From Thalassospira lucentensis (lineage in GTDB: Bacteria > Pseudomonadota > Alphaproteobacteria > Rhodospirillales > Thalassospiraceae), in NCBI RefSeq assembly GCF_011806425.1, contig NZ_JAATOV010000003.1, forward strand, positions 1 to 64,000: a stretch of DNA of 64,000 bases. Reading direction: 5' to 3'. The notes below the pieces were generated by a model. The model did no database searches. It saw only the letters and a list, made by a program, of their open reading frames with translations, and was not told the origin of the DNA. A program made the translations under genes and the position numbers. Shown here one piece after another: positions 1-64,000 of this stretch; position 1 is the first letter of the stretch, and the number at the start of each line of letters is the position of its first letter.

Positions 1-52
1 GCCGATGGTACTTTGTCTTAAGGCACGGGAGAGTAGGTCACTGCCGGGCCTT
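1..52 (+). rRNA. rrf: 5S ribosomal RNA, 3' end (partial)
   Basis: The first ~52 bases match the conserved 3' third of bacterial 5S rRNA: the GCCGATGGTACT block, a GGGAGAGTAGGTC motif and a closing GCCGGGCC strand. The 5' part lies outside the window. A rho-independent terminator follows at once, as expected at the end of an rRNA operon. The exact mature 3' end is uncertain by a few bases. Confidence 0.9.
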
Positions 53-89
53 CTAAACACAGTTATTTATTCCCTATCCAACGATTTTA

Positions 90-121
90 AAAACCCTCAA
101 CCTTAACCGGTTGGGGGTTTT
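90..121 (+). terminator. rRNA operon terminator
   Basis: A 13-bp stem (AAAACCCTCAACC / GGTTGGGGGTTTT, one G-T pair) with a 6-base loop, running into T-rich sequence. It lies about 40 bases after the 5S rRNA and would end the ribosomal RNA transcript. Confidence 0.85.
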
Positions 122-458
122 GTCGTTTCTGGTCCGGTGACATCAAACCAGCGCGTAGCGGCGCATATATTTTCCGGAGCAAAGCCCAGATGGGTGTGGT
201 GAGTTTTAGGTGCCCACTGAAGACGTAAAGCGAATGGGGGTTGTGCCGCTCTGCCATTGCAGCCGATCTTCAAGGCAGGGCGGCAACCAGCCTTGCTTGG
301 GGACGCACTACAAATCTTGGCAGGAAAGTTCATCGGCGTTTGAATTAGGCGTTACGACGCGACACAGGAATTTCCGTCTCGACATAGGCAACAGCATGAG
401 CACTGAACAGAAGACAAGCTTTCGCCGACAATGCTGCTGCCCAACCTCATCTGCATGC
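122..458. other. Intergenic stretch, no gene seen
   Basis: No reading frame here has both a ribosome binding site and recognisable protein character. I see no tRNA and no repeat. It is spacer between the rRNA operon and the convergent chemoreceptor gene. Confidence 0.5.
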
Positions 459-498
459 AAAACGGGCCGCTACCAGTTCATTGGTAGCGGCCCGTTTT
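459..498. terminator. Bidirectional terminator after chemoreceptor gene
   Basis: A perfect 17-bp stem (AAAACGGGCCGCTACCA at 459-475 and its complement at 482-498) with a 6-base loop. A runs on one side and T runs on the other let it work on either strand. It lies 51 bases beyond the stop codon of the minus-strand chemoreceptor. Confidence 0.85.
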
Positions 499-549
499 GG
501 GCTAGCCTCATAATCACAGAGGACTAAGAGATGTGTAAAGGCAGCTAAA

Positions 550-2745
550 TCAAGCAGAGCGGACTTTGGCGATGAAGTCATCAACCTGATTACGCAACAG
601 CACCGATTGCTGACTGAGTTCGCCAGCGGCCCCCAAGACCTGCGAGGCAGACTGGCCCGTCTCGCTGGCAGCGTCTGTCACGCCTTGGATGGCTTTGGAC
701 ACTTCCTGCGTGCCGGCTGCGGCCTGCTGGACGTTCTGTGCGATTTCATTGGTTGCCCCGCCTTGCTGCTCGACAGCGGCTGCGATGCTCGACGTGATCG
801 AGCTGATCTGCTCGATCACTTGCGTCACGTCCTGAATTGCCCCGACGGAATCGCCGACTTGCGATTGCATGGATGTAATCTGGACGTTGATGTCATCTGT
901 CGCCCGTGCCGTCTGGTCAGCCAAGGCTTTGACTTCTTGTGCAACGACGGCAAAACCACGTCCCGCTTCGCCAGCGCGTGCGGCCTCGATGGTCGCATTA
1001 AGCGCGAGAAGGTTGGTTTGTGTGGCAATGTCGTTGATAAGCTGCACAACCTCGCCAATTTTTTGGGCTGCTTCTGACAGCTCACCGATCGACGAATTGG
1101 CCCGATCGGCATCGCCAACCGCATTTTTTGCAATAGCAGTCGATTGAGCGACCTGACGGTTGATCTCGCTGACCGATGTTGCCAACTCTTCTGCCGCGGA
1201 CGCAATCGTTTGCACGTTCGCGGACGCTTCAGAGGATGACGACGCAACCACAGTCGATTGCTGGTCGGTGCTATCTGCTGTTTGGGCCAAGCTCTCGGCC
1301 GATGATTGAAGTTCGGCCGCCGCGGAAGAAACGGTATTTACGATTGCCATAATCGACGACTCAAAATCGTCGGCCATGCTGTTCATCGCATCGTGTTTCT
1401 CTTGTTCGGCCCTCTGCTGGTCTGCTGCGCGGCGTTCGACACTTTCTTTCAGGTCGCTCGACATTTTCCGCAGGGCAATGGCAAGGTCGCCCACTTCATC
1501 GACTTGATCGATTTCAAGGCTTTGGTCCAGATGACCTTCTGCAACACCATCGGCGAATTCAGCACATTTGGAAATGGGCTGCGCGATTTTGCGCGCCGCG
1601 ATCGAGACAAAGAAAATCGCAACGCCGGCGACGGCAAGCCCGACAACGACGAGCAAAATGGTTGTCGTTGTCGCCTGATCATCCATAGAGTCAGAGAGTG
1701 CATTTACCTCTGCCAAAGCAACATCGCGAGGAACCGAAACAATCACGAACCAGGGCGTGCCGGTGCGGCCAATTTCGAAAGAGGCAAAAGCATCGACCGT
1801 CTGCGAAGCAGTGTTGTCCTGAACAAGCGCATCACCCGCGCCAATAGTGGCTGTGGTATCTGCCCAAAGCGGATCGATGTCAGCGAGCTTCTGTCCGATC
1901 GATTCAGGATCGCTGCTATTTGCAACGACGAGACCGGTCTCATTGACGATGACAACCTTGGTGTTGCCGCCAAAGAGCGAAGAGGCAACGTCACCAACAA
2001 GGTCTTGGATGGCCGTGATCTTGAAGTTCGCCCCTGTAATCCCGCGGAATTTACCGTTGATTTTAATCGGTACGGACACCGTCGCAAGGAACACTTTCTT
2101 ACCCTGCTCGACATAGGCTAGCGGACCCATGATGTTTTCAGTCCCGCTCGTCTGGGGGACGATGTACCATTCACCGTTCGTCAATCCTTGGGCGTTGGTC
2201 CCATTGTCGTCATAACCCGTCAGCGGTTCCATGGCGAGATTGCCGTTGCTGCCCCGGCTCCAGTAGGGGAGGAAGCGGCCCGTGGAATCCGAACCCATAG
2301 CTGCGTTGTTGGTAAACTCTGCATCGTTACCGTCCAAGGCATTGGGTTCCCATGCTGAATAGGTGCCGTTTAGAGACGGATTGGTTTCCAGAACATGACG
2401 CAGTACGGCATTAAGTTGATCGCGTCGTAACTCAGCGGGCGTGTTGCCATCTTGCTGGTTGGCCAGAACGGCGAAGGACTGGGACATGGTGCGTGCCGCA
2501 TCGATCGCGACGTTGAGCTCCGCTTTGATCTCGTTCGCCTGCGTCGTGGCGACATTTGTCAAAAGGCGTTCGACGTAATTTATGGAAAGCGCCTTGGTCG
2601 AATCTGTGACGTAGTTTTGAGTGCTACTCGTCGAGTAGACGCTAAAAGCAACCAAAACGACGACTGTCCCAAGAAGAAACAGTCCAGAAATGGTCGCGAT
2701 TTTCATTTGAATTGAACGCATTTGAAGCACAGGCAATGCTCGCAT
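550..2745 (-). CDS. Methyl-accepting chemotaxis protein with periplasmic Cache sensor
   Basis: A 731-residue membrane chemoreceptor. An N-terminal transmembrane helix (about residues 14-38) is followed by a ~300-residue periplasmic region with double-Cache character (for example [20 protein letters not shown], and a [13 protein letters not shown] strand). A second membrane helix (~355-378) leads into a HAMP domain and the long cytoplasmic coiled coil, with the canonical tip [20 protein letters not shown]. It should bind a small ligand in the periplasm and control CheA. The ATG at 2745 is preceded by AGGGGG at good spacing; an internal ATG 9 codons in is possible. It is a single-gene unit with a strong terminator downstream. 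The ligand cannot be read from sequence. Confidence 0.92.
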
Positions 2746-3300
2746 CGGAGCCCCCTACATAGATAGATACCGCAATGACATATACATTAAGCAATGTCGG
2801 ATTATACAAAGGTGTAGGTAATATGGTGTATTAGGATTGTGTTTTCTAGGTGGATTTCTCCGGTAGGTGTAAAGAAGGTGAGTTTTTTTGTCGCTATAGC
2901 TGCGCAACGAAAGAGCCTTGCGCTATTGCGGCCCTCACAGAAGGGTTTCCGACCGGTCCCGTTAATGAGGCCTAGTCATTTAGTTAGCCATCTATACCCT
3001 GATATAGGGTTCCATGAATTGATATGGCCCAATTTTCTGCTGAAATGGTGATTGCGAAACTTGGGCCAGCGAAATGTCACCTATTCTTAAGGGTGCTGGC
3101 CCGCGTTTTTGAGAAGGCTCGTGTAGAGGAGCTCTCTCTTTGGGAATCCATGCGCCAAAGGATAGGTTCTTTTAAGTAAGATTACTCGGTCGATAGGGGG
3201 AAGCATGGCAACACACGAAGCTAGCCAGCGCAGATTGAGAGGCTTGGTTTATGCGGGCCCCATAAGCACCATCGCTATATTTCCTGTTTGGCGAAAAGAC
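2746..3300. other. Long intergenic region with one imperfect hairpin
   Basis: About 550 bases without a convincing gene. The only structure seen is an 8-bp inverted repeat GGGCCAGC (3063-3070) / GCTGGCCC (3095-3102) followed by GCGTTTTT, which could be a weak plus-strand terminator of an unrecognised short transcript. AT-rich sequence just upstream of 2745 presumably holds the chemoreceptor promoter. Confidence 0.3.
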
Positions 3301-3332
3301 AAAACCCCTGACCAATCAAGGCCAGGGGTTTT
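3301..3332. terminator. Bidirectional terminator of the peptide ABC operon
   Basis: Stem AAAACCCCTGaCC / GGcCAGGGGTTTT around a short loop, with one mismatch and T/A tracts on both sides. It lies 26 bases past the last stop codon of the minus-strand ABC transporter operon. Confidence 0.8.
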
Positions 3333-3357
3333 GTTGTTTCGGGTAACGTGTGCTGGC

Positions 3358-4998
3358 TTAGCGTGTTTTAAGCCATGCCTGTCCCGGAAGTGAGCTTAAA
3401 AGGGTTTTGGTATAGGGATGTTGTGGTGTGTTTAGGACATCCGAAGCCAAACCATGCTCAACGATTTCACCTGATTTCATAACCGCGACACGGTCACATA
3501 TCTGGGCAGCAACGCATAGATCATGGGTAATGAACACAATGGCGAGATTGAATTTATCGCGTATATCCAAAAGGAGGTCCAAGACCTGTTTCTGAACGGA
3601 AACATCAAGGGCTGAGACCGCCTCGTCGGCCAGCAGAAAGTCAGGCTCGATCGCGAGGGCACGTGCAATGCCGATCCGCTGACGTTGGCCACCGGAAAAT
3701 TCATGTGGAAAACGATTTGCCGCCTCCTTGCCAAGCCCGACAAGAGATAATAGCCGGTTTGTGCGTTCTGTTGCTTCCGCAGATGAACAGCCGCGTAATT
3801 TGGGGCCTTCGGCAATGATGCGCCCTACTTTGTGACGTGGGTTAAGCGTCGAATATGGATCTTGAAAAATCATCTGGATGCGATGGCGTTGGTTTCGCAG
3901 CCTTAATGGATTCATCGTCAGGAAGTTTTCGCCTTCAAGGATAACTTCGCCGCTATCGGGTTCGATCAAGCGGATGATCAGGCGAGCCAGTGTCGATTTA
4001 CCAGAACCAGATTCCCCAACAATGCCGAGTATTTCGCCAGGTTGGACATTGAGATTAATGTTTTTAACCGCTTCCACTTTGCGTATTGGTTTTCCCAACA
4101 ATCCGCCGGAACTGGTAAATGTTTTATAGAGTGCTTGAATAGCAAGGCCTTCATTCTTTGCTTTGATCGACGGCCGCGTATGGGGTGTTAGGCCCGGAAC
4201 AGCGGCAATCAATGCACGTGTGTAATTGTGTTTGGGGGAGTCTAAAACGTCGCGTGCAGTTCCGGTTTCGACCACCAAGCCTTTTTCCATGACAACGACA
4301 TGATCGGCGATTTCTGCAACAACACCGAAATCATGGGTAATAAACATTACTGCGGTACCATGGTCTTTGCGCAGTATATTGATCAGGTTCAAGATTTGCG
4401 CCTGCGTGGTGACGTCCAGAGCCGTGGTTGGTTCATCGGCAATCAGCAATCCTGGTGACAGAATAAGTGCCATTGCGATCATGGCGCGCTGGCGCTGGCC
4501 ACCGGACAGTTGATGCGGATAAGCATCATATACTTCAGATGGGTTGGGCATCTGAACTTCATCAAGGGCGGCAATAACCTTTTCGCGACGTTCACTTGCT
4601 GTCATATCGCGATGGGTTTCAAGAACTTCGTCAATTTGACGCCCGACCGTCAGCAAAGGATTAAGGGCGGTCATCGGTTCTTGAAAGATCATACCAATGC
4701 GGTCTCCGCGCAGTTCGCGCATTTCGGCAGAGGTGCAGGATAATAAGTTTATGCCATCAAGTTCAATTTTCCCCGATGTCACCTGAACATGTGGCGCTGG
4801 CAAAAGGCCAAGGACGGCACGTGTCAGCATTGATTTTCCGGAACCAGATTCCCCGACAACGCATAAAATGTCACCGGGCATGATCTGCATGTCGATGTTC
4901 TGGCCAGCAAAGGGGCGATCAGCCCCACGGGGAAGCGAAATCGAAAGGTCTTTGATCTGCAAAACGGGCTGTGTGCTGTGTGCTGTTGGTGTGCTCAT
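3358..4998 (-). CDS. Fused oligopeptide ABC transporter ATP-binding protein (DppD-DppF type)
   Basis: 546 residues with two complete ABC domains in one chain. Walker A motifs GESGSGKS occur in each half; signatures are LSGGQRQR and FSGGQRQR; Walker B motifs are LLIADEPTTALD and FLLADEAVSALD. Peptide/nickel-type (PepT) importers usually have two separate ATPases, and the fused form is a known variant. It powers import by the two permeases encoded just upstream, with which it overlaps by 4 bases (ATGA). It is the last gene of a five-gene minus-strand operon that includes the binding protein and an amidase. The substrate is not certain: short peptides or an amide-containing compound. Confidence 0.93.
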   Translation of the reverse strand: MSTPTAHSTQPVLQIKDLSISLPRGADRPFAGQNIDMQIMPGDILCVVGESGSGKSMLTRAVLGLLPAPHVQVTSGKIELDGINLLSCTSAEMRELRGDRIGMIFQEPMTALNPLLTVGRQIDEVLETHRDMTASERREKVIAALDEVQMPNPSEVYDAYPHQLSGGQRQRAMIAMALILSPGLLIADEPTTALDVTTQAQILNLINILRKDHGTAVMFITHDFGVVAEIADHVVVMEKGLVVETGTARDVLDSPKHNYTRALIAAVPGLTPHTRPSIKAKNEGLAIQALYKTFTSSGGLLGKPIRKVEAVKNINLNVQPGEILGIVGESGSGKSTLARLIIRLIEPDSGEVILEGENFLTMNPLRLRNQRHRIQMIFQDPYSTLNPRHKVGRIIAEGPKLRGCSSAEATERTNRLLSLVGLGKEAANRFPHEFSGGQRQRIGIARALAIEPDFLLADEAVSALDVSVQKQVLDLLLDIRDKFNLAIVFITHDLCVAAQICDRVAVMKSGEIVEHGLASDVLNTPQHPYTKTLLSSLPGQAWLKTR

Positions 4999-5828
4999 TG
5001 ATCTTTCTCCCGCAGACGAGGGTTGAGCACATCATTAAGGCCTTCGCCGACGAGATTGATGGCCATAACGGTAAGGAGGATAGCAATCCCCGGAAAGGTG
5101 CAGACCCACCAGGCAGTTCGAAGGATTGATCGTCCGGCACCAATCAAAAAGCCCCAGCTCATGATATTTGGATCGCCAAGCCCCAGAAAGGATAGGCCGG
5201 ATTCAAGCAAAATGGCCGTGGCAATCATCAAAGATGCCGAAACGATGATCGGTGACAGCGCATTTGGCAGTATTTGCTGAAAAATGATTTTCCAGCTTGG
5301 CATGCCCATCGTAATCGACGCCTGAACAAATTCGCGTTTGCGCAAGGAAAGAAATTCAGCACGGACAAGTCTGGCCACGGTGGGCCAAGACACCACAGCG
5401 ATGGCGATAACCACAGATTTCAGTGATGGCGACAGAATGGCAACCAACAGAACCGCAAAGATAAAGGACGGGATAGTTTGGAACAGTTCTGTTAGGCGCA
5501 TCAAAAGGTTATCAACCTTTCCTCCGTGAAATCCGGCAAGACCACCGATCACCGTGCCCAGTAAAACGGCAACGGATGTCGCAACCAAACCGATCAGCAA
5601 GGAGGTTCTAGCCCCATGCGCAATGCCCGAAGCAACACTGCGGCCAAGGCTGTCGGTCCCTAAAAGAAATTCGGAGGAGGGGGGCGACATTGGTGCGCCC
5701 AGCAGCTTGAACGGGTCAGAAGGAAACAGAAGGTTTGCCGAAGCCGCAAGAAGAACGAGTGCAAACAGGACAACCAAACCGAACACGGCTGATTTGTTCC
5801 TGGAATATTGTTGCCAGAAATTTTTCAT
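4995..5828 (-). CDS. Oligopeptide-type ABC transporter permease, DppC family
   Basis: 277 residues, an integral membrane protein. It has an N-terminal cytoplasmic stretch and first helix (VFGLVVLFALVLLAASANLLF), the family marker LLGTDSLGRSVASGIAHGARTSL, then the permease domain with the EAA-like loop (EFVQASITMGMPSWKIIFQQILPNAL, in part). It pairs with the DppB-type permease encoded upstream. It overlaps both neighbours by 4 bases, a sign of translational coupling. Confidence 0.92.
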   Translation of the reverse strand: MKNFWQQYSRNKSAVFGLVVLFALVLLAASANLLFPSDPFKLLGAPMSPPSSEFLLGTDSLGRSVASGIAHGARTSLLIGLVATSVAVLLGTVIGGLAGFHGGKVDNLLMRLTELFQTIPSFIFAVLLVAILSPSLKSVVIAIAVVSWPTVARLVRAEFLSLRKREFVQASITMGMPSWKIIFQQILPNALSPIIVSASLMIATAILLESGLSFLGLGDPNIMSWGFLIGAGRSILRTAWWVCTFPGIAILLTVMAINLVGEGLNDVLNPRLREKDQ

Positions 5829-6799
5829 TGCAGATCAATCCTCGGATCGAGAAACGTATAAAGCAGATCAACGCAAAGATTCATGATCACGACAAGGCAG
5901 GCGCAGGTGAAGAAAATCCCCAATAGAAGATTAAGGTCGCGCGAAAACAGGGCGTCATAAGCCAGCATGCCAAGGCCGGGCCAGCCAAAAACAGATTCAA
6001 CAAGAACCGACCCGCCAAGCATGCTGCCGGTCTGCACACCCGCCAGCGTGATCACAGGCAGCAGCGCATTGCGCAAAATATGGCGATAGGTCACAACCCG
6101 TTCCGGAAGGCCTTTGGCCTGTGCCGTCATGACATAATCCATTCCGCGTTGTTCCAGCATGGACGCGCGCATCAAGCGCGTGTAGGCCGCCAAATAAAAC
6201 AGCGATAGAGTGGTCACAGGCAGGATCATGTGCCATGCGATATCGACAACCCGGTCCCAGCCTTCATAAAAGGCCCCAATGGTTTCCATGCCGCTTGTGG
6301 GGAGCCAATGTAGATGGATCGAGAAAACCACGATAAACATCAGCGCGACCCAGAAAAGCGGGGTTGCGTATGACACCAGCGCAAAGATGGAAATCAGATT
6401 GTCGCGCCACGTATTTAACCCGACAGCGGCCAAAAGCCCCAAGAAACACCCAAATGTCGCAGACAGAACCAGTGTCGAGACCATCAGCAAAAGCGTCGGG
6501 CCCAAGCGCGTCATGATCAGGTCAAGAACTGGGGCGTCTTGTCGAAAAGAATAGCCCAGATCAAGCTGCGCCATATTGACCATGTAGTGGCCAAGTTGCA
6601 CGTACCACGGTTGATCAAGTCCAAAGCTTTCGCGCAGTTGGGCAATATATTCGGGGGTGGCGGAACCTGCTTCGCCGGCGATGACATCAACGGCGTCACC
6701 ATCGGCAAGTTGCAGCAACATAAAGTTAAGGACGACGATCGCGATCAATACGGGGATCGCTTGCAACAGCCGCCGCAAAAGATAATTTAATCGGTTCAT
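5825..6799 (-). CDS. Oligopeptide-type ABC transporter permease, DppB family
   Basis: 324 residues from the ATG at 6799. I prefer this start to an in-frame upstream one because AGGA precedes it at proper spacing and it gives the normal DppB N-terminus (MNRLNYLLRRLLQAIPVLIAI). The first helix, a ~90-residue periplasmic region, and the C-terminal permease domain with EAA loop (AKGLPERVVTYRHILRNALLPV) are all present. With the DppC-type partner it forms the membrane channel. It is second to the binding-protein gene in the operon, after an intergenic hairpin. Confidence 0.92.
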   Translation of the reverse strand: MNRLNYLLRRLLQAIPVLIAIVVLNFMLLQLADGDAVDVIAGEAGSATPEYIAQLRESFGLDQPWYVQLGHYMVNMAQLDLGYSFRQDAPVLDLIMTRLGPTLLLMVSTLVLSATFGCFLGLLAAVGLNTWRDNLISIFALVSYATPLFWVALMFIVVFSIHLHWLPTSGMETIGAFYEGWDRVVDIAWHMILPVTTLSLFYLAAYTRLMRASMLEQRGMDYVMTAQAKGLPERVVTYRHILRNALLPVITLAGVQTGSMLGGSVLVESVFGWPGLGMLAYDALFSRDLNLLLGIFFTCACLVVIMNLCVDLLYTFLDPRIDLQ

Positions 6800-6824
6800 G
6801 GTGTTCCTGATCCTGAACGAAGAT

Positions 6825-6848
6825 GGAGGCCCCCGATAAGGGGCCTCC
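6825..6848 (-). terminator. Intercistronic hairpin after binding-protein gene
   Basis: A 9-bp GC-rich stem (GGAGGCCCC / GGGGCCTCC, loop 6) between the binding-protein gene and the first permease gene. Such hairpins commonly protect or attenuate transcripts so that the binding protein is made in excess. There is no strong T run on the minus strand, so partial attenuation or mRNA stabilisation is more likely than full termination. Confidence 0.55.
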
Positions 6849-6857
6849 TGGTGTTTT

Positions 6858-8462
6858 TCACTGCTCAATCCAGGCTTGGTCAAAACTGCTATATGCGCCA
6901 AGCGGGCTCACAATGGTGTTTTTGACTTTATCCAGATAGACGGTGGTAAACTGCATTTCCACCAAAGGGATAACAGGAAGGTCTTCGGCCAGAATCTGCT
7001 GAATCTTGGTGTAGATTTCCGAGCGTTTCTTTGGGTCAATTTCCTCGGCCCCCAGATGCGCCAGATCGTCAACCTCCGGGTTGGAGTAACGGCTTGAATT
7101 CACAAAAACCGTGCCCTGTTTAATTTGATCGGTCAGATATTGACGATGCATGCCAAGTACCGGATCGGCCAATTGGTAGAAGAAGTTCGAATTCATTTGG
7201 AAATCATAGTCAGTGAAAACACGCTTAAGCCATGTCGGTACATCTTCGTAACGCAGGGTGACGCTGATGCCGATATCGCCCAATGCCTGTTTGATGTATT
7301 CACCGAGACGTTGCCAATCTTCGCCATAGGCAATGATGTCGTGTACGATTTCGAACCGAACACCATTTTCCCCGCGTGGGAAACCGGCTTCGTCCAAAAG
7401 GGCATTGGCTTTTTCAATACGATCCGCGACGGCATAGTCGTGGACGTCATCAGAATAAAGTCCAACAGAGGCAAAGTTGGAGCTAATCGACCCGGTGGCA
7501 GGCTTGCCATAACCGTAAAAGATATTGTCGATGATGAATTGGCGATCAATTGCGTAAGAGATCGCCTGACGGACTTTTACATTATCAATCGGTAGGCTTT
7601 TGGTGTTCATCTCCAAAAGCATCATCGGATTGATCATGCTATAGCCTTCGGTCGTAACGGTTATGCCGTCAATTGAATCAAGTCGTTTGGCATCGACATT
7701 TGGTACTGCATTAAATGCGGCGTACTGAACTTCCTGATTTTCCAGTGCTGCAGCACGTGTTGCGGCATCTGGGATAAACCGCGCGACGACGCGGTCCAGA
7801 TAAGGAAGTCCTTCTTTCCAGTAATTCTCATTTTTGTCCAAGCGAACATACTGGCCTTTTTTCCATTCAACGAACTTGAACGGACCTGTTCCAATCGGGG
7901 CATTTGCCGTTGGGTTCTGACGTGGGTCTGTTCCCTCAAACAGTTCTTTAGAAACAATCGGTGATTCATATCCGCTTAGCGCGCGGATCATGTACGGGGC
8001 TGGATTGGCCAATTTGAACACAGCCGTGTAGGGATCAGGCGTTTCAACCGCCGTCAGTTCCTTAAAGCTGCTTGAAGCGCGCGGATGAACTTTTTTCAAG
8101 ACATCCATAAAGGTGTATTGGACATCTGCGCTGGTAAAATCGGAACCATCATGGAATTTTACGTCTTTTCGCAAATGAAATGTGATGGTCTTGCCATCGC
8201 TGCTTTCATCCCATGATTCCGCAAGGCTGGGGATCGGTTTCAGGTCGAAATCGTATTCAAGAAGGCCGTCATAAACTTTGGTTGTGACCTGGCCAATCGG
8301 ACCGGATGTTGAAAGATATGAGGCAAGGGTTGGTGGTTCGGGCTGAACAACCATGATCAGCGTACCACCGGCTTCTGGTGTTTGTGCCGCGGCTGCACCA
8401 GCCCACCCAAAGAGACCGAACGCGAAAACAGTAGCCAGTTTTAGACATTTACGTCTTATCAT
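6858..8462 (-). CDS. Periplasmic oligopeptide-type binding protein (SBP family 5)
   Basis: 534 residues. It starts with a signal peptide (MIRRKCLKLATVFAFGLFGWAGAAAAQ, cleavage expected after AAAA) and shows the family 5 pattern: AESWDESSDGKTITFHLRKDVKFHDG and YTFMDVLKK, then APIGTGPFKFVEWKKGQ and VRQAISYAIDRQ. It captures substrate in the periplasm and delivers it to the permeases downstream. It is the second gene of the operon, 87 bases after the amidase. The family covers peptides, nickel, opines and other ligands, so specificity is open. Confidence 0.93.
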   Translation of the reverse strand: MIRRKCLKLATVFAFGLFGWAGAAAAQTPEAGGTLIMVVQPEPPTLASYLSTSGPIGQVTTKVYDGLLEYDFDLKPIPSLAESWDESSDGKTITFHLRKDVKFHDGSDFTSADVQYTFMDVLKKVHPRASSSFKELTAVETPDPYTAVFKLANPAPYMIRALSGYESPIVSKELFEGTDPRQNPTANAPIGTGPFKFVEWKKGQYVRLDKNENYWKEGLPYLDRVVARFIPDAATRAAALENQEVQYAAFNAVPNVDAKRLDSIDGITVTTEGYSMINPMMLLEMNTKSLPIDNVKVRQAISYAIDRQFIIDNIFYGYGKPATGSISSNFASVGLYSDDVHDYAVADRIEKANALLDEAGFPRGENGVRFEIVHDIIAYGEDWQRLGEYIKQALGDIGISVTLRYEDVPTWLKRVFTDYDFQMNSNFFYQLADPVLGMHRQYLTDQIKQGTVFVNSSRYSNPEVDDLAHLGAEEIDPKKRSEIYTKIQQILAEDLPVIPLVEMQFTTVYLDKVKNTIVSPLGAYSSFDQAWIEQ

Positions 8463-8549
8463 TGTGAAGCTCCTTTATTCCCTGATTGGTAGTCTGTTTA
8501 TTGTTCTGGTGCGTTTCCCCGCAGTTTCTTTATGGCGCGTTAAAATGGT

Positions 8550-9932
8550 TTAGGCATATGCCTGTTCAAACGCATATGCCGCTTGCAAAACCTCAAGATC
8601 GGCGTATCTGGGGCCGACAATTTGCAGCCCGATTGGCAGCCCTTGATCCGTAAACCCACAGGGGACCGAACAGGCGGGCTGTTGCGTCAGATTGAACGGA
8701 TAGCTAAATCCGGCCCAATCAGTCCAACGCGTGTTGTTTGATTCTGCCGGAAATTCCAGTCCCGCATCAAAGGCCGGAATGGGGGTGGTTGGCGTAAGCA
8801 GATAATCGTAAGTTTCGTGAAATTCGATCATCTTTGCGCCAAGCTCAGCCCTGATCTGACCTGCTTGGATATATTGATGCAGACTGATGTCCTGGCCTTG
8901 TGTTGCAATCTCAATAAGCCCGGGATCGAGTTGTGCTTTTTGGCTACCATCCAGGTGCCGAATCCGATACCCCGCGCCGGCAAACCAGTGATCATGAAAG
9001 ATTGATTGGCATGGATTGATAGGCGCCGTGACTTCGATAACCTCTGCCCCCAATGTTTCGAAAACCTTGATTGCACTGAGGAAGGCATCGGCGATCTGTG
9101 GGGCAACATCGATATGACCAAGGTCGAGGCTATAGCCGAATTTTTTGCCCTTTAGGCTCGTTTCCAAGTGATCTTCGTATCGGATGCTATCGGGCTTTAA
9201 AGCATACCAGTCCCGGCTGTCGGACTGGCTGATAACACTAAGCATTGCAGCAGTATCATAAACAGTGCGGGCCATCGGTCCCACATGGGCAACGGTGCCA
9301 AATGCACTGATGGGGTAGGCCGGAACACGTCCAAAACTTGGTTTGTGCCCAACAATGCCGCAGAAACTTGCGGGTATTCGGATCGATCCCCCGCCATCTG
9401 TACCGACATGAAGAACGCCAAGGTCGGCGGCTGCTGCTGCGGCCGCGCCACCACTGCTGCCGCCTGGTGTTTTGCTGATGTCCCATGGATTACGGGTGAT
9501 GCCAAATCTTTTGGAATCTGTGACCGCCTTCCACCCCAGTTCCGGTGTCGTCGTCAGTCCAACGATCACGGCGCCAGCTTGTTTAAGCCGGGCAACAACA
9601 GGTGAATCCTCATTGGACGGGGTGTTCTGACCTAAAACTGCGCTGCCAAATGTGGTCGGCCAGTCTTTTGACAGGACCAGATCCTTTACCGTGCAGGGAA
9701 CGCCATCAATTGGCGAAAGAGGCTCCCCATTTTTCCAGCGTGTTTCTGAAGCACGGGCTGCCGATGCCGCATCTTCCATACATAAAAGAGAAAAAGCATT
9801 GAGTTCTGGATTGCGCTGTTCGATGCGATCAAAGACCGCTGCACATGTTTCGACGGGGGATGCTGCGCCGCCGCGAAATTGGTGTGTTAATTGCCGCAAG
9901 TCTTTGGTTTGCAACAAACTTTCTTTTTGCAT
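8550..9932 (-). CDS. Amidase, amidase-signature family
   Basis: 460 residues from the ATG at 9932; the longer frame begins with TTG and lacks support. It carries the glycine/serine-rich amidase signature (PGGSSGGAAAAAAADLGVLHVGTDGGGSIRIPAS) and the catalytic Lys in VPCTVKDLV, giving the Ser-cisSer-Lys triad. It hydrolyses a carbon-nitrogen amide bond in the cytoplasm. As first gene of the ABC operon it probably processes the imported compound. No signal peptide is seen. The family cannot be assigned to a single substrate from sequence alone; GatA is unlikely because gatB/gatC are absent. Confidence 0.88.
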   Translation of the reverse strand: MQKESLLQTKDLRQLTHQFRGGAASPVETCAAVFDRIEQRNPELNAFSLLCMEDAASAARASETRWKNGEPLSPIDGVPCTVKDLVLSKDWPTTFGSAVLGQNTPSNEDSPVVARLKQAGAVIVGLTTTPELGWKAVTDSKRFGITRNPWDISKTPGGSSGGAAAAAAADLGVLHVGTDGGGSIRIPASFCGIVGHKPSFGRVPAYPISAFGTVAHVGPMARTVYDTAAMLSVISQSDSRDWYALKPDSIRYEDHLETSLKGKKFGYSLDLGHIDVAPQIADAFLSAIKVFETLGAEVIEVTAPINPCQSIFHDHWFAGAGYRIRHLDGSQKAQLDPGLIEIATQGQDISLHQYIQAGQIRAELGAKMIEFHETYDYLLTPTTPIPAFDAGLEFPAESNNTRWTDWAGFSYPFNLTQQPACSVPCGFTDQGLPIGLQIVGPRYADLEVLQAAYAFEQAYA

Positions 9933-10021
9933 AGGTCGTCGTCTCCATAGAGGAACAACCAATGCTTGCAAAAAAAGTTTGCTCTGAATAATTCATTAAT
10001 AGATTGTATATCATCGGAAAA

Positions 10022-10035
10022 ACCAATGAATTGGT
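10022..10035. promoter_or_regulatory. Candidate LysR operator in divergent promoter region
   Basis: A perfect palindrome ACCAATGAATTGGT lies in the 240-base gap between the amidase operon and the divergent lysR gene. The half-site ACCAATG also occurs at 9958-9964. LysR regulators normally bind dyad sites in such shared promoter regions, so this is the best operator candidate. Inference only. Confidence 0.4.
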
Positions 10036-10172
10036 GTTTGTCCGTTGTATGCCGCAACTTGAGCACTGCGATTAAATTGTTTGTAAAGCAACAGGTCGCA
10101 GGAATGGGCGTCATCCAATGACGGCAGAGTTCGATAAAGGGAGGAAATAAAACATAACATCAGGGAAAACCG

Positions 10173-11129
10173 ATGAATTTCACGCTGAAACAGCTTCAGT
10201 ATGTTCAAACAGCAGCAGATCATCGATCTATCTCGTCAGCTGCACAAAAACTAAATATTTCTCCTTCTTCCATCGGGGCTGCAATTGATGGGTTCGAGCA
10301 GCGCTTTGAAATTCAGATTTTTGTAAGACAGCCCAGTAAAGGGTTGATTTTGACCCCGCCCGGCAAGATTTTGATCGAAAAGATCCGCCATCTCCTTTTA
10401 GAAGCTGAAACCTTTGATGCACAGATTTCTGGGCATGATGAAAGTCTGGTTGGCGAATTGATTGTTGGCTGTTTTGCGCCGATCACACCCCATATTTTGC
10501 CCTTGATTGTCCGGGCAATGAAAAGCCGCTTTCCCGGTCTGACCATTCGAATACTTGAAGGTGACCTCAGAGAGGTTAATGGTTTTCTCGAAAGTGGTTC
10601 TGCGGAAATTGCATTGGGCTATGATCTTGGTCTACCCGAAGGAATATCGTTTACGAAGCTTGGTGAAGTCCGACCGCATGCTATTTTCAGTACGTCCGAT
10701 CCGTTGGCAACACGCAAAAGCGTATCTATTAGGGAATTGGTTGGTCCGCCGATGATCCTGCTTGATCTGCCGGAATCACGTACGTATTTCGATCTTCTTT
10801 TTTCCTACTGTCGTGAAACACCGAACATCGCCTTTCGAACCGGAACATATGAAACAGTCCGCAGCTTGGTTGCGGCAGACATGGGCTTTTCGATCCTTAA
10901 CCTCCGCCCAGTCATTGATCAGACATATACCGGCAATGAAGTTGTTTGCGTCCCGATTGAGGAAGATTTGCCTGCACCTTCAATAGGATTTGGCTTTCGG
11001 ATAAGGGATTATATCTCGCCGGCGGCACGTGAATTTGCCGAAGAATGCAAGCGCGTCTTCGCAACCGAAAGGGTGGCAAGCATGTTTGTGCCGCAATATT
11101 CGGGCGATCCTGTTCTTCAAGGTGATTAG
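10173..11129 (+). CDS. LysR-family transcriptional regulator
   Basis: 318 residues. The N-terminal winged helix-turn-helix (residues ~1-60: FTLKQLQYVQTAADHRSISSAAQKLNISPSSIGAAIDGFE, in part) is followed by the periplasmic-binding-like effector domain. It is transcribed divergently from the amidase-peptide transporter operon, the classic arrangement for a LysR activator of its neighbour. The inducer is probably the imported compound or its breakdown product. A hairpin 109 bases downstream can end its transcript. Confidence 0.92.
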   Translation: MNFTLKQLQYVQTAADHRSISSAAQKLNISPSSIGAAIDGFEQRFEIQIFVRQPSKGLILTPPGKILIEKIRHLLLEAETFDAQISGHDESLVGELIVGCFAPITPHILPLIVRAMKSRFPGLTIRILEGDLREVNGFLESGSAEIALGYDLGLPEGISFTKLGEVRPHAIFSTSDPLATRKSVSIRELVGPPMILLDLPESRTYFDLLFSYCRETPNIAFRTGTYETVRSLVAADMGFSILNLRPVIDQTYTGNEVVCVPIEEDLPAPSIGFGFRIRDYISPAAREFAEECKRVFATERVASMFVPQYSGDPVLQGD

Positions 11130-11237
11130 TTCTACAGTACGCCTGATGCAACGCAAACATCATGCAAAACCAAGTCCATGGAGCAATGTTCGCACCCTAA
11201 ATTACGATCATGCAATCTCGTCCAAATCTCAAGATAG

Positions 11238-11278
11238 CGGCAAAGTAGTTGTGCAAAATCTGACTACCTACTTTGCCG
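11238..11278. terminator. Convergent terminator between lysR and unknown gene
   Basis: A perfect 11-bp stem CGGCAAAGTAG / CTACTTTGCCG with a 19-base loop, placed between two converging genes. T runs are weak. It probably acts for both transcripts. Confidence 0.55.
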
Positions 11279-11309
11279 GTTTCCTGTGCGCAGTGCCTTT
11301 AGCCTTCGA

Positions 11310-12428
11310 TTAGTTTCTTTTCCTGTTTTCGGCTTCCATAGCACCAACCTCGTAGGCTGCAATGCTAAGGACCGCTTTTACCACAGCATCCCGATGGTTC
11401 AATTGAACCCGAACCATGCCGTCTTCAACGGTTTTGCTCGCGTCATTCACGACATGGGTTAACTGCGTGATAATGAAATTATTGATCGCCGCGGTTTTTT
11501 CCCGCGTCCCGCCAAGCAGGCTCATATTCAGGGTATCTATCGCGGTCGCAATGTTGTGTTTGAGGGCTGCGTCCTGGTTGGGGTTGCGCACGGTGATTTC
11601 GTTTGGGGCACCGGCAACACAGAAAGTTTCGCCGATATGTCGCAAGTCATTTACAATCGCGGTAAGTTCTTGCGTCGTCTTCGTCGCTAAAAAGTTAGGG
11701 TTTTGCTTCATCTGGTCAACATAATCCTGACCCGCATCGACAAGCCCAACAGCAGCAGGTTCATGCATCAATTGTGTTACCACGTTATGCAAATGTGGAA
11801 CTTGTTGCAGGCTTTTATAGTTGGTCAGTGCGGTGCGTGCGATTATATCGCCACGCTCGGTGACGTCATTGACAAGATCATTCATGCTCGGGCCATGGAT
11901 CCCTCGCGCCTGTGCATTGCTTTCATCACGATGGACGAATTCAAATTCATTGGGCACACCGCTTAACTGAGTTTGTCTTCCTGCGGCGTGTTGCTGTATT
12001 TGGGGCGCCGCGCTATGCACAGAACCATCATCTTCAACATCGTCGTCCAGAATAAACTGAATTTCGAGTGGGTGGTTCTCCGCCGTTGCGTGTACCTCAT
12101 TCATCAAGGTTTGCATCTCACCGGTTGAGAAAAGTTTGGTCGGAGAATTCCAGTTCTTTTCCGCAAGTTTTTCCTGCAGCGCTGCCAAGCCGTCACCAAT
12201 GCGAACTTTACTAGCCTGTTTCCTTAGGTTCTCGAGCTGCGCGGTATGGGTCGTTTTTTGTTTGCCCCGGAGCCAAGTGAATGTTTTCTGGAATCTCGTC
12301 AGACCTTTAAGTGGAAGCTCGTCACGAGCTCTGTCTGCGTCAGGGTTTGGGATGGTGAGCGCCTCAGTATCGACTGAAGAGGTGCGCTCTGATTGAATAG
12401 TGGGTTGCGATCGACCGATTGATGGCAT
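11310..12428 (-). CDS. Unrecognised protein with polar, flexible N-terminus
   Basis: 372 residues from the ATG at 12428, chosen because GGGAGG sits 5-6 bases upstream; a longer frame has no such support. I do not recognise a family. There is no signal peptide or membrane helix. The first ~50 residues are Ser/Thr/Pro-rich and probably disordered (starting MPSIGRSQPTIQSERTSSV). A charged, mostly helical middle follows, then an all-helical C-terminal half with evenly spaced Leu/Val (LHNVVTQLMHEPAAVGL, INNFIITQLTHVVNDA). Base composition is lower in GC than the flanking genes. This style is seen in secreted effectors, but no secretion genes are nearby, so that is only a guess. Confidence 0.6.
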   Translation of the reverse strand: MPSIGRSQPTIQSERTSSVDTEALTIPNPDADRARDELPLKGLTRFQKTFTWLRGKQKTTHTAQLENLRKQASKVRIGDGLAALQEKLAEKNWNSPTKLFSTGEMQTLMNEVHATAENHPLEIQFILDDDVEDDGSVHSAAPQIQQHAAGRQTQLSGVPNEFEFVHRDESNAQARGIHGPSMNDLVNDVTERGDIIARTALTNYKSLQQVPHLHNVVTQLMHEPAAVGLVDAGQDYVDQMKQNPNFLATKTTQELTAIVNDLRHIGETFCVAGAPNEITVRNPNQDAALKHNIATAIDTLNMSLLGGTREKTAAINNFIITQLTHVVNDASKTVEDGMVRVQLNHRDAVVKAVLSIAAYEVGAMEAENRKRN

Positions 12429-12752
12429 TGTAACCTCCCGCTTTACGGTTCGTTGTATGCGAATGCAGTTCTTCATTGGTTACACGACCGCAAGAATGGT
12501 TCCGTCGGCGCAGTTTTTCTGTGTGCGGGAAAGAGTTGTTATTGGTGCTTGGGGCGCGATAGGCAGGGTTCATGACGCCGAAAGTTCGGGCCAAAACACC
12601 TATGGCATAAACCGAAAAACACTTTTGCAAAGACACAAAGCGAAGCTCGAGAAACCTTAGCAAAGCAAGGTTTAGGGGCTCAATAGGTCAGATGTTGGGG
12701 GAGGTGGCACCGTATACCGAAAGTAAAACAAACTGCCTTTGGTACGGGGGCA
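12429..12752. other. Intergenic stretch upstream of the unknown gene
   Basis: About 320 bases without a supported gene. It must contain the promoter for the minus-strand gene ending at 11310 and the 3' end of the GntR gene transcript. An imperfect inverted repeat around 12710-12746 could be the GntR gene's terminator but has bulges. Confidence 0.35.
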
Positions 12753-13523
12753 TCAAGCCTGCATTTCGCACTTTGGATCTGGTGATGCTTCGCGCAGGCT
12801 CGCGAGGTAATCTTGGCTGATGTCATGCACCGCCATGATGTGGGCATAAAGAAGTTCTTCGGTCGTCTTGTGATCCCCACGCAAAATCGCATCGACAATG
12901 CTTTGGTGTTCTGCGTGTGAAGATGCCAGCCGCGGAAGGCTTTGGAATTGCACCCGCCGGAACGGGGCAACGCGCCGCCGTACAGAAAGGGTAACATCGA
13001 CCAAAACATCGTTATGGGTCCCGCGATAAAGTGTGTTGTGAAAGGCGCGGTTTTGGGTCTCATACGCCGCGCGATCACCCAGCCGCACAGTTTGGGCCAT
13101 GTCGTGATGCAGTTTATCAAGATCATAGCGTTCTTTGCTGGTCATGCGTTTGGCAGCAAGACGTCCGCACATGCTTTCAAGCTCAGCCATGCTTTCAAAC
13201 ATTGCGGTTAACCGTTCCGGGGTCGCAAGCGAGACATACACGCCTTTGTTGGGGATTTTTTCTGCCAATTCACTTGCGGTAAGCATGTGCAGGGCTTCGC
13301 GGACCGGGGTGCGCGAAACGCCAAACCGTTTGGCCAGAAGAACCTCTTCAAGGCGTTGGCCAGGGGCCAGCTTTCCCGCAACAATATCGTCTTCCAGGGA
13401 CTGACATAGATGATGGGCAATGCCAAGTTGCTCGCTCTGGTCAGAAGAACTGCCTTGGGAAGCAGAGGAAGGCTTGGCAGATATTGCAGACGCGCCATCG
13501 CGCTTCTGATTTACGTCGGTCAT
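12753..13523 (-). CDS. GntR-family regulator, FCD subfamily
   Basis: 256 residues from the ATG at 13523; the longer frame begins with TTG. After a Ser-rich leader of ~30 residues comes the winged helix (LCQSLEDDIVAGKLAPGQRLEE, VSRTPVREALHMLTASELAEKIP), then an all-helical FCD ligand domain with the metal-binding histidine pattern (NRAFHNTLYRGTHN, HAEHQSIVDAI, HIMAVH). FCD regulators usually bind a sugar acid and release DNA. Its position beside the TRAP/dehydrogenase operon suggests control of that locus. A 12-bp palindrome upstream is a candidate autoregulatory site. Confidence 0.9.
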   Translation of the reverse strand: MTDVNQKRDGASAISAKPSSASQGSSSDQSEQLGIAHHLCQSLEDDIVAGKLAPGQRLEEVLLAKRFGVSRTPVREALHMLTASELAEKIPNKGVYVSLATPERLTAMFESMAELESMCGRLAAKRMTSKERYDLDKLHHDMAQTVRLGDRAAYETQNRAFHNTLYRGTHNDVLVDVTLSVRRRVAPFRRVQFQSLPRLASSHAEHQSIVDAILRGDHKTTEELLYAHIMAVHDISQDYLASLREASPDPKCEMQA

Positions 13524-13571
13524 CTGGCGTTTAAACCCTTTTTGCGAGGTTTGCTGGCTTCTTATGATGAC

Positions 13572-13583
13572 CCTGTATACAGG
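13572..13583. promoter_or_regulatory. Candidate GntR operator (perfect palindrome)
   Basis: CCTGTATACAGG, a perfect 12-bp palindrome 48 bases upstream of the GntR start. TGTATACA-centred dyads are typical of FCD-type GntR operators, so autoregulation is plausible. Not tested. Confidence 0.45.
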
Positions 13584-13774
13584 ATATCGCGGTAAAACCA
13601 AGCACTGCAATGGCGCGAAGAACCGCAGTTCCCCAGTCCGCCATCCTGCATGGATATGGGGACGGCGTTTGGGGATGTGAACCCTTACGCATCACAGCAT
13701 TTTAGGTCCGTCAATGACACGACGTGTGTTCGATGGAGGGGATTGGCTGGGGAGGGGGATTTGTGAGGTGCGGC

Positions 13775-13790
13775 GGGGCTTCAAAGCCCC
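13775..13790 (-). terminator. Hairpin after the TRAP-dehydrogenase operon
   Basis: GGGGCT / AGCCCC stem with a 4-base loop, 57 bases beyond the dehydrogenase stop codon. No T run follows on the minus strand, so it may be a processed 3' end rather than a full terminator. Confidence 0.4.
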
Positions 13791-13846
13791 AGTATAAAAG
13801 CACCGGCCATGCCGCACGCAAAATGCAACATGGCCGATTTGTCGGA

Positions 13847-14890
13847 TCAGCTTGCGAAGGAAAGCTGAACTTTTACCGATTTGTCGCGGTTACAGGCCGT
13901 CTCGATGGCTTTCTGGGCGTCTGCCACATCAAAGGTTTCTGTGATGATCGGCTTGACGTTAATCGCACCGGAATTGATCAAGTCGACGGCTTCGGCGAAT
14001 TCATGATGGAAGCGGAAGCTGCCGGTAAGGGTGATTTCCTTGGCAACCAGTGCATTGAACGAAACAGGCAATTCACCCGCAACGCCGACCTGTACCAAAA
14101 TGCCTTGCGGACGCAGTGTCGAGATTGCCGAACCCAGTGCGGCCGGGGCCGCAGAACATTCAAAGCAGACATCGAAATAGCCTTTGTCTGCTTCGTATTG
14201 TTTAAGCATCTCGCCATTCTGCGCGACATTGATGGTCTTGCTCGCCCCCATCTGGCGGGCGATATCAAGGGCAAAGTCCTTAAGGTCCGTCACCACGATT
14301 TCACTTGCACCGCCGCGTTTTGCCGCCGCAACGCATAAGCTGCCAATCGGGCCGGCACCGGTGACAAGGACCTTCTTGCCACGCAAATCACCGGCATGTG
14401 ACGCCGCATGAAGGCATACCGCCAACGGTTCGGCACAGGCAGCATCATTAAGCGCAACGTCGTCATTGATCGGAACACACTGGCTGGCCGGTACATTGAT
14501 CAAATCGCGGAACAGGCCCTGCATGTGCGGCATGGGCATGGCAGAACCAAAGAACCGCATGTTCAGGCAATGCTGATAAAGTTCTTCGGCGCAATATTTA
14601 CACGTGCCACATGGCTGACTGGGATTGATCGCGATCTTTTGCCCGGCGGACAAGCCAGAAACGTTTGAACCGGTTTCAACAATGGTGCCCGATGCTTCGT
14701 GCCCCAGAATGATCGGTTCACGCACCCGGATCAGGCCAATGCCCCCATCAAAGTAATAATGCATGTCCGATCCGCATACGCCCCCGGCACCCACACGGAC
14801 AAGGACTTCGTCCTTGGCAGGGGCGGCGACGGTTTCAGTTTCAATGCGCAGATCATTTTGGCCGTAAAGGCGGCACACACGGGTTTGCAT
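13847..14890 (-). CDS. Zinc alcohol dehydrogenase, L-idonate/L-gulonate 5-dehydrogenase type
   Basis: 347 residues of the medium-chain dehydrogenase family. Zinc-site residues are visible: GGVCGSDMHYY (catalytic Cys), GHEASGTI (His-Glu) and the structural-zinc loop CGTCKYCAEELYQHC. The Rossmann fold shows VTGAGPIGSLCVAAAKRGGA. The N-terminal half matches L-idonate 5-dehydrogenases best. It would oxidise C5 of a six-carbon sugar acid with NAD(P)+. It is the last gene of the TRAP operon, 7 bases after dctM, and faces the uxuA-uxuB-kdgK operon, which suggests oxidation of L-gulonate to D-fructuronate (inference). Confidence 0.82.
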   Translation of the reverse strand: MQTRVCRLYGQNDLRIETETVAAPAKDEVLVRVGAGGVCGSDMHYYFDGGIGLIRVREPIILGHEASGTIVETGSNVSGLSAGQKIAINPSQPCGTCKYCAEELYQHCLNMRFFGSAMPMPHMQGLFRDLINVPASQCVPINDDVALNDAACAEPLAVCLHAASHAGDLRGKKVLVTGAGPIGSLCVAAAKRGGASEIVVTDLKDFALDIARQMGASKTINVAQNGEMLKQYEADKGYFDVCFECSAAPAALGSAISTLRPQGILVQVGVAGELPVSFNALVAKEITLTGSFRFHHEFAEAVDLINSGAINVKPIITETFDVADAQKAIETACNRDKSVKVQLSFAS

Positions 14891-14897
14891 TGGAAAA

Positions 14898-16172
14898 TTA
14901 CTCCATCAAGGACGGCAGCCACGTTGAGAGCGCCGGAATATAGGAAACAAGGAACAGAATGACGATGTTGGTCAGCAGGAACGGCGCCAATGCGCGGATC
15001 ACGGTCGTAACCGGCGCTTTGGCAATGTTCGCACAGATAAACATGCAGATACCAACCGGCGGGGTCGTCAGACCAATCATAAGGTTAAGCACCGCAAAGA
15101 CCGCAAAGTGGATCGGATCGATCCCGACATTGGTCGCAAGGGTCAGAAGCGGCACAAACAAAATGATCAACGCCGCAATGGTTTCCATGAACATGCCAAC
15201 AATCAACAGCACGAGATTGATCAGCAAGATCACGGCGTATTTGTTATCGGTAATCGACAACACGCCGTTTGAAATCATCTGCGGAATGCGTTCGGATACC
15301 AAAATCCAGCCAAACACGTTGGCAAGACCGACAAGGGCAAGAATGGCCGCAGCCGTCACCGCACTGTCGATGATGATTTTGGGAACCTTACGAAGCGGAA
15401 GGTCGCGGTAAATAAAGCAGCCAACCACAAAGGCATAAATACTGGCGATCACGGCGGTTTCAGTCGGGGTGGCAATACCACTCAGCAAACCGCCAACAAT
15501 CAGACCTGTCATGGCAAGCGCCCAGAACGCGCCGACAAAGGATTTGCCAAGTTCGCCAAAGCCCTGCCAAGGCTGATGGGGGAAACCCCGTTTCACCGCA
15601 ATGATGTAGCAGGTCACCATCATGGCAAGTCCCATCAGGATGCCCGGAATGGCACCTGCAATGAACATCTTGCCAACTGAAATACCCGAAAGGGCACCGA
15701 CAATGATCATCGGCATGCTCGGCGGGATGATAGGACCAACAGTCGATGACGCCGCGGTTACCGCCGCCGAAAATGCTGGCGTATAGCCCGCGCGAACCAT
15801 GCCCGGGATCATCATGCCGCCAATTGACGCCGCATCGGCAACCGCCGTACCGGAAATGCCGCCAAACAGCATGGAACCGGTAACGTTGGTCAGGCCAAGC
15901 CCACCACGCATCCAGCCAACCAGCGCATTGGCAAATCGCACAATGCGCGGCGTAATGCCGCCACTGTTCATCAGATTACCGGCAAGAATAAAGCCTGGAA
16001 TGCACAAAAGAACAAAGACATCCATGCCCGCAAACATTTTCTGCGGGATCACAACCAGCGGGATGCCTTCAAGCAATAAATAACAAAGCGAAGAAAGGCC
16101 AAGGGTGACGGCAACCGGAAGGCCGATCACAAGACCAAGCGCGAAAACGCCAAGGAGAATAGCGAGGCTCAT
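14898..16172 (-). CDS. TRAP transporter large permease (DctM family)
   Basis: 424 residues, about 12 hydrophobic segments. Family markers include GIPLVVIPQKMFAGMD near the N-terminus, the GGISGTAVADAASIGGMMIPGM loop, and IIPPSMPMI. It uses the sodium gradient to move a sugar acid delivered by the periplasmic binding protein. It overlaps dctQ by 4 bases. Confidence 0.94.
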   Translation of the reverse strand: MSLAILLGVFALGLVIGLPVAVTLGLSSLCYLLLEGIPLVVIPQKMFAGMDVFVLLCIPGFILAGNLMNSGGITPRIVRFANALVGWMRGGLGLTNVTGSMLFGGISGTAVADAASIGGMMIPGMVRAGYTPAFSAAVTAASSTVGPIIPPSMPMIIVGALSGISVGKMFIAGAIPGILMGLAMMVTCYIIAVKRGFPHQPWQGFGELGKSFVGAFWALAMTGLIVGGLLSGIATPTETAVIASIYAFVVGCFIYRDLPLRKVPKIIIDSAVTAAAILALVGLANVFGWILVSERIPQMISNGVLSITDNKYAVILLINLVLLIVGMFMETIAALIILFVPLLTLATNVGIDPIHFAVFAVLNLMIGLTTPPVGICMFICANIAKAPVTTVIRALAPFLLTNIVILFLVSYIPALSTWLPSLME

Positions 16173-16678
16173 GGCAAATCCTTCGTCGTATCTTCAGGTC
16201 GTCCGTCTGACACGCCGGTAATGATGCGTATCATGCGAAGGACCGCAAAAAGACAGAGCACAGCGAGAAGAATGAAAACGGTGGCATGAATAAAGTCCAT
16301 CCGAACACCCAGTGCCGGGGACGTCTGAAGCACGCCGATGGAGACAAACCTCCAGGCCGGTGACAGCAAGAGCAGGCAAAAAGCAGCTGTTAATCCCGCT
16401 GACACGAACATCAAGGTGCGTTGGACAGGGGGCGGCAACATCTCGCAAACAATGTCGACATTGACCAATTCACCATTGCGAAATGAAAGACCAACCCCGA
16501 ATGCGGCCATAAACAGCAATGCATGGCGGGTGAGTTCTTCGGTCCAGACCGGCGAACTTGCCAAGAACGTCCTTGAAAAGACCTGGACCATCACAGTGGC
16601 GATCAGAATGCCAAATGCGCAGCCTGTTCCGATCCGGCACAATGCAATGATGAATGCATATAATCTTGCAGAGAACAC
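16169..16678 (-). CDS. TRAP transporter small permease (DctQ family)
   Basis: 169 residues with four membrane helices and the family motif WTEELTRHALLFMAAFGVGLSFRNGELVNVD. It begins with GTG at 16678, preceded by GGGGAAG. It forms the membrane complex with the DctM subunit that overlaps its stop codon. It is separated from the binding-protein gene by a hairpin that probably lowers its expression. Confidence 0.92.
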   Translation of the reverse strand: MFSARLYAFIIALCRIGTGCAFGILIATVMVQVFSRTFLASSPVWTEELTRHALLFMAAFGVGLSFRNGELVNVDIVCEMLPPPVQRTLMFVSAGLTAAFCLLLLSPAWRFVSIGVLQTSPALGVRMDFIHATVFILLAVLCLFAVLRMIRIITGVSDGRPEDTTKDLP

Positions 16679-16694
16679 GTTACTTCCCCGTCAC

Positions 16695-16728
16695 AAAAAA
16701 GGTTCGGCCGCGAAAACGCGACCGAACC
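16695..16728 (-). terminator. Hairpin with T run between dctP and dctQ (attenuator)
   Basis: A 12-position stem GGTTCGGcCGCG / CGCGaCCGAACC (one mismatch) with an AAAA loop. On the minus strand it ends in six T residues, so it looks like a real but leaky terminator. It lies 8 bases after the dctP stop codon and would give more binding protein than permease. Confidence 0.7.
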
Positions 16729-16736
16729 GGCAGAAT

Positions 16737-17714
16737 TTACTGTGCGAAAAGTTCTTCGACAATCGGACGAATTTCGTCAGACACGTTGGCAAGAACGGCG
16801 TCTTTTGCCTTGGCGGCAAAGGCCTGCTTGTCGACTTCAACAAAGGTCATGCCTTTGTCCTGAAGTTCTTTGGTCAGACGTTCTTCATCAGCAGAAAACA
16901 GACCGCGCTCATAGGCTTGTGCACGTTTTGCTGCTTCTTTGACGGCTGCTTTGTCTTCATCAGACAGTTCCGCCCAGGTCAGTTCCGAAATGGTCAGATA
17001 GATCCACGAACGAACATGCTCGGTTTTGTTGACGAATTTCTGAACTTCGTCAAAGCTTGCGGAGTCAATCAGCGCCAGCGGGTTTTCCTGGGCGTCAATT
17101 GCACCAGCCTGAAGCGAGGTAAAGACCTCAGAAAACGCCATCGGGGTTGGCTGTGCGCCCAATGATTTCCAAACGTCAACAAACAGCGGCACGTTCGGCA
17201 CACGCAGTTTCAAACCATTAAGATCATCTGGGGATTTGATTTCGCGGTTCGAGGTCAGGTTACGCGGACCACGGGCAAAATAAGCAACCGGGCGAATTTG
17301 GGCTTTTTCAATGATCTGCTGTTCGATCTTGCCACCGATTTCACCGCCAGCAACCGCATCCATATCTTCAAGCGTCTGATAGGCATAAGGCACAGCGAGA
17401 AGGGCGGCCATCGGTGCCCAGTTCTGCAGGCTTTCGCCGGTAATGGTCATGTCGACGGTGCCAAGCTGCATGCCGTTGATCAGATCAATTTCTTTGCCAA
17501 GCGTTTCATTCGGGAACACTTCAACTGCGATGCGGCCATCGGTCAGGGTTGAAAGTTCTTCGCCAAATTTAAGAGCCGCTTTGTGCCAAGCGTTCTGCTC
17601 GTTGGCAAGGTGGCCAAGCTTCAAGGTCATCTCAGCCGCGACGGCCGAATTGGTCATCATCAAAGCCGTTGCACCGGCTAAAATGAGTCTCTTGGTGGTT
17701 TTCATTGTAAGCAT
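16737..17714 (-). CDS. TRAP transporter substrate-binding protein (DctP family)
   Basis: 325 residues. A signal peptide is followed by the DctP fold: LGHLANEQNAWHKAALKFGEEL, the conserved ARGPRNLTSNREIKSPDDLNGLKLRVPNVPLFVDVWKSLGAQP region (which holds the carboxylate-binding Arg of the family) and AFSEVFTSLQAGAIDAQENP. It binds an organic acid in the periplasm. Flanking genes for fructuronate, mannonate and KDG handling point to a hexuronate or aldonate ligand. The ATG at 17714 has GGGAGG five bases upstream. Confidence 0.94.
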   Translation of the reverse strand: MLTMKTTKRLILAGATALMMTNSAVAAEMTLKLGHLANEQNAWHKAALKFGEELSTLTDGRIAVEVFPNETLGKEIDLINGMQLGTVDMTITGESLQNWAPMAALLAVPYAYQTLEDMDAVAGGEIGGKIEQQIIEKAQIRPVAYFARGPRNLTSNREIKSPDDLNGLKLRVPNVPLFVDVWKSLGAQPTPMAFSEVFTSLQAGAIDAQENPLALIDSASFDEVQKFVNKTEHVRSWIYLTISELTWAELSDEDKAAVKEAAKRAQAYERGLFSADEERLTKELQDKGMTFVEVDKQAFAAKAKDAVLANVSDEIRPIVEELFAQ

Positions 17715-17741
17715 CGTATCCTCCCTGTTTTGGTTGATGCC

Positions 17742-18452
17742 TTAGGGTGACGACGTAAAATCGACGTCATCAAAAAGCTCCGCTCTGGAGCGTGAAATGT
17801 CAGGCAGCGTATGCAGAATTTCGCGTAAATGTTCGCGCATGGCTTCGCTTGCTGCTTCTGGATTTTTGGATGTGATGGCCGAAACAATGCGCACATGCTG
17901 GGCAATGATTTCTTCCATCGGAAACTGGAAATAGCTGAGATATCGAACACGGTCGAGCTGGGCCCGCACGTCTTCGACAACCTTCCACGCGTATGTTTTG
18001 CCTGCCGCCTCGGCAAGGCAGTGGTGGAATTCGTGATCAAGTTTCAAAAAGGCATCCGCGTCGCCTTTCTCAGCCTTTTTCTGCTCAACGATCAGTTGCT
18101 CAAGACGTTCTAGAAACTGGTCGTCGGGCTCTTGGGCGACAAAGCTGGCGATATCTGATTCGATGGCTTCTCGGACAAAACGCGCATCAAGAACAGCCGC
18201 CACCGAAATCTTGCGCACATAAGTTCCCCGTTGCGGGCGAACTTCCACAAGGCCCTGATCGGCCAGTTTGATGAAAGCTTCGCGCACGGGCTGGCGGCTT
18301 ATGTTGTAGGACTTCGCAAGTTCGGCTTCTGACAGACGCATACCGGGCAACAGGTCCGTGCTCACGATCCGTTCGCGTATGATGCGATGGATCTGTGGGC
18401 CAACGGCCAGATCATTTGTGATTTCCCAGTCGTTCTGTCGGGGATCGCCCAT
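17742..18452 (-). CDS. GntR-family regulator, FCD subfamily (hexuronate locus)
   Basis: 236 residues from the ATG at 18452, which has GGAGAG at good spacing; two upstream in-frame starts lack one. The winged helix (IHRIIRERIVSTDLLPGMRL, ISRQPVREAFIKLADQGLVEVRP) is followed by an FCD domain with the expected His pattern (LDHEFHHCLAEAAG, HVRIVSAI, REHLREIL). It is encoded first in the TRAP operon and divergent from uxuA, so it most likely represses both operons in the absence of a uronate-derived ligand. Confidence 0.9.
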   Translation of the reverse strand: MGDPRQNDWEITNDLAVGPQIHRIIRERIVSTDLLPGMRLSEAELAKSYNISRQPVREAFIKLADQGLVEVRPQRGTYVRKISVAAVLDARFVREAIESDIASFVAQEPDDQFLERLEQLIVEQKKAEKGDADAFLKLDHEFHHCLAEAAGKTYAWKVVEDVRAQLDRVRYLSYFQFPMEEIIAQHVRIVSAITSKNPEAASEAMREHLREILHTLPDISRSRAELFDDVDFTSSP

Positions 18453-18483
18453 TAATCTCTCCTTGCTTTTCTCAGTCATGATG

Positions 18484-18498
18484 CATACTACCATACTA
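18484..18498. promoter_or_regulatory. Candidate operator between gntR and uxuA
   Basis: CATACTA is repeated directly at 18484-18490 and 18492-18498, one base apart, inside the 125-base divergent promoter region. It is the only clear repeat there and is a candidate binding site for the adjacent GntR regulator. Weak evidence. Confidence 0.3.
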
Positions 18499-18577
18499 GT
18501 CAACAAATTTATAGAACAGCACTCCGCATAGCTCTATATTGAGTGTCTCACACACCAAGCAAGACAGAGAGAAACGC

Positions 18578-19810
18578 ATGAAACAAACCTGGAGATGGTT
18601 CGGTCCGAGCGATCAGGTCAGTATTGATGACATTTGCCAAGCTGGCGCGCACGGCGTCGTTTCCGCCCTGCATCATGTTCCAAGTGGCGATGTGTGGACA
18701 CCCGAAGAAATAGCAAAACGCCACGGCGAAATTGCTGTGATGAAAGATGGTGCGCCTTCTGGTTTGACGTGGGATGTGGTCGAAAGCCTTCCGGTATCCG
18801 AATCCATCAAACGTCAGGTTGGCCCATGGAAAGACCATATCGAGGCTTATAAACAAAGCCTGCGCAATCTTGCCGATTCCGGGATTTCGATTGTTTGCTA
18901 TAACTTCATGCCGGTTCTTGATTGGACGCGCACGCATTTGAATTGGCGGCTGTCAAACGGCGCGACCTGCATGCGCTTTGACCTGACCGATTTTGTCGCC
19001 TTTGATCTGTTTATTCTGAAACGCGATGGCGCAGCGGGGGATTACCCGGCCGAAATCGTTGCCGATGCAAAGCAACGCTTTGACGCAATGTCAAAAGATC
19101 GTCTGGCGGAACTTGAACGCACGGTCGCGTTTGGTTTGCCCGGATCGGTTGAAAACCTGTCGCTTGATGATTTGCGCGGATTGTTGGCAACCTATGCCGA
19201 TATTGATGCCGACACGCTGCGCGCGAACTTAGTCGCGTTCCTTGAAGAAGTCGTGCCGGTCGCCCGCGAAGTTGGCATTCGCATGTGCTGCCATCCTGAT
19301 GATCCGCCCTTTGCGCTTTTGGGCCTGCCGCGGATCATGTCGACCGAGGCGGATTATGCCTTCATCATGCAGGCGGTTGATATTCCTGAAAACGGGATCA
19401 CGCTGTGTTCCGGGTCGCTTGGTGTGCATCCGGAAAACGATTTGCCGGGCATGATGAAACGCCATGGCGATCGGGTTCATTTCATCCATCTGCGCAATAC
19501 CAAACGCGAAAGCGAAGGTCTGCCGTGCAGCTTCCACGAAGCCGAACACCTGGATGGCGACACCGATATGGTGGCGTTGATTGAGCAGATTTTGCTTGAA
19601 GAGGCGCGCCGTAAGGCCGCTGGACGTTCGGATTGGAACATCCCGATGCGCCCGGATCACGGCCACGATATCCTTGATGATTTGGGCAAAAAAGGTCAGC
19701 CGGGTTATCCCGCGATTGGCCGCCTTAAAGGTCTGGCTGAGCTACGCGGCGCGATGCAAGCACTGTCGCACGGTTTGCATCGTTCGAAATCGACGGAGGC
19801 CGCAGAATGA
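18578..19810 (+). CDS. uxuA: D-mannonate dehydratase
   Basis: 410 residues from the ATG at 18578. It shows the UxuA family pattern from the first residues (MKQTWRWFGPSDQVSIDDI) through CYNFMPVLDWTRTHL, CCHPDDPP, the LCSGSLGVHPENDL metal-site region, VHFIHLRNTK and MRPDHGHDI. It removes water from D-mannonate to give 2-keto-3-deoxy-D-gluconate in the cytoplasm, using a divalent metal. The length is typical. It is first in a tightly coupled operon: its stop overlaps the start of uxuB by 4 bases. Confidence 0.96.
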   Translation: MKQTWRWFGPSDQVSIDDICQAGAHGVVSALHHVPSGDVWTPEEIAKRHGEIAVMKDGAPSGLTWDVVESLPVSESIKRQVGPWKDHIEAYKQSLRNLADSGISIVCYNFMPVLDWTRTHLNWRLSNGATCMRFDLTDFVAFDLFILKRDGAAGDYPAEIVADAKQRFDAMSKDRLAELERTVAFGLPGSVENLSLDDLRGLLATYADIDADTLRANLVAFLEEVVPVAREVGIRMCCHPDDPPFALLGLPRIMSTEADYAFIMQAVDIPENGITLCSGSLGVHPENDLPGMMKRHGDRVHFIHLRNTKRESEGLPCSFHEAEHLDGDTDMVALIEQILLEEARRKAAGRSDWNIPMRPDHGHDILDDLGKKGQPGYPAIGRLKGLAELRGAMQALSHGLHRSKSTEAAE

Positions 19811-21276
19811 CCGAAGCGGGTAAGCCTGAGGGACAAGATCCCCAAAAATCAGCGCGTCCCGGCATCGTTCATATCGGGATTGGCGCGTTCCATCGCGCCC
19901 ATCAGGCGGTCTATACCGATGCAGCGATCAAAGCTGAGGGCGGTGATTGGAAAATCATCGGGGTCAGCTTGCGCAGCACCGATATTGTCGATGCGCTGAA
20001 TGCGCAAAACGGTGACTTTACGGTCATCGAACGCCATCCAGATGGGCCAAAGGCACAGCGTGTTACAAGCATGTCGCGCGCAATTGCCGCCGCACGCGAT
20101 ATTCAACCCGTTCTGGATGCGTTGGCCGATCCGGCCATTCGGATCATTACCATCACGGTCACCGAAAAGGCCTATGGCATTGATCGTGCGTCGGGGCAGG
20201 TTGTTGTTGATCATCCGTCGATCAAGCACGATCTGGAAAACCCGCGTCAGCCATCCGGCCTTTTGGGGATTTTGGTCGAAGGGCTGCGGTTACGCAAAGA
20301 AGCCGGCACCGAACCGTTTACGGTGGTGTCGTGTGATAACCTGCCGTCAAATGGTGTTTTGTTGCGCAATGGCGTGATTGATTTCGCGCGTCGGATTGAT
20401 GCCGCACTTGCCGACTGGATCGCGCAATCTGTGTCGTTCCCGTCAACTATGGTGGATCGTATCACCCCGGCGTCAACCGCGTCGACATATGCCGATGCCA
20501 AACGCCTGCTGGGCCAAGATGACCCTGCCGCGATCGAGACAGAACCGTTTTCCCAATGGGTGATCGAGGATGACTTTCCCAATGGCCGTCCGGCATGGGA
20601 TGCCGGTGGGGCGGTTATGGTCAAAGATGTCGAACCCTATGAGCTTATGAAACTTCGTATGCTTAATGGCAGCCATTCTTTGATTGCTTATATGGGGCAA
20701 CTTGGCGGTTATCGTTATGTGCGCGATGCCATGGCCGACGCGGATTTTGCCAAGCTGGTTGGGCTGCATATGAAAAATGCGGCGGCCACCATGCAGCCAT
20801 TGCCCGGCATCGATTTTGCCCAATATGGCGAAGATCTGTTGGACCGGTTCCGCAACCCGGAAATCGCCCATGAAACCCGCCAGATTGCCATGGATGGGAC
20901 GGAAAAACTGCCGCAACGCATTTTCGCACCGGCCTGTGAACTTAAAGGCAATTCGGCCGAACTTGGCACCTTTGCGCTGTGCTGTGCTGCATGGATGGCC
21001 GTCATGCGTCAACGCATCGACGCGGCCGGATCAGGCAATGCCGCCGATGACATCAATGATCCGCGCGCGACAGAAATTATCACGGCACTGACCAACGCAC
21101 AGTCACCATCGGAAATCTATGACAGCCTTGCCGCATTGCCAAACTGGATGCCAGACCAACTGAAATCCGATGCGTCATGGCGTGATGCGGTGATTGCACG
21201 TTTGGCTGTGTTGCTGTTTGGTGACGATGTAAATGCGGCGGCACGTGCCGCAATGGCGCAAGAGATCGCATCATGA
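19807..21276 (+). CDS. uxuB: Mannitol dehydrogenase family protein, D-mannonate oxidoreductase (fructuronate reductase)
   Basis: 489 residues of the long-chain polyol dehydrogenase family. The N-terminus holds the NAD-binding GIVHIGIGAFHRAHQAVY; later come DNLPSNG, the conserved TMVDRITPA, the QWVIEDDFPNGRPAW motif and the catalytic-lysine region ELMKLRMLNGSHS. In this operon it should interconvert D-fructuronate and D-mannonate with NADH. Mannitol and arabinitol dehydrogenases share the fold, but flanking uxuA and kdgK favour UxuB. It overlaps both neighbours by 4 bases. Confidence 0.9.
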   Translation: MTEAGKPEGQDPQKSARPGIVHIGIGAFHRAHQAVYTDAAIKAEGGDWKIIGVSLRSTDIVDALNAQNGDFTVIERHPDGPKAQRVTSMSRAIAAARDIQPVLDALADPAIRIITITVTEKAYGIDRASGQVVVDHPSIKHDLENPRQPSGLLGILVEGLRLRKEAGTEPFTVVSCDNLPSNGVLLRNGVIDFARRIDAALADWIAQSVSFPSTMVDRITPASTASTYADAKRLLGQDDPAAIETEPFSQWVIEDDFPNGRPAWDAGGAVMVKDVEPYELMKLRMLNGSHSLIAYMGQLGGYRYVRDAMADADFAKLVGLHMKNAAATMQPLPGIDFAQYGEDLLDRFRNPEIAHETRQIAMDGTEKLPQRIFAPACELKGNSAELGTFALCCAAWMAVMRQRIDAAGSGNAADDINDPRATEIITALTNAQSPSEIYDSLAALPNWMPDQLKSDASWRDAVIARLAVLLFGDDVNAAARAAMAQEIAS

Positions 21277-22169
21277 CCACGCATCATTTCGTTGCCATTG
21301 GCGAATGCATGATCGAAATGTCGGGCGGCACCGGTGATCAATGGAATATGGGCATTGCCGGTGACACGCTTAACACCGCCTGGCATTTCCGAAATGCAAC
21401 ATCGGCGGCGGATTGGCATGTGCGCTATGTCACCGCCCTTGGGGATGATCGCTATTCAGATCGCATTGCCACCTTTATTTCCGATGCCGGAATTGATGCC
21501 ACAGCCATTCAGCACCTTTCGGGTAAACGCCCGGGCTTGTATCTGATTGATCAAGAAGGCGGGGATCGCGTCTTTACCTATTGGCGTGAAAACTCGGCGG
21601 CGCGCAAAATGGCGGATGATCCGACCCAATTGGAAACCGCATTTCGCGGTGCGGATGTCATCTATCTGTCGGGGATCACCCTTGCCATTTTAACGCCGGA
21701 TCGCCGGGCGGCTTTGATCGAGTTGTTGGGCAATTTGCCCGATCACTGCCGGGTCGCATTTGATCCCAATATTCGACCCGCCCTTTGGGAAGATGCGCAA
21801 ACCTGCAAAGACACAATATCGCGCGTTGCAGGAATGTCGGACATCATCCTGCCCAGTTTCGATGACGAAGCAGCGCTTTTTGGTGATGCTTCACCAACCG
21901 AAACCGTGATGCGCTATCGCGATCTGGGTGTCAAAGAAGTTGTTGTGAAAAATGCTGGCAATCCGTGCACGTTTTTAAGCAACGGACAGGTTGAAACGAT
22001 CCCGACCCCAACGGTGACAAAAATTGTCGATGCCACCGGGGCAGGGGATTCATTTAATGCCGCATTCTTGGCAACCCGACTGTCGGGCAAAGACACGGCC
22101 GACGCCATCCGTGCCGGGCAGGACCTGTCGGGCAGGGTGATCCAAACCCACGGGGCACTGTTACGCTAA
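21273..22169 (+). CDS. kdgK: 2-keto-3-deoxygluconate kinase (PfkB family)
   Basis: 298 residues. PfkB fold markers include the N-terminal GECMIEM with glycine-rich strand, VAFDPNIRPALW, and the C-terminal catalytic motif DATGAGDSFNAAF with the catalytic Asp. It phosphorylates KDG to KDPG, which feeds the Entner-Doudoroff aldolase encoded elsewhere. It is the last gene of the uxuA-uxuB-kdgK operon. A following inverted repeat is not obvious. Confidence 0.93.
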   Translation: MTTHHFVAIGECMIEMSGGTGDQWNMGIAGDTLNTAWHFRNATSAADWHVRYVTALGDDRYSDRIATFISDAGIDATAIQHLSGKRPGLYLIDQEGGDRVFTYWRENSAARKMADDPTQLETAFRGADVIYLSGITLAILTPDRRAALIELLGNLPDHCRVAFDPNIRPALWEDAQTCKDTISRVAGMSDIILPSFDDEAALFGDASPTETVMRYRDLGVKEVVVKNAGNPCTFLSNGQVETIPTPTVTKIVDATGAGDSFNAAFLATRLSGKDTADAIRAGQDLSGRVIQTHGALLR

Positions 22170-22395
22170 TAGTTTTGTCGTCCATGTTTGATAGAGGTCT
22201 TCAGTCGGTATCTCATTTGATTGCCGTGGTCTTTGTTCATGCAACAATGATCGCGTATGGCGGTGATCTCTATTTTCGCAATTGAGGATAATGCGTTGTC
22301 AAGACAGCTGCCTAAAGAGCGACTTTTCAAAACAATAAGCGCTAGCGGCCGGTTGTTTTTGGCTGGGGACATGCGTTTTTAGTTGTTGAGATGTG

Positions 22396-23628
22396 CTAGG
22401 TGTCGGAGAGACCGTCAGCTTGCTCTCTTTTCTCCCGAATGTACCTAATTAAGGCGAGTTGTCGTTCACCCTGATGATGTAATTCGCGATAATCTATCTT
22501 CATTTTTCTAAAGGCGCGGCACTTGATGAAAAAGAGTCGCGTCCAGAACCTTAGATAGAGAAAATTATCGAGAATAATGTTATTTTCCTGTTTGTTGAAA
22601 GTTGCTCTTAAGACGGCCTTCGCAGGAAAAAGCCCCTTGAAAAGTGCGTAGCTGCGTTCTTGCATGCTAGATGAACTTGATAACAGCGAAAGTAACTTGG
22701 GGCCTGCAAACTTGCTTATGTCCGGGAATAGTCCGAGGTTGTCGAGTAGGCAGGGCATGATTGCTGACAGGTCCGCGTCGGGCTTCCAGCTCGAAAACTG
22801 CGTGGTTGTCACTCCTAGGTTTCTAGTCAGGAGATGCAGGCAAATATTTATGCTATCGGTAGCCCCCCATTCTTCTGCTCGGGCGCGGACGATATCCCAA
22901 TCTATTTTTGTATCGGAATCGGTGATTAATTCAGCTAAATCCCAAAGTTGGGTTAGGGAAACATCGAAATAGTGATGTTCCATATGCAGGCAAAGATAAA
23001 CCAGCAAGTCTTCGGACGACATAACCCGTGCATTTTTATGTTGCGCGTCGATAGCAAGAGATCGCAGCCAGATGCCGTCTAAGTCGATATCGTGTTCATC
23101 TGTCAAACGCCAATGCAGTTCGATTGGCAGGGTTGAAGCATCTGATTTAGTGAATGTCAGATTGTGATAATCATCGACGTCGAATAGGCCTTCGTCAAAG
23201 GTTGGGCTGCAGGTATACCCAATTTGAGTGAAATATTCGGCGAAAGCAGGAATATCTTTTTTTTGAGCCAGAATGTCGATGTCGCCCATAGAGCGGAGAC
23301 CAAGGTTGCTGTAAACCCGGCCGGCTAAGTCGATGCCTTTTAGGAGAATGGCTTGACGTCCCGATGAGGCAATTGCTTTGAATAGCAATTGTTTGCCTGC
23401 AAAGTTACGGGCAGCGTTCCCGAGAATATGAAGGCGAAGTTGGGAGTTGATTAGGTCCGGTGCGGATATATTGGTTTGCCGCAAGCGAAGAGCTAGAAAC
23501 TGTTGACCACCTTTTTCTTTCAGTAGGTTAAAAAGGGTGTTCCATTCATCGGGCCTCAGATTTTGCAGAACTTCTTCACCATCTTTATCCCAACGCAGAG
23601 CTGATAAGAGAGAGCTAGCAGCGGTCAT
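22396..23628 (-). CDS. Nucleotidyltransferase-family protein of the lasso cluster
   Basis: 410 residues of the NTP_transf_5 (PF14907-like) family. The core shows LLKGIDLAGRVYSNLGLRSMGDIDIL with the metal-binding Asp pair D116/D118, and the downstream LPIELHWRLTDEHD strand that supplies the third carboxylate. Homologues are known in lasso-peptide clusters that also have HPr-kinase-like kinases, such as the paeninodin type, where their role is unsettled. It may attach a nucleotide or another group to the phosphorylated peptide. Its start overlaps the B2 stop by 4 bases; it is the last gene of the operon. Confidence 0.85.
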   Translation of the reverse strand: MTAASSLLSALRWDKDGEEVLQNLRPDEWNTLFNLLKEKGGQQFLALRLRQTNISAPDLINSQLRLHILGNAARNFAGKQLLFKAIASSGRQAILLKGIDLAGRVYSNLGLRSMGDIDILAQKKDIPAFAEYFTQIGYTCSPTFDEGLFDVDDYHNLTFTKSDASTLPIELHWRLTDEHDIDLDGIWLRSLAIDAQHKNARVMSSEDLLVYLCLHMEHHYFDVSLTQLWDLAELITDSDTKIDWDIVRARAEEWGATDSINICLHLLTRNLGVTTTQFSSWKPDADLSAIMPCLLDNLGLFPDISKFAGPKLLSLLSSSSSMQERSYALFKGLFPAKAVLRATFNKQENNIILDNFLYLRFWTRLFFIKCRAFRKMKIDYRELHHQGERQLALIRYIREKREQADGLSDT

Positions 23629-24113
23629 GGGGCTTGTACTGTCGATGTAGAAGTGGCTTTTCGGTTACGATAAGCCGCTATTTGCTTGAATAGTGCGCGT
23701 TCGGAACCGCCGGTCAGTATTTCATCGTTGCATTCAAGCCAAGCATGTGCCGCTAGCGAATTCTCAGGCGCGGTAGAACGTGAGACCCCAAGGAAAAGTA
23801 AGCTAGGGATATGCCGACGTTGCAGCAAAACCGATCCGGCGAGTGCTTTTACAAGGCAAGTGCAATTCAAAGGAAGACGGCTGGCGGCAGTTGTAATAGC
23901 CCACGATATATCTTCTGTTCGAACTTCAGGAGACATATTTGTTGGGAATGTTGAGGATGCTGTTTCCAAATCAAAAAGGCGGAGGACTCTCGCAATAGGC
24001 AAACAGGTAATTGCCAAGCGCGCATACAGTAATAGTATACTGGCTTCTAGTAGCAGCAGAAACTGAGGGAAACCGGCTTTTTGGAGCTTGGAAAAATCAC
24101 CCTTTCGAAACAT
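23625..24113 (-). CDS. Lasso peptide leader peptidase (B2 protein)
   Basis: 162 residues, the length of stand-alone B2 proteins. The N-terminal region is hydrophobic; the transglutaminase-like protease core contains the catalytic triad candidates C86 (NCTCLVKALAG), H123 (LAAHAWLE) and D130. It cuts the leader peptide from the precursor after the residue following the conserved Thr. It works with the separate leader-binding B1 protein, whose gene overlaps it by 17 bases. A split B1/B2 arrangement is standard in many lasso clusters. Confidence 0.9.
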   Translation of the reverse strand: MFRKGDFSKLQKAGFPQFLLLLEASILLLYARLAITCLPIARVLRLFDLETASSTFPTNMSPEVRTEDISWAITTAASRLPLNCTCLVKALAGSVLLQRRHIPSLLFLGVSRSTAPENSLAAHAWLECNDEILTGGSERALFKQIAAYRNRKATSTSTVQAP

Positions 24114-24387
24114 CTATCAAACTCTCATCGGCGAGTTGGCCAAGGAATGCGATGACATCATTTCTGATCTCGATAGAATCACCTTCGAATGAATTTACGA
24201 TGTCGACGCAAAGTTCTTCAACTTTTCGCGGTTTTTCTATTTCTTCCCATATTTTGCGTGCAACCGGATTGAGGCCAACATAGTTGTTGGATTCATAACT
24301 GATAATTACCAGATCACCGTCAACGGCAGTGTTTGGCAAATCTTTCTTTTGAACAACAATGGAATCTTCAGAGATTTTGCTAGTCAT
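24097..24387 (-). CDS. PqqD-like leader-recognition protein (lasso B1/RRE)
   Basis: 96 residues from the ATG at 24387, which has AGAGGG upstream; a start 10 codons earlier lacks one. It is a winged-helix RiPP recognition element of the PqqD family: strands LVIISYESNNYVGLNPVARKIWEEIEKPRKVEELCVDIV (in part) and a C-terminal helix pair. It should bind the W-x-K-P segment of both precursor leaders and bring them to B2. It overlaps the B2 gene and the sulfotransferase gene, so translation is coupled. Confidence 0.88.
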   Translation of the reverse strand: MTSKISEDSIVVQKKDLPNTAVDGDLVIISYESNNYVGLNPVARKIWEEIEKPRKVEELCVDIVNSFEGDSIEIRNDVIAFLGQLADESLIDVSKG

Positions 24388-25279
24388 CTTGTCCCTCTGG
24401 CCGCTTTCCGTGTGCATCGACGTATCTGAGGCGTTGCATCATTTCGCCGTGCGTATCGATTAGCTTGTCTATAAGTTTTTGTGGCAGTTCCTCACGCCAT
24501 CCATCTACTTTTCCTTTGCGGAAAAACAGACCTGCAGCTTTTGCTGGTCTCTCCCGAAACCCCTGAGTTTGCTCTTGTGCTTGCAGTTTTTTAAAGCTGC
24601 ATAACTCTAGTGCGTGTTTTAGCCTATTCTCATCATATGCCAACCCGCAAAATGTGACCAACCGCCCAAAAGATTCCATTGGATTTTGGACCATATCTTC
24701 ATATCGCAGGTGACATAAGACAACTTCAGTTTGATCCAACCAGCTTTGGGCATGCTGACTCCAGCTTCCGATTTTTTGTTCGATGGCTGGAGATGGTCGT
24801 TTGTCTGCTGCTGAAAGGCAGTAGTCGCGAGTGCAAAGTATATCTACAGATATTTCAAGTGAGACACCCCAATGGGATGCTGCGGAGGATGCGATGTCAA
24901 GGACATTACGAGAAATGAAGACAGCCTTCTTCGTTACGTCAGGCGGAAACAATAGGTTGCCATCAGCCGTTTTCCGCCAAAGATCATGTGTTTTTACAAA
25001 CAGGTTGTCGTTGGTTTCACGCGAGAGGGCCCGCAAGATTTCTGGGCGAAAATTATCAATCGTGGCGGGATCTAGCATGGATGTTTTTATCCCAAGATAG
25101 CGATCAAAACAAACACGGGAGAAAGCAGCAGCTAGATTGGTTTCGGCGGTTTTGTTGATATCTACAGGCGACGTGCCGATGTAACTTGCGAGAAACATTC
25201 TCGTCCAAGTGTTTCCTGACTTTGGATAGGATGCCAAGGGAATGATATTACTCACCGATGATTGCTCCAAGAACGTCAT
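24380..25279 (-). CDS. PAPS-dependent sulfotransferase in the lasso cluster
   Basis: 299 residues. The PAPS 5'-phosphosulfate loop PLASYPKSGNTW (residues 14-25) and the 3'-phosphate motif FISRNVLDIASSAASHWG (Arg and Ser) are both present, as is the C-terminal region FRERPAKAAGLFFRKGKVDGWREELP typical of the cytosolic aryl-sulfotransferase type (RKGxxGDW-like). It transfers a sulfuryl group to a hydroxyl or amine. The overlaps with the kinase (32 bases) and B1 (8 bases) show it is part of the operon, so the lasso peptide or a leader intermediate is the likely acceptor. A sulfotransferase is not part of the standard lasso set. Confidence 0.88.
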   Translation of the reverse strand: MTFLEQSSVSNIIPLASYPKSGNTWTRMFLASYIGTSPVDINKTAETNLAAAFSRVCFDRYLGIKTSMLDPATIDNFRPEILRALSRETNDNLFVKTHDLWRKTADGNLLFPPDVTKKAVFISRNVLDIASSAASHWGVSLEISVDILCTRDYCLSAADKRPSPAIEQKIGSWSQHAQSWLDQTEVVLCHLRYEDMVQNPMESFGRLVTFCGLAYDENRLKHALELCSFKKLQAQEQTQGFRERPAKAAGLFFRKGKVDGWREELPQKLIDKLIDTHGEMMQRLRYVDAHGKRPEGQDD

Positions 25280-26129
25280 CCATTGACCATCTGTTTTCAG
25301 GGCGAGAAACTAAAAGCAGATCGATACTGGAAAGCGTATAGAGAAAACTGGTTTGAACCGACATGATATCTTTAGGCAGCAGAGGGCCATAAAGACATGA
25401 AAGCAACAGCTCTAATTTCTTCTGACCACTTATGCGTTCTACCTTAACCTTGCTGGTGTTTTCAGTCCGCTTTAGATAGATAATTCGAGATACAGGTTTG
25501 GACTGCTGCTGCGCGTTATGAGATATCGCCACTTTATTACGGTGCCAATCGCGACGCGGTAGGTGCGCGGTCGAATAGGGCAGATATTCTAGTGCATCTT
25601 CACAAAGGCATACTTCTTTTGTGCCCGGTAGAATCTCTAATTTCCCATTTTCACCTAGCCTTACTGCGCAAAGGTCGTCGGCCTGCAGGTGCCATCCCTT
25701 AGTTACCAGATGAGATATTGTTGTTGATTTCCCCGCACCAGAGTCACCCGTGACGATCACAGCTTGATCATTTGTGCTAGCACTTGAAGCATGGAAAGCA
25801 AGCATTTTGCGTTGCCGCAAGACAGCCGCCATAACTTGATAAAACAGGTTATGAAGAAACAAATCTTCTTTGCAGTCCTTGTTTTTTTGGAATTTTATCG
25901 AATTGCCATTTTCAACAAGAAAGCGAGCTGATTGCATTCCACCTCGCAGGAGAAATGCGCCATGATCTACATCGAACGATTGTTCAGTGACTTTTGGAGC
26001 CGGAAGATGCCGTGGTACATCCGTTTCAACTGCGATAACATCCACTTTCGCACCAGCTTGAGCACCATCTACCCCTTGGCAGGTAAAGGGTAGCGATACA
26101 ACAAGCCCATGAATTAAATAGTAGGGCAT
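25248..26129 (-). CDS. HPr kinase-like lasso peptide kinase, second copy
   Basis: 293 residues. A variable N-terminal half is followed by an HprK-type P-loop core: AFHASSAS, Walker A GDSGAGKST (G128-S135), and QADDLCAV with Asp151/Asp152. Relatives in other lasso clusters (ThcK, PadeK) phosphorylate a Ser hydroxyl at the C-terminus of the precursor. The P-loop here is canonical. The ATG has AGGAG six bases upstream and overlaps the preceding kinase gene by 16 bases. Candidate acceptors are the Ser/Thr residues in the two core tails. Confidence 0.85.
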   Translation of the reverse strand: MPYYLIHGLVVSLPFTCQGVDGAQAGAKVDVIAVETDVPRHLPAPKVTEQSFDVDHGAFLLRGGMQSARFLVENGNSIKFQKNKDCKEDLFLHNLFYQVMAAVLRQRKMLAFHASSASTNDQAVIVTGDSGAGKSTTISHLVTKGWHLQADDLCAVRLGENGKLEILPGTKEVCLCEDALEYLPYSTAHLPRRDWHRNKVAISHNAQQQSKPVSRIIYLKRTENTSKVKVERISGQKKLELLLSCLYGPLLPKDIMSVQTSFLYTLSSIDLLLVSRPENRWSMDDVLGAIIGE

Positions 26130-26986
26130 TTGTGCTCCTGCAGGATTACGTCTGCGGCATTTTCAATATCGCTTAGGTTACGGTGCGCCATATCAATATA
26201 TTTAAACGGTGCCGAACTTGTTGCTGCATAAGTTTGCAGCAACTGATTTGCTGTAGTGAATACACTGTTTATTGGAGCATTATACGGTGGAAGGCTGTTT
26301 TTAGAGAGCTTTGAAATACCCGTAGGACCAGATGAGAATTGGGCTTTATCTGCACGCAGGTCTATTCTTAAATGGTATATTGCTTTTATTGGCATCAATC
26401 TATCTTCGAAAGCACTCTCAGAGATGTTCCAATAGGGAATGTCATGCAAAGACTCTGAGGCTGGAGTAAGCCAACTTGGGCGTTTTTTGACAAAAATGCT
26501 TTCAATTGTATCTGGCCAAAGGCGCATTTGCGGCCATATTGGCGCGACATTAGCAATTCCATCACGATTAACAAAAATAGAAGCTGCGTCGTCACCCATT
26601 AAGCGAAGACCACGTTTCATTAAGGCCAGTGCGAGAGCCGATTTGCCGGTAACAGTTTGTCCGCAAAGTAAAATGGCACCATTAGGGCCTGCAACGGCTG
26701 CGGCGTTTAGACTGAATCCCCCGCGAAGGAGCGTGATCGCGACAAGTGGTAAAGAACGCAGGAACGGGCCAATGTTATCCCATTTTTTGGCGGCGCTATC
26801 GCTTATGATTAGGTCACTTTTGCTGGCGAGGACACGACCGAACTGAGGAATATCTACAAGTAGCTGATCGCGGGTCGCTTGCCACAAAATGCCACGGTCA
26901 ACAGGATTTATAAGGTCCTCAACCGTCGGCATGGTATTAATTCTGACGTCATCTAACCAATCAGGAAGTATCTTTGGTGCATTCAT
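26114..26986 (-). CDS. HPr kinase-like lasso peptide kinase, first copy
   Basis: 290 residues, HprK-like but clearly different from the next gene. The core shows SLNAAAVAGPNGAILLCGQTVTGKSALAL, whose P-loop (G109-S116) still fits GxxxxGKS but is unusual in lacking the Ser-Gly pair, and GDDAASIFV with Asp132/Asp133. It starts one base after the cyclase stop codon. It may act on the other precursor, at a different step, or as a partner subunit of the second kinase. Confidence 0.8.
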   Translation of the reverse strand: MNAPKILPDWLDDVRINTMPTVEDLINPVDRGILWQATRDQLLVDIPQFGRVLASKSDLIISDSAAKKWDNIGPFLRSLPLVAITLLRGGFSLNAAAVAGPNGAILLCGQTVTGKSALALALMKRGLRLMGDDAASIFVNRDGIANVAPIWPQMRLWPDTIESIFVKKRPSWLTPASESLHDIPYWNISESAFEDRLMPIKAIYHLRIDLRADKAQFSSGPTGISKLSKNSLPPYNAPINSVFTTANQLLQTYAATSSAPFKYIDMAHRNLSDIENAADVILQEHKCPTI

Positions 26987-26987
26987 T

Positions 26988-28844
26988 TCATTGTCCGCTT
27001 TGGGTCAGACGCTTAATGTAAAGTCCTGCCATGATCCCACGCATGAGAACTGTTGTCGCAAGATTGAATATATCCTGATTGTTTTCTGTTTTAGCTCTTT
27101 CCCAAACATTTCGCATGCGTGGCAGGTTCAAATACGGTTCCGCAACATCTTGAATTTCTACCAGAGCGGCTTCAACATCTTCGTGATAGATGCGAAGGCG
27201 TGTCAGTAGATCAGACGCCTGACGACCACGCAATTGGTTCAATCGGATCGGGTCGGGCAAAATGCCTTTCATCGCTTCTCGTATCAGCCATCGGTCGTAA
27301 CCACTTTTCGGATCGAAGAAAATATGGTCCGGTACCGATAGGCAAAATTCAAGGACCCTGGGATCCGTTGTCGGGTCGGATATCGTTATGCCCAAAAATC
27401 GACCAAGTGCATGATAATAAGCGCCTAGCCCCGGATTGGTCGGCTTCAAAATAGCAAGTCGGGCCTCACGGGCGGAGCGATTGTACCTGAGCGCGGGATC
27501 GTTGATCCGTTCTGCATGTAGGTTCAGCCGTTCGGCCAACGCCGGGGAAATAGCCGAACGTGACCAATCTTGCTTTGTGTACAGATGCCGGATTGAGCTT
27601 ACTATCTTTGATGGAAGGGCTTTTTTCAGGCGTTTGTTTACCCATGTGGCAAGACCTAAAGAGCTGATCTGATTGGCCAGCGGTCTTGAAAACTCATCGC
27701 CTGTCCAAGAAATTCCAGCATTTCCCATCTGGCCTGTTAACACCAGTTTATTACCATTTGCGGCAGCTGCGCGAAATAGATCAAGAATCCAGAATGCATT
27801 TGACGACCCGTGAATAGGGTCGCCTGCTATATCAAGGGAATCGCGAATTGCTTGAATAGGGCTGTAGTTTGAGCAAGTAATTTGATGATGCGATATATTA
27901 CCTGCACCTTGAACCAGAGCTTGTGCAAACTCTAACTCATTGCCAAATCGACCGGCTGCAAATAACTGTGTGTCCGGCAGTGGAACGGAGGTATAGGCAT
28001 CGATACTTTTGCCTTGGACGCGCAAAAAACGCGCGGATACCGCAGTTACAGAACCGGAATCAAGGCCTCCACTGAGCATCGATCCGAGTGCGTCGGTCGT
28101 AGATGCGCGTTCCGAAACCACCTTTACAAAGATATCTCGGAAGCCATCGGCGTATTCGTTTCTGTTTTTTAAAGTTTGAAGCTTTGTGTCTTTTAATGAC
28201 CAATATTGATGCAGACTGGAATAGCCGGGTTTTGCTGATAAATAATAGCCCGGCTTAAGACGGCTAGCTGATCTGTCATATAAAAACTCAGAAGGGGTGG
28301 TAATTGGCCAAGAAATAAGGTGTTGGGCAAAAGTCTTTTCATCAATATTGGGTCTAGGAGCGCCAAATTGATAAAGGAATTCTCTAGATGTTGAGAATGT
28401 TAGGAAAGTGTCTGTTTGATAATAATATAAGGTCGAATTGCCAAAATGATCACGGCTTATGATGAGGCTTTGCTGATTGCGATCCCACAACACAGCGCAC
28501 CAATCACCATGAAGAAACTTGCAAAAATCATTTCCCCAATGCCTATACGCGTGATGAACAATTTCTGCGTCGTTCATAGGTGCGTTTGGCGACAGCCTTA
28601 GGTTAAGACGTTCTATGAGTTCGTTACGGTTGTATATGATGCCGTCGACAGCAATGACCAAGCCGTTGCAGATAGATATTTGATCTGTTTCGTGATTGCC
28701 AAAACATAAAAGAAGATTAGTGTCGCGGAAAAAAACTGGGTGCTGATGATTAACAACACTAGGAATATCCGAGACCACTCCTGAAAAGCGGTTGGTATTG
28801 TACTTATCTGTGAACAGGACGCCGGACAGATATTTCTTTTTCAA
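26988..28844 (-). CDS. Lasso peptide macrolactam synthetase (asparagine synthetase-like C protein)
   Basis: 618 residues. The N-terminal half is a glutaminase-like domain without the catalytic N-terminal Cys (DGIIYNRNELIERL, GDWCAVLWDRNQQSLIISRDHFG), as in lasso cyclases. The C-terminal half has the ATP-pyrophosphatase loop SGGLDS (residues 258-263). It adenylates the ring Asp of the core and closes it onto the new N-terminus. Start: no in-frame ATG exists near the N-terminus; TTG at 28844 preceded by CAGGT is the best choice. It lies 208 bases after the second precursor gene. Confidence 0.92.
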   Translation of the reverse strand: MKKKYLSGVLFTDKYNTNRFSGVVSDIPSVVNHQHPVFFRDTNLLLCFGNHETDQISICNGLVIAVDGIIYNRNELIERLNLRLSPNAPMNDAEIVHHAYRHWGNDFCKFLHGDWCAVLWDRNQQSLIISRDHFGNSTLYYYQTDTFLTFSTSREFLYQFGAPRPNIDEKTFAQHLISWPITTPSEFLYDRSASRLKPGYYLSAKPGYSSLHQYWSLKDTKLQTLKNRNEYADGFRDIFVKVVSERASTTDALGSMLSGGLDSGSVTAVSARFLRVQGKSIDAYTSVPLPDTQLFAAGRFGNELEFAQALVQGAGNISHHQITCSNYSPIQAIRDSLDIAGDPIHGSSNAFWILDLFRAAAANGNKLVLTGQMGNAGISWTGDEFSRPLANQISSLGLATWVNKRLKKALPSKIVSSIRHLYTKQDWSRSAISPALAERLNLHAERINDPALRYNRSAREARLAILKPTNPGLGAYYHALGRFLGITISDPTTDPRVLEFCLSVPDHIFFDPKSGYDRWLIREAMKGILPDPIRLNQLRGRQASDLLTRLRIYHEDVEAALVEIQDVAEPYLNLPRMRNVWERAKTENNQDIFNLATTVLMRGIMAGLYIKRLTQSGQ

Positions 28845-29052
28845 CAGATACCTGCGTAAATTTAGTTTTTAAATTATAACTTGCTGCTGAGCAGGAATAA
28901 TAAATAAAGGCACGCGTCGATCATACCAATTTTCAGGTCGTGGGGATGAACGTTTTCCTCACCATTAAATCACGGCGCTACTCGTTGTCTGGCATCATGT
29001 TTTGTAGTTTTAATAAGAATAGGCGTGAGCAACGTGAGTTTGAGGCGGGATA

Positions 29053-29211
29053 TTAGACGGTTGGTGTGCCACCATCATTCAAAGAGCCCATCGAAGCCAG
29101 CGTCTCATCCATTCGAATTTTAGTTAGTTTCGGCTTCGTCCACGCAGATTTGCTTTCAATGTTATTTTTTTCCAAATTTTTCTGCGTATCAATTTTTTTT
29201 TCGATAAGCAT
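29053..29211 (-). CDS. Lasso peptide precursor, second copy
   Basis: A 52-residue peptide not obvious from plus-strand frames. ATG at 29211, with AAGG upstream. It aligns without gaps to the neighbouring precursor from residue 23: AW-x-KP-x-(L/M)TKI-(K/R)MD-(E/Q)TL, then the core. The conserved Thr37 at position -2 predicts cleavage after Leu38, giving a 14-residue core ASMGSLNDGGTPTV with Asp8 as ring acceptor. The leader has W24-x-x-P27 in place of the usual Y-x-x-P element recognised by B1 proteins. The tail contains two Thr residues that could be modified. Confidence 0.85.
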   Translation of the reverse strand: MLIEKKIDTQKNLEKNNIESKSAWTKPKLTKIRMDETLASMGSLNDGGTPTV

Positions 29212-29376
29212 ATTCAGTTACCTTAATTGTAAATTCGACCAGTTTTATGACCTGAAACATCTTTTTTAGCGAAGGATCAAGTTGAAGTCGAATTTATTTT
29301 CGCCTTGGATGTTTTTAAATCGCAGGATTTATGCTTTTGAATTTTCAACGCAGAAACTTTTGGTTTTTAGCCCTTT

Positions 29377-29538
29377 TTAAGGGGTAGAGCCAAGTCCGCC
29401 ATCAGCCACGGACCCTACGTTCGACAAGGTCTGGTCCATTTTGATCTTCGTCATTTCGGGCTTTTCCCAAGCCATTTTGGGGGCGCTGTTTGGCTGCGTT
29501 GAATTTTTCAAAGTGGTTGGTGTGTCTCTTAAGTCCAT
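29377..29538 (-). CDS. Lasso peptide precursor, first copy
   Basis: 53 residues from the ATG at 29538, preceded by GGAG at 8 bases; an in-frame extension upstream is unlikely. The leader (38 residues) carries W24-E-K-P27, M29, Thr37-Leu38. The predicted core is SNVGSVADGGLGSTP (15 residues): ring from Ser1 to the side chain of Asp8, tail of seven residues ending Ser-Thr-Pro. It is the promoter-proximal gene of the lasso operon, as precursor genes usually are. I am sure of the gene; ring assignment follows family rules. Confidence 0.9.
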   Translation of the reverse strand: MDLRDTPTTLKNSTQPNSAPKMAWEKPEMTKIKMDQTLSNVGSVADGGLGSTP

Positions 29539-29599
29539 AAAAAAATCTCCATAGTTGGGTGGCAAAAATCTCACGAGCTATACCGTGATGAAGAATTCT

Positions 29600-29627
29600 T
29601 TTAAACCATTGGAGTTAAATGTATCAA
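29600..29627 (-). promoter_or_regulatory. Possible promoter of the lasso operon
   Basis: On the minus strand TTGATA (29627-29622) and TTTAAA (29605-29600) are spaced 16 bases apart, 62 bases upstream of the first precursor start. The rest of the 410-base gap to lemA shows no gene; it must hold the divergent promoters of lemA and the lasso operon. Weak assignment. Confidence 0.3.
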
Positions 29628-29948
29628 TTGAAAGTTGTCCGAAATTGCAAAAAATTCGCGACGATATCATGGGTGATATTTTCGCTGTTTGGCAAAGGAT
29701 TAAAGACGTTGCTGTCGTGTTGTAAGTTGGTACTTCAGGGCAGGGAAATCCGCAGTAGATTTTGTTAGATTTCTAGATATTGGGACACCTAAAAAGTTTT
29801 ATTGATTTGTCTTGTTTCTCTGCGTTTGACGGATGGCTGTCATGCCTTGTTTCTTTGTTCTTAGTCAGATTATTGTGTGTCTGAGCATTCGCGTGGCTGT
29901 CCACCACGTTACAAACACATACAAACAAAGAAAAAATAGGCAAACCGC

Positions 29949-30524
29949 ATGAGCGAATTTTTCCTGTCAGGCTGGTTCTTGATTGCCCTTGTGGCCGGGG
30001 TCCTTATATGGGCCGTCGTTATCTATAACCGCCTTGTGGCCCTGCGCCAGCGCGCAGACGAAGGCTGGAGCGGTATCGACGTCCAGCTTAAGCGCCGCAG
30101 CAACCTTATCCCCAATCTGATCGAAACCGTTCGTGGTTACATGGATCACGAAAAAGGCATCCTTGAAAAAGTAACGCAAATGCGTGCGCGCTGCATCGCG
30201 GCCCAAGGTGAAGCGCCGGCTGAACGTGTTGCCGCCGAACGTGAAATGTCATCTGCTTTGATGCAGTTTTTCGCGACCGCGGAAAATTATCCAGATCTGA
30301 AAGCCAGCACCAACTTCATCAATCTGCAGGACGAGCTTTCCGAGCTGGAAAACCATATCCAGATGGCGCGTCGCTATTTCAACGGCACGGTGCGGGAATT
30401 GAATACAGCTGTTCAGTCCTTCCCGGGCAATTTGATTGCGAACAAATTTGGGTTCACCACCCGCGACTATTACGAAATCGACGACCCGGCAAGCCGCGAT
30501 CTGCCGGGGGTAAAGTTCTCCTGA
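29949..30524 (+). CDS. lemA: LemA family protein
   Basis: 191 residues. An N-terminal membrane helix (FLIALVAGVLIWAVVIY) is followed by the LemA helical bundle: YNRLVALRQRADEGWSGIDVQLKRRSNLIPNLIETVRGYM and ARRYFNGTVRELNTAVQSFPGNLIA (each in part). Most of the protein faces the cytoplasm or periplasm as a coiled bundle; its biochemical role is not settled in the family. It pairs with the DUF2207 gene 17 bases downstream, a common combination in bacteria. Confidence 0.93.
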   Translation: MSEFFLSGWFLIALVAGVLIWAVVIYNRLVALRQRADEGWSGIDVQLKRRSNLIPNLIETVRGYMDHEKGILEKVTQMRARCIAAQGEAPAERVAAEREMSSALMQFFATAENYPDLKASTNFINLQDELSELENHIQMARRYFNGTVRELNTAVQSFPGNLIANKFGFTTRDYYEIDDPASRDLPGVKFS

Positions 30525-30541
30525 TCGGGACAATCTGAATA

Positions 30542-32647
30542 ATGAATTTATCAAAAGAACTGCCACCCGGCGCAAAGGTCGGGGCCAGCAGCGGTTTGGC
30601 GCGCAATATGTGCGGCCTTATGCGAAAAATTGGATTGTGCGCGCTGTTCTTGGCGTGTGCTTTGATTGCCAATATCGCCCCCACGCAGGCGCAGGCCCAA
30701 AGACTTGCGCCATTCGTTTTGCCAACAGAACGCATCCTGTCATACAACGTGGACATTTCTGTCCTTGATGACGCCAGCATGGACGTGGTTGAAACCATCT
30801 CGGTTCAGGCCACCAATAATGAAATCAGAAGCGGTATTTTCCGTGAAATACCGTTGCGTACGCTTGTCGATGGCGGGATGTATCATGACGCCGCCTTTGA
30901 CATTCAGTCGATCAAGCGTGACGGAAAGGATGAAAACTATACCGTCAAAGAACTGCGTTCGGGCAAACGCATTTATATCGGTGAACAGGGCCGGATGGTT
31001 TCCAAAGGGCGTCACACCTACGAAATCGCCTATCATATTGATTCACAGCTCTATAATAACGATGGCCGTGACGAACTTTATTGGAACGTAACGGGCAACG
31101 ATTGGGGCTTTTATATCCAATCTGCGCGTGTGTCTGTGCATCTGCCCAAAGGCGCCGAAATTGACGAATTTGCCGGATTTACAGGTTATTACGGTGAAGA
31201 CGGTGAAGATTTCCGTGTCGTCGAGCAACGCTCAGATTACCTTGAACTTCAAACAACGAAAAGCCTGGCACCCCATGCCGGATTTACCTTTGGCGTCGCA
31301 TGGCAAGAAGGCCTGGTCACCTATCCCGGGTTCTGGGACAAAGCCGTCCGCCTGTTCACAAGCAATATCGGTGTTGTTTTCGCCTTTTTGGGGTTAATCG
31401 CTTCGCTCGTTTATTTCTTGTATACGTGGCATCGCTATGGCCGCGATCCGAAAAAGGGCACCGTGATCCCGGAATTCGAACCGCCAAAGGGCCTGTCGCC
31501 TGCGACCTGTGGTTTCCAGTGGTTTAAAGGGTTCCGTGGCAAATTTAGCGACAGCTACATGTTCGGTGTCGTTCTGGCCAGCCTTGCGTCAAAAGGATAT
31601 GTGACCCTGCGCAACGGCCGAGTTCCTGGTATTTTTAATGTCGATCGGACATCGAAAAAGCCCGAAGACCTGCCAGCAGAAGAAGCGTTGGTCCTTGATG
31701 GCATGTTTGGGGCTGATAATTCAGACACCTTCGAGATTGGCAAAAGGGACGATAAAAAGGTCCGCACCACGCTCGGCACGATGAAAAACATTTTCGACAA
31801 GGAATATTCCAAACGCTATTTCAACAGCAATACCGGCGTTTGGGTTGTTGGACTGCTTGTTGTCATCGGATTTTTCCTGCTGACGGTCGCCAATAGCCAT
31901 TCGTCGGGGTCAGACATCTTCGCCCTGATTGGGTTGGGTGTGATGTCGACTGTGTTTGGCTCAATCGCAGTGTTTTTCTTGATCCCGTCTGTGATCAAGG
32001 CCCTTCCGGACTTCGTGGAAAATCCCATCGCGTCGTTCATTCACTTCGTGTTGATGGTGGGCATCTCGCTTACCTGTTTCGTGCCATTGATCTTTTTTGC
32101 AGATTTGGCGTCGGACTCAATCGCCCCGTTGGCCTACACGCTGACCAAGCTGACGTTCCTGGTTCCAATTCCGTTCTTCTTCTTGATTGATGCACCAACC
32201 CCCGAAGGCCAACGCCTGCGCACCCGGATTGAAGGGTATCGTATGTATTTGACCACGGCGGAAAGCCATCTGATCAACGCCCGGGCGGAATTTGCAGGGG
32301 CGCAGACCGAGATTACCGAAGAAGTCTTTGAAGCCCATTTGCCATATGCCATGGCGTTGGACGCCGAAGATGCCTGGGGTGATCGATTTGCGGAATCCTT
32401 GGCGAAGTCTGGACGTGATCCAAGCATCGCGCGCAATTACCGTCCGAATTGGTATGCCGGTTCAATGACCGGATTGGCTGGTGCGGCCTCTATTGGCTCG
32501 TCCATCGGAAGCTCCATCACGACCGCGACCGCGACGTCCTCTGCACCGACGCCAAGTTCGTCCTCGTCGGGCGGCTTTTCCAGCGGCGGCGGTGGCGGCG
32601 GCTTTTCTGGCGGCGGCGGCGGCGGTGGCGGCGGCGGCGGTTGGTAA
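30542..32647 (+). CDS. DUF2207 membrane protein with glycine-rich tail
   Basis: 701 residues as given; an internal ATG at 30620 would start directly at a signal peptide (MRKIGLCALFLACALIANIAPTQAQA) and may be the true start, since neither has a strong ribosome site. The DUF2207 extracytoplasmic domain (SYNVDISVLDDASMDVVETISV, GIFREIPL) is followed by a membrane helix (~residue 280), a cytoplasmic region, two or three further helices, and a C-terminal tail rich in Ser and Gly ending in a poly-Gly run before Trp. Such tails are usual in this family. It partners with lemA; function is unknown. Confidence 0.88.
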   Translation: MNLSKELPPGAKVGASSGLARNMCGLMRKIGLCALFLACALIANIAPTQAQAQRLAPFVLPTERILSYNVDISVLDDASMDVVETISVQATNNEIRSGIFREIPLRTLVDGGMYHDAAFDIQSIKRDGKDENYTVKELRSGKRIYIGEQGRMVSKGRHTYEIAYHIDSQLYNNDGRDELYWNVTGNDWGFYIQSARVSVHLPKGAEIDEFAGFTGYYGEDGEDFRVVEQRSDYLELQTTKSLAPHAGFTFGVAWQEGLVTYPGFWDKAVRLFTSNIGVVFAFLGLIASLVYFLYTWHRYGRDPKKGTVIPEFEPPKGLSPATCGFQWFKGFRGKFSDSYMFGVVLASLASKGYVTLRNGRVPGIFNVDRTSKKPEDLPAEEALVLDGMFGADNSDTFEIGKRDDKKVRTTLGTMKNIFDKEYSKRYFNSNTGVWVVGLLVVIGFFLLTVANSHSSGSDIFALIGLGVMSTVFGSIAVFFLIPSVIKALPDFVENPIASFIHFVLMVGISLTCFVPLIFFADLASDSIAPLAYTLTKLTFLVPIPFFFLIDAPTPEGQRLRTRIEGYRMYLTTAESHLINARAEFAGAQTEITEEVFEAHLPYAMALDAEDAWGDRFAESLAKSGRDPSIARNYRPNWYAGSMTGLAGAASIGSSIGSSITTATATSSAPTPSSSSSGGFSSGGGGGGFSGGGGGGGGGGGW

Positions 32648-32697
32648 CAGCAGTCGCGCAACGCTTCGCCAAAAGCGAGTGCAAAATCTAACCAAGA

Positions 32698-32725
32698 AAA
32701 AGGCCCCGTTTCGACGGGGCCTTTT
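32698..32725. terminator. Bidirectional terminator with UUCG loop
   Basis: A perfect 12-bp stem AAAAGGCCCCGT / ACGGGGCCTTTT closed by a TTCG tetraloop, between the converging DUF2207 and galM genes. A and T tracts on each side make it work for both. Confidence 0.92.
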
Positions 32726-32730
32726 GCTGT

Positions 32731-33792
32731 TTAGGAAAATTCCCACTCAATCACATGGTGATATGTTTCACCGGGCTTAAGCCACGGGCTCGGGAAATCA
32801 TCCCGGTTGGGGCTGTCTGGCCAGGTCTGGGGTTCAAGGGCGATGCCTGCTGAGGCGTGCAGGCCAACGCCGTCCTTGGTTTTCATATCGTCGGTGAAAT
32901 GCTGGGACAGATAAAATTGAAGTCCGGCCTCGGTCGAAAACAGTTTCATCGAACGTCCACTTGCCAGATCCGACAGGGTGGCAATTTGGCGCAGTGTCCC
33001 GCGCTCCCCGGTCAGGCAGAAATTATGATCAAACCCTTGTTCCGCCTTTGGAAGCATATCCGATACCCGTGACGGGGTTCTAAAATCATATCCCGTTCCG
33101 GCAACGTCTTGGGGGCCGGGCAGGGGAATCAGCTGATCATTAATCGGCAACCAGGCATCGGCATTGATTTGTAAAACGTGATCGGCGGCTGATCTATCAA
33201 ACTGACCTGACAGGTTCCAATAGGCATGGCTTGTCATATTCACCGGGCACAGCTGATCACAGGTCGCGGTGATTTCAAGGCGCAGGCGATTGGCGGCTGT
33301 GATCGAATAGGTCGCGGTTGCATGGAACGTGCCTGGATATCCCTGGTCGCCGTCTTCGGATGTGATTTCAAACCGCACTTTTGTATCGGTGGCATCGGTC
33401 ACGGTCCAAGTCTTTTTGTCAAAGCCAACGACCCCGCCATGTAGGTGCGTTGGTCCTTCATTCGACGAAAGGATAATCTCGCGCCCGGTCGGATCGACAT
33501 AGCGCGAATTGGCAATTCGATTGGCATAACGCCCGCAAACTGCGCCGATATAGCTGTCTTGCGCCAGATAGGCGTCATCGCTTTGCAGGCCGACCGCGAT
33601 ATTGGTTTCATTTGGCCCATCATTCTGCCCGGCTTTACCACGCAGATACAGCCCGGACATCCGCGCACCAACCGCAGAAAGGCTTACGCGAATCTGATCG
33701 GATATCAGCATCAGCTGATCTGAATTGGGGCTGTCTTTAAGGGTGTCTGACACGGGATTTGCAGCCTTTGATGATGGGGGTAAATCGGACAT
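32731..33792 (-). CDS. galM: Aldose 1-epimerase
   Basis: 353 residues from the ATG at 33792 (GGAG seven bases upstream). The family pattern is clear: GAVCGRYANRIANSRY, THLHGGVVGFDKKTW, the catalytic-His region VNMTSHAYWNLSG, and GFDHNFCL. It speeds interconversion of sugar anomers. It is divergent from a furanose-type ABC importer and shares its promoter region, so it probably supplies the right anomer of the imported sugar to the dehydrogenase encoded further on. Confidence 0.92.
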   Translation of the reverse strand: MSDLPPSSKAANPVSDTLKDSPNSDQLMLISDQIRVSLSAVGARMSGLYLRGKAGQNDGPNETNIAVGLQSDDAYLAQDSYIGAVCGRYANRIANSRYVDPTGREIILSSNEGPTHLHGGVVGFDKKTWTVTDATDTKVRFEITSEDGDQGYPGTFHATATYSITAANRLRLEITATCDQLCPVNMTSHAYWNLSGQFDRSAADHVLQINADAWLPINDQLIPLPGPQDVAGTGYDFRTPSRVSDMLPKAEQGFDHNFCLTGERGTLRQIATLSDLASGRSMKLFSTEAGLQFYLSQHFTDDMKTKDGVGLHASAGIALEPQTWPDSPNRDDFPSPWLKPGETYHHVIEWEFS

Positions 33793-33833
33793 GTTCAACT
33801 CCAGAAGTCTTTGTTTTTCTTTGTTTTGTAATG

Positions 33834-33845
33834 CGTTTTAAAACG
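33834..33845. promoter_or_regulatory. Palindrome in the galM/ytfQ divergent promoter region
   Basis: CGTTTTAAAACG, a perfect 12-bp palindrome 41 bases upstream of galM. It is a possible operator for a sugar-responsive repressor. No direct evidence. Confidence 0.35.
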
Positions 33846-33874
33846 TGTAGAGCGACGCCGTGTATAAGACAATA

Positions 33875-33919
33875 ACTATATGGTTGAGTCACTTCAACTC
33901 ATATTGTATTACTATATGG
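33875..33919 (+). promoter_or_regulatory. Repeat-rich ytfQ promoter segment
   Basis: ACTATATGG occurs at 33875-33883 and again at 33911-33919; between them lie TGAGT-N7-ACTCA (33885-33901) and ATTGTAT (33903-33909). ATTGTAT is also the start of a 14-base sequence found near the GntR-linked genes at 40386 and 41485. The arrangement suggests regulator binding just upstream of the transporter operon. Confidence 0.4.
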
Positions 33920-33957
33920 CTTTTAAGCAAGAAACCACACTTAGGGAGGAAAACGTG

Positions 33958-34905
33958 GTGAGTCTCAAAAAATTAGCTGTTTCAACCGCAGCACTTGGCG
34001 TTGCACTGGGTCTTTCGTTCGCGGCACACGCAGAAATGATGATCGGCTTTTCGCAGATCGGTTCTGAAAGTGGCTGGCGTACATCGGAAACAGCATCGAT
34101 CAAAGCCGAAGCCGAAAAGCGTGGCATTGATCTGAAATTCTCCGACGCACAGCAAAAACAAGAAAACCAAATCAAAGCTGTTCGTTCATTCATCGCCCAA
34201 GGCGTTGACGGTATCTTGCTGGCCCCGGTTGTTGAAACCGGTTGGGATCAGGTTCTCAAAGAAGCCAAAGACGCCGGTATTCCGGTTGTTCTTGTTGACC
34301 GTGGCGTTGCTGCGGATGAAGACCTTTATCTGACCAAAGTGGCGTCTGACTTCGTTGTCGAGGGTGCTTTGGCGGCTGCTTGGTTGGCAACCGAAACCAA
34401 TGCGGTTTGTGACGTTGTTGAACTGCAGGGGACTGTTGGTTCATCGGCTGCCAATGACCGTAAATCCGGTTTTGAATCCGTTGTTTCGAACTTCCCGGCA
34501 ATCAACATCATCCGTTCGCAGTCTGGTGACTTCACCCGTTCCGGCGGTAAGGAAGTTATGGAAAGCTTCCTGAAAGCCGAAGACGGCGGCAAAAACATCT
34601 GTGCGGTTTACGCGCACAATGATGACATGGCACTTGGTGCCGTACAGGCCATCAAAGAAGCCGGTTTGACCCCGGGTAAAGATATCCTGATCGTATCGAT
34701 CGATGCGGTTCCAGATATCTTCAAAGCCATGGCTGACGGCGACACCAATGCGACCATCGAACTGAACCCGCATTTGGGTGGCCCATCCTTTGACGCAATT
34801 GCTGCGGCCAAAGAAGGCAAAGAAGTTCCGAAATGGATCAAAGCAAACGGCCCGCTCTACCTGCCCGATACGGCTGCTGAAGAATACAAAATGCGCAGCA
34901 AGTAA
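33958..34905 (+). CDS. ytfQ: Galactofuranose-type ABC transporter substrate-binding protein
   Basis: 315 residues. GTG at 33958 is chosen because GGGAGGA lies 7 bases upstream; GTG at 33955 is the alternative. A signal peptide ends near AAHAE. The mature protein has the sugar-binding fold: MIGFSQIGSESGWRTSETASIKAEAEKRGI, GVDGILLAPVVETGWD, VDRG and YAHNDDMALGAVQAIKEAGL, all typical of YtfQ. It binds a furanose sugar in the periplasm and passes it to YtfR/YtfT/YjfF. Galactofuranose or L-arabinose are the likely ligands. Confidence 0.9.
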   Translation: MSLKKLAVSTAALGVALGLSFAAHAEMMIGFSQIGSESGWRTSETASIKAEAEKRGIDLKFSDAQQKQENQIKAVRSFIAQGVDGILLAPVVETGWDQVLKEAKDAGIPVVLVDRGVAADEDLYLTKVASDFVVEGALAAAWLATETNAVCDVVELQGTVGSSAANDRKSGFESVVSNFPAINIIRSQSGDFTRSGGKEVMESFLKAEDGGKNICAVYAHNDDMALGAVQAIKEAGLTPGKDILIVSIDAVPDIFKAMADGDTNATIELNPHLGGPSFDAIAAAKEGKEVPKWIKANGPLYLPDTAAEEYKMRSK

Positions 34906-35065
34906 CGTGCAGTCATCGGGAACCCCAACACTTTCGATGTGTCGGGTGACCTGATGAATTCTGACTGACAATGCGTCGGACGTGCCTCTGCAATCGCGGG
35001 GGTGCGTCCGGGTGCTTATCGCCTAGAAAATGTCTGTCAGAACAAAATGGGAGAGGGCGATTTAT

Positions 35066-36589
35066 ATGGCACAGACATCACAGCCCGAAAATTCGGGTAA
35101 GACGGTGCTTTCAGTTCGCGGGGCAGGGAAGTTCTTTCCCGGGGTTAAGGCCCTGCAAAATGTTGATTTTGATTTGCAAGAAGGCGAAATTCACGCGCTT
35201 TTGGGTGAAAATGGCGCAGGCAAATCGACCTTGATCAAGGTGATTACGGGCGTGCATCCGCGCGATGCTGGTTCGGTTACCCTTAACGGTCAGGAAATCC
35301 ATCCCAACCATCCAGGCGACGCACAGGCGCTGGGTATTTCCACAGTGTTTCAGGAAGTCAATCTGATCCCGACCTTGTCGGTGGCAGAAAACCTGATGCT
35401 GGAACGTCAGACCCGCAAGTTTGGTCTGATTGCGTGGAAGAAAACCGACGAAGACGCCAAGGCCGCCTTGGAAATTCTCGGTCTTGATATCGATATTCAT
35501 CGGCCCCTTGGGTCGTATTCGGTTGCCATTCAACAGCTTGTCGCGATTGCGCGCGCGGTGGCCCTTGATGCGCGGGTTCTGATTTTGGATGAACCGACCG
35601 CAAGTTTGGACGCCGAAGAAATCAAAACGCTTTTTGCCATCATGCGCGATCTTAAGGCCAAGGGCCTTGGCATCGTGTTTGTGACGCATTTCTTGGATCA
35701 GGTATATGCCGTGACCGACCGGATCACGGTTTTGCGCAACGGTGAATTGGTCGGAACGTTCGTGACAAAGGACCTGCCGCAAATTGATTTGATCAATCAT
35801 ATGCTGGGGCATGAATTGGCCGAAGTCAGTTCGCACCGCCATCAGGACGAAGGCAATTATACCGGCCCCAAACGCCAAATTCAGGTCAAGAACCTGGGTA
35901 AAAAGCGTGTGTTGGAACCGGTTAGTCTTGATCTTCAGGCTGGTGAAATTGTGGGTCTTGCCGGTCTTTTGGGATCGGGGCGTACCGAACTTTCCGAACT
36001 GATTTTTGGTACTCAAAAAGCTGACAGCGGCCTTGTCTTTATGGATGGGGAACCGGTGATGCTGCGTTCCCCACGGCATGCGATCCGGGCGGGCTTTGGC
36101 CTGTGCCCGGAAGATCGCAAACAAGACGGGATCGTTGCCGAACTGAGTGTGCGTGAAAACATCATGCTGGCCCTGCAAGGGCGGCGCGGATGGTTGCGCC
36201 CGATCCCGCGCAACGAGCAGCAAAAGCTTGCCGATGACATGATCAAGGCGCTTGGCATTGCCACCCCCGACAGCGAAAAGCCCGTCGGTCAGCTTAGCGG
36301 TGGCAACCAGCAAAAGGTCATTTTGGCCCGCTGGCTGGTGTCCAAACCGTTGCTGTTGATTTTGGATGAACCGACACGCGGCATTGATGTGGGGGCACAT
36401 GCCGACATCATCAAACTGATCAAGGAGCTCTGCGACGAAGGGTTGGCCTTGTTGGTGGCATCATCTGAGCTTGATGAAATTGTCGCCTTTGCCGACCGGG
36501 TTGCGGTGATGCGCGACCGTGAAAAGGTGTCGGAATTGACCGGCGCTGAAATCACGCAGGAAAACATCATCGAGGCCATCGCACGATGA
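35066..36589 (+). CDS. ytfR: Sugar ABC transporter ATP-binding protein
   Basis: 507 residues from the ATG at 35066. Two ABC domains: the first has GENGAGKSTLIKVITG and LILDEPTASLDAEE; the second has a degenerate Walker A (GLLGSGRTELS) but an intact LSGGNQQKVILARWL signature and LILDEPTRGIDVGAH. This asymmetry is normal for ribose/galactose-type ATPases. It powers import with the two permeases downstream. It is 160 bases after ytfQ, and its stop overlaps ytfT by 4 bases. Confidence 0.92.
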   Translation: MAQTSQPENSGKTVLSVRGAGKFFPGVKALQNVDFDLQEGEIHALLGENGAGKSTLIKVITGVHPRDAGSVTLNGQEIHPNHPGDAQALGISTVFQEVNLIPTLSVAENLMLERQTRKFGLIAWKKTDEDAKAALEILGLDIDIHRPLGSYSVAIQQLVAIARAVALDARVLILDEPTASLDAEEIKTLFAIMRDLKAKGLGIVFVTHFLDQVYAVTDRITVLRNGELVGTFVTKDLPQIDLINHMLGHELAEVSSHRHQDEGNYTGPKRQIQVKNLGKKRVLEPVSLDLQAGEIVGLAGLLGSGRTELSELIFGTQKADSGLVFMDGEPVMLRSPRHAIRAGFGLCPEDRKQDGIVAELSVRENIMLALQGRRGWLRPIPRNEQQKLADDMIKALGIATPDSEKPVGQLSGGNQQKVILARWLVSKPLLLILDEPTRGIDVGAHADIIKLIKELCDEGLALLVASSELDEIVAFADRVAVMRDREKVSELTGAEITQENIIEAIAR

Positions 36590-37647
36590 GCAGTTTACAA
36601 GACAAAAAGAAAGTACGGGAAAGCAGCATCATGTCTGCATCTTCTTTGATAAGCCGTCCGTGGTTTGGCCCGGTCGCGGCCCTTGTCCTGATTATTCTGG
36701 GCATCGGCATTATTTCGCCGGATTTCTTTAACGTTCGCATTGTCGACGGGCATCTTTATGGATCGCTTGTTGATGTGGTGCATCGTGCGGCGTCCACTGC
36801 CCTTGTCGCGGTGGGGATGGCGGTTGTCATTGGCACACGTGGCATTGATCTTTCGGTTGGCTCGGTGATTGCCATTTCCGGTGCGGTGATGGCGGTTTTG
36901 ATCCGTGATACCGATTTGCACCCGGCGGTGATTATTCTTGCCGCGCTTGGGGCTGGGCTTTTGTGCGGGCTTTGGAACGGGGTTTTGGTCGCGTTTCTCG
37001 ATATTCAGCCGATCATTGCCACGCTTATTCTGATGGTGGCGGGGCGCGGGATCGCGCAAATGATTACTGATGGTCAGATTGTCACGTTCCATGGTGCGTT
37101 CTTTGAAGGGATCGGCAGTGGATACCTTTTGGGGATTCCGTGGCGGGTGATCATTGCCGCTGTTGTGATTGGTGGTTTGTATCTGATCATGCGCAAAACC
37201 GCCCTTGGCCTGTTTGTTGAGGCCGTTGGTGGCAATGCGCGCGCCAGCCGCGTTGCCGGGATTGATGCCCGCGGGATTAAGCTGATGGCGTATGCCACGG
37301 CGGGGCTGTGTTCGGCCGTGGCCGGGATCATCATCGCGGCTGATATTCGCGGTGCGGATGCCAACAATGCCGGTCTTTGGCTGGAACTTGATGCGATTTT
37401 GGCGGTTGTGATTGGTGGGGCGTCCTTGATGGGCGGTCGGTTCTTTATCGGCATGACCGTAATCGGGGTTTTGATCATTCAGTCCCTGACCACCGGCATT
37501 CTGTTGTCTGGTTTGCCATCGCAATACACGCTGATCGTTAAAGCAGCCGTTGTGATGATTGTTCTGCTGGTTCAGGCGCCAAAATCACGTGAACTTATCA
37601 GCAAAGCCTGGGGTTCGATGACGCAGGGGAAATCGCATGAAAATTAA
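36586..37647 (+). CDS. ytfT: Sugar ABC transporter permease, YtfT type
   Basis: 353 residues with 8-10 membrane helices of the ribose-type permease family: AVGMAVVIGTRGIDLSVGSVIAISGA, NARASRVAGIDARGIKLMAYATAGL and VVIGGASLMGGR. An internal ATG 15 codons in (36631) is a possible alternative start. It forms the channel together with the YjfF-type protein, whose gene overlaps its 3' end by 11 bases. Confidence 0.9.
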   Translation: MSSLQDKKKVRESSIMSASSLISRPWFGPVAALVLIILGIGIISPDFFNVRIVDGHLYGSLVDVVHRAASTALVAVGMAVVIGTRGIDLSVGSVIAISGAVMAVLIRDTDLHPAVIILAALGAGLLCGLWNGVLVAFLDIQPIIATLILMVAGRGIAQMITDGQIVTFHGAFFEGIGSGYLLGIPWRVIIAAVVIGGLYLIMRKTALGLFVEAVGGNARASRVAGIDARGIKLMAYATAGLCSAVAGIIIAADIRGADANNAGLWLELDAILAVVIGGASLMGGRFFIGMTVIGVLIIQSLTTGILLSGLPSQYTLIVKAAVVMIVLLVQAPKSRELISKAWGSMTQGKSHEN

Positions 37648-38614
37648 TGAACGCTTTTACCCACTGTTGGCGACCTTGGCCGTGTTGGCCTTGCTGTATG
37701 GCTATGGGATTTTTGAACATCGTGCCTTTTCCGATACCTATGTTTTGGGCGCGCTTCTGACCGATAATGCCTTTTTGATCATTACCGCCGTTGGCATGAC
37801 TTTTGTCATTCTATCAGGTGGGATTGATTTGTCGGTTGGGTCGATGATTGCCTTTGTCGGGGTGTTGATGGCCGAGCTTGTTACCGGGTTTGGCATGCAT
37901 CCGGTTTTGGCCGCGGTCATTTCGATCATCATTGGATCTGCCTTTGGCGCGTTGATGGGCGTGATTATCGCCAAGTTTGATATTCAGCCGTTTATTATCA
38001 CCTTGGCGGGCATGTTCTTTCTGCGTGGGATGTGCTTCCTGATCAATCTGGATTCCGTTCCGATTGACCATGCGTTCGTGTCCGAATTCAGTGGCTTTCA
38101 AATTCCGTTGCCCGGTCGCGGTTGGTTGACCGCATCGGCGGTATTGATGCTGTTGACTGTGGTGGGGGGGATCATCATTGCCCACTACACCCGGTTTGGG
38201 CGCAATGTCTATGCCATTGGTGGCGACCGTCAATCAGCTCAGTTGCTGGGCACACCGGTCGATGCAACGATCATTCGCGTTTATGCGCTGTCGGGCTTTT
38301 TCAGCGCGCTTTCGGGCGTTGTTTTCGCCTTTTACACCGCATCGGCCTATCCGCTGGCAGCGGTCGGGGTTGAGTTGGATGCGATTGCGGCGGTGGTGAT
38401 TGGCGGCACGCTTTTGACCGGCGGGATGGGCTTTGTGATTGGCACATTCTTTGGCGGGATCATCATGGGCGTGATCCAGACCCTGATTGCGTTTGACGGG
38501 TCGCTTAATAGCTGGTGGACCAAGATCATGATTGGTGCCTTGCTGTTTGGCTTTATCGTGCTGCAACGCCTGATTACGCGGTCCTTCTCGGGCATGCGGG
38601 CCGGGGCGACGTAA
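37637..38614 (+). CDS. yjfF: Sugar ABC transporter permease, YjfF type
   Basis: 325 residues, a second ribose-type permease: ITAVGMTFVILSGGIDLSVGSMIAFVGV, FDIQPFIITLAGMFFLRGMCFLI, YAIGGDRQSAQLLGTPV and VVIGGTLLTGGMG. Together with YtfT it makes a heterodimeric channel. It is the last gene of the transporter operon, followed by a strong terminator. Confidence 0.9.
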   Translation: MKINERFYPLLATLAVLALLYGYGIFEHRAFSDTYVLGALLTDNAFLIITAVGMTFVILSGGIDLSVGSMIAFVGVLMAELVTGFGMHPVLAAVISIIIGSAFGALMGVIIAKFDIQPFIITLAGMFFLRGMCFLINLDSVPIDHAFVSEFSGFQIPLPGRGWLTASAVLMLLTVVGGIIIAHYTRFGRNVYAIGGDRQSAQLLGTPVDATIIRVYALSGFFSALSGVVFAFYTASAYPLAAVGVELDAIAAVVIGGTLLTGGMGFVIGTFFGGIIMGVIQTLIAFDGSLNSWWTKIMIGALLFGFIVLQRLITRSFSGMRAGAT

Positions 38615-38664
38615 CGCGCAATATCACGTTGCAACGCATTGCCAAATGAAACGACCACAACAAG

Positions 38665-38697
38665 AAAACGCCCTGCTTAAAAAAGCAGGGCGTTTTT
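38665..38697. terminator. Bidirectional terminator after yjfF
   Basis: A perfect 14-bp stem AAAACGCCCTGCTT / AAGCAGGGCGTTTT with an AAAA loop and a T5 run, between the converging yjfF and chemoreceptor genes. Confidence 0.92.
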
Positions 38698-38808
38698 GCA
38701 GTTACACCGGGAAAGTGCGGGGTTTATGGCCGTGGGTCATATCCCCGCAATCGTTGCCCGTGCTCGTGACCGCATCTTGTTGATCGGCTTTGGCGATGTT
38801 TTTGCCGG

Positions 38809-40137
38809 TTATTTCTGGTTCTTTTTCAAGTCCATGACAAATTGCTGTACCACTTGCTCCATATTCTTGGCCTGCTCGGCAAAGGTATTCATACCGTCCG
38901 CCATGGTGCCAGCATCGTTGTTCATTTCCTGGCCCAACTGGCCGGCTGACGTTACGTGATGACGCATGGTGTCGGTTTTGCCATTGGCGGTTTGGATGTT
39001 GTTGGTGATTTCGCGGGTGGCATCGCCTTGTTGGCTGATCACCGCAAAGATATCGCCCGAGAAGGAATTCACTTCATCAAGCGTTGTGACAATACGCTCA
39101 ATCGCGCCAACGGCTTCTTGGGTTGCTTGCTGGATTTGGGTGATCTGCTGGCCAATTTCATCGGTTGCCTTGGCGGTTTGGCCCGCAAGATTTTTGACCT
39201 CGCCGGCGACCACGGCAAACCCTTTGCCTGCGTCGCCTGCACGTGCGGCCTCGATCGTGGCATTCAGCGCCAAAAGGTTGGTTTGCGAGGCGATGCTGGA
39301 AATCAGGCTGACCACTTCGCCAATCCGATCTGCGGCATCCGACAGGGCACGGACGGTGGTTTCGGTTTCCTGGGCCTGTTGCACGGCCTGCTGGGAGACT
39401 TTAACCGACGCATCCATCTTCTGGTTTACTTCAAGCACCGAGGCGTCGAGTTGTTCGGCGGCGGCGGCTGTGGTTTGCATCAGGGATGCGGATTCTTCGA
39501 CTTCGGCGACCGCGTTATTAATTTCGCCAGAGGCATTATGGGCCGTCTGTTTCATCGACACAGCCGCATCACGTGATTGCAGGGCTTCTTGGGCAAGACG
39601 GCGCGTGCTGGTGCCAATGCGTTGTTCGAAATCGGTGGTAAGCGCATCAAATGTTTCGCGTTTTTCGCGTTCGGCGCGTTCGGTGACGATCTGGAAATAG
39701 GCATCAACAACGACCGCAACATCGGAAAAGATCGACTGCATTAAGCTTTCGACCAATTCGTGGCGGTTCTTTTCGAACCGGGGGGAATTGTCGATAAAGG
39801 CATTGATCAGGCCCGCGGAATAGTTCGCATAGCCCTTTTCAAGGTAATCGGTCAGGCCGACTTTGGCGCTGACTTCTTCGATGATTTTATGCTGGGTTTG
39901 GAAATAGCTTGGGCTGAATGTGCCCACCGCGATATTTTCAAATTTCTCGCTTTCAAGCTTATAAATCTCATCGGGCAGGGCCGTCATGGTCGGATCAACC
40001 GACTTATAAGCCCCAAAAAGCGCGTTTTTCAGGCCATTCTTTTTGGCAACCCGATCAAATACACGCTGGCCGACAGCCTGTTTTTCTTTCGGCCAAGGTT
40101 TGAGCTTGTCGCTGATTTTTTCCACGCGGAACTCCAA
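38809..40137 (-). CDS. Soluble chemoreceptor with globin-like N-terminal sensor
   Basis: 442 residues without a membrane helix. The N-terminal ~165 residues look like the protoglobin/globin-coupled sensor fold ([37 protein letters not shown], in part, then [15 protein letters not shown]). The rest is a methyl-accepting signalling domain with the tip [20 protein letters not shown]. Aligned by eye with HemAT-type sensors, the heme-ligating His of the V-H-x-R-I-G-L segment is Ser here (VSAKVGL), so oxygen sensing is doubtful. It should signal to CheA from the cytoplasm. Confidence 0.82.
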
Positions 40138-40451
40138 TTGATGTCTTCGTTATCGAACGCTTGCGCGTAACAAAGCTCATTTGAGAACGCGGCCCGAATT
40201 ATCAAGACGGGCATCGGGGATTATTTGATTTAAATGTGCCCGCCCAACCCGGAAATTCGGCGCACGAAAACCAGCGGTTTTTCATCAGAAAATTTGTACA
40301 ATCACCGGCATTATTCATTTTTGGTGAATAATCGGCTGTGCGGGCGCCAAATGCGGCATTTGGCGTGCGGGGACTATAAAAGTTAATTGTATGAAGAATA
40401 GGGGGCCGAGCGTGTTTCGGTCGCGCAGAACAGGATGAACGACCGGCCTGA
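40138..40451. other. Intergenic stretch with 14-base shared sequence
   Basis: Upstream region of the chemoreceptor and downstream of gntR. It contains ATTGTATGAAGAAT at 40386-40399, found identically at 41485-41498 ahead of the dehydrogenase operon. No gene seen. Confidence 0.4.
40386..40399. promoter_or_regulatory. Candidate GntR site, copy 1
   Basis: ATTGTATGAAGAAT, an imperfect dyad (ATT...AAT) identical to the sequence at 41485-41498. It lies 249 bases upstream of the chemoreceptor and 53 bases beyond the gntR stop codon. Confidence 0.4.
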
Positions 40452-41201
40452 TTACAGGCCGATCTGGTCCCAGTCGTGTTCAACCGACATGCCGAGTTCC
40501 TTGCGCAGTTCGCGCATGGTGCGGCGTAGAAGGCCGTGCATTTTGGCACGGGCTTCTTCGGGGTCGCGGTGGCTGATGGCGGCATAGACCGCGTGGTGAT
40601 CCGGAAGCGACTTCACATGTGCCTTGGGCCCGCCGGACGACAGGCGGAACGATCCGATCAGCGCGGTTTCAATCAGCATGCCAAACGATTTCATGAAATC
40701 ATTGCCAGAGGCATCCAAAATACCCTGATGGAACACAAGGTCGGTCATATAGACGGCCTCGGTCCCTGGTTCTGCCTTTTCCATTTCGAAATAGGCGGTT
40801 TCGATATGCTTGATCTGTTCCGGGGTCGCGCGGATGGCGGCCATCGCGGCGGTATTTGGTTCGATAATCAGGCGGGTTTCCAAAAGACTATACAGAAACG
40901 CCGGATCGGGATCGGGGAAGTGCCAAGACAAAACGTCCGGATCCAGCAGGTTCCAGCTTTTGCGCGGTTTGACCCGGGTGCCGGTTTTGGGACGGGATTC
41001 AATCAATCCCTTGGCCGAGAGGATTTTAATGGCTTCGCGAAGGGCGGTACGCGATACGTCGAGGGATTCGCTTAAGGCGGCTTCGGTCGGAAGAACGTCG
41101 CCCGGGGCGAGTTTGCCAGAAACGATCCGCATTCCCAGATCATGCGCAACAATGCTGTGCAGGCTGCGTTTGGCATAGGTGCGCGACATAGTAGAAGACA
41201 T
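40452..41201 (-). CDS. GntR-family regulator, FCD subfamily (sugar locus)
   Basis: 249 residues. The ATG at 41201 has GGAGGG six bases upstream. The winged helix (AHDLGMRIVSGKLAPGDVLP, DVSRTALREAIKILSAKGLIESRPKTGTRV) is followed by an FCD domain (LVFHQGILDASGN, PDHHAVYAAISHRDPEEA). It is divergent from the dehydrogenase/AraD1 operon and lies downstream of the furanose transporter, so it probably controls pentose or galactose oxidation genes. A palindrome upstream may be its own operator. Confidence 0.9.
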   Translation of the reverse strand: MSSTMSRTYAKRSLHSIVAHDLGMRIVSGKLAPGDVLPTEAALSESLDVSRTALREAIKILSAKGLIESRPKTGTRVKPRKSWNLLDPDVLSWHFPDPDPAFLYSLLETRLIIEPNTAAMAAIRATPEQIKHIETAYFEMEKAEPGTEAVYMTDLVFHQGILDASGNDFMKSFGMLIETALIGSFRLSSGGPKAHVKSLPDHHAVYAAISHRDPEEARAKMHGLLRRTMRELRKELGMSVEHDWDQIGL

Positions 41202-41262
41202 TAAATTCCCTCCGGCGGGGCCTTGTGGAAAACGAAAACGGCGGAAGGCCCGCGCTGATATT

Positions 41263-41279
41263 ATTCATATAATATGAAT
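41263..41279. promoter_or_regulatory. Candidate operator upstream of gntR (perfect palindrome)
   Basis: ATTCATATAATATGAAT is a perfect 17-base palindrome around a central base, 62 bases upstream of the gntR start. It is very likely a regulator binding site, most simply for GntR itself. Confidence 0.5.
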
Positions 41280-41484
41280 TAATTTTTAGGGCAACTTATC
41301 TAACCCTGTGAATGCCTTGTGCTGCAAAGCAAATAATTATTTCGGCCCGCGCAAGATTGGCCTTTGTCCATCGCCAATCCCTTCAAAAGGGAGCCCTTCA
41401 TATAAACCACAGCGCCCCGGATCGAAAGCAATGTCTTCACCTGTTTGACGCTTGACAGGGCCGGATATCCTGATCATTAATGTT

Positions 41485-41498
41485 ATTGTATGAAGAAT
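41485..41498. promoter_or_regulatory. Candidate GntR site, copy 2
   Basis: ATTGTATGAAGAAT, identical to 40386-40399, in the divergent region ahead of the dehydrogenase operon. Confidence 0.4.
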
Positions 41499-41838
41499 TA
41501 AGAAAAAAATTGTCAGGAGGAAGCATCATACGGAACCAATGGACGCTGAAATCTGGCCCCGGATGGGGGTGCGGATCGTCCGTTGGGGCAGGGCATATTT
41601 TGGGAAACGCAAAAGTTTTTCCGCTGCACTGCGCAATCTGAAAATTTGATGCACATTCTGCCAATTTAACGTCCCATCGCGATGATCAGCTTTGCGGAGT
41701 CCCGCATGTTGAACAGCGCGACAAAGGCGATAAAGAAGACCAAAATAAAGACCAAAACAGGGTCCAGAACAATGGACCGCGACGGGGCCTGTTTACCGGG
41801 CCGGGATAACAGATCAGAATATGGGAGACGGAACGATC

Positions 41839-42612
41839 ATGACCGATCGCTTGCCGACACATTATACAAGTCTTGAAGATAAATCGGTATTCATCACCGG
41901 CGGTGCGTCGGGCATTGGTGAAGCCATCGTCACCGCCTTTGTCGCGCAAGGGGCCAAAGTGGCCTTTGTCGATATTATGGAAGATGCCGGGGCGGAACTT
42001 GTTGAGAAACTGGGTGCGGATGCGCGCAACAAGCCGGTTTTCATCAAATGCGATATCACCGATATCAAAGCGCTTCAGGGCGCGATTGAAGAAGCCGCCA
42101 AAATCAATGGCCCGATCACGGCGTTGCTGAATAATGCCGCCAACGATACCCGTCATAAATGGCAGGACGTCACCCCGGAATATTGGGATGAACGCCAGGC
42201 AATTAACATTCGCCCATCCTTCTTTGCCATTCAGGCCGTGGCCCCGATGATGCAAAAGGCCGGGGGTGGTGCGATTGTCAATTTCGGGTCGGTCAGCTGG
42301 ATGATGGGGCAGGGCGGCATGCCCGGCTATACCACGGCAAAGGCCGCAACCCATGGCCTGACACGCGGCATGGCGCGCGACCTTGGCAAGGATCACATCC
42401 GGGTCAATACGCTTGTGCCCGGCTGGGTGATGACCCAACGCCAGCTTGACCTTTGGGTCGATGAAGCGGCCGAGCGCGAAATTGACGAACGCCAGTGCCT
42501 TAAAAACCGGGTGCAGCCCGAAGATATCGCCCGCATGGCGTTGTTCCTGACCTCGGACGAAAGCCTGATGGTCACAGCCCAGAACTTCATCGTGGATGGT
42601 GGCTGGGTCTAA
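41839..42612 (+). CDS. Short-chain dehydrogenase, probable sugar 1-dehydrogenase
   Basis: 257 residues from the ATG at 41839. Classical SDR features: cofactor loop TGGASGIGEA, NNAAND, catalytic Ser in FGSVSW, and the Tyr-x3-Lys motif GYTTAKA. The C-terminus (DDES-like TSDESLMVTAQNFIVDGGW) is standard. In a locus with a furanose importer, aldose epimerase and an AraD1-type enzyme it probably oxidises L-arabinose or D-galactose to the lactone. Substrate is inferred from context only. Confidence 0.82.
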   Translation: MTDRLPTHYTSLEDKSVFITGGASGIGEAIVTAFVAQGAKVAFVDIMEDAGAELVEKLGADARNKPVFIKCDITDIKALQGAIEEAAKINGPITALLNNAANDTRHKWQDVTPEYWDERQAINIRPSFFAIQAVAPMMQKAGGGAIVNFGSVSWMMGQGGMPGYTTAKAATHGLTRGMARDLGKDHIRVNTLVPGWVMTQRQLDLWVDEAAEREIDERQCLKNRVQPEDIARMALFLTSDESLMVTAQNFIVDGGWV

Positions 42613-42708
42613 GCCCCGCGCCAACAGATCGCAGCGATCAGCCCTTTTGTCCCACGCGGCAAAGGGGCCCGTTTGCCCCCAAAAGACAGACCTATCAGGA
42701 CGCATTTT

Positions 42709-43698
42709 ATGAGACTGGTTCAATATAAAGACACCGCCGGCGCGCAGCATGTTGCCGTTGTTGAAGATGCCCATACCCTTGTGCCGTTGCTGGGCTTTTC
42801 CAGTACGCGCGAATTGGCCGAGATCGCCATTGGCAAAGGCATCACCATGATCGAGGCCGCCAAAGATCGCATGGGGCCGGACCGCATCAGTTATGACGAG
42901 GTGGCCAAGGACGGGCGGCTTTTGCCCCCGGTGACCCATGATGATCCGGCACATTTCCTTGTCACCGGCACCGGCCTGACCCATTTGGGGTCGGCATCGG
43001 CGCGCGCGAACATGCATACGTCTGATAACAAGGCGGCCGATGAAACTGATTCCATGAAAATGTTCCGCATGGGCGTTGAGGGCGGCAAGCCCAAAGCCGG
43101 CGAACAGGGCGTGCAGCCAGAATGGTTTTACAAGGGCGATGGCTCCATCGTTGCCAATCCGGGGGCGGATATGCCAAGCCCGTCTTTCGCGCTGGATGGC
43201 AGCGAAGAACCCGAAATTGCCGCGATCTATGTGATTGATGGCGACGGCACGCCGGTGCGCATTGGCTTTGCGATTGGCAACGAGTTTTCCGACCATGTGA
43301 CGGAACGCCAAAACTATCTGTATCTGGCGCATTCCAAACTGCGCGCATGCTCCATGGGCCCGGAATTGTTGCTTGGCGATTTGCCAAGCCATGTTGAGGG
43401 CACGTCGCGCCTGTATCGTGATGGCAAGGTGATTTGGGAAAAGCCGTTCCTAAGCGGCGAAGACAATATGTCCCATACGCTGGCGAACCTTGAATACCAT
43501 CATTTCAAATATGATCTGTTCTGCCGTCCCGGTGATGTGCATGCGCATTTCTTTGGCACGGCGACCTTAAGCTTTGCCGATGGCGTGACGACACAGGATG
43601 GCGATGAGTTCGAGATTGAGGCCGCACCCTTTGGCCGCCCGATCCGCAACCGGCTTAAAGTCCAGCCTGAACGCAAAGTGGTTGTCAAAACCATCTGA
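42709..43698 (+). CDS. AraD1/GguC-type protein, fumarylacetoacetate hydrolase fold
   Basis: 329 residues from the ATG at 42709 (AGGA eight bases upstream). The C-terminal FAH-fold core has the metal-binding acids in EPEIAAIYVIDGDG and GNEFSDH, plus KLRACSMGPELLLGD; the N-terminus MRLVQYKD is typical of GguC/AraD1 proteins linked to sugar-acid breakdown. A likely role is dehydration of 2-keto-3-deoxy-L-arabonate or a related intermediate in oxidative pentose or galactose breakdown. The sugar-acid dehydratase and semialdehyde dehydrogenase needed to complete a path are not in the window. Confidence 0.78.
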   Translation: MRLVQYKDTAGAQHVAVVEDAHTLVPLLGFSSTRELAEIAIGKGITMIEAAKDRMGPDRISYDEVAKDGRLLPPVTHDDPAHFLVTGTGLTHLGSASARANMHTSDNKAADETDSMKMFRMGVEGGKPKAGEQGVQPEWFYKGDGSIVANPGADMPSPSFALDGSEEPEIAAIYVIDGDGTPVRIGFAIGNEFSDHVTERQNYLYLAHSKLRACSMGPELLLGDLPSHVEGTSRLYRDGKVIWEKPFLSGEDNMSHTLANLEYHHFKYDLFCRPGDVHAHFFGTATLSFADGVTTQDGDEFEIEAAPFGRPIRNRLKVQPERKVVVKTI

Positions 43699-43786
43699 TG
43701 ATTTTGGGGATTTGAAAAATCCCAAGGGGCACATGCAACGCACGAAGCTTGCAAAGCCCCGCTTTCCTCCGAACGACACAAACTTC

Positions 43787-43816
43787 CCCGGCTCAAGAAA
43801 TTGGGTTGGGGTTTTC
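43787..43816 (+). terminator. Terminator of the sugar operon (repeat copy A)
   Basis: An 11-position stem CCCGGCTCAA / TTGGGTTGGGG with G-T pairs, a GAAA loop and a TTTTCTTTTT tail, 88 bases after the AraD1-type gene. A nearly identical copy lies at 45446-45475, on the other side of the DUF5623-like gene. Confidence 0.8.
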
Positions 43817-44045
43817 TTTTTGGATGTTGATAACCTTAAGGACAAAGATGTGTAACTGAAATTATCTTGAGTTCATGGAGTGCTTAGGTTAAAAATATTG
43901 CAGCTTCTGGTAGAAGCATGCCACCCGTCGTTGCGAAGCTGTTGATCAGCACTACCGTGTAATCAAAACTTTCTTGTTCAAACCGAATTTCCGGGTTGGC
44001 TGGTGGTTGACGGGTGACGCTTCAAAGCACCGCCAGGAGTTTGAT

Positions 44046-45338
44046 ATGAACAATTCTATACGTCCGTCTTCGATCAATGGCATCAAGCGCCTTGCGAAAG
44101 ACATCAAGATTTCCCGCTCTATTCCTCATCACAAAGCTCTCGATGAAGCCGCACGAGCCGCATCTTTTCAGAATTATCGGCACGCGCTGAAGCAATTACA
44201 ATGCGTTGGGCGCTTGCACACCCTATATCTGACTGTTTATTGGTCGGATCGAGACCAGCGGAAGATTGGCCGTGAAACAATCAGCGTCGAGATTGACAGT
44301 CCGTTCTCTAACATATGCTCTCGGTCAGAGGTGCGAGATGTTCGGGGGCTTCATTCCGTGCGATTGGTCGCAGAAGATCACCTTGTCTTCGATCTTCTTG
44401 CTTCCAGCCAGAAGTCTGCCAGAGGAATGCTCCTGAAGTCGGTGCGAACAATCATATTTATGCAGGCAACAGGCCTTCGGCCCTTGAGGAAGCCGCATAC
44501 AACCTACCCACAGAAAACTCAGGAGAACCGACCTCCGTCGCAGGATCACCCGACACATTGGTTTGATCCATCCTCAGGCCAAGCTGTTCTTGTTTATGAG
44601 CCTTACGAGGGTTCAGTTTTTCCTGAGGAAGATGAAAGCTGGAGAAACCTACACAATTGGCATCTAAGGAGGTCCACTTGGACGGGCATGTATTTCCCGG
44701 GGCGCTGCCCACTTTTTGTCGCGACAGATGCATCGAAAAATTTTGATATCGATTCTTTAATGGATCGAATTGATGCCCTGTCTTCTGGGAACAAAAACAA
44801 TGACTGGACAGACTGGACGGGTATTTCTGTTCCAGATCACGAAACGTTTTTCAGTCCTCTGACCAAGTCATCACAGGATAGGCGGCGCGCCAAAGCAAAA
44901 GGTACAATTTACCGTATGCCTAGCTCGAAAACCATTCCGTACGGTTTGGAAGAAAGGCGACCAAACAGCGTGATGCCGCTGCAGTACCACAAAGAACTTG
45001 GGGTTCTTTTCAAAGCAGTTCTGGCAAGCCGTCATCCCTATATTCCCTTTGCTGCGAGCCGACGACTGGATATCGTCCGGAGTGCGTTGGAGGACTGGAT
45101 GTGTGCAGAGCATAGATTCAGCCGAGCTGCCAACGATATCAACCCGATTGATGTCTATTACAGCAACATTCATGAGGCTCTGCCAAGAGAGAGCTGTCTC
45201 CATCTGCCATCAAACAACATTGAGGCCTTGGTACTTGCGATAGAAATGGTTCAACTCTCTTACAATGATTGTGCGCCTCGAAGGGAAATCACGCACAAGA
45301 TTGAGGGGGCAATTCGAGCGATTAAGCGCCGCTCCTAA
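44046..45338 (+). CDS. DUF5623-like protein
   Basis: 430 residues from the ATG at 44046 (AGGAG six bases upstream). The start, SIRPSSINGIKRLAKDIKISRSIPHHKALDEAARAASFQNYRHALKQL (in part), resembles DUF5623 proteins carried on plasmids and islands; function unknown. There is no signal peptide or membrane helix. The N-terminal ~45 residues look like a small helical DNA- or protein-binding unit (glyoxalase-related pattern seen in plasmid proteins). The gene is lower in GC than the flanking sugar operon and sits between duplicated terminators, so it is probably acquired. Confidence 0.65.
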   Translation: MNNSIRPSSINGIKRLAKDIKISRSIPHHKALDEAARAASFQNYRHALKQLQCVGRLHTLYLTVYWSDRDQRKIGRETISVEIDSPFSNICSRSEVRDVRGLHSVRLVAEDHLVFDLLASSQKSARGMLLKSVRTIIFMQATGLRPLRKPHTTYPQKTQENRPPSQDHPTHWFDPSSGQAVLVYEPYEGSVFPEEDESWRNLHNWHLRRSTWTGMYFPGRCPLFVATDASKNFDIDSLMDRIDALSSGNKNNDWTDWTGISVPDHETFFSPLTKSSQDRRRAKAKGTIYRMPSSKTIPYGLEERRPNSVMPLQYHKELGVLFKAVLASRHPYIPFAASRRLDIVRSALEDWMCAEHRFSRAANDINPIDVYYSNIHEALPRESCLHLPSNNIEALVLAIEMVQLSYNDCAPRREITHKIEGAIRAIKRRS

Positions 45339-45445
45339 AAGATAGCTGATTCGAATATCATCCTGCTGACAGCTCGGCGTGAGTGAAGCAGGATGATTAA
45401 ATCTATCTAAAAAGTGGTGTGGGGTAGAGCACTGTCTGGATAAGC

Positions 45446-45475
45446 CTCGGCTCAACAAATTGGGTCGGGGTTTTC
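45446..45475 (+). terminator. Terminator after DUF5623-like gene (repeat copy B)
   Basis: CCTCGGCTCAA / TTGGGTCGGGG stem, CAAA loop, TTTTCTTGTT tail. Over 33 bases it differs from copy A at only three positions, and one stem change (T to C) improves pairing. Confidence 0.8.
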
Positions 45476-45578
45476 TTGTTTAACTTTAGGTTGTGTGTTG
45501 GTGGTATTTCGTGTTCTGCTAAAGTAAAGCTGCAAAGTCAAAAATTCCAAGACAATGGGAAAGTTTGAAGGCACCGTG

Positions 45579-48230
45579 ATGGTTGATAAAAAAACTAGCG
45601 ACGATCTAGCTGATGCTATTGCGGCTCTTGTTGTCGAAGTAGAACCAGATTCTCAAAAAACGATATGGGAAGAATTGAACGATTGGGGGGAGACGCTTGC
45701 AGACTGGCAACGGTTTATCATTTCCCATGCTGTAAGAGACGGTGAGCTTTCTGATGAGAGAGTAAATGAGGCGTATCGGCTTTTCCTTCGGCACAACGAG
45801 CTTGATGCTGGCGATGAGGATTTTCCTGAAATACCGACTTCAGTTACAGGTCGCAGCGGTGCTACAGCCAAGCCAGATCGATTGAGGCTTCGGGAAATGA
45901 AAGCTCTTAAAAATGTAAACGCCATTCCTGAGACCTCAGCCTTGAAGTTTGGTGATGGGCTAACAGTTATCTATGGGCATAACGGAACCGGTAAAAGTGG
46001 TTTTGCCCGAATGTTGTCGTCAGCTTGCTTCAATCGTTCGAAGCCTACAATTCTTCGCAACATTTATGATGAAGAGGCTCAAGATACTCCCGCTGAAGCT
46101 CAGTTTGTCACCGAAAACGGTCCCGAGAAATCAGAGCTTATTTTCTTTGTTGTTGGTGATGAACACCCTGATCTCCAGAGGATTAGCGTTTTCGATTCTT
46201 CGGTGGCGCGGGTTCACCTGTCGAAGGAGAGCGAACTTGGATTCCACCCCGCAGGCTTCGATGTTTTTGATGAGTTGATGCGTATTATTCGGCTTTTTGA
46301 GGATAAGCTGGAAGTCGATATTTCGGCAAAGAGTAGGGAGAATAAATTTCACCAACTATTTACGGACCAAGGTGCGATTTCGGATCTACTGGCGAAGCTG
46401 AATTATGAGAGCAATATTGAAGACCTTCGCGCTCAAGGTACGTTTGGCGAAGTCGAGCAAAGTAGGCTTGATGAAGTGCGCCGTGTGGAAACCGAGTTGA
46501 TAGCAAACTCACCGATAGAAACTTTAAAAGCTCTTGAGGCCGGTAGAACTGATATTTCCAATTCGCAGCGCAAAATGAATAAGCTTGCTGGCCAGGTGAA
46601 CAAAGAGGCCGTGAGAGAAGCGTTCAATATGATGAATGAGCATCGAATAGCGACCGCTGAAGCGATCAAGGAGGGCGCTGAAACTGTTTCGCATCCAAAG
46701 TTGACGCAAACTGGTAGTCCTGAATGGGATACTTTTGTCAATGCAAGTCGGAAGCTAGCTGAGGTAGAGCGTGAAAGTTATCCGGAGCAAGCCGATCCGT
46801 GTCTTTTGTGCCATCGTCCATTGGATGAGCCTTCAGCTAAGCTCATAAATCGTATGTGGGGATATTTGGACGCAGGAGCCCGCAAGCGGGCCCTTGCGGT
46901 TGATGAGAAAATTAGTTCACATGTTGAAAAACTGCAGGAATTGGAACTTGATATCCTTCCTGCGGGCAGCCGCGTCCGTGCGGATTTGGGTAAAATTAAT
47001 CCTGAACTCGTTAAAGTATTTGACGGAGTTTCGGCTATTTTTTCCCAGCGCAGAAATGCGTTAGTTGATGCTCTTAATACAGGTCAGTTGGAACGAATTC
47101 CAAACAATGACATTATTTTGCCAACGGCTGAATTGACCAAAGCAATTTTAGAAATTGAGGCTCAGGAACAGAAGCTCAAAGATGGCAAATTCAAGGAAGT
47201 GCTTGCTAAGCTTAAAGCTGAGCATACTTTACTTAGACAGCGTCAAATTCTCGCCCAGAATATTGAAGATGTCGTCACTTTTGTTGAAGAACTTCGCTGG
47301 ATTCAAAAGGCAATAGCAGCGAAGCCAAATACGCGCTTTGTGACCCATAGGCAGCGCAAGTTGTTTAAAACTCTCATTGAAGGGGCTTATAAAGAGCGGT
47401 TAGCAGAAGAGTGTACTAAGTTGAATTGTGCGCTTCCGATTGAATTTCAAGCACGTGGAAGTGAAGGAAAAACACTCCGAGGGCTAAAGGTGCGAGGAGG
47501 ACATAAACCTGAAGAGATTTTCAGCGAAGGTGAGCAGCGTGCTTTGGCGCTTGCTGATTTCCTAACTGAAGTTAATCTCAACCCGTCGAGCGCCGCTATA
47601 GTTCTAGATGACCCCGTGACATCGCTTGATCACAAGCGTAAGAAGCAGATAGCTCTGCGTCTTGTTGATGAAGCTCTTGTCCGACAAGTTATCGTGTTTT
47701 CCCATGACATCGTTTTTGTAACTTCGCTGACCAATTTGGCCAAAAAAAAGAATAACTGCTCGCTAGATGTGCATTGGATTGAGAGAGATTACGAGGATAC
47801 TCCGGGAGTAGTAAAGCTCAACGATTCACCGTTAAGCCATAAAGCATATTTGTCTGCGCATCTCGCTAAGGAATACCTTGCTAAAGCTCTAAAAGCACAT
47901 GGTCGTGAACGGGTTGAACTGGTTGAAAAAGGTGCTGATGCCCTTCGCCGAACAATCGAAGAGACGATCATTCACGAGCTGTTTAATGGTACTGTTGTGC
48001 GTTGGGAAGAACATGTTCGTGTAAGCAATCTGCGGCAGGTATACTGGACGGATGAAGCCGCAGACGAATTGCGGAAATTACATGGTGAAGCTTCCGAGTT
48101 GATAGGTGCTCACTCACACTCCGATGAATTTACCGGAGGAACTCCCGACCCTGACAACCTCAGAGAGCTGATCGACAGTGTTGAAGCTGTAAAGCAATCT
48201 ATCAAGGAAGGGAAAAGTGCCAAGAAGTAA
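45579..48230 (+). CDS. AAA_13-type ATPase with zinc hook, RloC/PrrC-like
   Basis: 883 residues from the ATG at 45579 (AAGG seven bases upstream; an ATG 8 codons earlier is possible). An ABC-like ATPase split by a long coiled coil: Walker A GHNGTGKS at 133-140, the CxxC hook C408-L-L-C411 inside the coiled region, signature S649-E-G-E-Q and Walker B VLDDP at 675-679. This is the layout of RloC, a translation-disabling anticodon nuclease that monitors DNA damage. The C-terminal ~100 residues hold R790-x3-E794 and H845/H847, which loosely fit the Arg-Glu-His set of such nucleases. It could also be a plain defence ATPase of the same family. Confidence 0.8.
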   Translation: MVDKKTSDDLADAIAALVVEVEPDSQKTIWEELNDWGETLADWQRFIISHAVRDGELSDERVNEAYRLFLRHNELDAGDEDFPEIPTSVTGRSGATAKPDRLRLREMKALKNVNAIPETSALKFGDGLTVIYGHNGTGKSGFARMLSSACFNRSKPTILRNIYDEEAQDTPAEAQFVTENGPEKSELIFFVVGDEHPDLQRISVFDSSVARVHLSKESELGFHPAGFDVFDELMRIIRLFEDKLEVDISAKSRENKFHQLFTDQGAISDLLAKLNYESNIEDLRAQGTFGEVEQSRLDEVRRVETELIANSPIETLKALEAGRTDISNSQRKMNKLAGQVNKEAVREAFNMMNEHRIATAEAIKEGAETVSHPKLTQTGSPEWDTFVNASRKLAEVERESYPEQADPCLLCHRPLDEPSAKLINRMWGYLDAGARKRALAVDEKISSHVEKLQELELDILPAGSRVRADLGKINPELVKVFDGVSAIFSQRRNALVDALNTGQLERIPNNDIILPTAELTKAILEIEAQEQKLKDGKFKEVLAKLKAEHTLLRQRQILAQNIEDVVTFVEELRWIQKAIAAKPNTRFVTHRQRKLFKTLIEGAYKERLAEECTKLNCALPIEFQARGSEGKTLRGLKVRGGHKPEEIFSEGEQRALALADFLTEVNLNPSSAAIVLDDPVTSLDHKRKKQIALRLVDEALVRQVIVFSHDIVFVTSLTNLAKKKNNCSLDVHWIERDYEDTPGVVKLNDSPLSHKAYLSAHLAKEYLAKALKAHGRERVELVEKGADALRRTIEETIIHELFNGTVVRWEEHVRVSNLRQVYWTDEAADELRKLHGEASELIGAHSHSDEFTGGTPDPDNLRELIDSVEAVKQSIKEGKSAKK

Positions 48231-48271
48231 CGTTCCAAACCATCAACGATCATCCATAGTGCCCTTGATGC

Positions 48272-48299
48272 ATGGATTCCCGCCTGCGCGGGAATGACG
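48272..48299. repeat. Palindromic interspersed repeat, copy 1
   Basis: 28 bases containing ATTCCCGC-CTGC-GCGGGAAT, a hairpin of the kind found dispersed in many proteobacterial genomes. It is identical to the copy at 50031-50058. The two copies bracket two unknown genes. Confidence 0.85.
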
Positions 48300-48385
48300 A
48301 GATTTGTGGCGGAATGAATGAGAATAAGGGGGCAGGCCCCTTTGTATAGTCCCCTTGTTGCAATTGATTACAATGCAGGAATGTG

Positions 48386-48805
48386 ATGGAAACGATCATT
48401 CAGTGCTGCAATTCGGATAGAACTCTTGTTTTTGATGCCGAAAGACAATCATGGTTAGTCGCGGTAAAAGGGAAGCGTTATTTCGTAGGCGACGGAGACA
48501 GCCAATCAATACTTGCGCTACTTCCCTTTTTAGAGCTTTCGGTTGACAGCTTCAAAAGCGCTATATCTGAGTTTGCCTCGCAACATCCCGCATGCGATTT
48601 TCCCTATGAAGTACTCATTCGTGGCGGTTTCCTGCATGGCTCCCCCCATTGGACAGACTGTTCACTTCACTGGCTCTCGGAGCTAAGAGAAGTGGACGCA
48701 GATTTCACTGATGAACTACAAAATATTATTGAGAACAAAAAAAGATATAGTCAGAAATCTCGTCAAATGGCGACACGGCTAACAAAGAGAAGCAAGCCGA
48801 AATAA
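48386..48805 (+). CDS. Unrecognised small protein
   Basis: 139 residues from the ATG at 48386 (AGGA six bases upstream). No family recognised. No signal peptide or helix. The N-terminal half looks alpha/beta (TLVFDAERQSWLVAVKGKRYFVGDG) and the C-terminus is a basic helix (NIIENKKRYSQKSRQMATRLTKRSKPK, in part). Low GC. It follows the RloC-like gene after a repeat and could be an immunity or partner protein, but nothing proves it. Confidence 0.6.
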   Translation: METIIQCCNSDRTLVFDAERQSWLVAVKGKRYFVGDGDSQSILALLPFLELSVDSFKSAISEFASQHPACDFPYEVLIRGGFLHGSPHWTDCSLHWLSELREVDADFTDELQNIIENKKRYSQKSRQMATRLTKRSKPK

Positions 48806-48907
48806 ATCCGTCCCCTTTTTCCTGTCCATTTTTTCGGGCGCTTGACGGTAAGGTCTCACGCGCTTAGAGCAAGCGTGAAAAATCAGAAAAAGCTGAACGG
48901 ATATGAG

Positions 48908-50017
48908 ATGGCATCCGAAGACTTGTCTGCCCGCCGGGAATTTGCAAATCGCCAGAAAAGGCTAAAATCCGAAATCATCCGCGACGTTGCGTTCGACGGG
49001 GTGATAGACGGGGCGCGTTCCATCGACATATTGCCAGATGCCAGAATTTTGGTGCGGGGATACGCCCCCACGGATGGTGCGCCTTTGGCAGCTGTTTGGT
49101 CGCCAAACGCCGATAAGTTGGAGACATTGGCGCCTTACAGGTCTGCGATTGCGGAAAGTGCGTCCTCTGATAACCTCTCGCGCAGCTTTTTTCCGTGGGG
49201 CGGGGGCTTTGGCTGTCTCGATTATGATCGCGTGCATGTCATATCTGCTGATTTTAGCCGCTGTCTTCAGACCTATCCAATTCGCAATATGGATTTTCTG
49301 GCGGAAATGGAGATTTCCCGGCAGGATTCCTTTGGCCGGACACCCAAACCCCTGAGCGCCATGGCGGTCAGTGATGATCTGCTTTTGGTGACGCTGTCGG
49401 ATCGTTTCAGGGTCCGGGTTGGGCGTTTTTTTGCGTTTCTGCGCCGAACGGGTGACCGTTTCGCGTGGGTCGGGGTGCCGGTGGAATTGAATTCCCCAGA
49501 CGTCATGGCGGCGTGGCGCGACCGGGCAATGGGCTCTTCTTGGTTGTTTATCGTCGACGCGTTCTTGGGCGACGGGAAGCTCCGCACCGTAACCAATGGC
49601 GGGCAAGCAACCCATTTTAACAGTGGGCCAGCCTATGAGACGAAGCTTGTCATTGATTATGACATCGTTGGTGCGCCGGATAATGAGCGCAATGAGCGCA
49701 ATGAACGGGGGTTCTGGCAGCGCTTTCGAAAGCCCCGTGCGCCGGCGTTGTGCCTCAACGCTGTGGCCGAAGTGCCGTTGGGGGACCTTACCTGTAGCCG
49801 GAATATGTCTTATAGCGTGCTAAAGCTTTATGGGCTGAACAAGACCCTGATCTATCCGCCGGATCTGTCAGCCCCGCTGGGCATGTTGCCGTTAACGCCC
49901 GGCATGAACCTTGGTTCGCGCAAGCATGATCGTGTTGCCCTGGCCTTTGATGATGAGACGATGCTGGTCGGGGATAAAACGGGATTCAATGTTTGTCGGA
50001 TCTTGTGGGAAGACTAA
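48908..50017 (+). CDS. Unrecognised protein with NER tandem repeat
   Basis: 369 residues from the ATG at 48908; the longer frame begins with TTG. I do not recognise a family. It is soluble, predicted mostly beta-strand with repeated short hydrophobic strands (ISADFSRCLQTYPI, LLLVTLSDRFRVRVG, SWLFIVDAFLGDG), possibly a beta-propeller-like fold. A perfect 9-base repeat (49682-49708) encodes NER-NER-NER and may vary in copy number. GC content matches the host. Identical palindromic repeats lie on both sides of this gene and its upstream neighbour. Confidence 0.65.
   Translation: MASEDLSARREFANRQKRLKSEIIRDVAFDGVIDGARSIDILPDARILVRGYAPTDGAPLAAVWSPNADKLETLAPYRSAIAESASSDNLSRSFFPWGGGFGCLDYDRVHVISADFSRCLQTYPIRNMDFLAEMEISRQDSFGRTPKPLSAMAVSDDLLLVTLSDRFRVRVGRFFAFLRRTGDRFAWVGVPVELNSPDVMAAWRDRAMGSSWLFIVDAFLGDGKLRTVTNGGQATHFNSGPAYETKLVIDYDIVGAPDNERNERNERGFWQRFRKPRAPALCLNAVAEVPLGDLTCSRNMSYSVLKLYGLNKTLIYPPDLSAPLGMLPLTPGMNLGSRKHDRVALAFDDETMLVGDKTGFNVCRILWED
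49682..49708 (+). repeat. Triple 9-base tandem repeat inside a gene
   Basis: AATGAGCGC twice and AATGAACGG once, in frame, encoding Asn-Glu-Arg three times. Copy-number changes would keep the frame. Confidence 0.8.
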
Positions 50018-50030
50018 ATCTGTCGCGTTT

Positions 50031-50058
50031 ATGGATTCCCGCCTGCGCGGGAATGACG
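50031..50058. repeat. Palindromic interspersed repeat, copy 2
   Basis: Identical in sequence and orientation to 48272-48299, 14 bases after the stop codon of the preceding gene. It may also serve as that gene's 3' stem-loop. Confidence 0.85.
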
Positions 50059-50120
50059 GGATTTGTAAAGGTGCGGCGTTACCGACGGGTTTGTTGGTTG
50101 ATGATTGTGCGTGAAACGAA

Positions 50121-50151
50121 AAAAGGCAGCGGAGTGGTTCCGCTGCCTTTT
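50121..50151. terminator. Bidirectional terminator, GGCAGCGGA family
   Basis: AAAAGGCAGCGGA / TCCGCTGCCTTTT stem with a 5-base loop, between converging genes. Very similar hairpins occur at 52431-52465 and 53764-53792. Confidence 0.85.
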
Positions 50152-50183
50152 GGTGTTTTGGGCGTTAAGACGCCGTGATCGGA

Positions 50184-50744
50184 TTAAGCCGCGCGGCGGT
50201 GGTGTTTGCCTTCGCTGACTTCCTCGACGATTTTGGCGACAAAGGCGTCAAGGTCATTTGGATTGCGCGAGGTGATGATACCGTCCTCACACACCACTTG
50301 TTCATCGCGCCAGATCGCCCCGGCATTGATCAAATCGGTTTTGATCGACGGGAAGGATGTGGCGTGGCGATCGCGCAGCGCACCGGCTTCGACCAGCAAC
50401 CACGGGCCATGACAGATGGCCGCCACCGGTTTGCCCGATGCGACAAATTCACGGACCAAGCTTACCGATGCTTCGTCATTGCGCAGGGTGTCGGGGTTGA
50501 TCTGCCCGCCGGGCAGGACCAGTGCGTCATAATCGTTGATATCGACATTTTTGACTTCGACATCGACATCGACCGTGTCACCCCAATCGGTTTTATCCCA
50601 ACTTTTAATCGGGTCTGATTTGGGGGAGGCGATTTTCACATCGGCCCCGTGGGTGGAGAGCTTTTCAAGCGGAACGCGCAGTTCTGAACGCTCGTAGCCG
50701 TCGGTGGCAAGGATCAAAATCTTTGCAGTATCAATCGCTGGCAT
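50184..50744 (-). CDS. PfpI/DJ-1 family type 1 glutamine amidotransferase-like protein
   Basis: 186 residues from the ATG at 50744 (AAGGAG eight bases upstream). Markers: ILATDGYERSELRVP with the conserved Glu, LVLPGGQINPD, and the nucleophile elbow AICHGPW with the reactive Cys. Members act as glyoxalase/deglycase-like or protease-like stress enzymes; the exact reaction is unproven. It appears to be a single-gene unit. Confidence 0.9.
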   Translation of the reverse strand: MPAIDTAKILILATDGYERSELRVPLEKLSTHGADVKIASPKSDPIKSWDKTDWGDTVDVDVEVKNVDINDYDALVLPGGQINPDTLRNDEASVSLVREFVASGKPVAAICHGPWLLVEAGALRDRHATSFPSIKTDLINAGAIWRDEQVVCEDGIITSRNPNDLDAFVAKIVEEVSEGKHHRRAA

Positions 50745-51111
50745 AATGTCGCTCCTTTCATTGATGTCGAACATTACACCCCTTCAAACGAGTGAGATTT
50801 GAGATCGTTCCAAAAAAGGTTGTGACGATTTTGTGGCGGGGGCCTTCGCGGTATGGATGGGGAGGTTATTGATTGGGGTAGGGGACAGTTGGTGTGGATG
50901 GCTCTGCCTTAGAAGAGGGGCAAAGACAGTCAGGAAAGTGGCGCAGTGTGCGAAAGTGAAGAGTAATTTGAGGTATATGTTTGTATTTTAAAGATATTTA
51001 ACTTGAGGGCGGGTTGTTTTGTCTTGGGACTATTTTTAGTTGCGATTTATCTAATTTATATTACAATCTAAGCGCGAATATTTTGGGGAAAAATTATTCT
51101 TGGGGGTGTCC
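50745..51111. other. AT-rich divergent promoter region
   Basis: 367 bases between the PfpI-type gene and the lipoprotein gene. The right half is strongly AT-rich (around 50970-51075), fitting a promoter for the lipoprotein. No gene or clear operator seen. Confidence 0.4.
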
Positions 51112-52368
51112 GTGCTAAAGCGTTCTTTGATTGGTCTTGCGTGTTGTGTGGCTGTGTCTGGTTGTAGTGGTGTTTGGTTCGATCCTTATATTGATCTGCC
51201 AGAACGGACATTCGATGCCTCCAATAAAGATTTACCATTTCTAGCCAAAGCCGCGCAGGAAACCGAAACTGTGCGGGAGAAAATCCAAGACCAACGATCA
51301 GACTTGGTGGTTGGACAATCCCTGCTGCGCTACACCGCTTTTGGTGCGGCATCGGCTGCTGGTATTTCCGCGCTATACGGTGCGCATACCGATATGGTGC
51401 TGGGGTTCGGACTGGCGGCGGCGGGGGCCTATGGGGGCTCGTCGCTTTTCGCCAGTGAGGATAGTGTCAGCACCTATCTTGCGGCAGATCGTTCCCTTGC
51501 ATGTATTTCAGGGCAGGCGGAGGAAGCAATTTCGGTTGTGAAGCCGATTAGTTCAACGTCGGTTAGCTATAAAGGCAAGCTTGTGGTTTTGAAGGCGGGC
51601 TTAAGTAAGCTGAAGGCCATGAATAATGGGTCGACATATTACAAAGAAGTCGAACCGATAGCTTCGACCGCCATTAATGCGTTTGAGGCCGCAAGCCGGA
51701 GTATCGAACAATTCAAAGCGCTTGATGGGGAGTTTGCATCGGTGACTAGGCAGTCCCGTGATACTGTTTTGGTTACACTTAATCAGCGCATATCAGACAA
51801 TCGGGCCAGTCTTGAGGCGATAGTCCAGGTCGCGCAAGGGATTGGTCTTTCTGGCGCAGCCTATGGGGCTGGCGTTGGGGCTTCTAGTGTCGTAGAGGAG
51901 CCGGTTGATGTGGCTGCGCTTATCAAGTCAGGCGGCGCTGTATCTCAAGACCCAGAAGAGTTGGCGGCATTAATCCGCAGCCAGTCGACCGAGCTGCAAC
52001 AAGCAGCTGACAGTATAAAGCAGAAGGTTGAACAAGCCACCAACGCAATGGCGGAGGTCGCTTCTACGTGTGTGCTTGACCTGCCACCGGTTCCTCCGTT
52101 GACGACGGCACAAAACACTTTGGTCCTTGGCGAGCAACAGACCGCGGTTATTGTTGTCCAAGGTGGTAAAATGCCTTTGAGTACATCATGGGTTGGCGTT
52201 TCTCCCGCCTCAGATGAATTTGACGTGAGGGTGACTTCGGGCCATGAAATTGTCATATCTCGCAAAAAAGTGTCGGACGCTGGGAAAAGCTACACACTCT
52301 ATGTGAAAGACGCGATGGCTGCAGCCCAGTCCGTCTCCATAAAAATTGAGCCTCCGGCAACTAGCTAG
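51112..52368 (+). CDS. Predicted lipoprotein of unknown function
   Basis: 418 residues starting with GTG at 51112, chosen because GGGGG lies 5-6 bases upstream. The signal sequence ends in a lipobox VSGC with Cys18 as the lipidation site. A short helical hairpin with Gly/Ala-rich membrane-like segments follows (AFGAASAAGISALYGA, LGFGLAAAGAYGG), then a long helical region with coiled-coil character, and a C-terminal beta domain of ~80 residues (VLGEQQTAVIVVQGGKMP). I recognise no family. It is likely anchored to the inner or outer membrane facing the periplasm. Confidence 0.7.
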   Translation: MLKRSLIGLACCVAVSGCSGVWFDPYIDLPERTFDASNKDLPFLAKAAQETETVREKIQDQRSDLVVGQSLLRYTAFGAASAAGISALYGAHTDMVLGFGLAAAGAYGGSSLFASEDSVSTYLAADRSLACISGQAEEAISVVKPISSTSVSYKGKLVVLKAGLSKLKAMNNGSTYYKEVEPIASTAINAFEAASRSIEQFKALDGEFASVTRQSRDTVLVTLNQRISDNRASLEAIVQVAQGIGLSGAAYGAGVGASSVVEEPVDVAALIKSGGAVSQDPEELAALIRSQSTELQQAADSIKQKVEQATNAMAEVASTCVLDLPPVPPLTTAQNTLVLGEQQTAVIVVQGGKMPLSTSWVGVSPASDEFDVRVTSGHEIVISRKKVSDAGKSYTLYVKDAMAAAQSVSIKIEPPATS

Positions 52369-52430
52369 CAGTTCGCGTTTTTGCGCGAGAATGACGTTGG
52401 TTTTAGGGGTGTTTGGATATTCTTAGAAGC

Positions 52431-52465
52431 AAAAAGGGCAGCGGAATAAGTTCGCTGCCCTTTTT
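52431..52465. terminator. Terminator, GGCAGCGGA family
   Basis: AAAAAGGGCAGCG / CGCTGCCCTTTTT stem, 62 bases after the lipoprotein stop codon; second member of the hairpin family seen at 50121 and 53764. Confidence 0.88.
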
Positions 52466-52649
52466 GGTGTTTGTGTGAGTTTTTTGCTTCTGGTCCGCCG
52501 GCTTTTGGGGCGGGGCTGGACGCAGCACGGTGGTGACGGCAAAAACGGTTTTTCGGGAGGCTGGTTGACATAAAAGGGCCACATAGACGCGGTGAATTCG
52601 CGTTGTTCTTCGTTGCGATCTAAAAGAAAAAGACAGAGGCCCGGGTTCG

Positions 52650-53711
52650 TTGGCTCAGCTTGCAAGATATCCTGATTTATTCACCCATCGAAAACAATCC
52701 GTCCTGCCGAAATATGCGCAACATGCGATTTACGCGTTGGGGCGGGTTGAGGGTTCGGGCGTTGGCGCGGTGGATGAAATCGACGCCTTTCGCACCGCAC
52801 TTGAGATGCTTGATCCCAAATTGATTGCGCCCGCGGGCATCCAAATTCGCGATATTGGCGGGATCAATTATAGCTGGGACCTCGCAGGCGAGGCGTCGTC
52901 CGATTTTTCGGGTTCGGGCCTACGTGCGCCCAAGGATTACGGCTGGTTCTTGCAGTTTCATGGCGATGGGTTCAAGCGCGAGGCGGCGCTTAAGCACCTT
53001 GATGGTCCGCCGCGATCACCGTTTGAATTTGTGTCGATTGTCTATCGCATGAATGATTGGGTTGCGCAGGTCCGGGCGGCGGCGTTGGAGTATGGCGCGC
53101 AGTATTTTCCGCGCATGGAGTATGACGTTGCGGGGCGGGCGGCGTTCTTTTTGCTTTTGCGCATGCAGATGTTTGCCCGCTGGGATGATCGGGCTTTTAA
53201 ATGTGTTGAAGACACGCTGTATCGGCGCGATGTGCTGGCGTTTATCAAGCAGCAACTTCGTGATAAGGCCGATGGGCCGGTCACGGCTGTGCTGCGTCGG
53301 GTGATGCAGCGGCCCGATTTGGATGAATGCCTTCCTGAGTTGGCGGCTGATGCGAAATCGGCGGCGGTGCGGTCCTGTGCGACAGATTTTTTGTTGAATG
53401 GCCGCGCGCAATGGGCGAACGGGTACAAGCGGGTTTGGGTGGATAAAGTCCATGGTGTCAGCCGCCTGGTGCCGGATTTGCAGCAACGCCCGTTAAGCAT
53501 TTCGGTCGATGTTGCGGGAAGCATGGACCGGGCGTCTCGTGATCGGTCGGCGAAGGTGCGCAAGATCGTGGCGTCGGCCTTGATTGCGCGGCTTGGCAAT
53601 CGGGCGGATTGGCATGACGATATTGCGGCACGCCTAAAATCCGATCCGAACCAAGGTGTGGCGTCGCGCATGGAGTTTTATTTTAGAAAATTGGCCTCGG
53701 TCGGTGCGTAG
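52650..53711 (+). CDS. Unrecognised protein, probably helical-repeat type
   Basis: 353 residues. No ATG fits the N-terminus; TTG at 52650 with GAGG about 10 bases upstream is the best start. After a ~120-residue N-terminal part (with YGWFLQFHGDGFKREAALKHL), the protein looks like paired helices resembling HEAT repeats (WVAQVRAAALEYGAQYFP, PDLDECLPELAADAKSAAVRSCATDFLL, RDRSAKVRKIVASALIARLGNRADWHDDIAARL, each in part). Such proteins are usually scaffolds. No partner is visible. GC-rich, like the host. Confidence 0.65.
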   Translation: MAQLARYPDLFTHRKQSVLPKYAQHAIYALGRVEGSGVGAVDEIDAFRTALEMLDPKLIAPAGIQIRDIGGINYSWDLAGEASSDFSGSGLRAPKDYGWFLQFHGDGFKREAALKHLDGPPRSPFEFVSIVYRMNDWVAQVRAAALEYGAQYFPRMEYDVAGRAAFFLLLRMQMFARWDDRAFKCVEDTLYRRDVLAFIKQQLRDKADGPVTAVLRRVMQRPDLDECLPELAADAKSAAVRSCATDFLLNGRAQWANGYKRVWVDKVHGVSRLVPDLQQRPLSISVDVAGSMDRASRDRSAKVRKIVASALIARLGNRADWHDDIAARLKSDPNQGVASRMEFYFRKLASVGA

Positions 53712-53763
53712 CTGAGCCCGCAACTGGGCGCTTAACTTAATTGGTTGCGCCGTGGTTGGTTCA

Positions 53764-53792
53764 GGGCAGCGGAGGTGTTCCGCTGCCCTTTG
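53764..53792. terminator. Terminator, GGCAGCGGA family
   Basis: GGGCAGCGGA / TCCGCTGCCC perfect 10-bp stem followed by TTTGGTGTGTTT, between converging genes. Confidence 0.85.
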
Positions 53793-53823
53793 GTGTGTTT
53801 GGGGATGCCGATTATGCGTCGGG

Positions 53824-55101
53824 TTAGCTTTGTTCGGCGAGGTCAAGCTCTGGTGCGGGGGCCGGACGGAGCACGGCGGTGACGACGAGGGCCGCGGCGA
53901 TTAGGGTCAGGCCGCCGATGGTGAAGACGCCGAGCGAACCGACGAAATCAAACAAAAGGCCGCCAATGACCGCGCCGCTGGCGATGGCGGTTTGGAAGCC
54001 CGCAACCACCAAGCCGCCGCCGCTTTCGGCTTCGTCCGGGACGGTGCGCGTGATCCAGGTCGACCACGCGACCGGCACACCGCCAAAGGCCATGCCCCAA
54101 ATCGCGACCAGAATAATGGTCGGGGTCAGCGCGCCATCAAGGGTGACCATGGCAATCGCACACAGCCCCATAATCATTGGCATCAGGGCAATGGTCATGC
54201 GCAGGGAGCGTGAAATCAGCGTGCCGGCCAAATAGGTGCCGGCAAAATTGGCCAAGCCAAAGCCAAGCAACACGCCCGATACACCCGCCGTGGCAACGCC
54301 GGTGACGTTTTCAAGAAACGGACGGACATAGGTAAACAGGGCAAAGTGGCCGGTGATGATCAGGACCAGCGAAAACAGGCCAAACTTCATGCCCGGACGT
54401 TTGACCAAATCGACCAATACCCGAAGCGTCGCGCGCCCACGCGGCGGCAAGGATGGCAAGGTTGCCAGCTGGGTGACAAAGGTGATCGCACCAATGCCCG
54501 CAGCGAGCAGGAAGACCGCCCGCCAGCTTATGATATCGCCAAGGTAGCTTCCGACCGGGGCGGCAAAGACGGTGGCAGCGGAAACGCCACTATACATAAT
54601 GGCAAGGCCGCGCGGGATGTGCTGGGGCGGGACCAAACGCATGATGGTCGCGGTCGACATGGTCCAGAACCCGCCAAGCGCGATGCCCAGCAAAACCCGG
54701 CCCAACAGCAGGAAGGAAAAGCTTTGGGCCATGGCGACCATGATGCTTGAAATCACCAGAAGGACCGAGAAGCTGAGCAACACGGTGCGGCGGTCAAAGC
54801 GGCGGGTGACGGTGGCAATCAGAAGGCTTGTGATCAGGGCAAAAAGGGCGGTGGCCGAAATCGCCTGTCCGGCCAGACCTTCGGTAATGTGAAGGTCGTC
54901 GGCAATCGGGGTCAGCAGGCTGATCGGCAGGAATTCAGCCGTGACAAGGCCAAAGACCCCAAGGGTCATGGACAGAACCGCCCACCATGCGGTGGGGGTG
55001 GATGCTGTTGTGGTTGGGGTGGGTGTGGCGGTTGCTGGCGCGCCAGGTGGTGCGGCGTTTTCAGATTGATCCGTGGCGGGATCGGTTTTTGGGTTAGGCA
55101 T
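53824..55101 (-). CDS. MFS exporter, AraJ/YdhP-like (DHA1 family)
   Basis: 425 residues from the ATG at 55101 (AGGA seven bases upstream). A polar, Thr/Pro/Ala-rich leader of ~38 residues precedes 12 membrane helices. Family motifs: LGVFGLVTAEFLPISLLTPIADDL in helix 1, RRFDRRTVLLSFSVLLVISS after helix 2, and LLGRVLLGIALGGFW. Drug or sugar efflux across the inner membrane is expected. It is divergent from an AraC-type gene that probably regulates it. Confidence 0.88.
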   Translation of the reverse strand: MPNPKTDPATDQSENAAPPGAPATATPTPTTTASTPTAWWAVLSMTLGVFGLVTAEFLPISLLTPIADDLHITEGLAGQAISATALFALITSLLIATVTRRFDRRTVLLSFSVLLVISSIMVAMAQSFSFLLLGRVLLGIALGGFWTMSTATIMRLVPPQHIPRGLAIMYSGVSAATVFAAPVGSYLGDIISWRAVFLLAAGIGAITFVTQLATLPSLPPRGRATLRVLVDLVKRPGMKFGLFSLVLIITGHFALFTYVRPFLENVTGVATAGVSGVLLGFGLANFAGTYLAGTLISRSLRMTIALMPMIMGLCAIAMVTLDGALTPTIILVAIWGMAFGGVPVAWSTWITRTVPDEAESGGGLVVAGFQTAIASGAVIGGLLFDFVGSLGVFTIGGLTLIAAALVVTAVLRPAPAPELDLAEQS

Positions 55102-55242
55102 GGGGTGTCCTTTGATCTTGGGGGCCGGGGCGCAGTGCGCCGGGTGCGGCTGTTTGTGCATTGCACACACGATAGACTGGACCGCGCGGACGATCTATGC
55201 CAGATTGTCCGAGTTTGTTGATCAATCGTCCGGAATGTTGTC

Positions 55243-56316
55243 ATGCCTGCTTTGCAAGAACCCCAAATCGAAAATGCGTCTGATTCTGCTGAGGCCCCGT
55301 TGGCCGTGGCGGCGGATGCTTTTGCTGGTGTTGGTGCTGGTGCTGGCATCAGCGGGGGGAATGAGATTGGCCATGATATGGTCAATGAGCTGTTGTCGGG
55401 CGTGCGCCTGCGCGGGCTTGATTATCGCCGGATTGAGATTTCGGCCCCTTATGGGCTTCGATTTGGCGAGGATCAGGATGACAACCGGGCGTGGTTGCAT
55501 TTTATCGGCCAAGGATCGGTGACGATCCGCACCAAAACCGGGGCGGTGCATCAGCTTGGCTGTGGGGATGCGGTTTTGCTGCCCTGTGCCGGGGTGCATG
55601 ACCTTTATAGCGATGCAGACGTTCCGATGCGCAGCGTTGGCGATTATGAACGCGAGCGTCTTTGCGATGCGGCATGTGAAATTCGCGCCTGTGAGCAGGA
55701 TGCCTGCCGATCCAAGGATAACCTGATTTTCAGCTGTGCGATGGAATTTGATCTGGGCTGGTTGCATCCGTTAGCACACCTAAAGCCCGAAATCATGCAT
55801 ATCGAAACCGTGCCCGAACATGATCCGCAAATTCCGGCGATTTTGGATGTCATGACCGCCGAGCTGAAAGCCAAACGGCCGGGATACGGCGTGATCCTGA
55901 CACGGTTGGCCGATGTGGTGGCGGCCGCGATTGTGCGCCGTTGGGTCGAAAGCGGCTGTGATATTTGTGGTTGGGTCGAGGCGGTGCGCGATCCGAAATT
56001 GGCGCGCGTTTTGGCCGCCCTTCATAAAGATCCGGGGCGCAATTGGTCGGTCGCGGATATGGCAGCGGAGATTGGCATGTCACGATCGGTCTTTGCCGAA
56101 CGGTTTGTCGAACTGACGCAATCAACGCCGCAAAATTACCTGACCAACCTGCGCATGCGCCTTGCCAGCCAATGGATTGGCCGCGATGATTTGGCGGTCG
56201 AGGACGTGGCAGAGCGGCTTGGTTATGCGTCGGGTGCGGCGTTTAGCCGGGCGTTTAAACGCACCACGGGCATGTCGCCTGGTGCTGTGCGCAAGATTGA
56301 TTACGCCACACTTTAA
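55243..56316 (+). CDS. AraC-family regulator with cupin sensor
   Basis: 357 residues. An N-terminal cupin-like domain (DDNRAWLHFIGQGSVTIRTKTGAVHQLGCGDAVLLPCAGVHDL, in part; Cupin_6 type) and a C-terminal double helix-turn-helix (WSVADMAAEIGMSRSVFAERFVELT and LAVEDVAERLGYASGAAFSRAFKRTTGMSP). Cys-rich segment CDAACEIRACEQDAC around residues 137-151 could sense redox or metal. This class usually controls an adjacent MFS exporter, which is divergent here. Confidence 0.9.
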   Translation: MPALQEPQIENASDSAEAPLAVAADAFAGVGAGAGISGGNEIGHDMVNELLSGVRLRGLDYRRIEISAPYGLRFGEDQDDNRAWLHFIGQGSVTIRTKTGAVHQLGCGDAVLLPCAGVHDLYSDADVPMRSVGDYERERLCDAACEIRACEQDACRSKDNLIFSCAMEFDLGWLHPLAHLKPEIMHIETVPEHDPQIPAILDVMTAELKAKRPGYGVILTRLADVVAAAIVRRWVESGCDICGWVEAVRDPKLARVLAALHKDPGRNWSVADMAAEIGMSRSVFAERFVELTQSTPQNYLTNLRMRLASQWIGRDDLAVEDVAERLGYASGAAFSRAFKRTTGMSPGAVRKIDYATL

Positions 56317-56323
56317 GGTTTCC

Positions 56324-56357
56324 TTTTAAGAAAGGCGTACTCTTAAGAAAGGCGTCC
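56324..56357 (+). repeat. Tandem 17-base repeat after the araC-type gene
   Basis: TTTTAAGAAAGGCGTAC and TCTTAAGAAAGGCGTCC lie head to tail, followed by a partial third copy. They are in the short gap between converging genes. Confidence 0.75.
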
Positions 56358-56389
56358 TCTTGAGGCTTCGTCAGAGTTAAGGCGCGGGG

Positions 56390-56965
56390 TTAGCCCGGCG
56401 TGCTGCGGACCACGGTGACGAGGTACCGACAGTTTTCCGCGGTTTGATTTTCAAACATGCAGTTTTGCGGTGGGCCAAGCTCCAGACAGTCGCCTTGGTG
56501 GAGTTGATGGACCCGGTCGCCTTCGTGAAACAGCAATGTGCCGTCCAACACCCAGATCGCTTGTTGGATGAAGCTATAGGCGGAGGCGGGCATGGCGACC
56601 TTTTGCCCGGCGGGAAGATTAACTTCGACCATTTCCAGCGGAATTTTTTGTCCTGAAAGAACCTGACGCCGGCCATATCCGGTTTCGGGATCGGACCAGC
56701 GTGGCTGCTGATCGTGGCGGCGGACACCATGATGGACGGCATCGGTGCGTGACAGAAGGGCCGATACGGTCAGCGACAGCGCACCGGACAAGCGGCCAAG
56801 GACGGTTGCGGTCGGGCTGGCCTCGGCGCGTTCGATTTTGCTGATCATGGCCTTGGATACGCCCGACATCTGGGCAAAATGGCCAAGCGACCAGCCGCGG
56901 ATTTCGCGTTCATGGCGAATGCGGGCCGACAGCCATGCGGTGGTGTCGTCTTCTATGTTGGTCAT
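56390..56965 (-). CDS. XRE-type regulator with C-terminal cupin
   Basis: 191 residues from the ATG at 56965. Helix-turn-helix (LSARIRHEREIRGWSLGHFAQMSGVSKAMISKIERAEASPTATVLGRLSGAL, in part) followed by a cupin domain (VNLPAGQKVAMPASAYSFIQQAIWVLDGTLLFHEGD, in part). Such two-domain regulators sense a small molecule and often control amino-acid or acetyltransferase genes. It is divergent from the GNAT gene, its likely target. Confidence 0.88.
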   Translation of the reverse strand: MTNIEDDTTAWLSARIRHEREIRGWSLGHFAQMSGVSKAMISKIERAEASPTATVLGRLSGALSLTVSALLSRTDAVHHGVRRHDQQPRWSDPETGYGRRQVLSGQKIPLEMVEVNLPAGQKVAMPASAYSFIQQAIWVLDGTLLFHEGDRVHQLHQGDCLELGPPQNCMFENQTAENCRYLVTVVRSTPG

Positions 56966-57061
56966 GAAATCACCAATCTGATTAAAAATCCCTATTGACT
57001 GTCTACTATAATGGAATATCGTTTCGCAACAGGGAATTAATAGGACAAACCGGAGGCCCCC

Positions 57062-57577
57062 ATGCAGGTGCGTGACGCAACGGAAGATGATCTTTTGGAC
57101 ATTCTTGAAATCTATAATCAGGTGCTGCGCGATAGTACGGCGATTTATGATGACGAGCCATCGACCTTGGACGAGCGCCGCGATTGGTTTGATGATCGCA
57201 AAGCAAAGGGCTTTCCGGTGTTGGTGGCGGTGCGGGACGGGGTGGTTTTGGGGTTTGCATCGTACGGGCCGTGGCGCACGCGCTGGGGATATCGTTTTAC
57301 GGTCGAACATTCCGTGCATGTACATGCCGATCATCGCGGTAAGGGCATTGGCGGTGCGCTGTTACGGCCGCTGATGGCCCACGCCAAGCAGGCGGGCATG
57401 CATGTGATGGTGGCGGGGATCGATGCGGAAAACGTCCATTCCATTCGTTTTCATGAACGGTTTGGTTTTGAGGTGGTCGGGCGTGCCAAACAGGTGGCGC
57501 GCAAATTTGACCGGTGGCTTGATCTGGTGACGATGCAGCTGTTTTTAGACGATGGGGATCACCCCCGCCCAGCGTAA
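57062..57577 (+). CDS. GNAT N-acetyltransferase, phosphinothricin-acetyltransferase type
   Basis: 171 residues with GGAGG seven bases upstream. The pattern follows the pat/bar-like family: MQVRDATEDDLLDILEIYNQVL, FASYGPWRTRWGYRFTVEHSVHVHADHRGKGIGGALL (with the acetyl-CoA loop RGKGIGGAL) and NVHSIRFHERFGFEVVG. It transfers acetyl from acetyl-CoA to an amine of a small molecule such as an amino-acid analogue. The natural substrate is unknown. Confidence 0.9.
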   Translation: MQVRDATEDDLLDILEIYNQVLRDSTAIYDDEPSTLDERRDWFDDRKAKGFPVLVAVRDGVVLGFASYGPWRTRWGYRFTVEHSVHVHADHRGKGIGGALLRPLMAHAKQAGMHVMVAGIDAENVHSIRFHERFGFEVVGRAKQVARKFDRWLDLVTMQLFLDDGDHPRPA

Positions 57578-57588
57578 CGGGGCTGAAA

Positions 57589-57616
57589 GCGGAGTGCGGA
57601 GTGCGGAGTGCACAGT
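57589..57616 (+). repeat. Heptanucleotide tandem repeat
   Basis: GCGGAGT three times head to tail plus a degenerate fourth copy, in the gap between the converging GNAT and LysE-type genes. Copy number is likely to vary between strains. Confidence 0.8.
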
Positions 57617-57651
57617 GTGATAAATGGCGTTTGGTTGGCGCGCGCTGGCAA

Positions 57652-58290
57652 TTACAGCAAAGACAGTAAGGCCATGCTGACCGATGCAATCAGCATCAGG
57701 GCAAAGAGGATATTGATCGCCCGTCCGGCACGCGGATCCGACAGCAGGCGCGAAAACCCCGCGCCAAAGATCAGCCATGTTGTGTTGACCAGCACAATCA
57801 CCAGCGTCAAGGCTGTGATTTTAAGCGTGTTGTTCAGCCAGACAGCGTTTTGCACGATGTGATGGCTGGCATAGACCGCGCCGATGGCGGCAAAGGCCTT
57901 GGGGTTGGCGATGGCCAACAGTACCCCACCCCGAAAATCGGGGGCGGTGGTTTCGGGGGGCTGCGCCATATTGTCTGCCGATATATTGTCCGCTGATCGG
58001 GCGGGTTTTACCGGGGCGGTGGCGATTTTCCATGCCAGATACAGAATATAAATCGTTGCCAGCACGGTCAGGATATGGCCGGCCACCGGGTGGGCGATCA
58101 GGGCGGTGGCAACCCCGGTTGCGACGAGTAGCAAAACGCATGTCGTGCCAATAATGATGCCCGATAAATAACCAAGGGCGGGCCGCACCCCAAAGGCCGA
58201 GCCGGTTGCCGCCAGGCTGATGGTGGCGGGGCCGGGGCTGCCCATCAGGGGCAAGGCCGCCAGCCAGAGAAGAAGAAGATTTTCCATCAT
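57652..58290 (-). CDS. LysE-family amino acid exporter
   Basis: 212 residues (or 211 from the second of two adjacent ATGs). Six hydrophobic segments and the family motif LPLMGSPGPATISLAATGSAFGVRPALGYLSG near the N-terminus; ANPKAFAAIGAVYA in the second half. It exports amino acids or similar metabolites. Its first ~130 bases plus upstream DNA are copied again at 63291-63442, on the far side of the large ATPase gene, so this is the complete copy of a partly duplicated gene. Confidence 0.88.
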   Translation of the reverse strand: MMENLLLLWLAALPLMGSPGPATISLAATGSAFGVRPALGYLSGIIIGTTCVLLLVATGVATALIAHPVAGHILTVLATIYILYLAWKIATAPVKPARSADNISADNMAQPPETTAPDFRGGVLLAIANPKAFAAIGAVYASHHIVQNAVWLNNTLKITALTLVIVLVNTTWLIFGAGFSRLLSDPRAGRAINILFALMLIASVSMALLSLL

Positions 58291-58310
58291 TGTCGATGCG
58301 CCCGATCTGT
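58159..58310. repeat. 152-bp direct repeat, left copy
   Basis: Matches 63291-63442 with only three mismatches and no gaps. It covers the 5' end of lysE and 20 bases upstream. Weaker similarity continues on through the 3' ends of the two iclR copies. Confidence 0.95.
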
Positions 58311-58423
58311 TACACCCCGTTTTAAATAAGGTTTTGGTCAGCAGCTTGGTTCAACCGTTGGGGGCAAGAGTGCCATGGAGTGGACGGGCGCGTCTTGAAC
58401 GATATTGGCAATTTTTATGCGGC

Positions 58424-58672
58424 TTAGTCTTTTCCGTACAGCGCGCGTTGCGCATTTTCAGCCGCTTGCATCAGCGCATTGAACAGCGTGTCACGTTTTT
58501 GGTCGAGCAAGGCCCCGGCATGAACCAGCGTGTGCAAAAACCGGTGCGCGTTGACCATGTTAATACCCAGGGCGTCGGCAGTTTCTTGTGCGGTGAGCTC
58601 TATTTTGCCCGCGGCAAACAGATCAAGAGTTTTAAACGCCTTAAGCACGGAGCCATTGAGCTGACTGGTCAT
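58424..58672 (-). pseudogene. IclR-type regulator with internal deletion
   Basis: 82 residues from the ATG at 58672. The N-terminal winged helix (VLKAFKTLDLFAAGKIELTAQETADALGINMVNAHRFLHTLVHAGAL, in part) is joined directly to the last 27 residues of an IclR protein (ending AENAQRALYGKD). About 150 residues of the effector domain are missing, yet the frame is kept. The tail matches the intact copy at 63530 in 22 of 27 residues. It is probably non-functional, though a DNA-binding-only fragment could still act. Confidence 0.8.
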
Positions 58673-59000
58673 GAGGATTTCCGGGGTTGTTTTAGGGTAA
58701 GCGCTTGCTTGACGGCGGCCTGATTTCAATCATAAACTATATTATAAATAGTTGGTTTAATTCTAAAAGTGTTGCCTTCAGCTCCCAAAATTGCCAACGA
58801 TTTTTGAGCTTTGCCTAAAATAGGGCATAATCAATAATTGTTATGACAGTCCAGCATATTCGCTCATCACAATTTCCGACTTACCTTAATGGTATCGTCT
58901 TAACAAACAGCATGGGCGTGCCACGGTACTGGCCCACTGTTTGGGAGGCGATGCATGGTAGCTCTGTTCGTGCGAGCACTCTCATAGAAGATTTCCAATA
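58673..59000. other. AT-rich gap before the large ATPase gene
   Basis: About 330 bases with no gene seen. It must contain the promoter of the ATPase gene and that of the shortened iclR. The composition shifts to AT-rich at about 58735, marking the likely left edge of foreign DNA. Confidence 0.4.
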
Positions 59001-62000
59001 ATGATTGAGCGCACCTTTCAAAACATTCCCAGCGAAAAAATCAGCGAAGCCGATCAGCAATCGTTCTTAGTTAGTCTAGGTTGGGCAAGAGGATCTTCGT
59101 GGGATGATTTACTGCAATCGAAACGCGTACTGATAATCTCAGAGGCAGGTGCGGGAAAAACATACGAATGTCGCACTCAGGCGACGCATCTGTGGTCTGC
59201 GGGAGAACCAGCATTCTTCGTTGAGTTGGCCGCGCTGGCGACTGACGAACTTCGCAGCCTGCTAGATACCGATGAAGAAGCAAGGCTGGACGCTTGGCTT
59301 GCCTCACAGTCCGAGGTGGCGACATTTTTTCTGGACTCGATTGACGAGCTGAAATTGACGTTGGGTTCATTTGAGCGCGCGCTCAAACGACTGAAGAAGT
59401 GCATCGGAAATCAGCTTCACCGGACGCGGGTCGTCATCACGACCCGACCGATACCCTTCGACGAACAGCTAGTCCGAAACGTACTGCCTATTCCAGCCGC
59501 GCCGTCCTCGGAATCAAATGAAGAGACCTTTGCAAAGGTCGCGATGGGTGAGCCTCAGGCTCAACATGACAATAGAAGCAAGAACCAATCAGCCGAATGG
59601 CGGTCGGTAGCCTTGATGCCGCTGTCGGACAAGCAGATCGTCGATTTTTGTCGACAGCAGGGCGTGAGCGATCCCGATCTTCTTTTTGATGATCTACGAC
59701 GTCGTAATGCTCTGGAGTTTGCACGTAGGCCTCAGGACCTCATTGAGTTGTGCGCGGACTGGCGTGAGCACAAGCGCATCCGAACGCATCGCGAACAGGT
59801 TGCCACGAATGTTCGAGTGAAGCTGCTTCCCCGCGACGACAGGCGTGAAACGGCGGAATTGTCCGTTGACAAGGCGATCGAAGGAGCTAGTCGGCTCGCG
59901 CTTGCAGCTCAGATGACGCGCCGTCTAACAATCCGTCATAGTGCAGCGTCCGACGATGTTGACGATGAGGCAGCCCTCGATCCTGCGATCATCCTGCCCG
60001 ATTGGCAACCAAACGAACGAAAAGCACTGCTGGAGCGTCCGTTATTTGGCTTCGCTTCATATGGCCGGGTGCGCTTCCATCATCGCTCGGTGGCGGAGTA
60101 TCTTGCTGCGGAGCGGCTAATAACTCTTCGAAGACAAGGTATGCCGTTTCGGGCCCTCAAGCGGCTTCTCTTCGCGGAAACCAAAGGCAAGACGATCGTT
60201 CGCCCGTCCAAGCGACCAGTGGCGGGTTGGTTAGCCTTGCAAGTACATGGGATATTTGAACTCTTGCGGGACAATGAGCCTGCCGTGCTCTTGGATGAAG
60301 GAGACCCAGAGTCGCTGACGGAAGCACAGCGAAATCAAGCTCTTCGCGCCTACGCTGAGCGTTACGGCCCTGGTGGCTGGAGAGGCCTTCAGGCACCCCA
60401 CATTCAGGTCCATCGTTTTGCATCGAAAGAGCTGGCAGATGGAATCGACAGAATTTGGCGTAGAGGAGTAGAGAATCCAGATGTGCGAGAAGTCCTCATC
60501 AACCTTGTCGAGGCAGGCCGTATAGAAGATTGTGCTGACATCGTATTCGATATCACTCAGGACATTGCAGCACCTGCGGTTGAGCGCGTAATGGCTATTG
60601 ATGCGTTAGTAGCCCTTGATGACGAGAGGCTCGGGAATATTGCTTCCAGTATAGCGGATGCTGACGATCTCTGGCCCGACGAAGTGGCCCGAGGTGCCGT
60701 CCTACGCCTTTTCCCCAAGTACATGTCGGTTGAACAGCTTTGTCGGACTCTTCGATGGACAAAGCGGGAGAAGCGGACTGTAGGCGACCTTAACTGGCAA
60801 CTTCCACACCTGATAGCAGGATCGCCACTAGATTTCCCTGTCCTTGAAGAACTTCGTGATGGCCTCCTAGCGTTAGTCTCAGAGGGGCTTAGTTGGCGAA
60901 AAAGTTGGCCACATATTTCGAGTGATTGGCCACATCTCAGCGGAGCGCTCGCAGCAACGTGTGAACGCGGCCTCGGTATGAGCCAAGATGAGGCATGGTT
61001 GCATGCTGGCGCACTTGCCTTGCGATTACATCACCGGGACCATGGCAGCGATGAATCGATCAAATCGCTTCACGAACGACTCAGCAATCTGGATGCAGAG
61101 GGCAATGCTCGTCTCTTCTGGGTTGAGGACGCTATGCTCCAGTCGCTCTGTGAAGCCACAGACCCTTGGAAAAGGCTCGCAAAGATCACGATTTTCGATG
61201 GACCAGTCCAGCTTAGACCGGACCGAGATCTGACTTGGGTGAGCGAAGGGCTTGGCGACACGACCCGGGACACCGGTGAACGCGCTATACTCTTGGAGGC
61301 AGCGATCCGCCTGCCGCCGGATCGTGATACATGGAAAGAGCACGTTGAAGGACTTAGGCATCTCATAGTGGATGAGCCTTCATTCGTGCAAACGCTTGAC
61401 GACTGGCTAAAGCCGTCGAAACACGGCAAAGAACATCGTCGTTCGGAAAAGAAGCAGGCGGAACGAAAAAAGCAAGAAGAGCGGCGAAAGGCCAAGGATC
61501 GCGCGAGTTGGATTCAGTTCTGGCGAGAAGTAGCCAATCAGCCTGAGAACGCATTCTCGACGGAGCGAAGCTGGAACACGGCTTGGAACTTGTGGCACGC
61601 CATGAGACACGATGGTGATGACAGCCGATCATCAGGTTGGAACCGGCGCTTCATTGAAGAGCAATTCAATCAAGAAACTGCCGACAAGCTTCGATGTGTG
61701 CTGATGAAGATCTGGCGCGATGATCACCCAACCTTTCCCAGCGAAAGGCCCGAAGGTGAGCGCAATAGATTTCTTGTACGTTGGCAACTTGGTCTGGCCG
61801 CGATATATGCCGAATCAGAGGACCCAGACTGGGCAGCTAAACTCAGCGCTGCAGAAGCTGAGCTAGCCGCGCGGTACGCTCTGATTGAACTGAACGGCCT
61901 TCCCCAATGGATCGAGTGTCTCGGAGATATACACCCAAACGCTTTGGACCGGACGCTTGGAAATGAACTGTCGTGGGAGCTGAGCCAGCCGCCAGGTGAG

Positions 62001-63299
62001 CATGCACATTCAGGCCTGCTTCAAGGAATTGGTTATACGCCAAAGAGAGCCGCAAGACTATTTTTGCCACGGCTGGAATCTTGGTTAGATGCCGGCGGGG
62101 ATCGGATCAATGGCGCAGATAACGCGACTGGGATGACCGAAAGGGTTCGGAACGTCACACGGGTTATCTTGAAGCATGGCAATGATTTGGAAATTGAGAG
62201 ACTTCGAGAACGGGCACTCCAAAGATTGGAGCAGCAATTGCCGTTTGCGCTGCGTGTTGTTTGGTTGCGTACCTTGATGCGGAGTGATCCGCGGGCGGGT
62301 GTCGAAAAGCTGGCTGATCAGATCGAGATAGTTGAACCATCTGAGCGATCAGACGCTGTGACATGGCTGGCCAGGCTCTTTGGAGATAGCCAATACGGAA
62401 TTGGGTTGAGTGACGAAAGATTCACGCCGCAATTACTGCTGCGGCTGCTTCGCCTGGCCTATCGCCACGTTCGAATTAGAGACGATGTGCACCACGAAGG
62501 AACCTATTCACCGGACACTCGAGACAACGCAGAGCAGGCACGCAATAACATTGTATCGGCGTTGTTCAACGCGAAGGGCGAGGGGGGCTTCGCTGCAAAA
62601 CTCGAGATGGCCGCAGATCCTTTGTGCGCTCATTTCAAGGATCGCATTTTGGCTGTGGCAGAAGAGAATTGGGCGCAAGAGATTGATGCTAACGCATTTG
62701 ATGAGGCTCAAGCGGTAGCGCTTGATCGAAGGGGGGAAGCGTCTGCCTCAACGAATGAAGCCATGTTTGCGATTATGAAGGATAGGCTGTCTGATCTCGA
62801 TGACCTTCTTCTCCGTGATGCTTCACCGCGAGAGGCTTGGGCAAGGATATCAGATGAGAAGGTCATGCGTCGAGAAATCGCGCGAGAGCTGAGCCATACC
62901 GCCAACTCGATCTACACTGTGGACCAAGAGGCCGTAACCGCAGACGAAAAAGAAACTGATATCAGATTGCGTTCCGTAGCCTCTAACTATGAGGCGGTGA
63001 TCGAACTCAAGCTCGGGGATAAACGAACAGCTAAAGACTTGCGCGATACAATCGAGAATCAGCTGGTGAAAAAGTACATGGCAGCGGAGCACAGCCGGGC
63101 CGGTGCTTTGATGGTGACCCTTGCGAAAGATCGGACGTGGAAACATCCGGATGAAGGCCATAGTATCAACGTGGACGAACTTTTCTCCCTGCTGCGCAAA
63201 GAGGCGGAACGGATTGAAGAAGCGTTGGGTGGTGCCGTCTCAGTAGCTGTACATTTTCTTGACTTGCGGCCTCGGTTACCCCTTGAGAATGCCCGTTAA
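59001..63299 (+). CDS. NACHT/STAND-like ATPase with C-terminal PD-(D/E)xK-like nuclease
   Basis: 1432 residues. N-terminal P-loop NTPase: Walker A SEAGAGKT (47-54), Walker B TFFLDSIDE (108-116) and a sensor strand VVITTRP, as in NACHT proteins. A winged-helix-like section (~320-400, with RFHHRSVAEYLAAERL, a motif common after NACHT domains) leads to a very long helical region, probably a repeat-type sensor, interrupted by a charged linker (~805-836). The last ~110 residues look like a restriction-type nuclease: D1320, E1335-L-K1337, and downstream NQLVKKYM. This fits an antiphage sensor-effector. The stop codon lies in the first bases of the flanking direct repeat. Confidence 0.8.
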   Translation: MIERTFQNIPSEKISEADQQSFLVSLGWARGSSWDDLLQSKRVLIISEAGAGKTYECRTQATHLWSAGEPAFFVELAALATDELRSLLDTDEEARLDAWLASQSEVATFFLDSIDELKLTLGSFERALKRLKKCIGNQLHRTRVVITTRPIPFDEQLVRNVLPIPAAPSSESNEETFAKVAMGEPQAQHDNRSKNQSAEWRSVALMPLSDKQIVDFCRQQGVSDPDLLFDDLRRRNALEFARRPQDLIELCADWREHKRIRTHREQVATNVRVKLLPRDDRRETAELSVDKAIEGASRLALAAQMTRRLTIRHSAASDDVDDEAALDPAIILPDWQPNERKALLERPLFGFASYGRVRFHHRSVAEYLAAERLITLRRQGMPFRALKRLLFAETKGKTIVRPSKRPVAGWLALQVHGIFELLRDNEPAVLLDEGDPESLTEAQRNQALRAYAERYGPGGWRGLQAPHIQVHRFASKELADGIDRIWRRGVENPDVREVLINLVEAGRIEDCADIVFDITQDIAAPAVERVMAIDALVALDDERLGNIASSIADADDLWPDEVARGAVLRLFPKYMSVEQLCRTLRWTKREKRTVGDLNWQLPHLIAGSPLDFPVLEELRDGLLALVSEGLSWRKSWPHISSDWPHLSGALAATCERGLGMSQDEAWLHAGALALRLHHRDHGSDESIKSLHERLSNLDAEGNARLFWVEDAMLQSLCEATDPWKRLAKITIFDGPVQLRPDRDLTWVSEGLGDTTRDTGERAILLEAAIRLPPDRDTWKEHVEGLRHLIVDEPSFVQTLDDWLKPSKHGKEHRRSEKKQAERKKQEERRKAKDRASWIQFWREVANQPENAFSTERSWNTAWNLWHAMRHDGDDSRSSGWNRRFIEEQFNQETADKLRCVLMKIWRDDHPTFPSERPEGERNRFLVRWQLGLAAIYAESEDPDWAAKLSAAEAELAARYALIELNGLPQWIECLGDIHPNALDRTLGNELSWELSQPPGEHAHSGLLQGIGYTPKRAARLFLPRLESWLDAGGDRINGADNATGMTERVRNVTRVILKHGNDLEIERLRERALQRLEQQLPFALRVVWLRTLMRSDPRAGVEKLADQIEIVEPSERSDAVTWLARLFGDSQYGIGLSDERFTPQLLLRLLRLAYRHVRIRDDVHHEGTYSPDTRDNAEQARNNIVSALFNAKGEGGFAAKLEMAADPLCAHFKDRILAVAEENWAQEIDANAFDEAQAVALDRRGEASASTNEAMFAIMKDRLSDLDDLLLRDASPREAWARISDEKVMRREIARELSHTANSIYTVDQEAVTADEKETDIRLRSVASNYEAVIELKLGDKRTAKDLRDTIENQLVKKYMAAEHSRAGALMVTLAKDRTWKHPDEGHSINVDELFSLLRKEAERIEEALGGAVSVAVHFLDLRPRLPLENAR

Positions 63300-63442
63300 A
63301 TAACCAAGGGCGGGCCGCACCCCAAAGGCAGAGCCGGTTGCGGCCAGGCTGATGGTGGCGGGGCCGGGGCTGCCCATCAGGGGCAAGGCCGCCAGCCAGA
63401 GAAGAAGAAGATTTTCCATCATTGTCGATGCGCCCGATCTGT
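63291..63442. repeat. 152-bp direct repeat, right copy
   Basis: Right-hand copy of 58159-58310 (three mismatches). Recombination between the two would remove 5132 bases carrying the shortened iclR and the ATPase gene. Confidence 0.95.
63296..63422 (-). pseudogene. Truncated lysE 5' fragment
   Basis: Encodes about the first 42 residues of the LysE-type exporter, including the MGSPGPATISLAA motif, then runs into the ATPase gene. A remnant produced by the duplication. Confidence 0.85.
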
Positions 63443-63529
63443 AAATGCCGGTTTGGCTAAGCCGTTCGGATCAAGAGTGACATGTTTTGCGCGGGGGCGT
63501 CTTGAACGATATTGGCAATTTTGTGCGGA

Positions 63530-64000
63530 TTAATCTTTTCCGTACAGGACGTGCTGGGCGTTTTCGGCGGCTTGGGTCAGGGCGTTTAATAAGGTATCGC
63601 GGTTTTGATCGAGCAAGGTGGGCGATGCGCCAAAGACCGAAAAGGCCGAAACCATGGTGCCGTGGCGCGTGGTGATGGGGACGGCGATGGCGTAAATATC
63701 GTGTTCGCGTTCGCCATTGTTGGTGGCAAAGCCCGCCTTGCGGATTTGGGCCAATTCGGATTTGAGTGCGGCCAGATCGGTGATGGTGTGATCGGTCATG
63801 CGGGCAAGCGTGGCCTTGGCGAAATAGCGGTCCTGATCGGCCGGTTTCATGTGGGCCAGCCATAGTTTGCCATGCGCGGTGCAAAAGGCATCAAGCTGTG
63901 ATCCGATGCGGATATCGACATACAGCGCCCGGTGGGGCAGGGCCTTGGCAATGCAAACCGCCATATCGTGATCAAAGGCGGTGGCCATGCAGGCCTCGCC
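63530..64000 (-). CDS. IclR-family regulator, C-terminal effector domain (partial)
   Basis: 157 residues; the gene runs off the right edge, so its helix-turn-helix is not visible. The effector domain shows GEACMATAFDHDMAVCIA, HGKLWLAHM, the IclR marker IRKAGFATNNGEREHDIYAIAVPI and the C-terminal VSAFSVFGASPTLLDQNRDTLLNAL. It likely controls the adjacent lysE gene from an original lysE-iclR arrangement. Downstream of its stop comes the duplicated lysE fragment. Confidence 0.88.
   Translation of the reverse strand, partial: GEACMATAFDHDMAVCIAKALPHRALYVDIRIGSQLDAFCTAHGKLWLAHMKPADQDRYFAKATLARMTDHTITDLAALKSELAQIRKAGFATNNGEREHDIYAIAVPITTRHGTMVSAFSVFGASPTLLDQNRDTLLNALTQAAENAQHVLYGKD

Follow-up and report, generated by a model that had tools for sequence, protein, structure and literature searches.

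The locus studied here lies at positions 22396-29538 of a 64-kb window from Thalassospira lucentensis, the window being the whole stretch of DNA that was analysed. All nine minus-strand ORFs of the original prediction (9/9) are open where it had placed them, and they are arranged as follows:

29377..29538, (-): precursor A1, 53 aa; leader ending in WEKPEMTKIKMDQTL, predicted core SNVGSVADGGLGSTP, predicted ring Ser1-Asp8
29053..29211, (-): precursor A2, 52 aa; leader ending in WTKPKLTKIRMDETL, predicted core ASMGSLNDGGTPTV, predicted ring Ala1-Asp8
26988..28844, (-): C, asparagine-synthetase-type macrolactam cyclase, 618 aa, TTG start
26114..26986, (-): K1, HprK-like, candidate pseudokinase; Asn94 at the conserved-His place, P-loop GQTVTGKS, Asp132-Asp133 kept
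25248..26129, (-): K2, HprK-like kinase; His113, Lys134, Asp151 and Asp152 present
24380..25255, (-): ST, PAPS-type sulfotransferase; ORF open from ATG 25279, GTG at 25255 favoured by relatives
24097..24387, (-): B1, PqqD-type RiPP recognition element (RRE); PF05402 match, searched minus its first two residues
23625..24113, (-): B2, lasso leader peptidase; PF13471 and NF033537 matches
22396..23628, (-): NT, nucleotidyltransferase-fold protein; PF14907 match

The predicted gene list (two precursors, C, two HprK-like genes, ST, B1, B2 and NT) was borne out by family matches, with PF00733 for C (1e-23), PF00685 for ST (1e-22), PF05402 PqqD for B1 (7e-16), PF13471 for B2 (2e-20) and PF14907 for NT (3e-42). 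B2 also reached 79.9 bits against the lasso B2 model NF033537 (cut-off 33), with Cys86 and His123 invariant in the five aligned B2 proteins, and no other peptidase was found among the nine genes. Alignment with relatives makes GTG 25255 the likely start of ST, and 24387 is the likely start of B1; with these starts, five gene junctions overlap by 4-17 bases, and a single base separates C from K1. The operon had also been called complete, and the nine genes are indeed there, but no exporter gene was found inside it, in such a way that its completeness is doubtful.

The locus thus holds the gene set of a lasso cluster (B1 RRE, B2 peptidase, C cyclase and precursor). Both precursors carry the leader motif, Thr(-2) and, within core positions 7-9, an acidic Asp8, features that mark A1 and A2 as lasso-type precursors with a predicted 8-residue ring. 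The A2 leader (WTKPKL) fits the motif (Y/W)xxPx(L/V/I/F/A), and that of A1 (WEKPEM) was accepted with Met at the last place; WxxP is described as near-invariant in paeninodin-like leaders of Bacillota (PMC13381572). Two ORFs of the window, A1 and A2, show the register W..P.L(7)T.(7)[D/E] close to their end, against a mean of 0.075 occurrences (maximum 1) in 40 Markov-1 simulated windows. From the Trp onward A1 and A2 have 15 of 25 residues in common, and a GGAG precedes the A1 ATG. Together with the B2 score above the NF033537 cut-off, the WxxP leader, Thr(-2) and Asp8 uphold the proposal of a lasso-type, paeninodin-like biosynthesis.

The predicted tails, GGLGSTP in A1 (7 residues) and GGTPTV in A2 (6 residues), have no aromatic, basic or other bulky plug, so that threading of the products is putative. 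The cores end in Pro (A1) and Val (A2), without the C-terminal Ser of the paeninodin-type subgroup, and have neither Tyr nor Ser3. Gly4-Ser5 is common to A1, A2 and the core of a related cluster in Paramagnetospirillum caucaseum; this last core stops at Asp8 and has no tail, so its product cannot thread. Ser5 was considered as a conserved target and dropped, since it fails in the readable part of a Desulfuromonadaceae precursor (..ALIDGASTGSQ), whose frame is uncertain because of an N run.

Regarding the two HprK-like proteins, their Hpr_kinase_C matches (26.8 bits for K2, 24.7 for K1) fall below the Pfam cut-off of 33.3 bits. As sequence searches against the PDB yielded no more than weak matches to kinases, structure models were built with AlphaFold (pLDDT 89 for K2 and 85 for K1), both of which brought up PEPCK and HprK entries of the PDB, suggesting that K1 keeps the HprK/PEPCK fold. 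K2 has the intact His-Lys-Asp-Asp of paeninodin-type kinases, in an alignment from which K1 of the window and of P. caucaseum were left out by choice. The His-Lys-Asp-Asp comparison covered kinase ORFs shorter than 330 aa and counted duplicate loci once; in it, the His was present in 38 of the 40 aligned kinases, and K1 has Asn instead and retains the Lys and both Asp. PMC9266682 reports all four residues as essential in lasso kinases, so of the two kinases predicted K2 stands with an intact site and K1 is probably an inactive or altered partner of K2. One kinase lacks the conserved His in four of the five clusters that pair two kinases with one such sulfotransferase, and in two of these four the second Asp is lost too. 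A rule that the second kinase is always broken was rejected, as the His is kept in both members of the kinase pair in the Desulfuromonadaceae cluster and at locus L131.

ST has the PAPS-binding (5'-PSB, 3'-PB) and catalytic His motifs of PF00685: its S-x-PKSGNTW, K-x-H-D and R124...S132 positions are invariant across nine aligned sequences, ST included. The T. lucentensis genome encodes an APS kinase domain for PAPS.

Kinase and sulfotransferase genes were found together in 20 lasso clusters, nearly all alphaproteobacterial, and no description of such a group was found in the literature searched, as far as its available parts go. When the neighbourhoods of the closest cyclases were compared, as had been proposed, the order C-K1-K2-ST-B1-B2 reappeared in P. 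caucaseum and in a Desulfuromonadaceae genome, whose cyclases form with that of the window a three-member clade (support 100/99), whereas the 11 kb of the next cyclase outside, L012, contained neither a kinase nor ST. A unique gene combination was rejected because this order recurs in two genomes and kinase-ST clusters are frequent; of the claimed novelty the unusual tandem-kinase version survives, while kinase and ST genes beside lasso genes were already published. A single origin of ST along the cyclase tree was also discarded, as the label needs three changes; within the ST-bearing part of the tree, two cyclases from Caulobacteraceae lack a nearby ST. A plasmid search with C returned a single cluster, from Paenibacillus, and no ST was found in it. 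Tail-collar genes lie alongside 9 of the 20 clusters; those of T. lucentensis are on another contig, among phage-tail-like genes.

One fixed rule, in which an acidic residue at the position of ring closure is a requirement, gave 24 precursor candidates in 18 of the 20 clusters; it passed none for L010 (N run), L089 (precursor lying in L094) and L137. Two of the 24 (L096, L135) look like antisense or overlapping frames and were counted as non-Ser, and the real-looking L096 precursor is not among them because it has no acidic residue. A C-terminal Ser was found in 19/21 candidates of other clusters vs 0/3 in the window clade (Fisher p 0.005, with related precursors treated as independent and the contrast resting on one clade). 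The association of two kinases with loss of this Ser is kept as a trait of the window clade only; as a general rule it is contradicted by genome G154 and by a Thalassobaculum plasmid cluster, both with two kinases and a Ser-ending precursor.

The operon has a GC content of 45.5% vs 52.7% in the rest of the window, confirming that the region is AT-rich. The suggested acquisition is favoured by this difference and by the patchy distribution; no clean insertion site was found, as the congener whose left gene is closest does not have the left and right neighbours side by side. Scans for promoters and terminators, with 11 hits each against shuffle means of 11.6 and 8.3, respectively, hardly rose above the shuffled background.

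From the observed gene content, precursor register, motif states, clade and distribution we infer, with a probability of about 0.6, that the operon makes two small lasso-type RiPPs through a pathway whose chemistry, sites, order of steps and threading are all predicted. B1 would bind A1 and A2 through their WxxPx(L/M) leaders. With the leader still attached, the precursor would be phosphorylated on a Ser or Thr by K2, K1 probably being a partner that is inactive or altered. B2 would cleave after Thr-Leu, freeing an N-terminus (Ser1 or Ala1) that C would join to the side chain of Asp8; the resulting 8-residue ring would carry a tail of 7 residues in A1 and 6 in A2. Calculated [M+H]+ values are 1299.6175 for the A1 ring product, 1379.5838 with phosphate and 1379.5743 with sulfate, and 1288.5838, 1368.5501 and 1368.5406 for the corresponding forms of A2, so that the two groups differ by 9.5 mDa. 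NT may extend the phosphate, as in pseudomycoidin, where a nucleotidyltransferase adds a hexose to it (PMC8498205), and ST may use PAPS to sulfate either a Ser/Thr hydroxyl or a sugar placed by NT. As the cores end in Pro and Val, the usual C-terminal Ser cannot be the target, and our first guess is ring Ser5; phosphorylation of an internal Ser3 is reported for BsfK in a lasso precursor (PMC10368454) and for LppK (PMC13381572). Speaking against the scheme are the missing plug, the tailless P. caucaseum core, the Desulfuromonadaceae reading without Ser5, L012 without kinase or ST and the missing exporter.

The most serious alternative, with perhaps one chance in three, is that enzymes of lasso origin make branched macrolactams that never thread, the tails being too short and slim to lock. 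The two tails and the tailless P. caucaseum core fit this, as do the 5-residue tails of other clusters (PTSSS, GGVSS) and the Thalassobaculum plasmid core GPSTFSSGQAAHVS, with no acidic residue anywhere; however, B2 and C belong to the lasso type, an 8-residue ring could be locked by Leu11 or by Thr and Val, and bulky side chains (Phe, Tyr, Arg, Lys) do occur in the tails of some other clusters. Xanthomonins, reportedly 7-residue rings threaded by short cores, offer a precedent. More speculatively, and rather improbably, K1 and K2 could be a pseudokinase/active-kinase pair that has moved phosphorylation away from the C-terminal Ser to an internal hydroxyl, with phosphate, sulfate or sugar-phosphate serving as stopper or threading substitute in very small macrolactams that have no bulky plug; if true, this would be a lasso-derived class whose topology is set by tailoring and not by side chains.

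That K1 is still active with its replaced His, so that the peptides get two independent phosphorylations, agrees with its Lys and both Asp and with the H-K-D-D retained by the Desulfuromonadaceae K1, but seems rather unlikely given the reported essentiality of all four residues and the recurrent losses in two-kinase clusters. ST could act on a cell-surface or other small molecule and be in the operon by chance: many related sulfotransferases occur elsewhere, 17 of 30 related loci being without an HprK-like kinase within roughly 1.5 kb on each side, and neither core offers a Tyr. Such a kinase gene adjoins ST in the other 13, though, and one gene order surrounds it in three genomes of two phyla, making this distinctly improbable. 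Least probable of all is a decaying or silent import, compatible with the low GC, the degenerate K1, the missing exporter and 28 congeners in which no like ST stands next to a related cyclase clade member, but at odds with nine open, tightly overlapping frames and two distinct precursors with constrained positions in common.

Two reported lasso-kinase rules, that of the His-Lys-Asp-Asp site (its His missing from one of the two kinases) and that of the C-terminal Ser of the precursors, fail together both in the window and in P. caucaseum, and the operon could show whether paired kinases change site choice. As the available parts of the literature searched contain no sulfated lasso peptide, it also offers a direct test of Ser/Thr peptide O-sulfation, and the kinase-sulfotransferase clusters make up a larger group beyond it.

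Among known systems, the operon is best read as a diverged form of the paeninodin-type lasso clusters, set apart by its unusual pair of kinases and by a modification site that has probably shifted. It shares with paeninodin and pseudomycoidin clusters C, an HprK-like kinase, B1, B2, NT, the WxxP leader and a ring predicted to close through an acidic side chain, and differs in being alphaproteobacterial, in its two precursors, second degenerate kinase and ST, and in having no C-terminal Ser and no exporter in the operon. HPr kinase or sulfotransferase genes, the same kinds of tailoring, are reported beside lasso genes of anaerobes (PMC4289311) and in lasso clusters of Firmicutes (PMC8498205, citing Zhu 2016); the available parts of both mention neither their co-occurrence in one cluster nor tandem kinases. 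According to the part of PMC10368454 available, BsfA/BsfK from Bradymonas sediminis resembles the operon in its lasso kinase, Asp8 ring and non-C-terminal Ser target; BsfA has Ser3 and Ile(-2), with no ST mentioned there, whereas A1 and A2 have Thr(-2) and no Ser3. The linear polyphosphorylated peptides (LPP; PMC13381572, likewise in part) share an RRE, an HprK-like kinase, an NTP transferase and an internal Ser target like the one proposed here, but have YxxP leaders and a signal-peptidase-like protease without a cyclase or B2 of their own, whereas the present operon encodes both B2 and C.

Nine genes on the minus strand make up the operon, which is laid out as follows:

22396-29538, minus strand: precursors A1 and A2, cyclase (C), HprK-like kinases K1 and K2, sulfotransferase (ST), leader-binding PqqD-type protein (B1), leader peptidase (B2) and nucleotidyltransferase-fold protein (NT), in this order

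The genes from C to NT form one unit, in which C and K1 are spaced by one base and the remaining five junctions overlap, given the preferred starts of ST and B1. Pfam and NCBIfam models were used to identify the gene families. B2 scored above the curated lasso cut-off, and C reached 217 bits against the NCBIfam lasso cyclase model NF033535, a model of the type "exception" with a cut-off of 525. As K1 and K2 both stayed under the Pfam cut-off, structure models were made, and the predicted structures of both match those of PEPCK and HprK. The GC content of the operon is 45.5% versus 52.7% for the rest of the window, where one other long ORF (45555-48230) is equally AT-rich (GC 0.46).

A1 and A2 have in common the stretch WxKPxxTKIxMDxTL, followed by the cores SNVGSVADGGLGSTP (A1) and ASMGSLNDGGTPTV (A2), in such a way that, counting from the Trp over a 15-residue leader stretch, a Thr falls at position -2 and the eighth core residue is an Asp. 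This register occurs twice in the window (A1 and A2) versus a mean of 0.075 in 40 simulated windows. According to PMC13381572, the WxxP motif hardly varies among the paeninodin-like precursors of Bacillota. Position -2 of the leader is Ala, not Thr, in the precursors of loci L013, L015, L018 and L071.

A contig scan with a four-sequence cyclase alignment yielded 60 loci, which were annotated using the proteins of the window and of Paramagnetospirillum caucaseum. The gene order C-K1-K2-ST-B1-B2 was also found in P. caucaseum (L011) and in the Desulfuromonadaceae GWC2_58_13 (L010), whose contig stops about 1.1 kb past B2. In a tree of 24 cyclases, including two asparagine-synthetase-like proteins from the window's own genome, these three cyclases (the window clade) group together with support of 100/99, despite belonging to different phyla. 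Among 297 genomes of the order, two had a cyclase match at E 1e-60 (the window's own and that of P. caucaseum). Matches were also detected in 3/55 genomes from the family of P. caucaseum (1e-45) and, with the own genome counted, in 3/385 of the class at 1e-50 and 4/398 of the phylum at 1e-40. Within the genus, a similar ST is encoded by two of 29 genomes, the own one and a congener (G154, 34%). In this congener, a different lasso-type cluster (L089:1-14496 plus L094:9418-10269) combines ST and NT with two kinases, an ABC transporter, one homologue of tryptophan halogenases and two of 2OG-Fe(II) oxygenases. It also encodes another sulfotransferase-like protein, a weak match whose 26.3 bits fall slightly short of the Pfam cut-off of 27; the single precursor found there lacks Trp.

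The combination of kinase and sulfotransferase was also studied from the ST side. A nine-ST profile matches 90 of 385 alphaproteobacterial genomes (E 1e-40), and among the 30 ST loci listed an HprK-like kinase adjoins ST in 13, window included, with none near ST in the other 17 within the stretch covered. Ten of the 13, enlarged, were pooled with earlier loci, L089 and L094 being taken as one cluster, which left 20 distinct kinase-ST clusters (18 alphaproteobacterial, one from Desulfuromonadaceae and one from a proteobacterial bin, L014). A Tistrella plasmid locus with kinase, ST and an annotated nucleotidyltransferase gene was excluded; no cyclase was found there within 8 kb. C was seen in 19 of the 20 clusters, the exception being L136. 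Two kinases are encoded in six, namely those of the window, L010, L011, G154, L131 and L096, the last on a Thalassobaculum plasmid typed as mobilizable (MOBQ); L131 has two kinase-ST pairs, and the other five have one such ST each.

Tandem tail-collar genes adjoin nine of the 20 clusters, with three ORFs in eight of them and two in L018:

L071:10308-12011, tail-collar genes
L013:6660-8331, tail-collar genes
L014:6889-8557, tail-collar genes
L015:4240-5947, tail-collar genes
L018:6000-8356, tail-collar genes
L132:4817-6536, tail-collar genes
L134:15054-16725, tail-collar genes
L135:5516-7337, tail-collar genes
L137:4954-6711, tail-collar genes

The three tail-collar proteins checked belong to PF07484. 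No such genes were found in the 54 cyclase-scan loci without ST, many of them short, and no literature linking tail collar to lasso peptides was found.

A His precedes the P-loop in 38 of 40 aligned kinases, the exceptions being K1 of the window and K1 of P. caucaseum, both with Asn. When these two were left out, an alignment of 17 kinases had K2 His113 as its sole invariant His, alongside Lys134, Asp151 and Asp152, and we infer that it is the essential kinase His mentioned in a passage of a review (PMC9266682). Six of the 26 kinases in the 20 clusters lack the conserved His:

Window K1: Asn
P. caucaseum K1: Asn
G154 second kinase: Arg, second Asp also lost
L096 second kinase: Gln, second Asp also lost
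L130 kinase: Gln
L136 kinase: Ser, second Asp also lost

Both kinases of L010 and both of L131 keep this His, which argues against a general requirement for a broken partner.

The putative phosphorylation site was approached through the precursors. A fixed rule, which required the leader motif, a start codon and an acid at core positions 7-10 and rejected ORFs largely overlapping annotated genes, gave 24 candidates, spread over 18 of the 20 clusters. Of the 21 candidates outside the window clade, 19 have a C-terminal Ser, and the remaining two look spurious. None of the three window-clade candidates has one (they end in Pro, Val and Asp), and therefore the usual kinase site is missing where tandem kinases follow the cyclase. 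The L010 precursor is interrupted by a run of N, and the fitting frame, chosen by eye, ends in ..ALIDGASTGSQ.

The tails of A1 and A2, of 7 and 6 residues, contain no aromatic or basic side chain; the predicted products may be threaded or unthreaded. The P. caucaseum core AGSGSNPD (L011:8752-8823) stops at the ring-closing Asp8 in the deposited draft, reflecting either a tail-less ring or a draft or sequencing error. In the Thalassobaculum sp. OXR-137 plasmid cluster (L096:4785-8855), the precursor core GPSTFSSGQAAHVS has neither Asp nor Glu, so that the usual ring is impossible.

ST retains the positions invariant in its nine aligned relatives, and the own genome encodes an APS kinase domain. 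Because the A1 and A2 cores contain no Tyr, the likely acceptor would be a hydroxyl of Ser or Thr, or else a sugar attached to the peptide. Over the stretches covered, NT was seen in eight of the 20 clusters, and thus ST may not depend on it. Regarding export, the ABC exporter encoded in the P. caucaseum cluster finds its closest own-genome match on another contig (34% identity), and the four matches in the window cover its ATPase part only.

Neither a sulfated lasso peptide nor a tandem-kinase lasso cluster was found in the titles, abstract starts and passages of the open-licence literature. A passage of a 2014 survey reports "a HPr kinase and a sulfotransferase" for some of the lasso clusters of anaerobes (PMC4289311), and a review passage citing Zhu 2016 reports a sulfotransferase gene in those of Firmicutes (PMC8498205), both passages being silent on whether the two genes share one cluster. 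As for phosphorylation away from the C-terminus, internal Ser sites are known for the kinases BsfK (PMC10368454) and LppK (PMC13381572).
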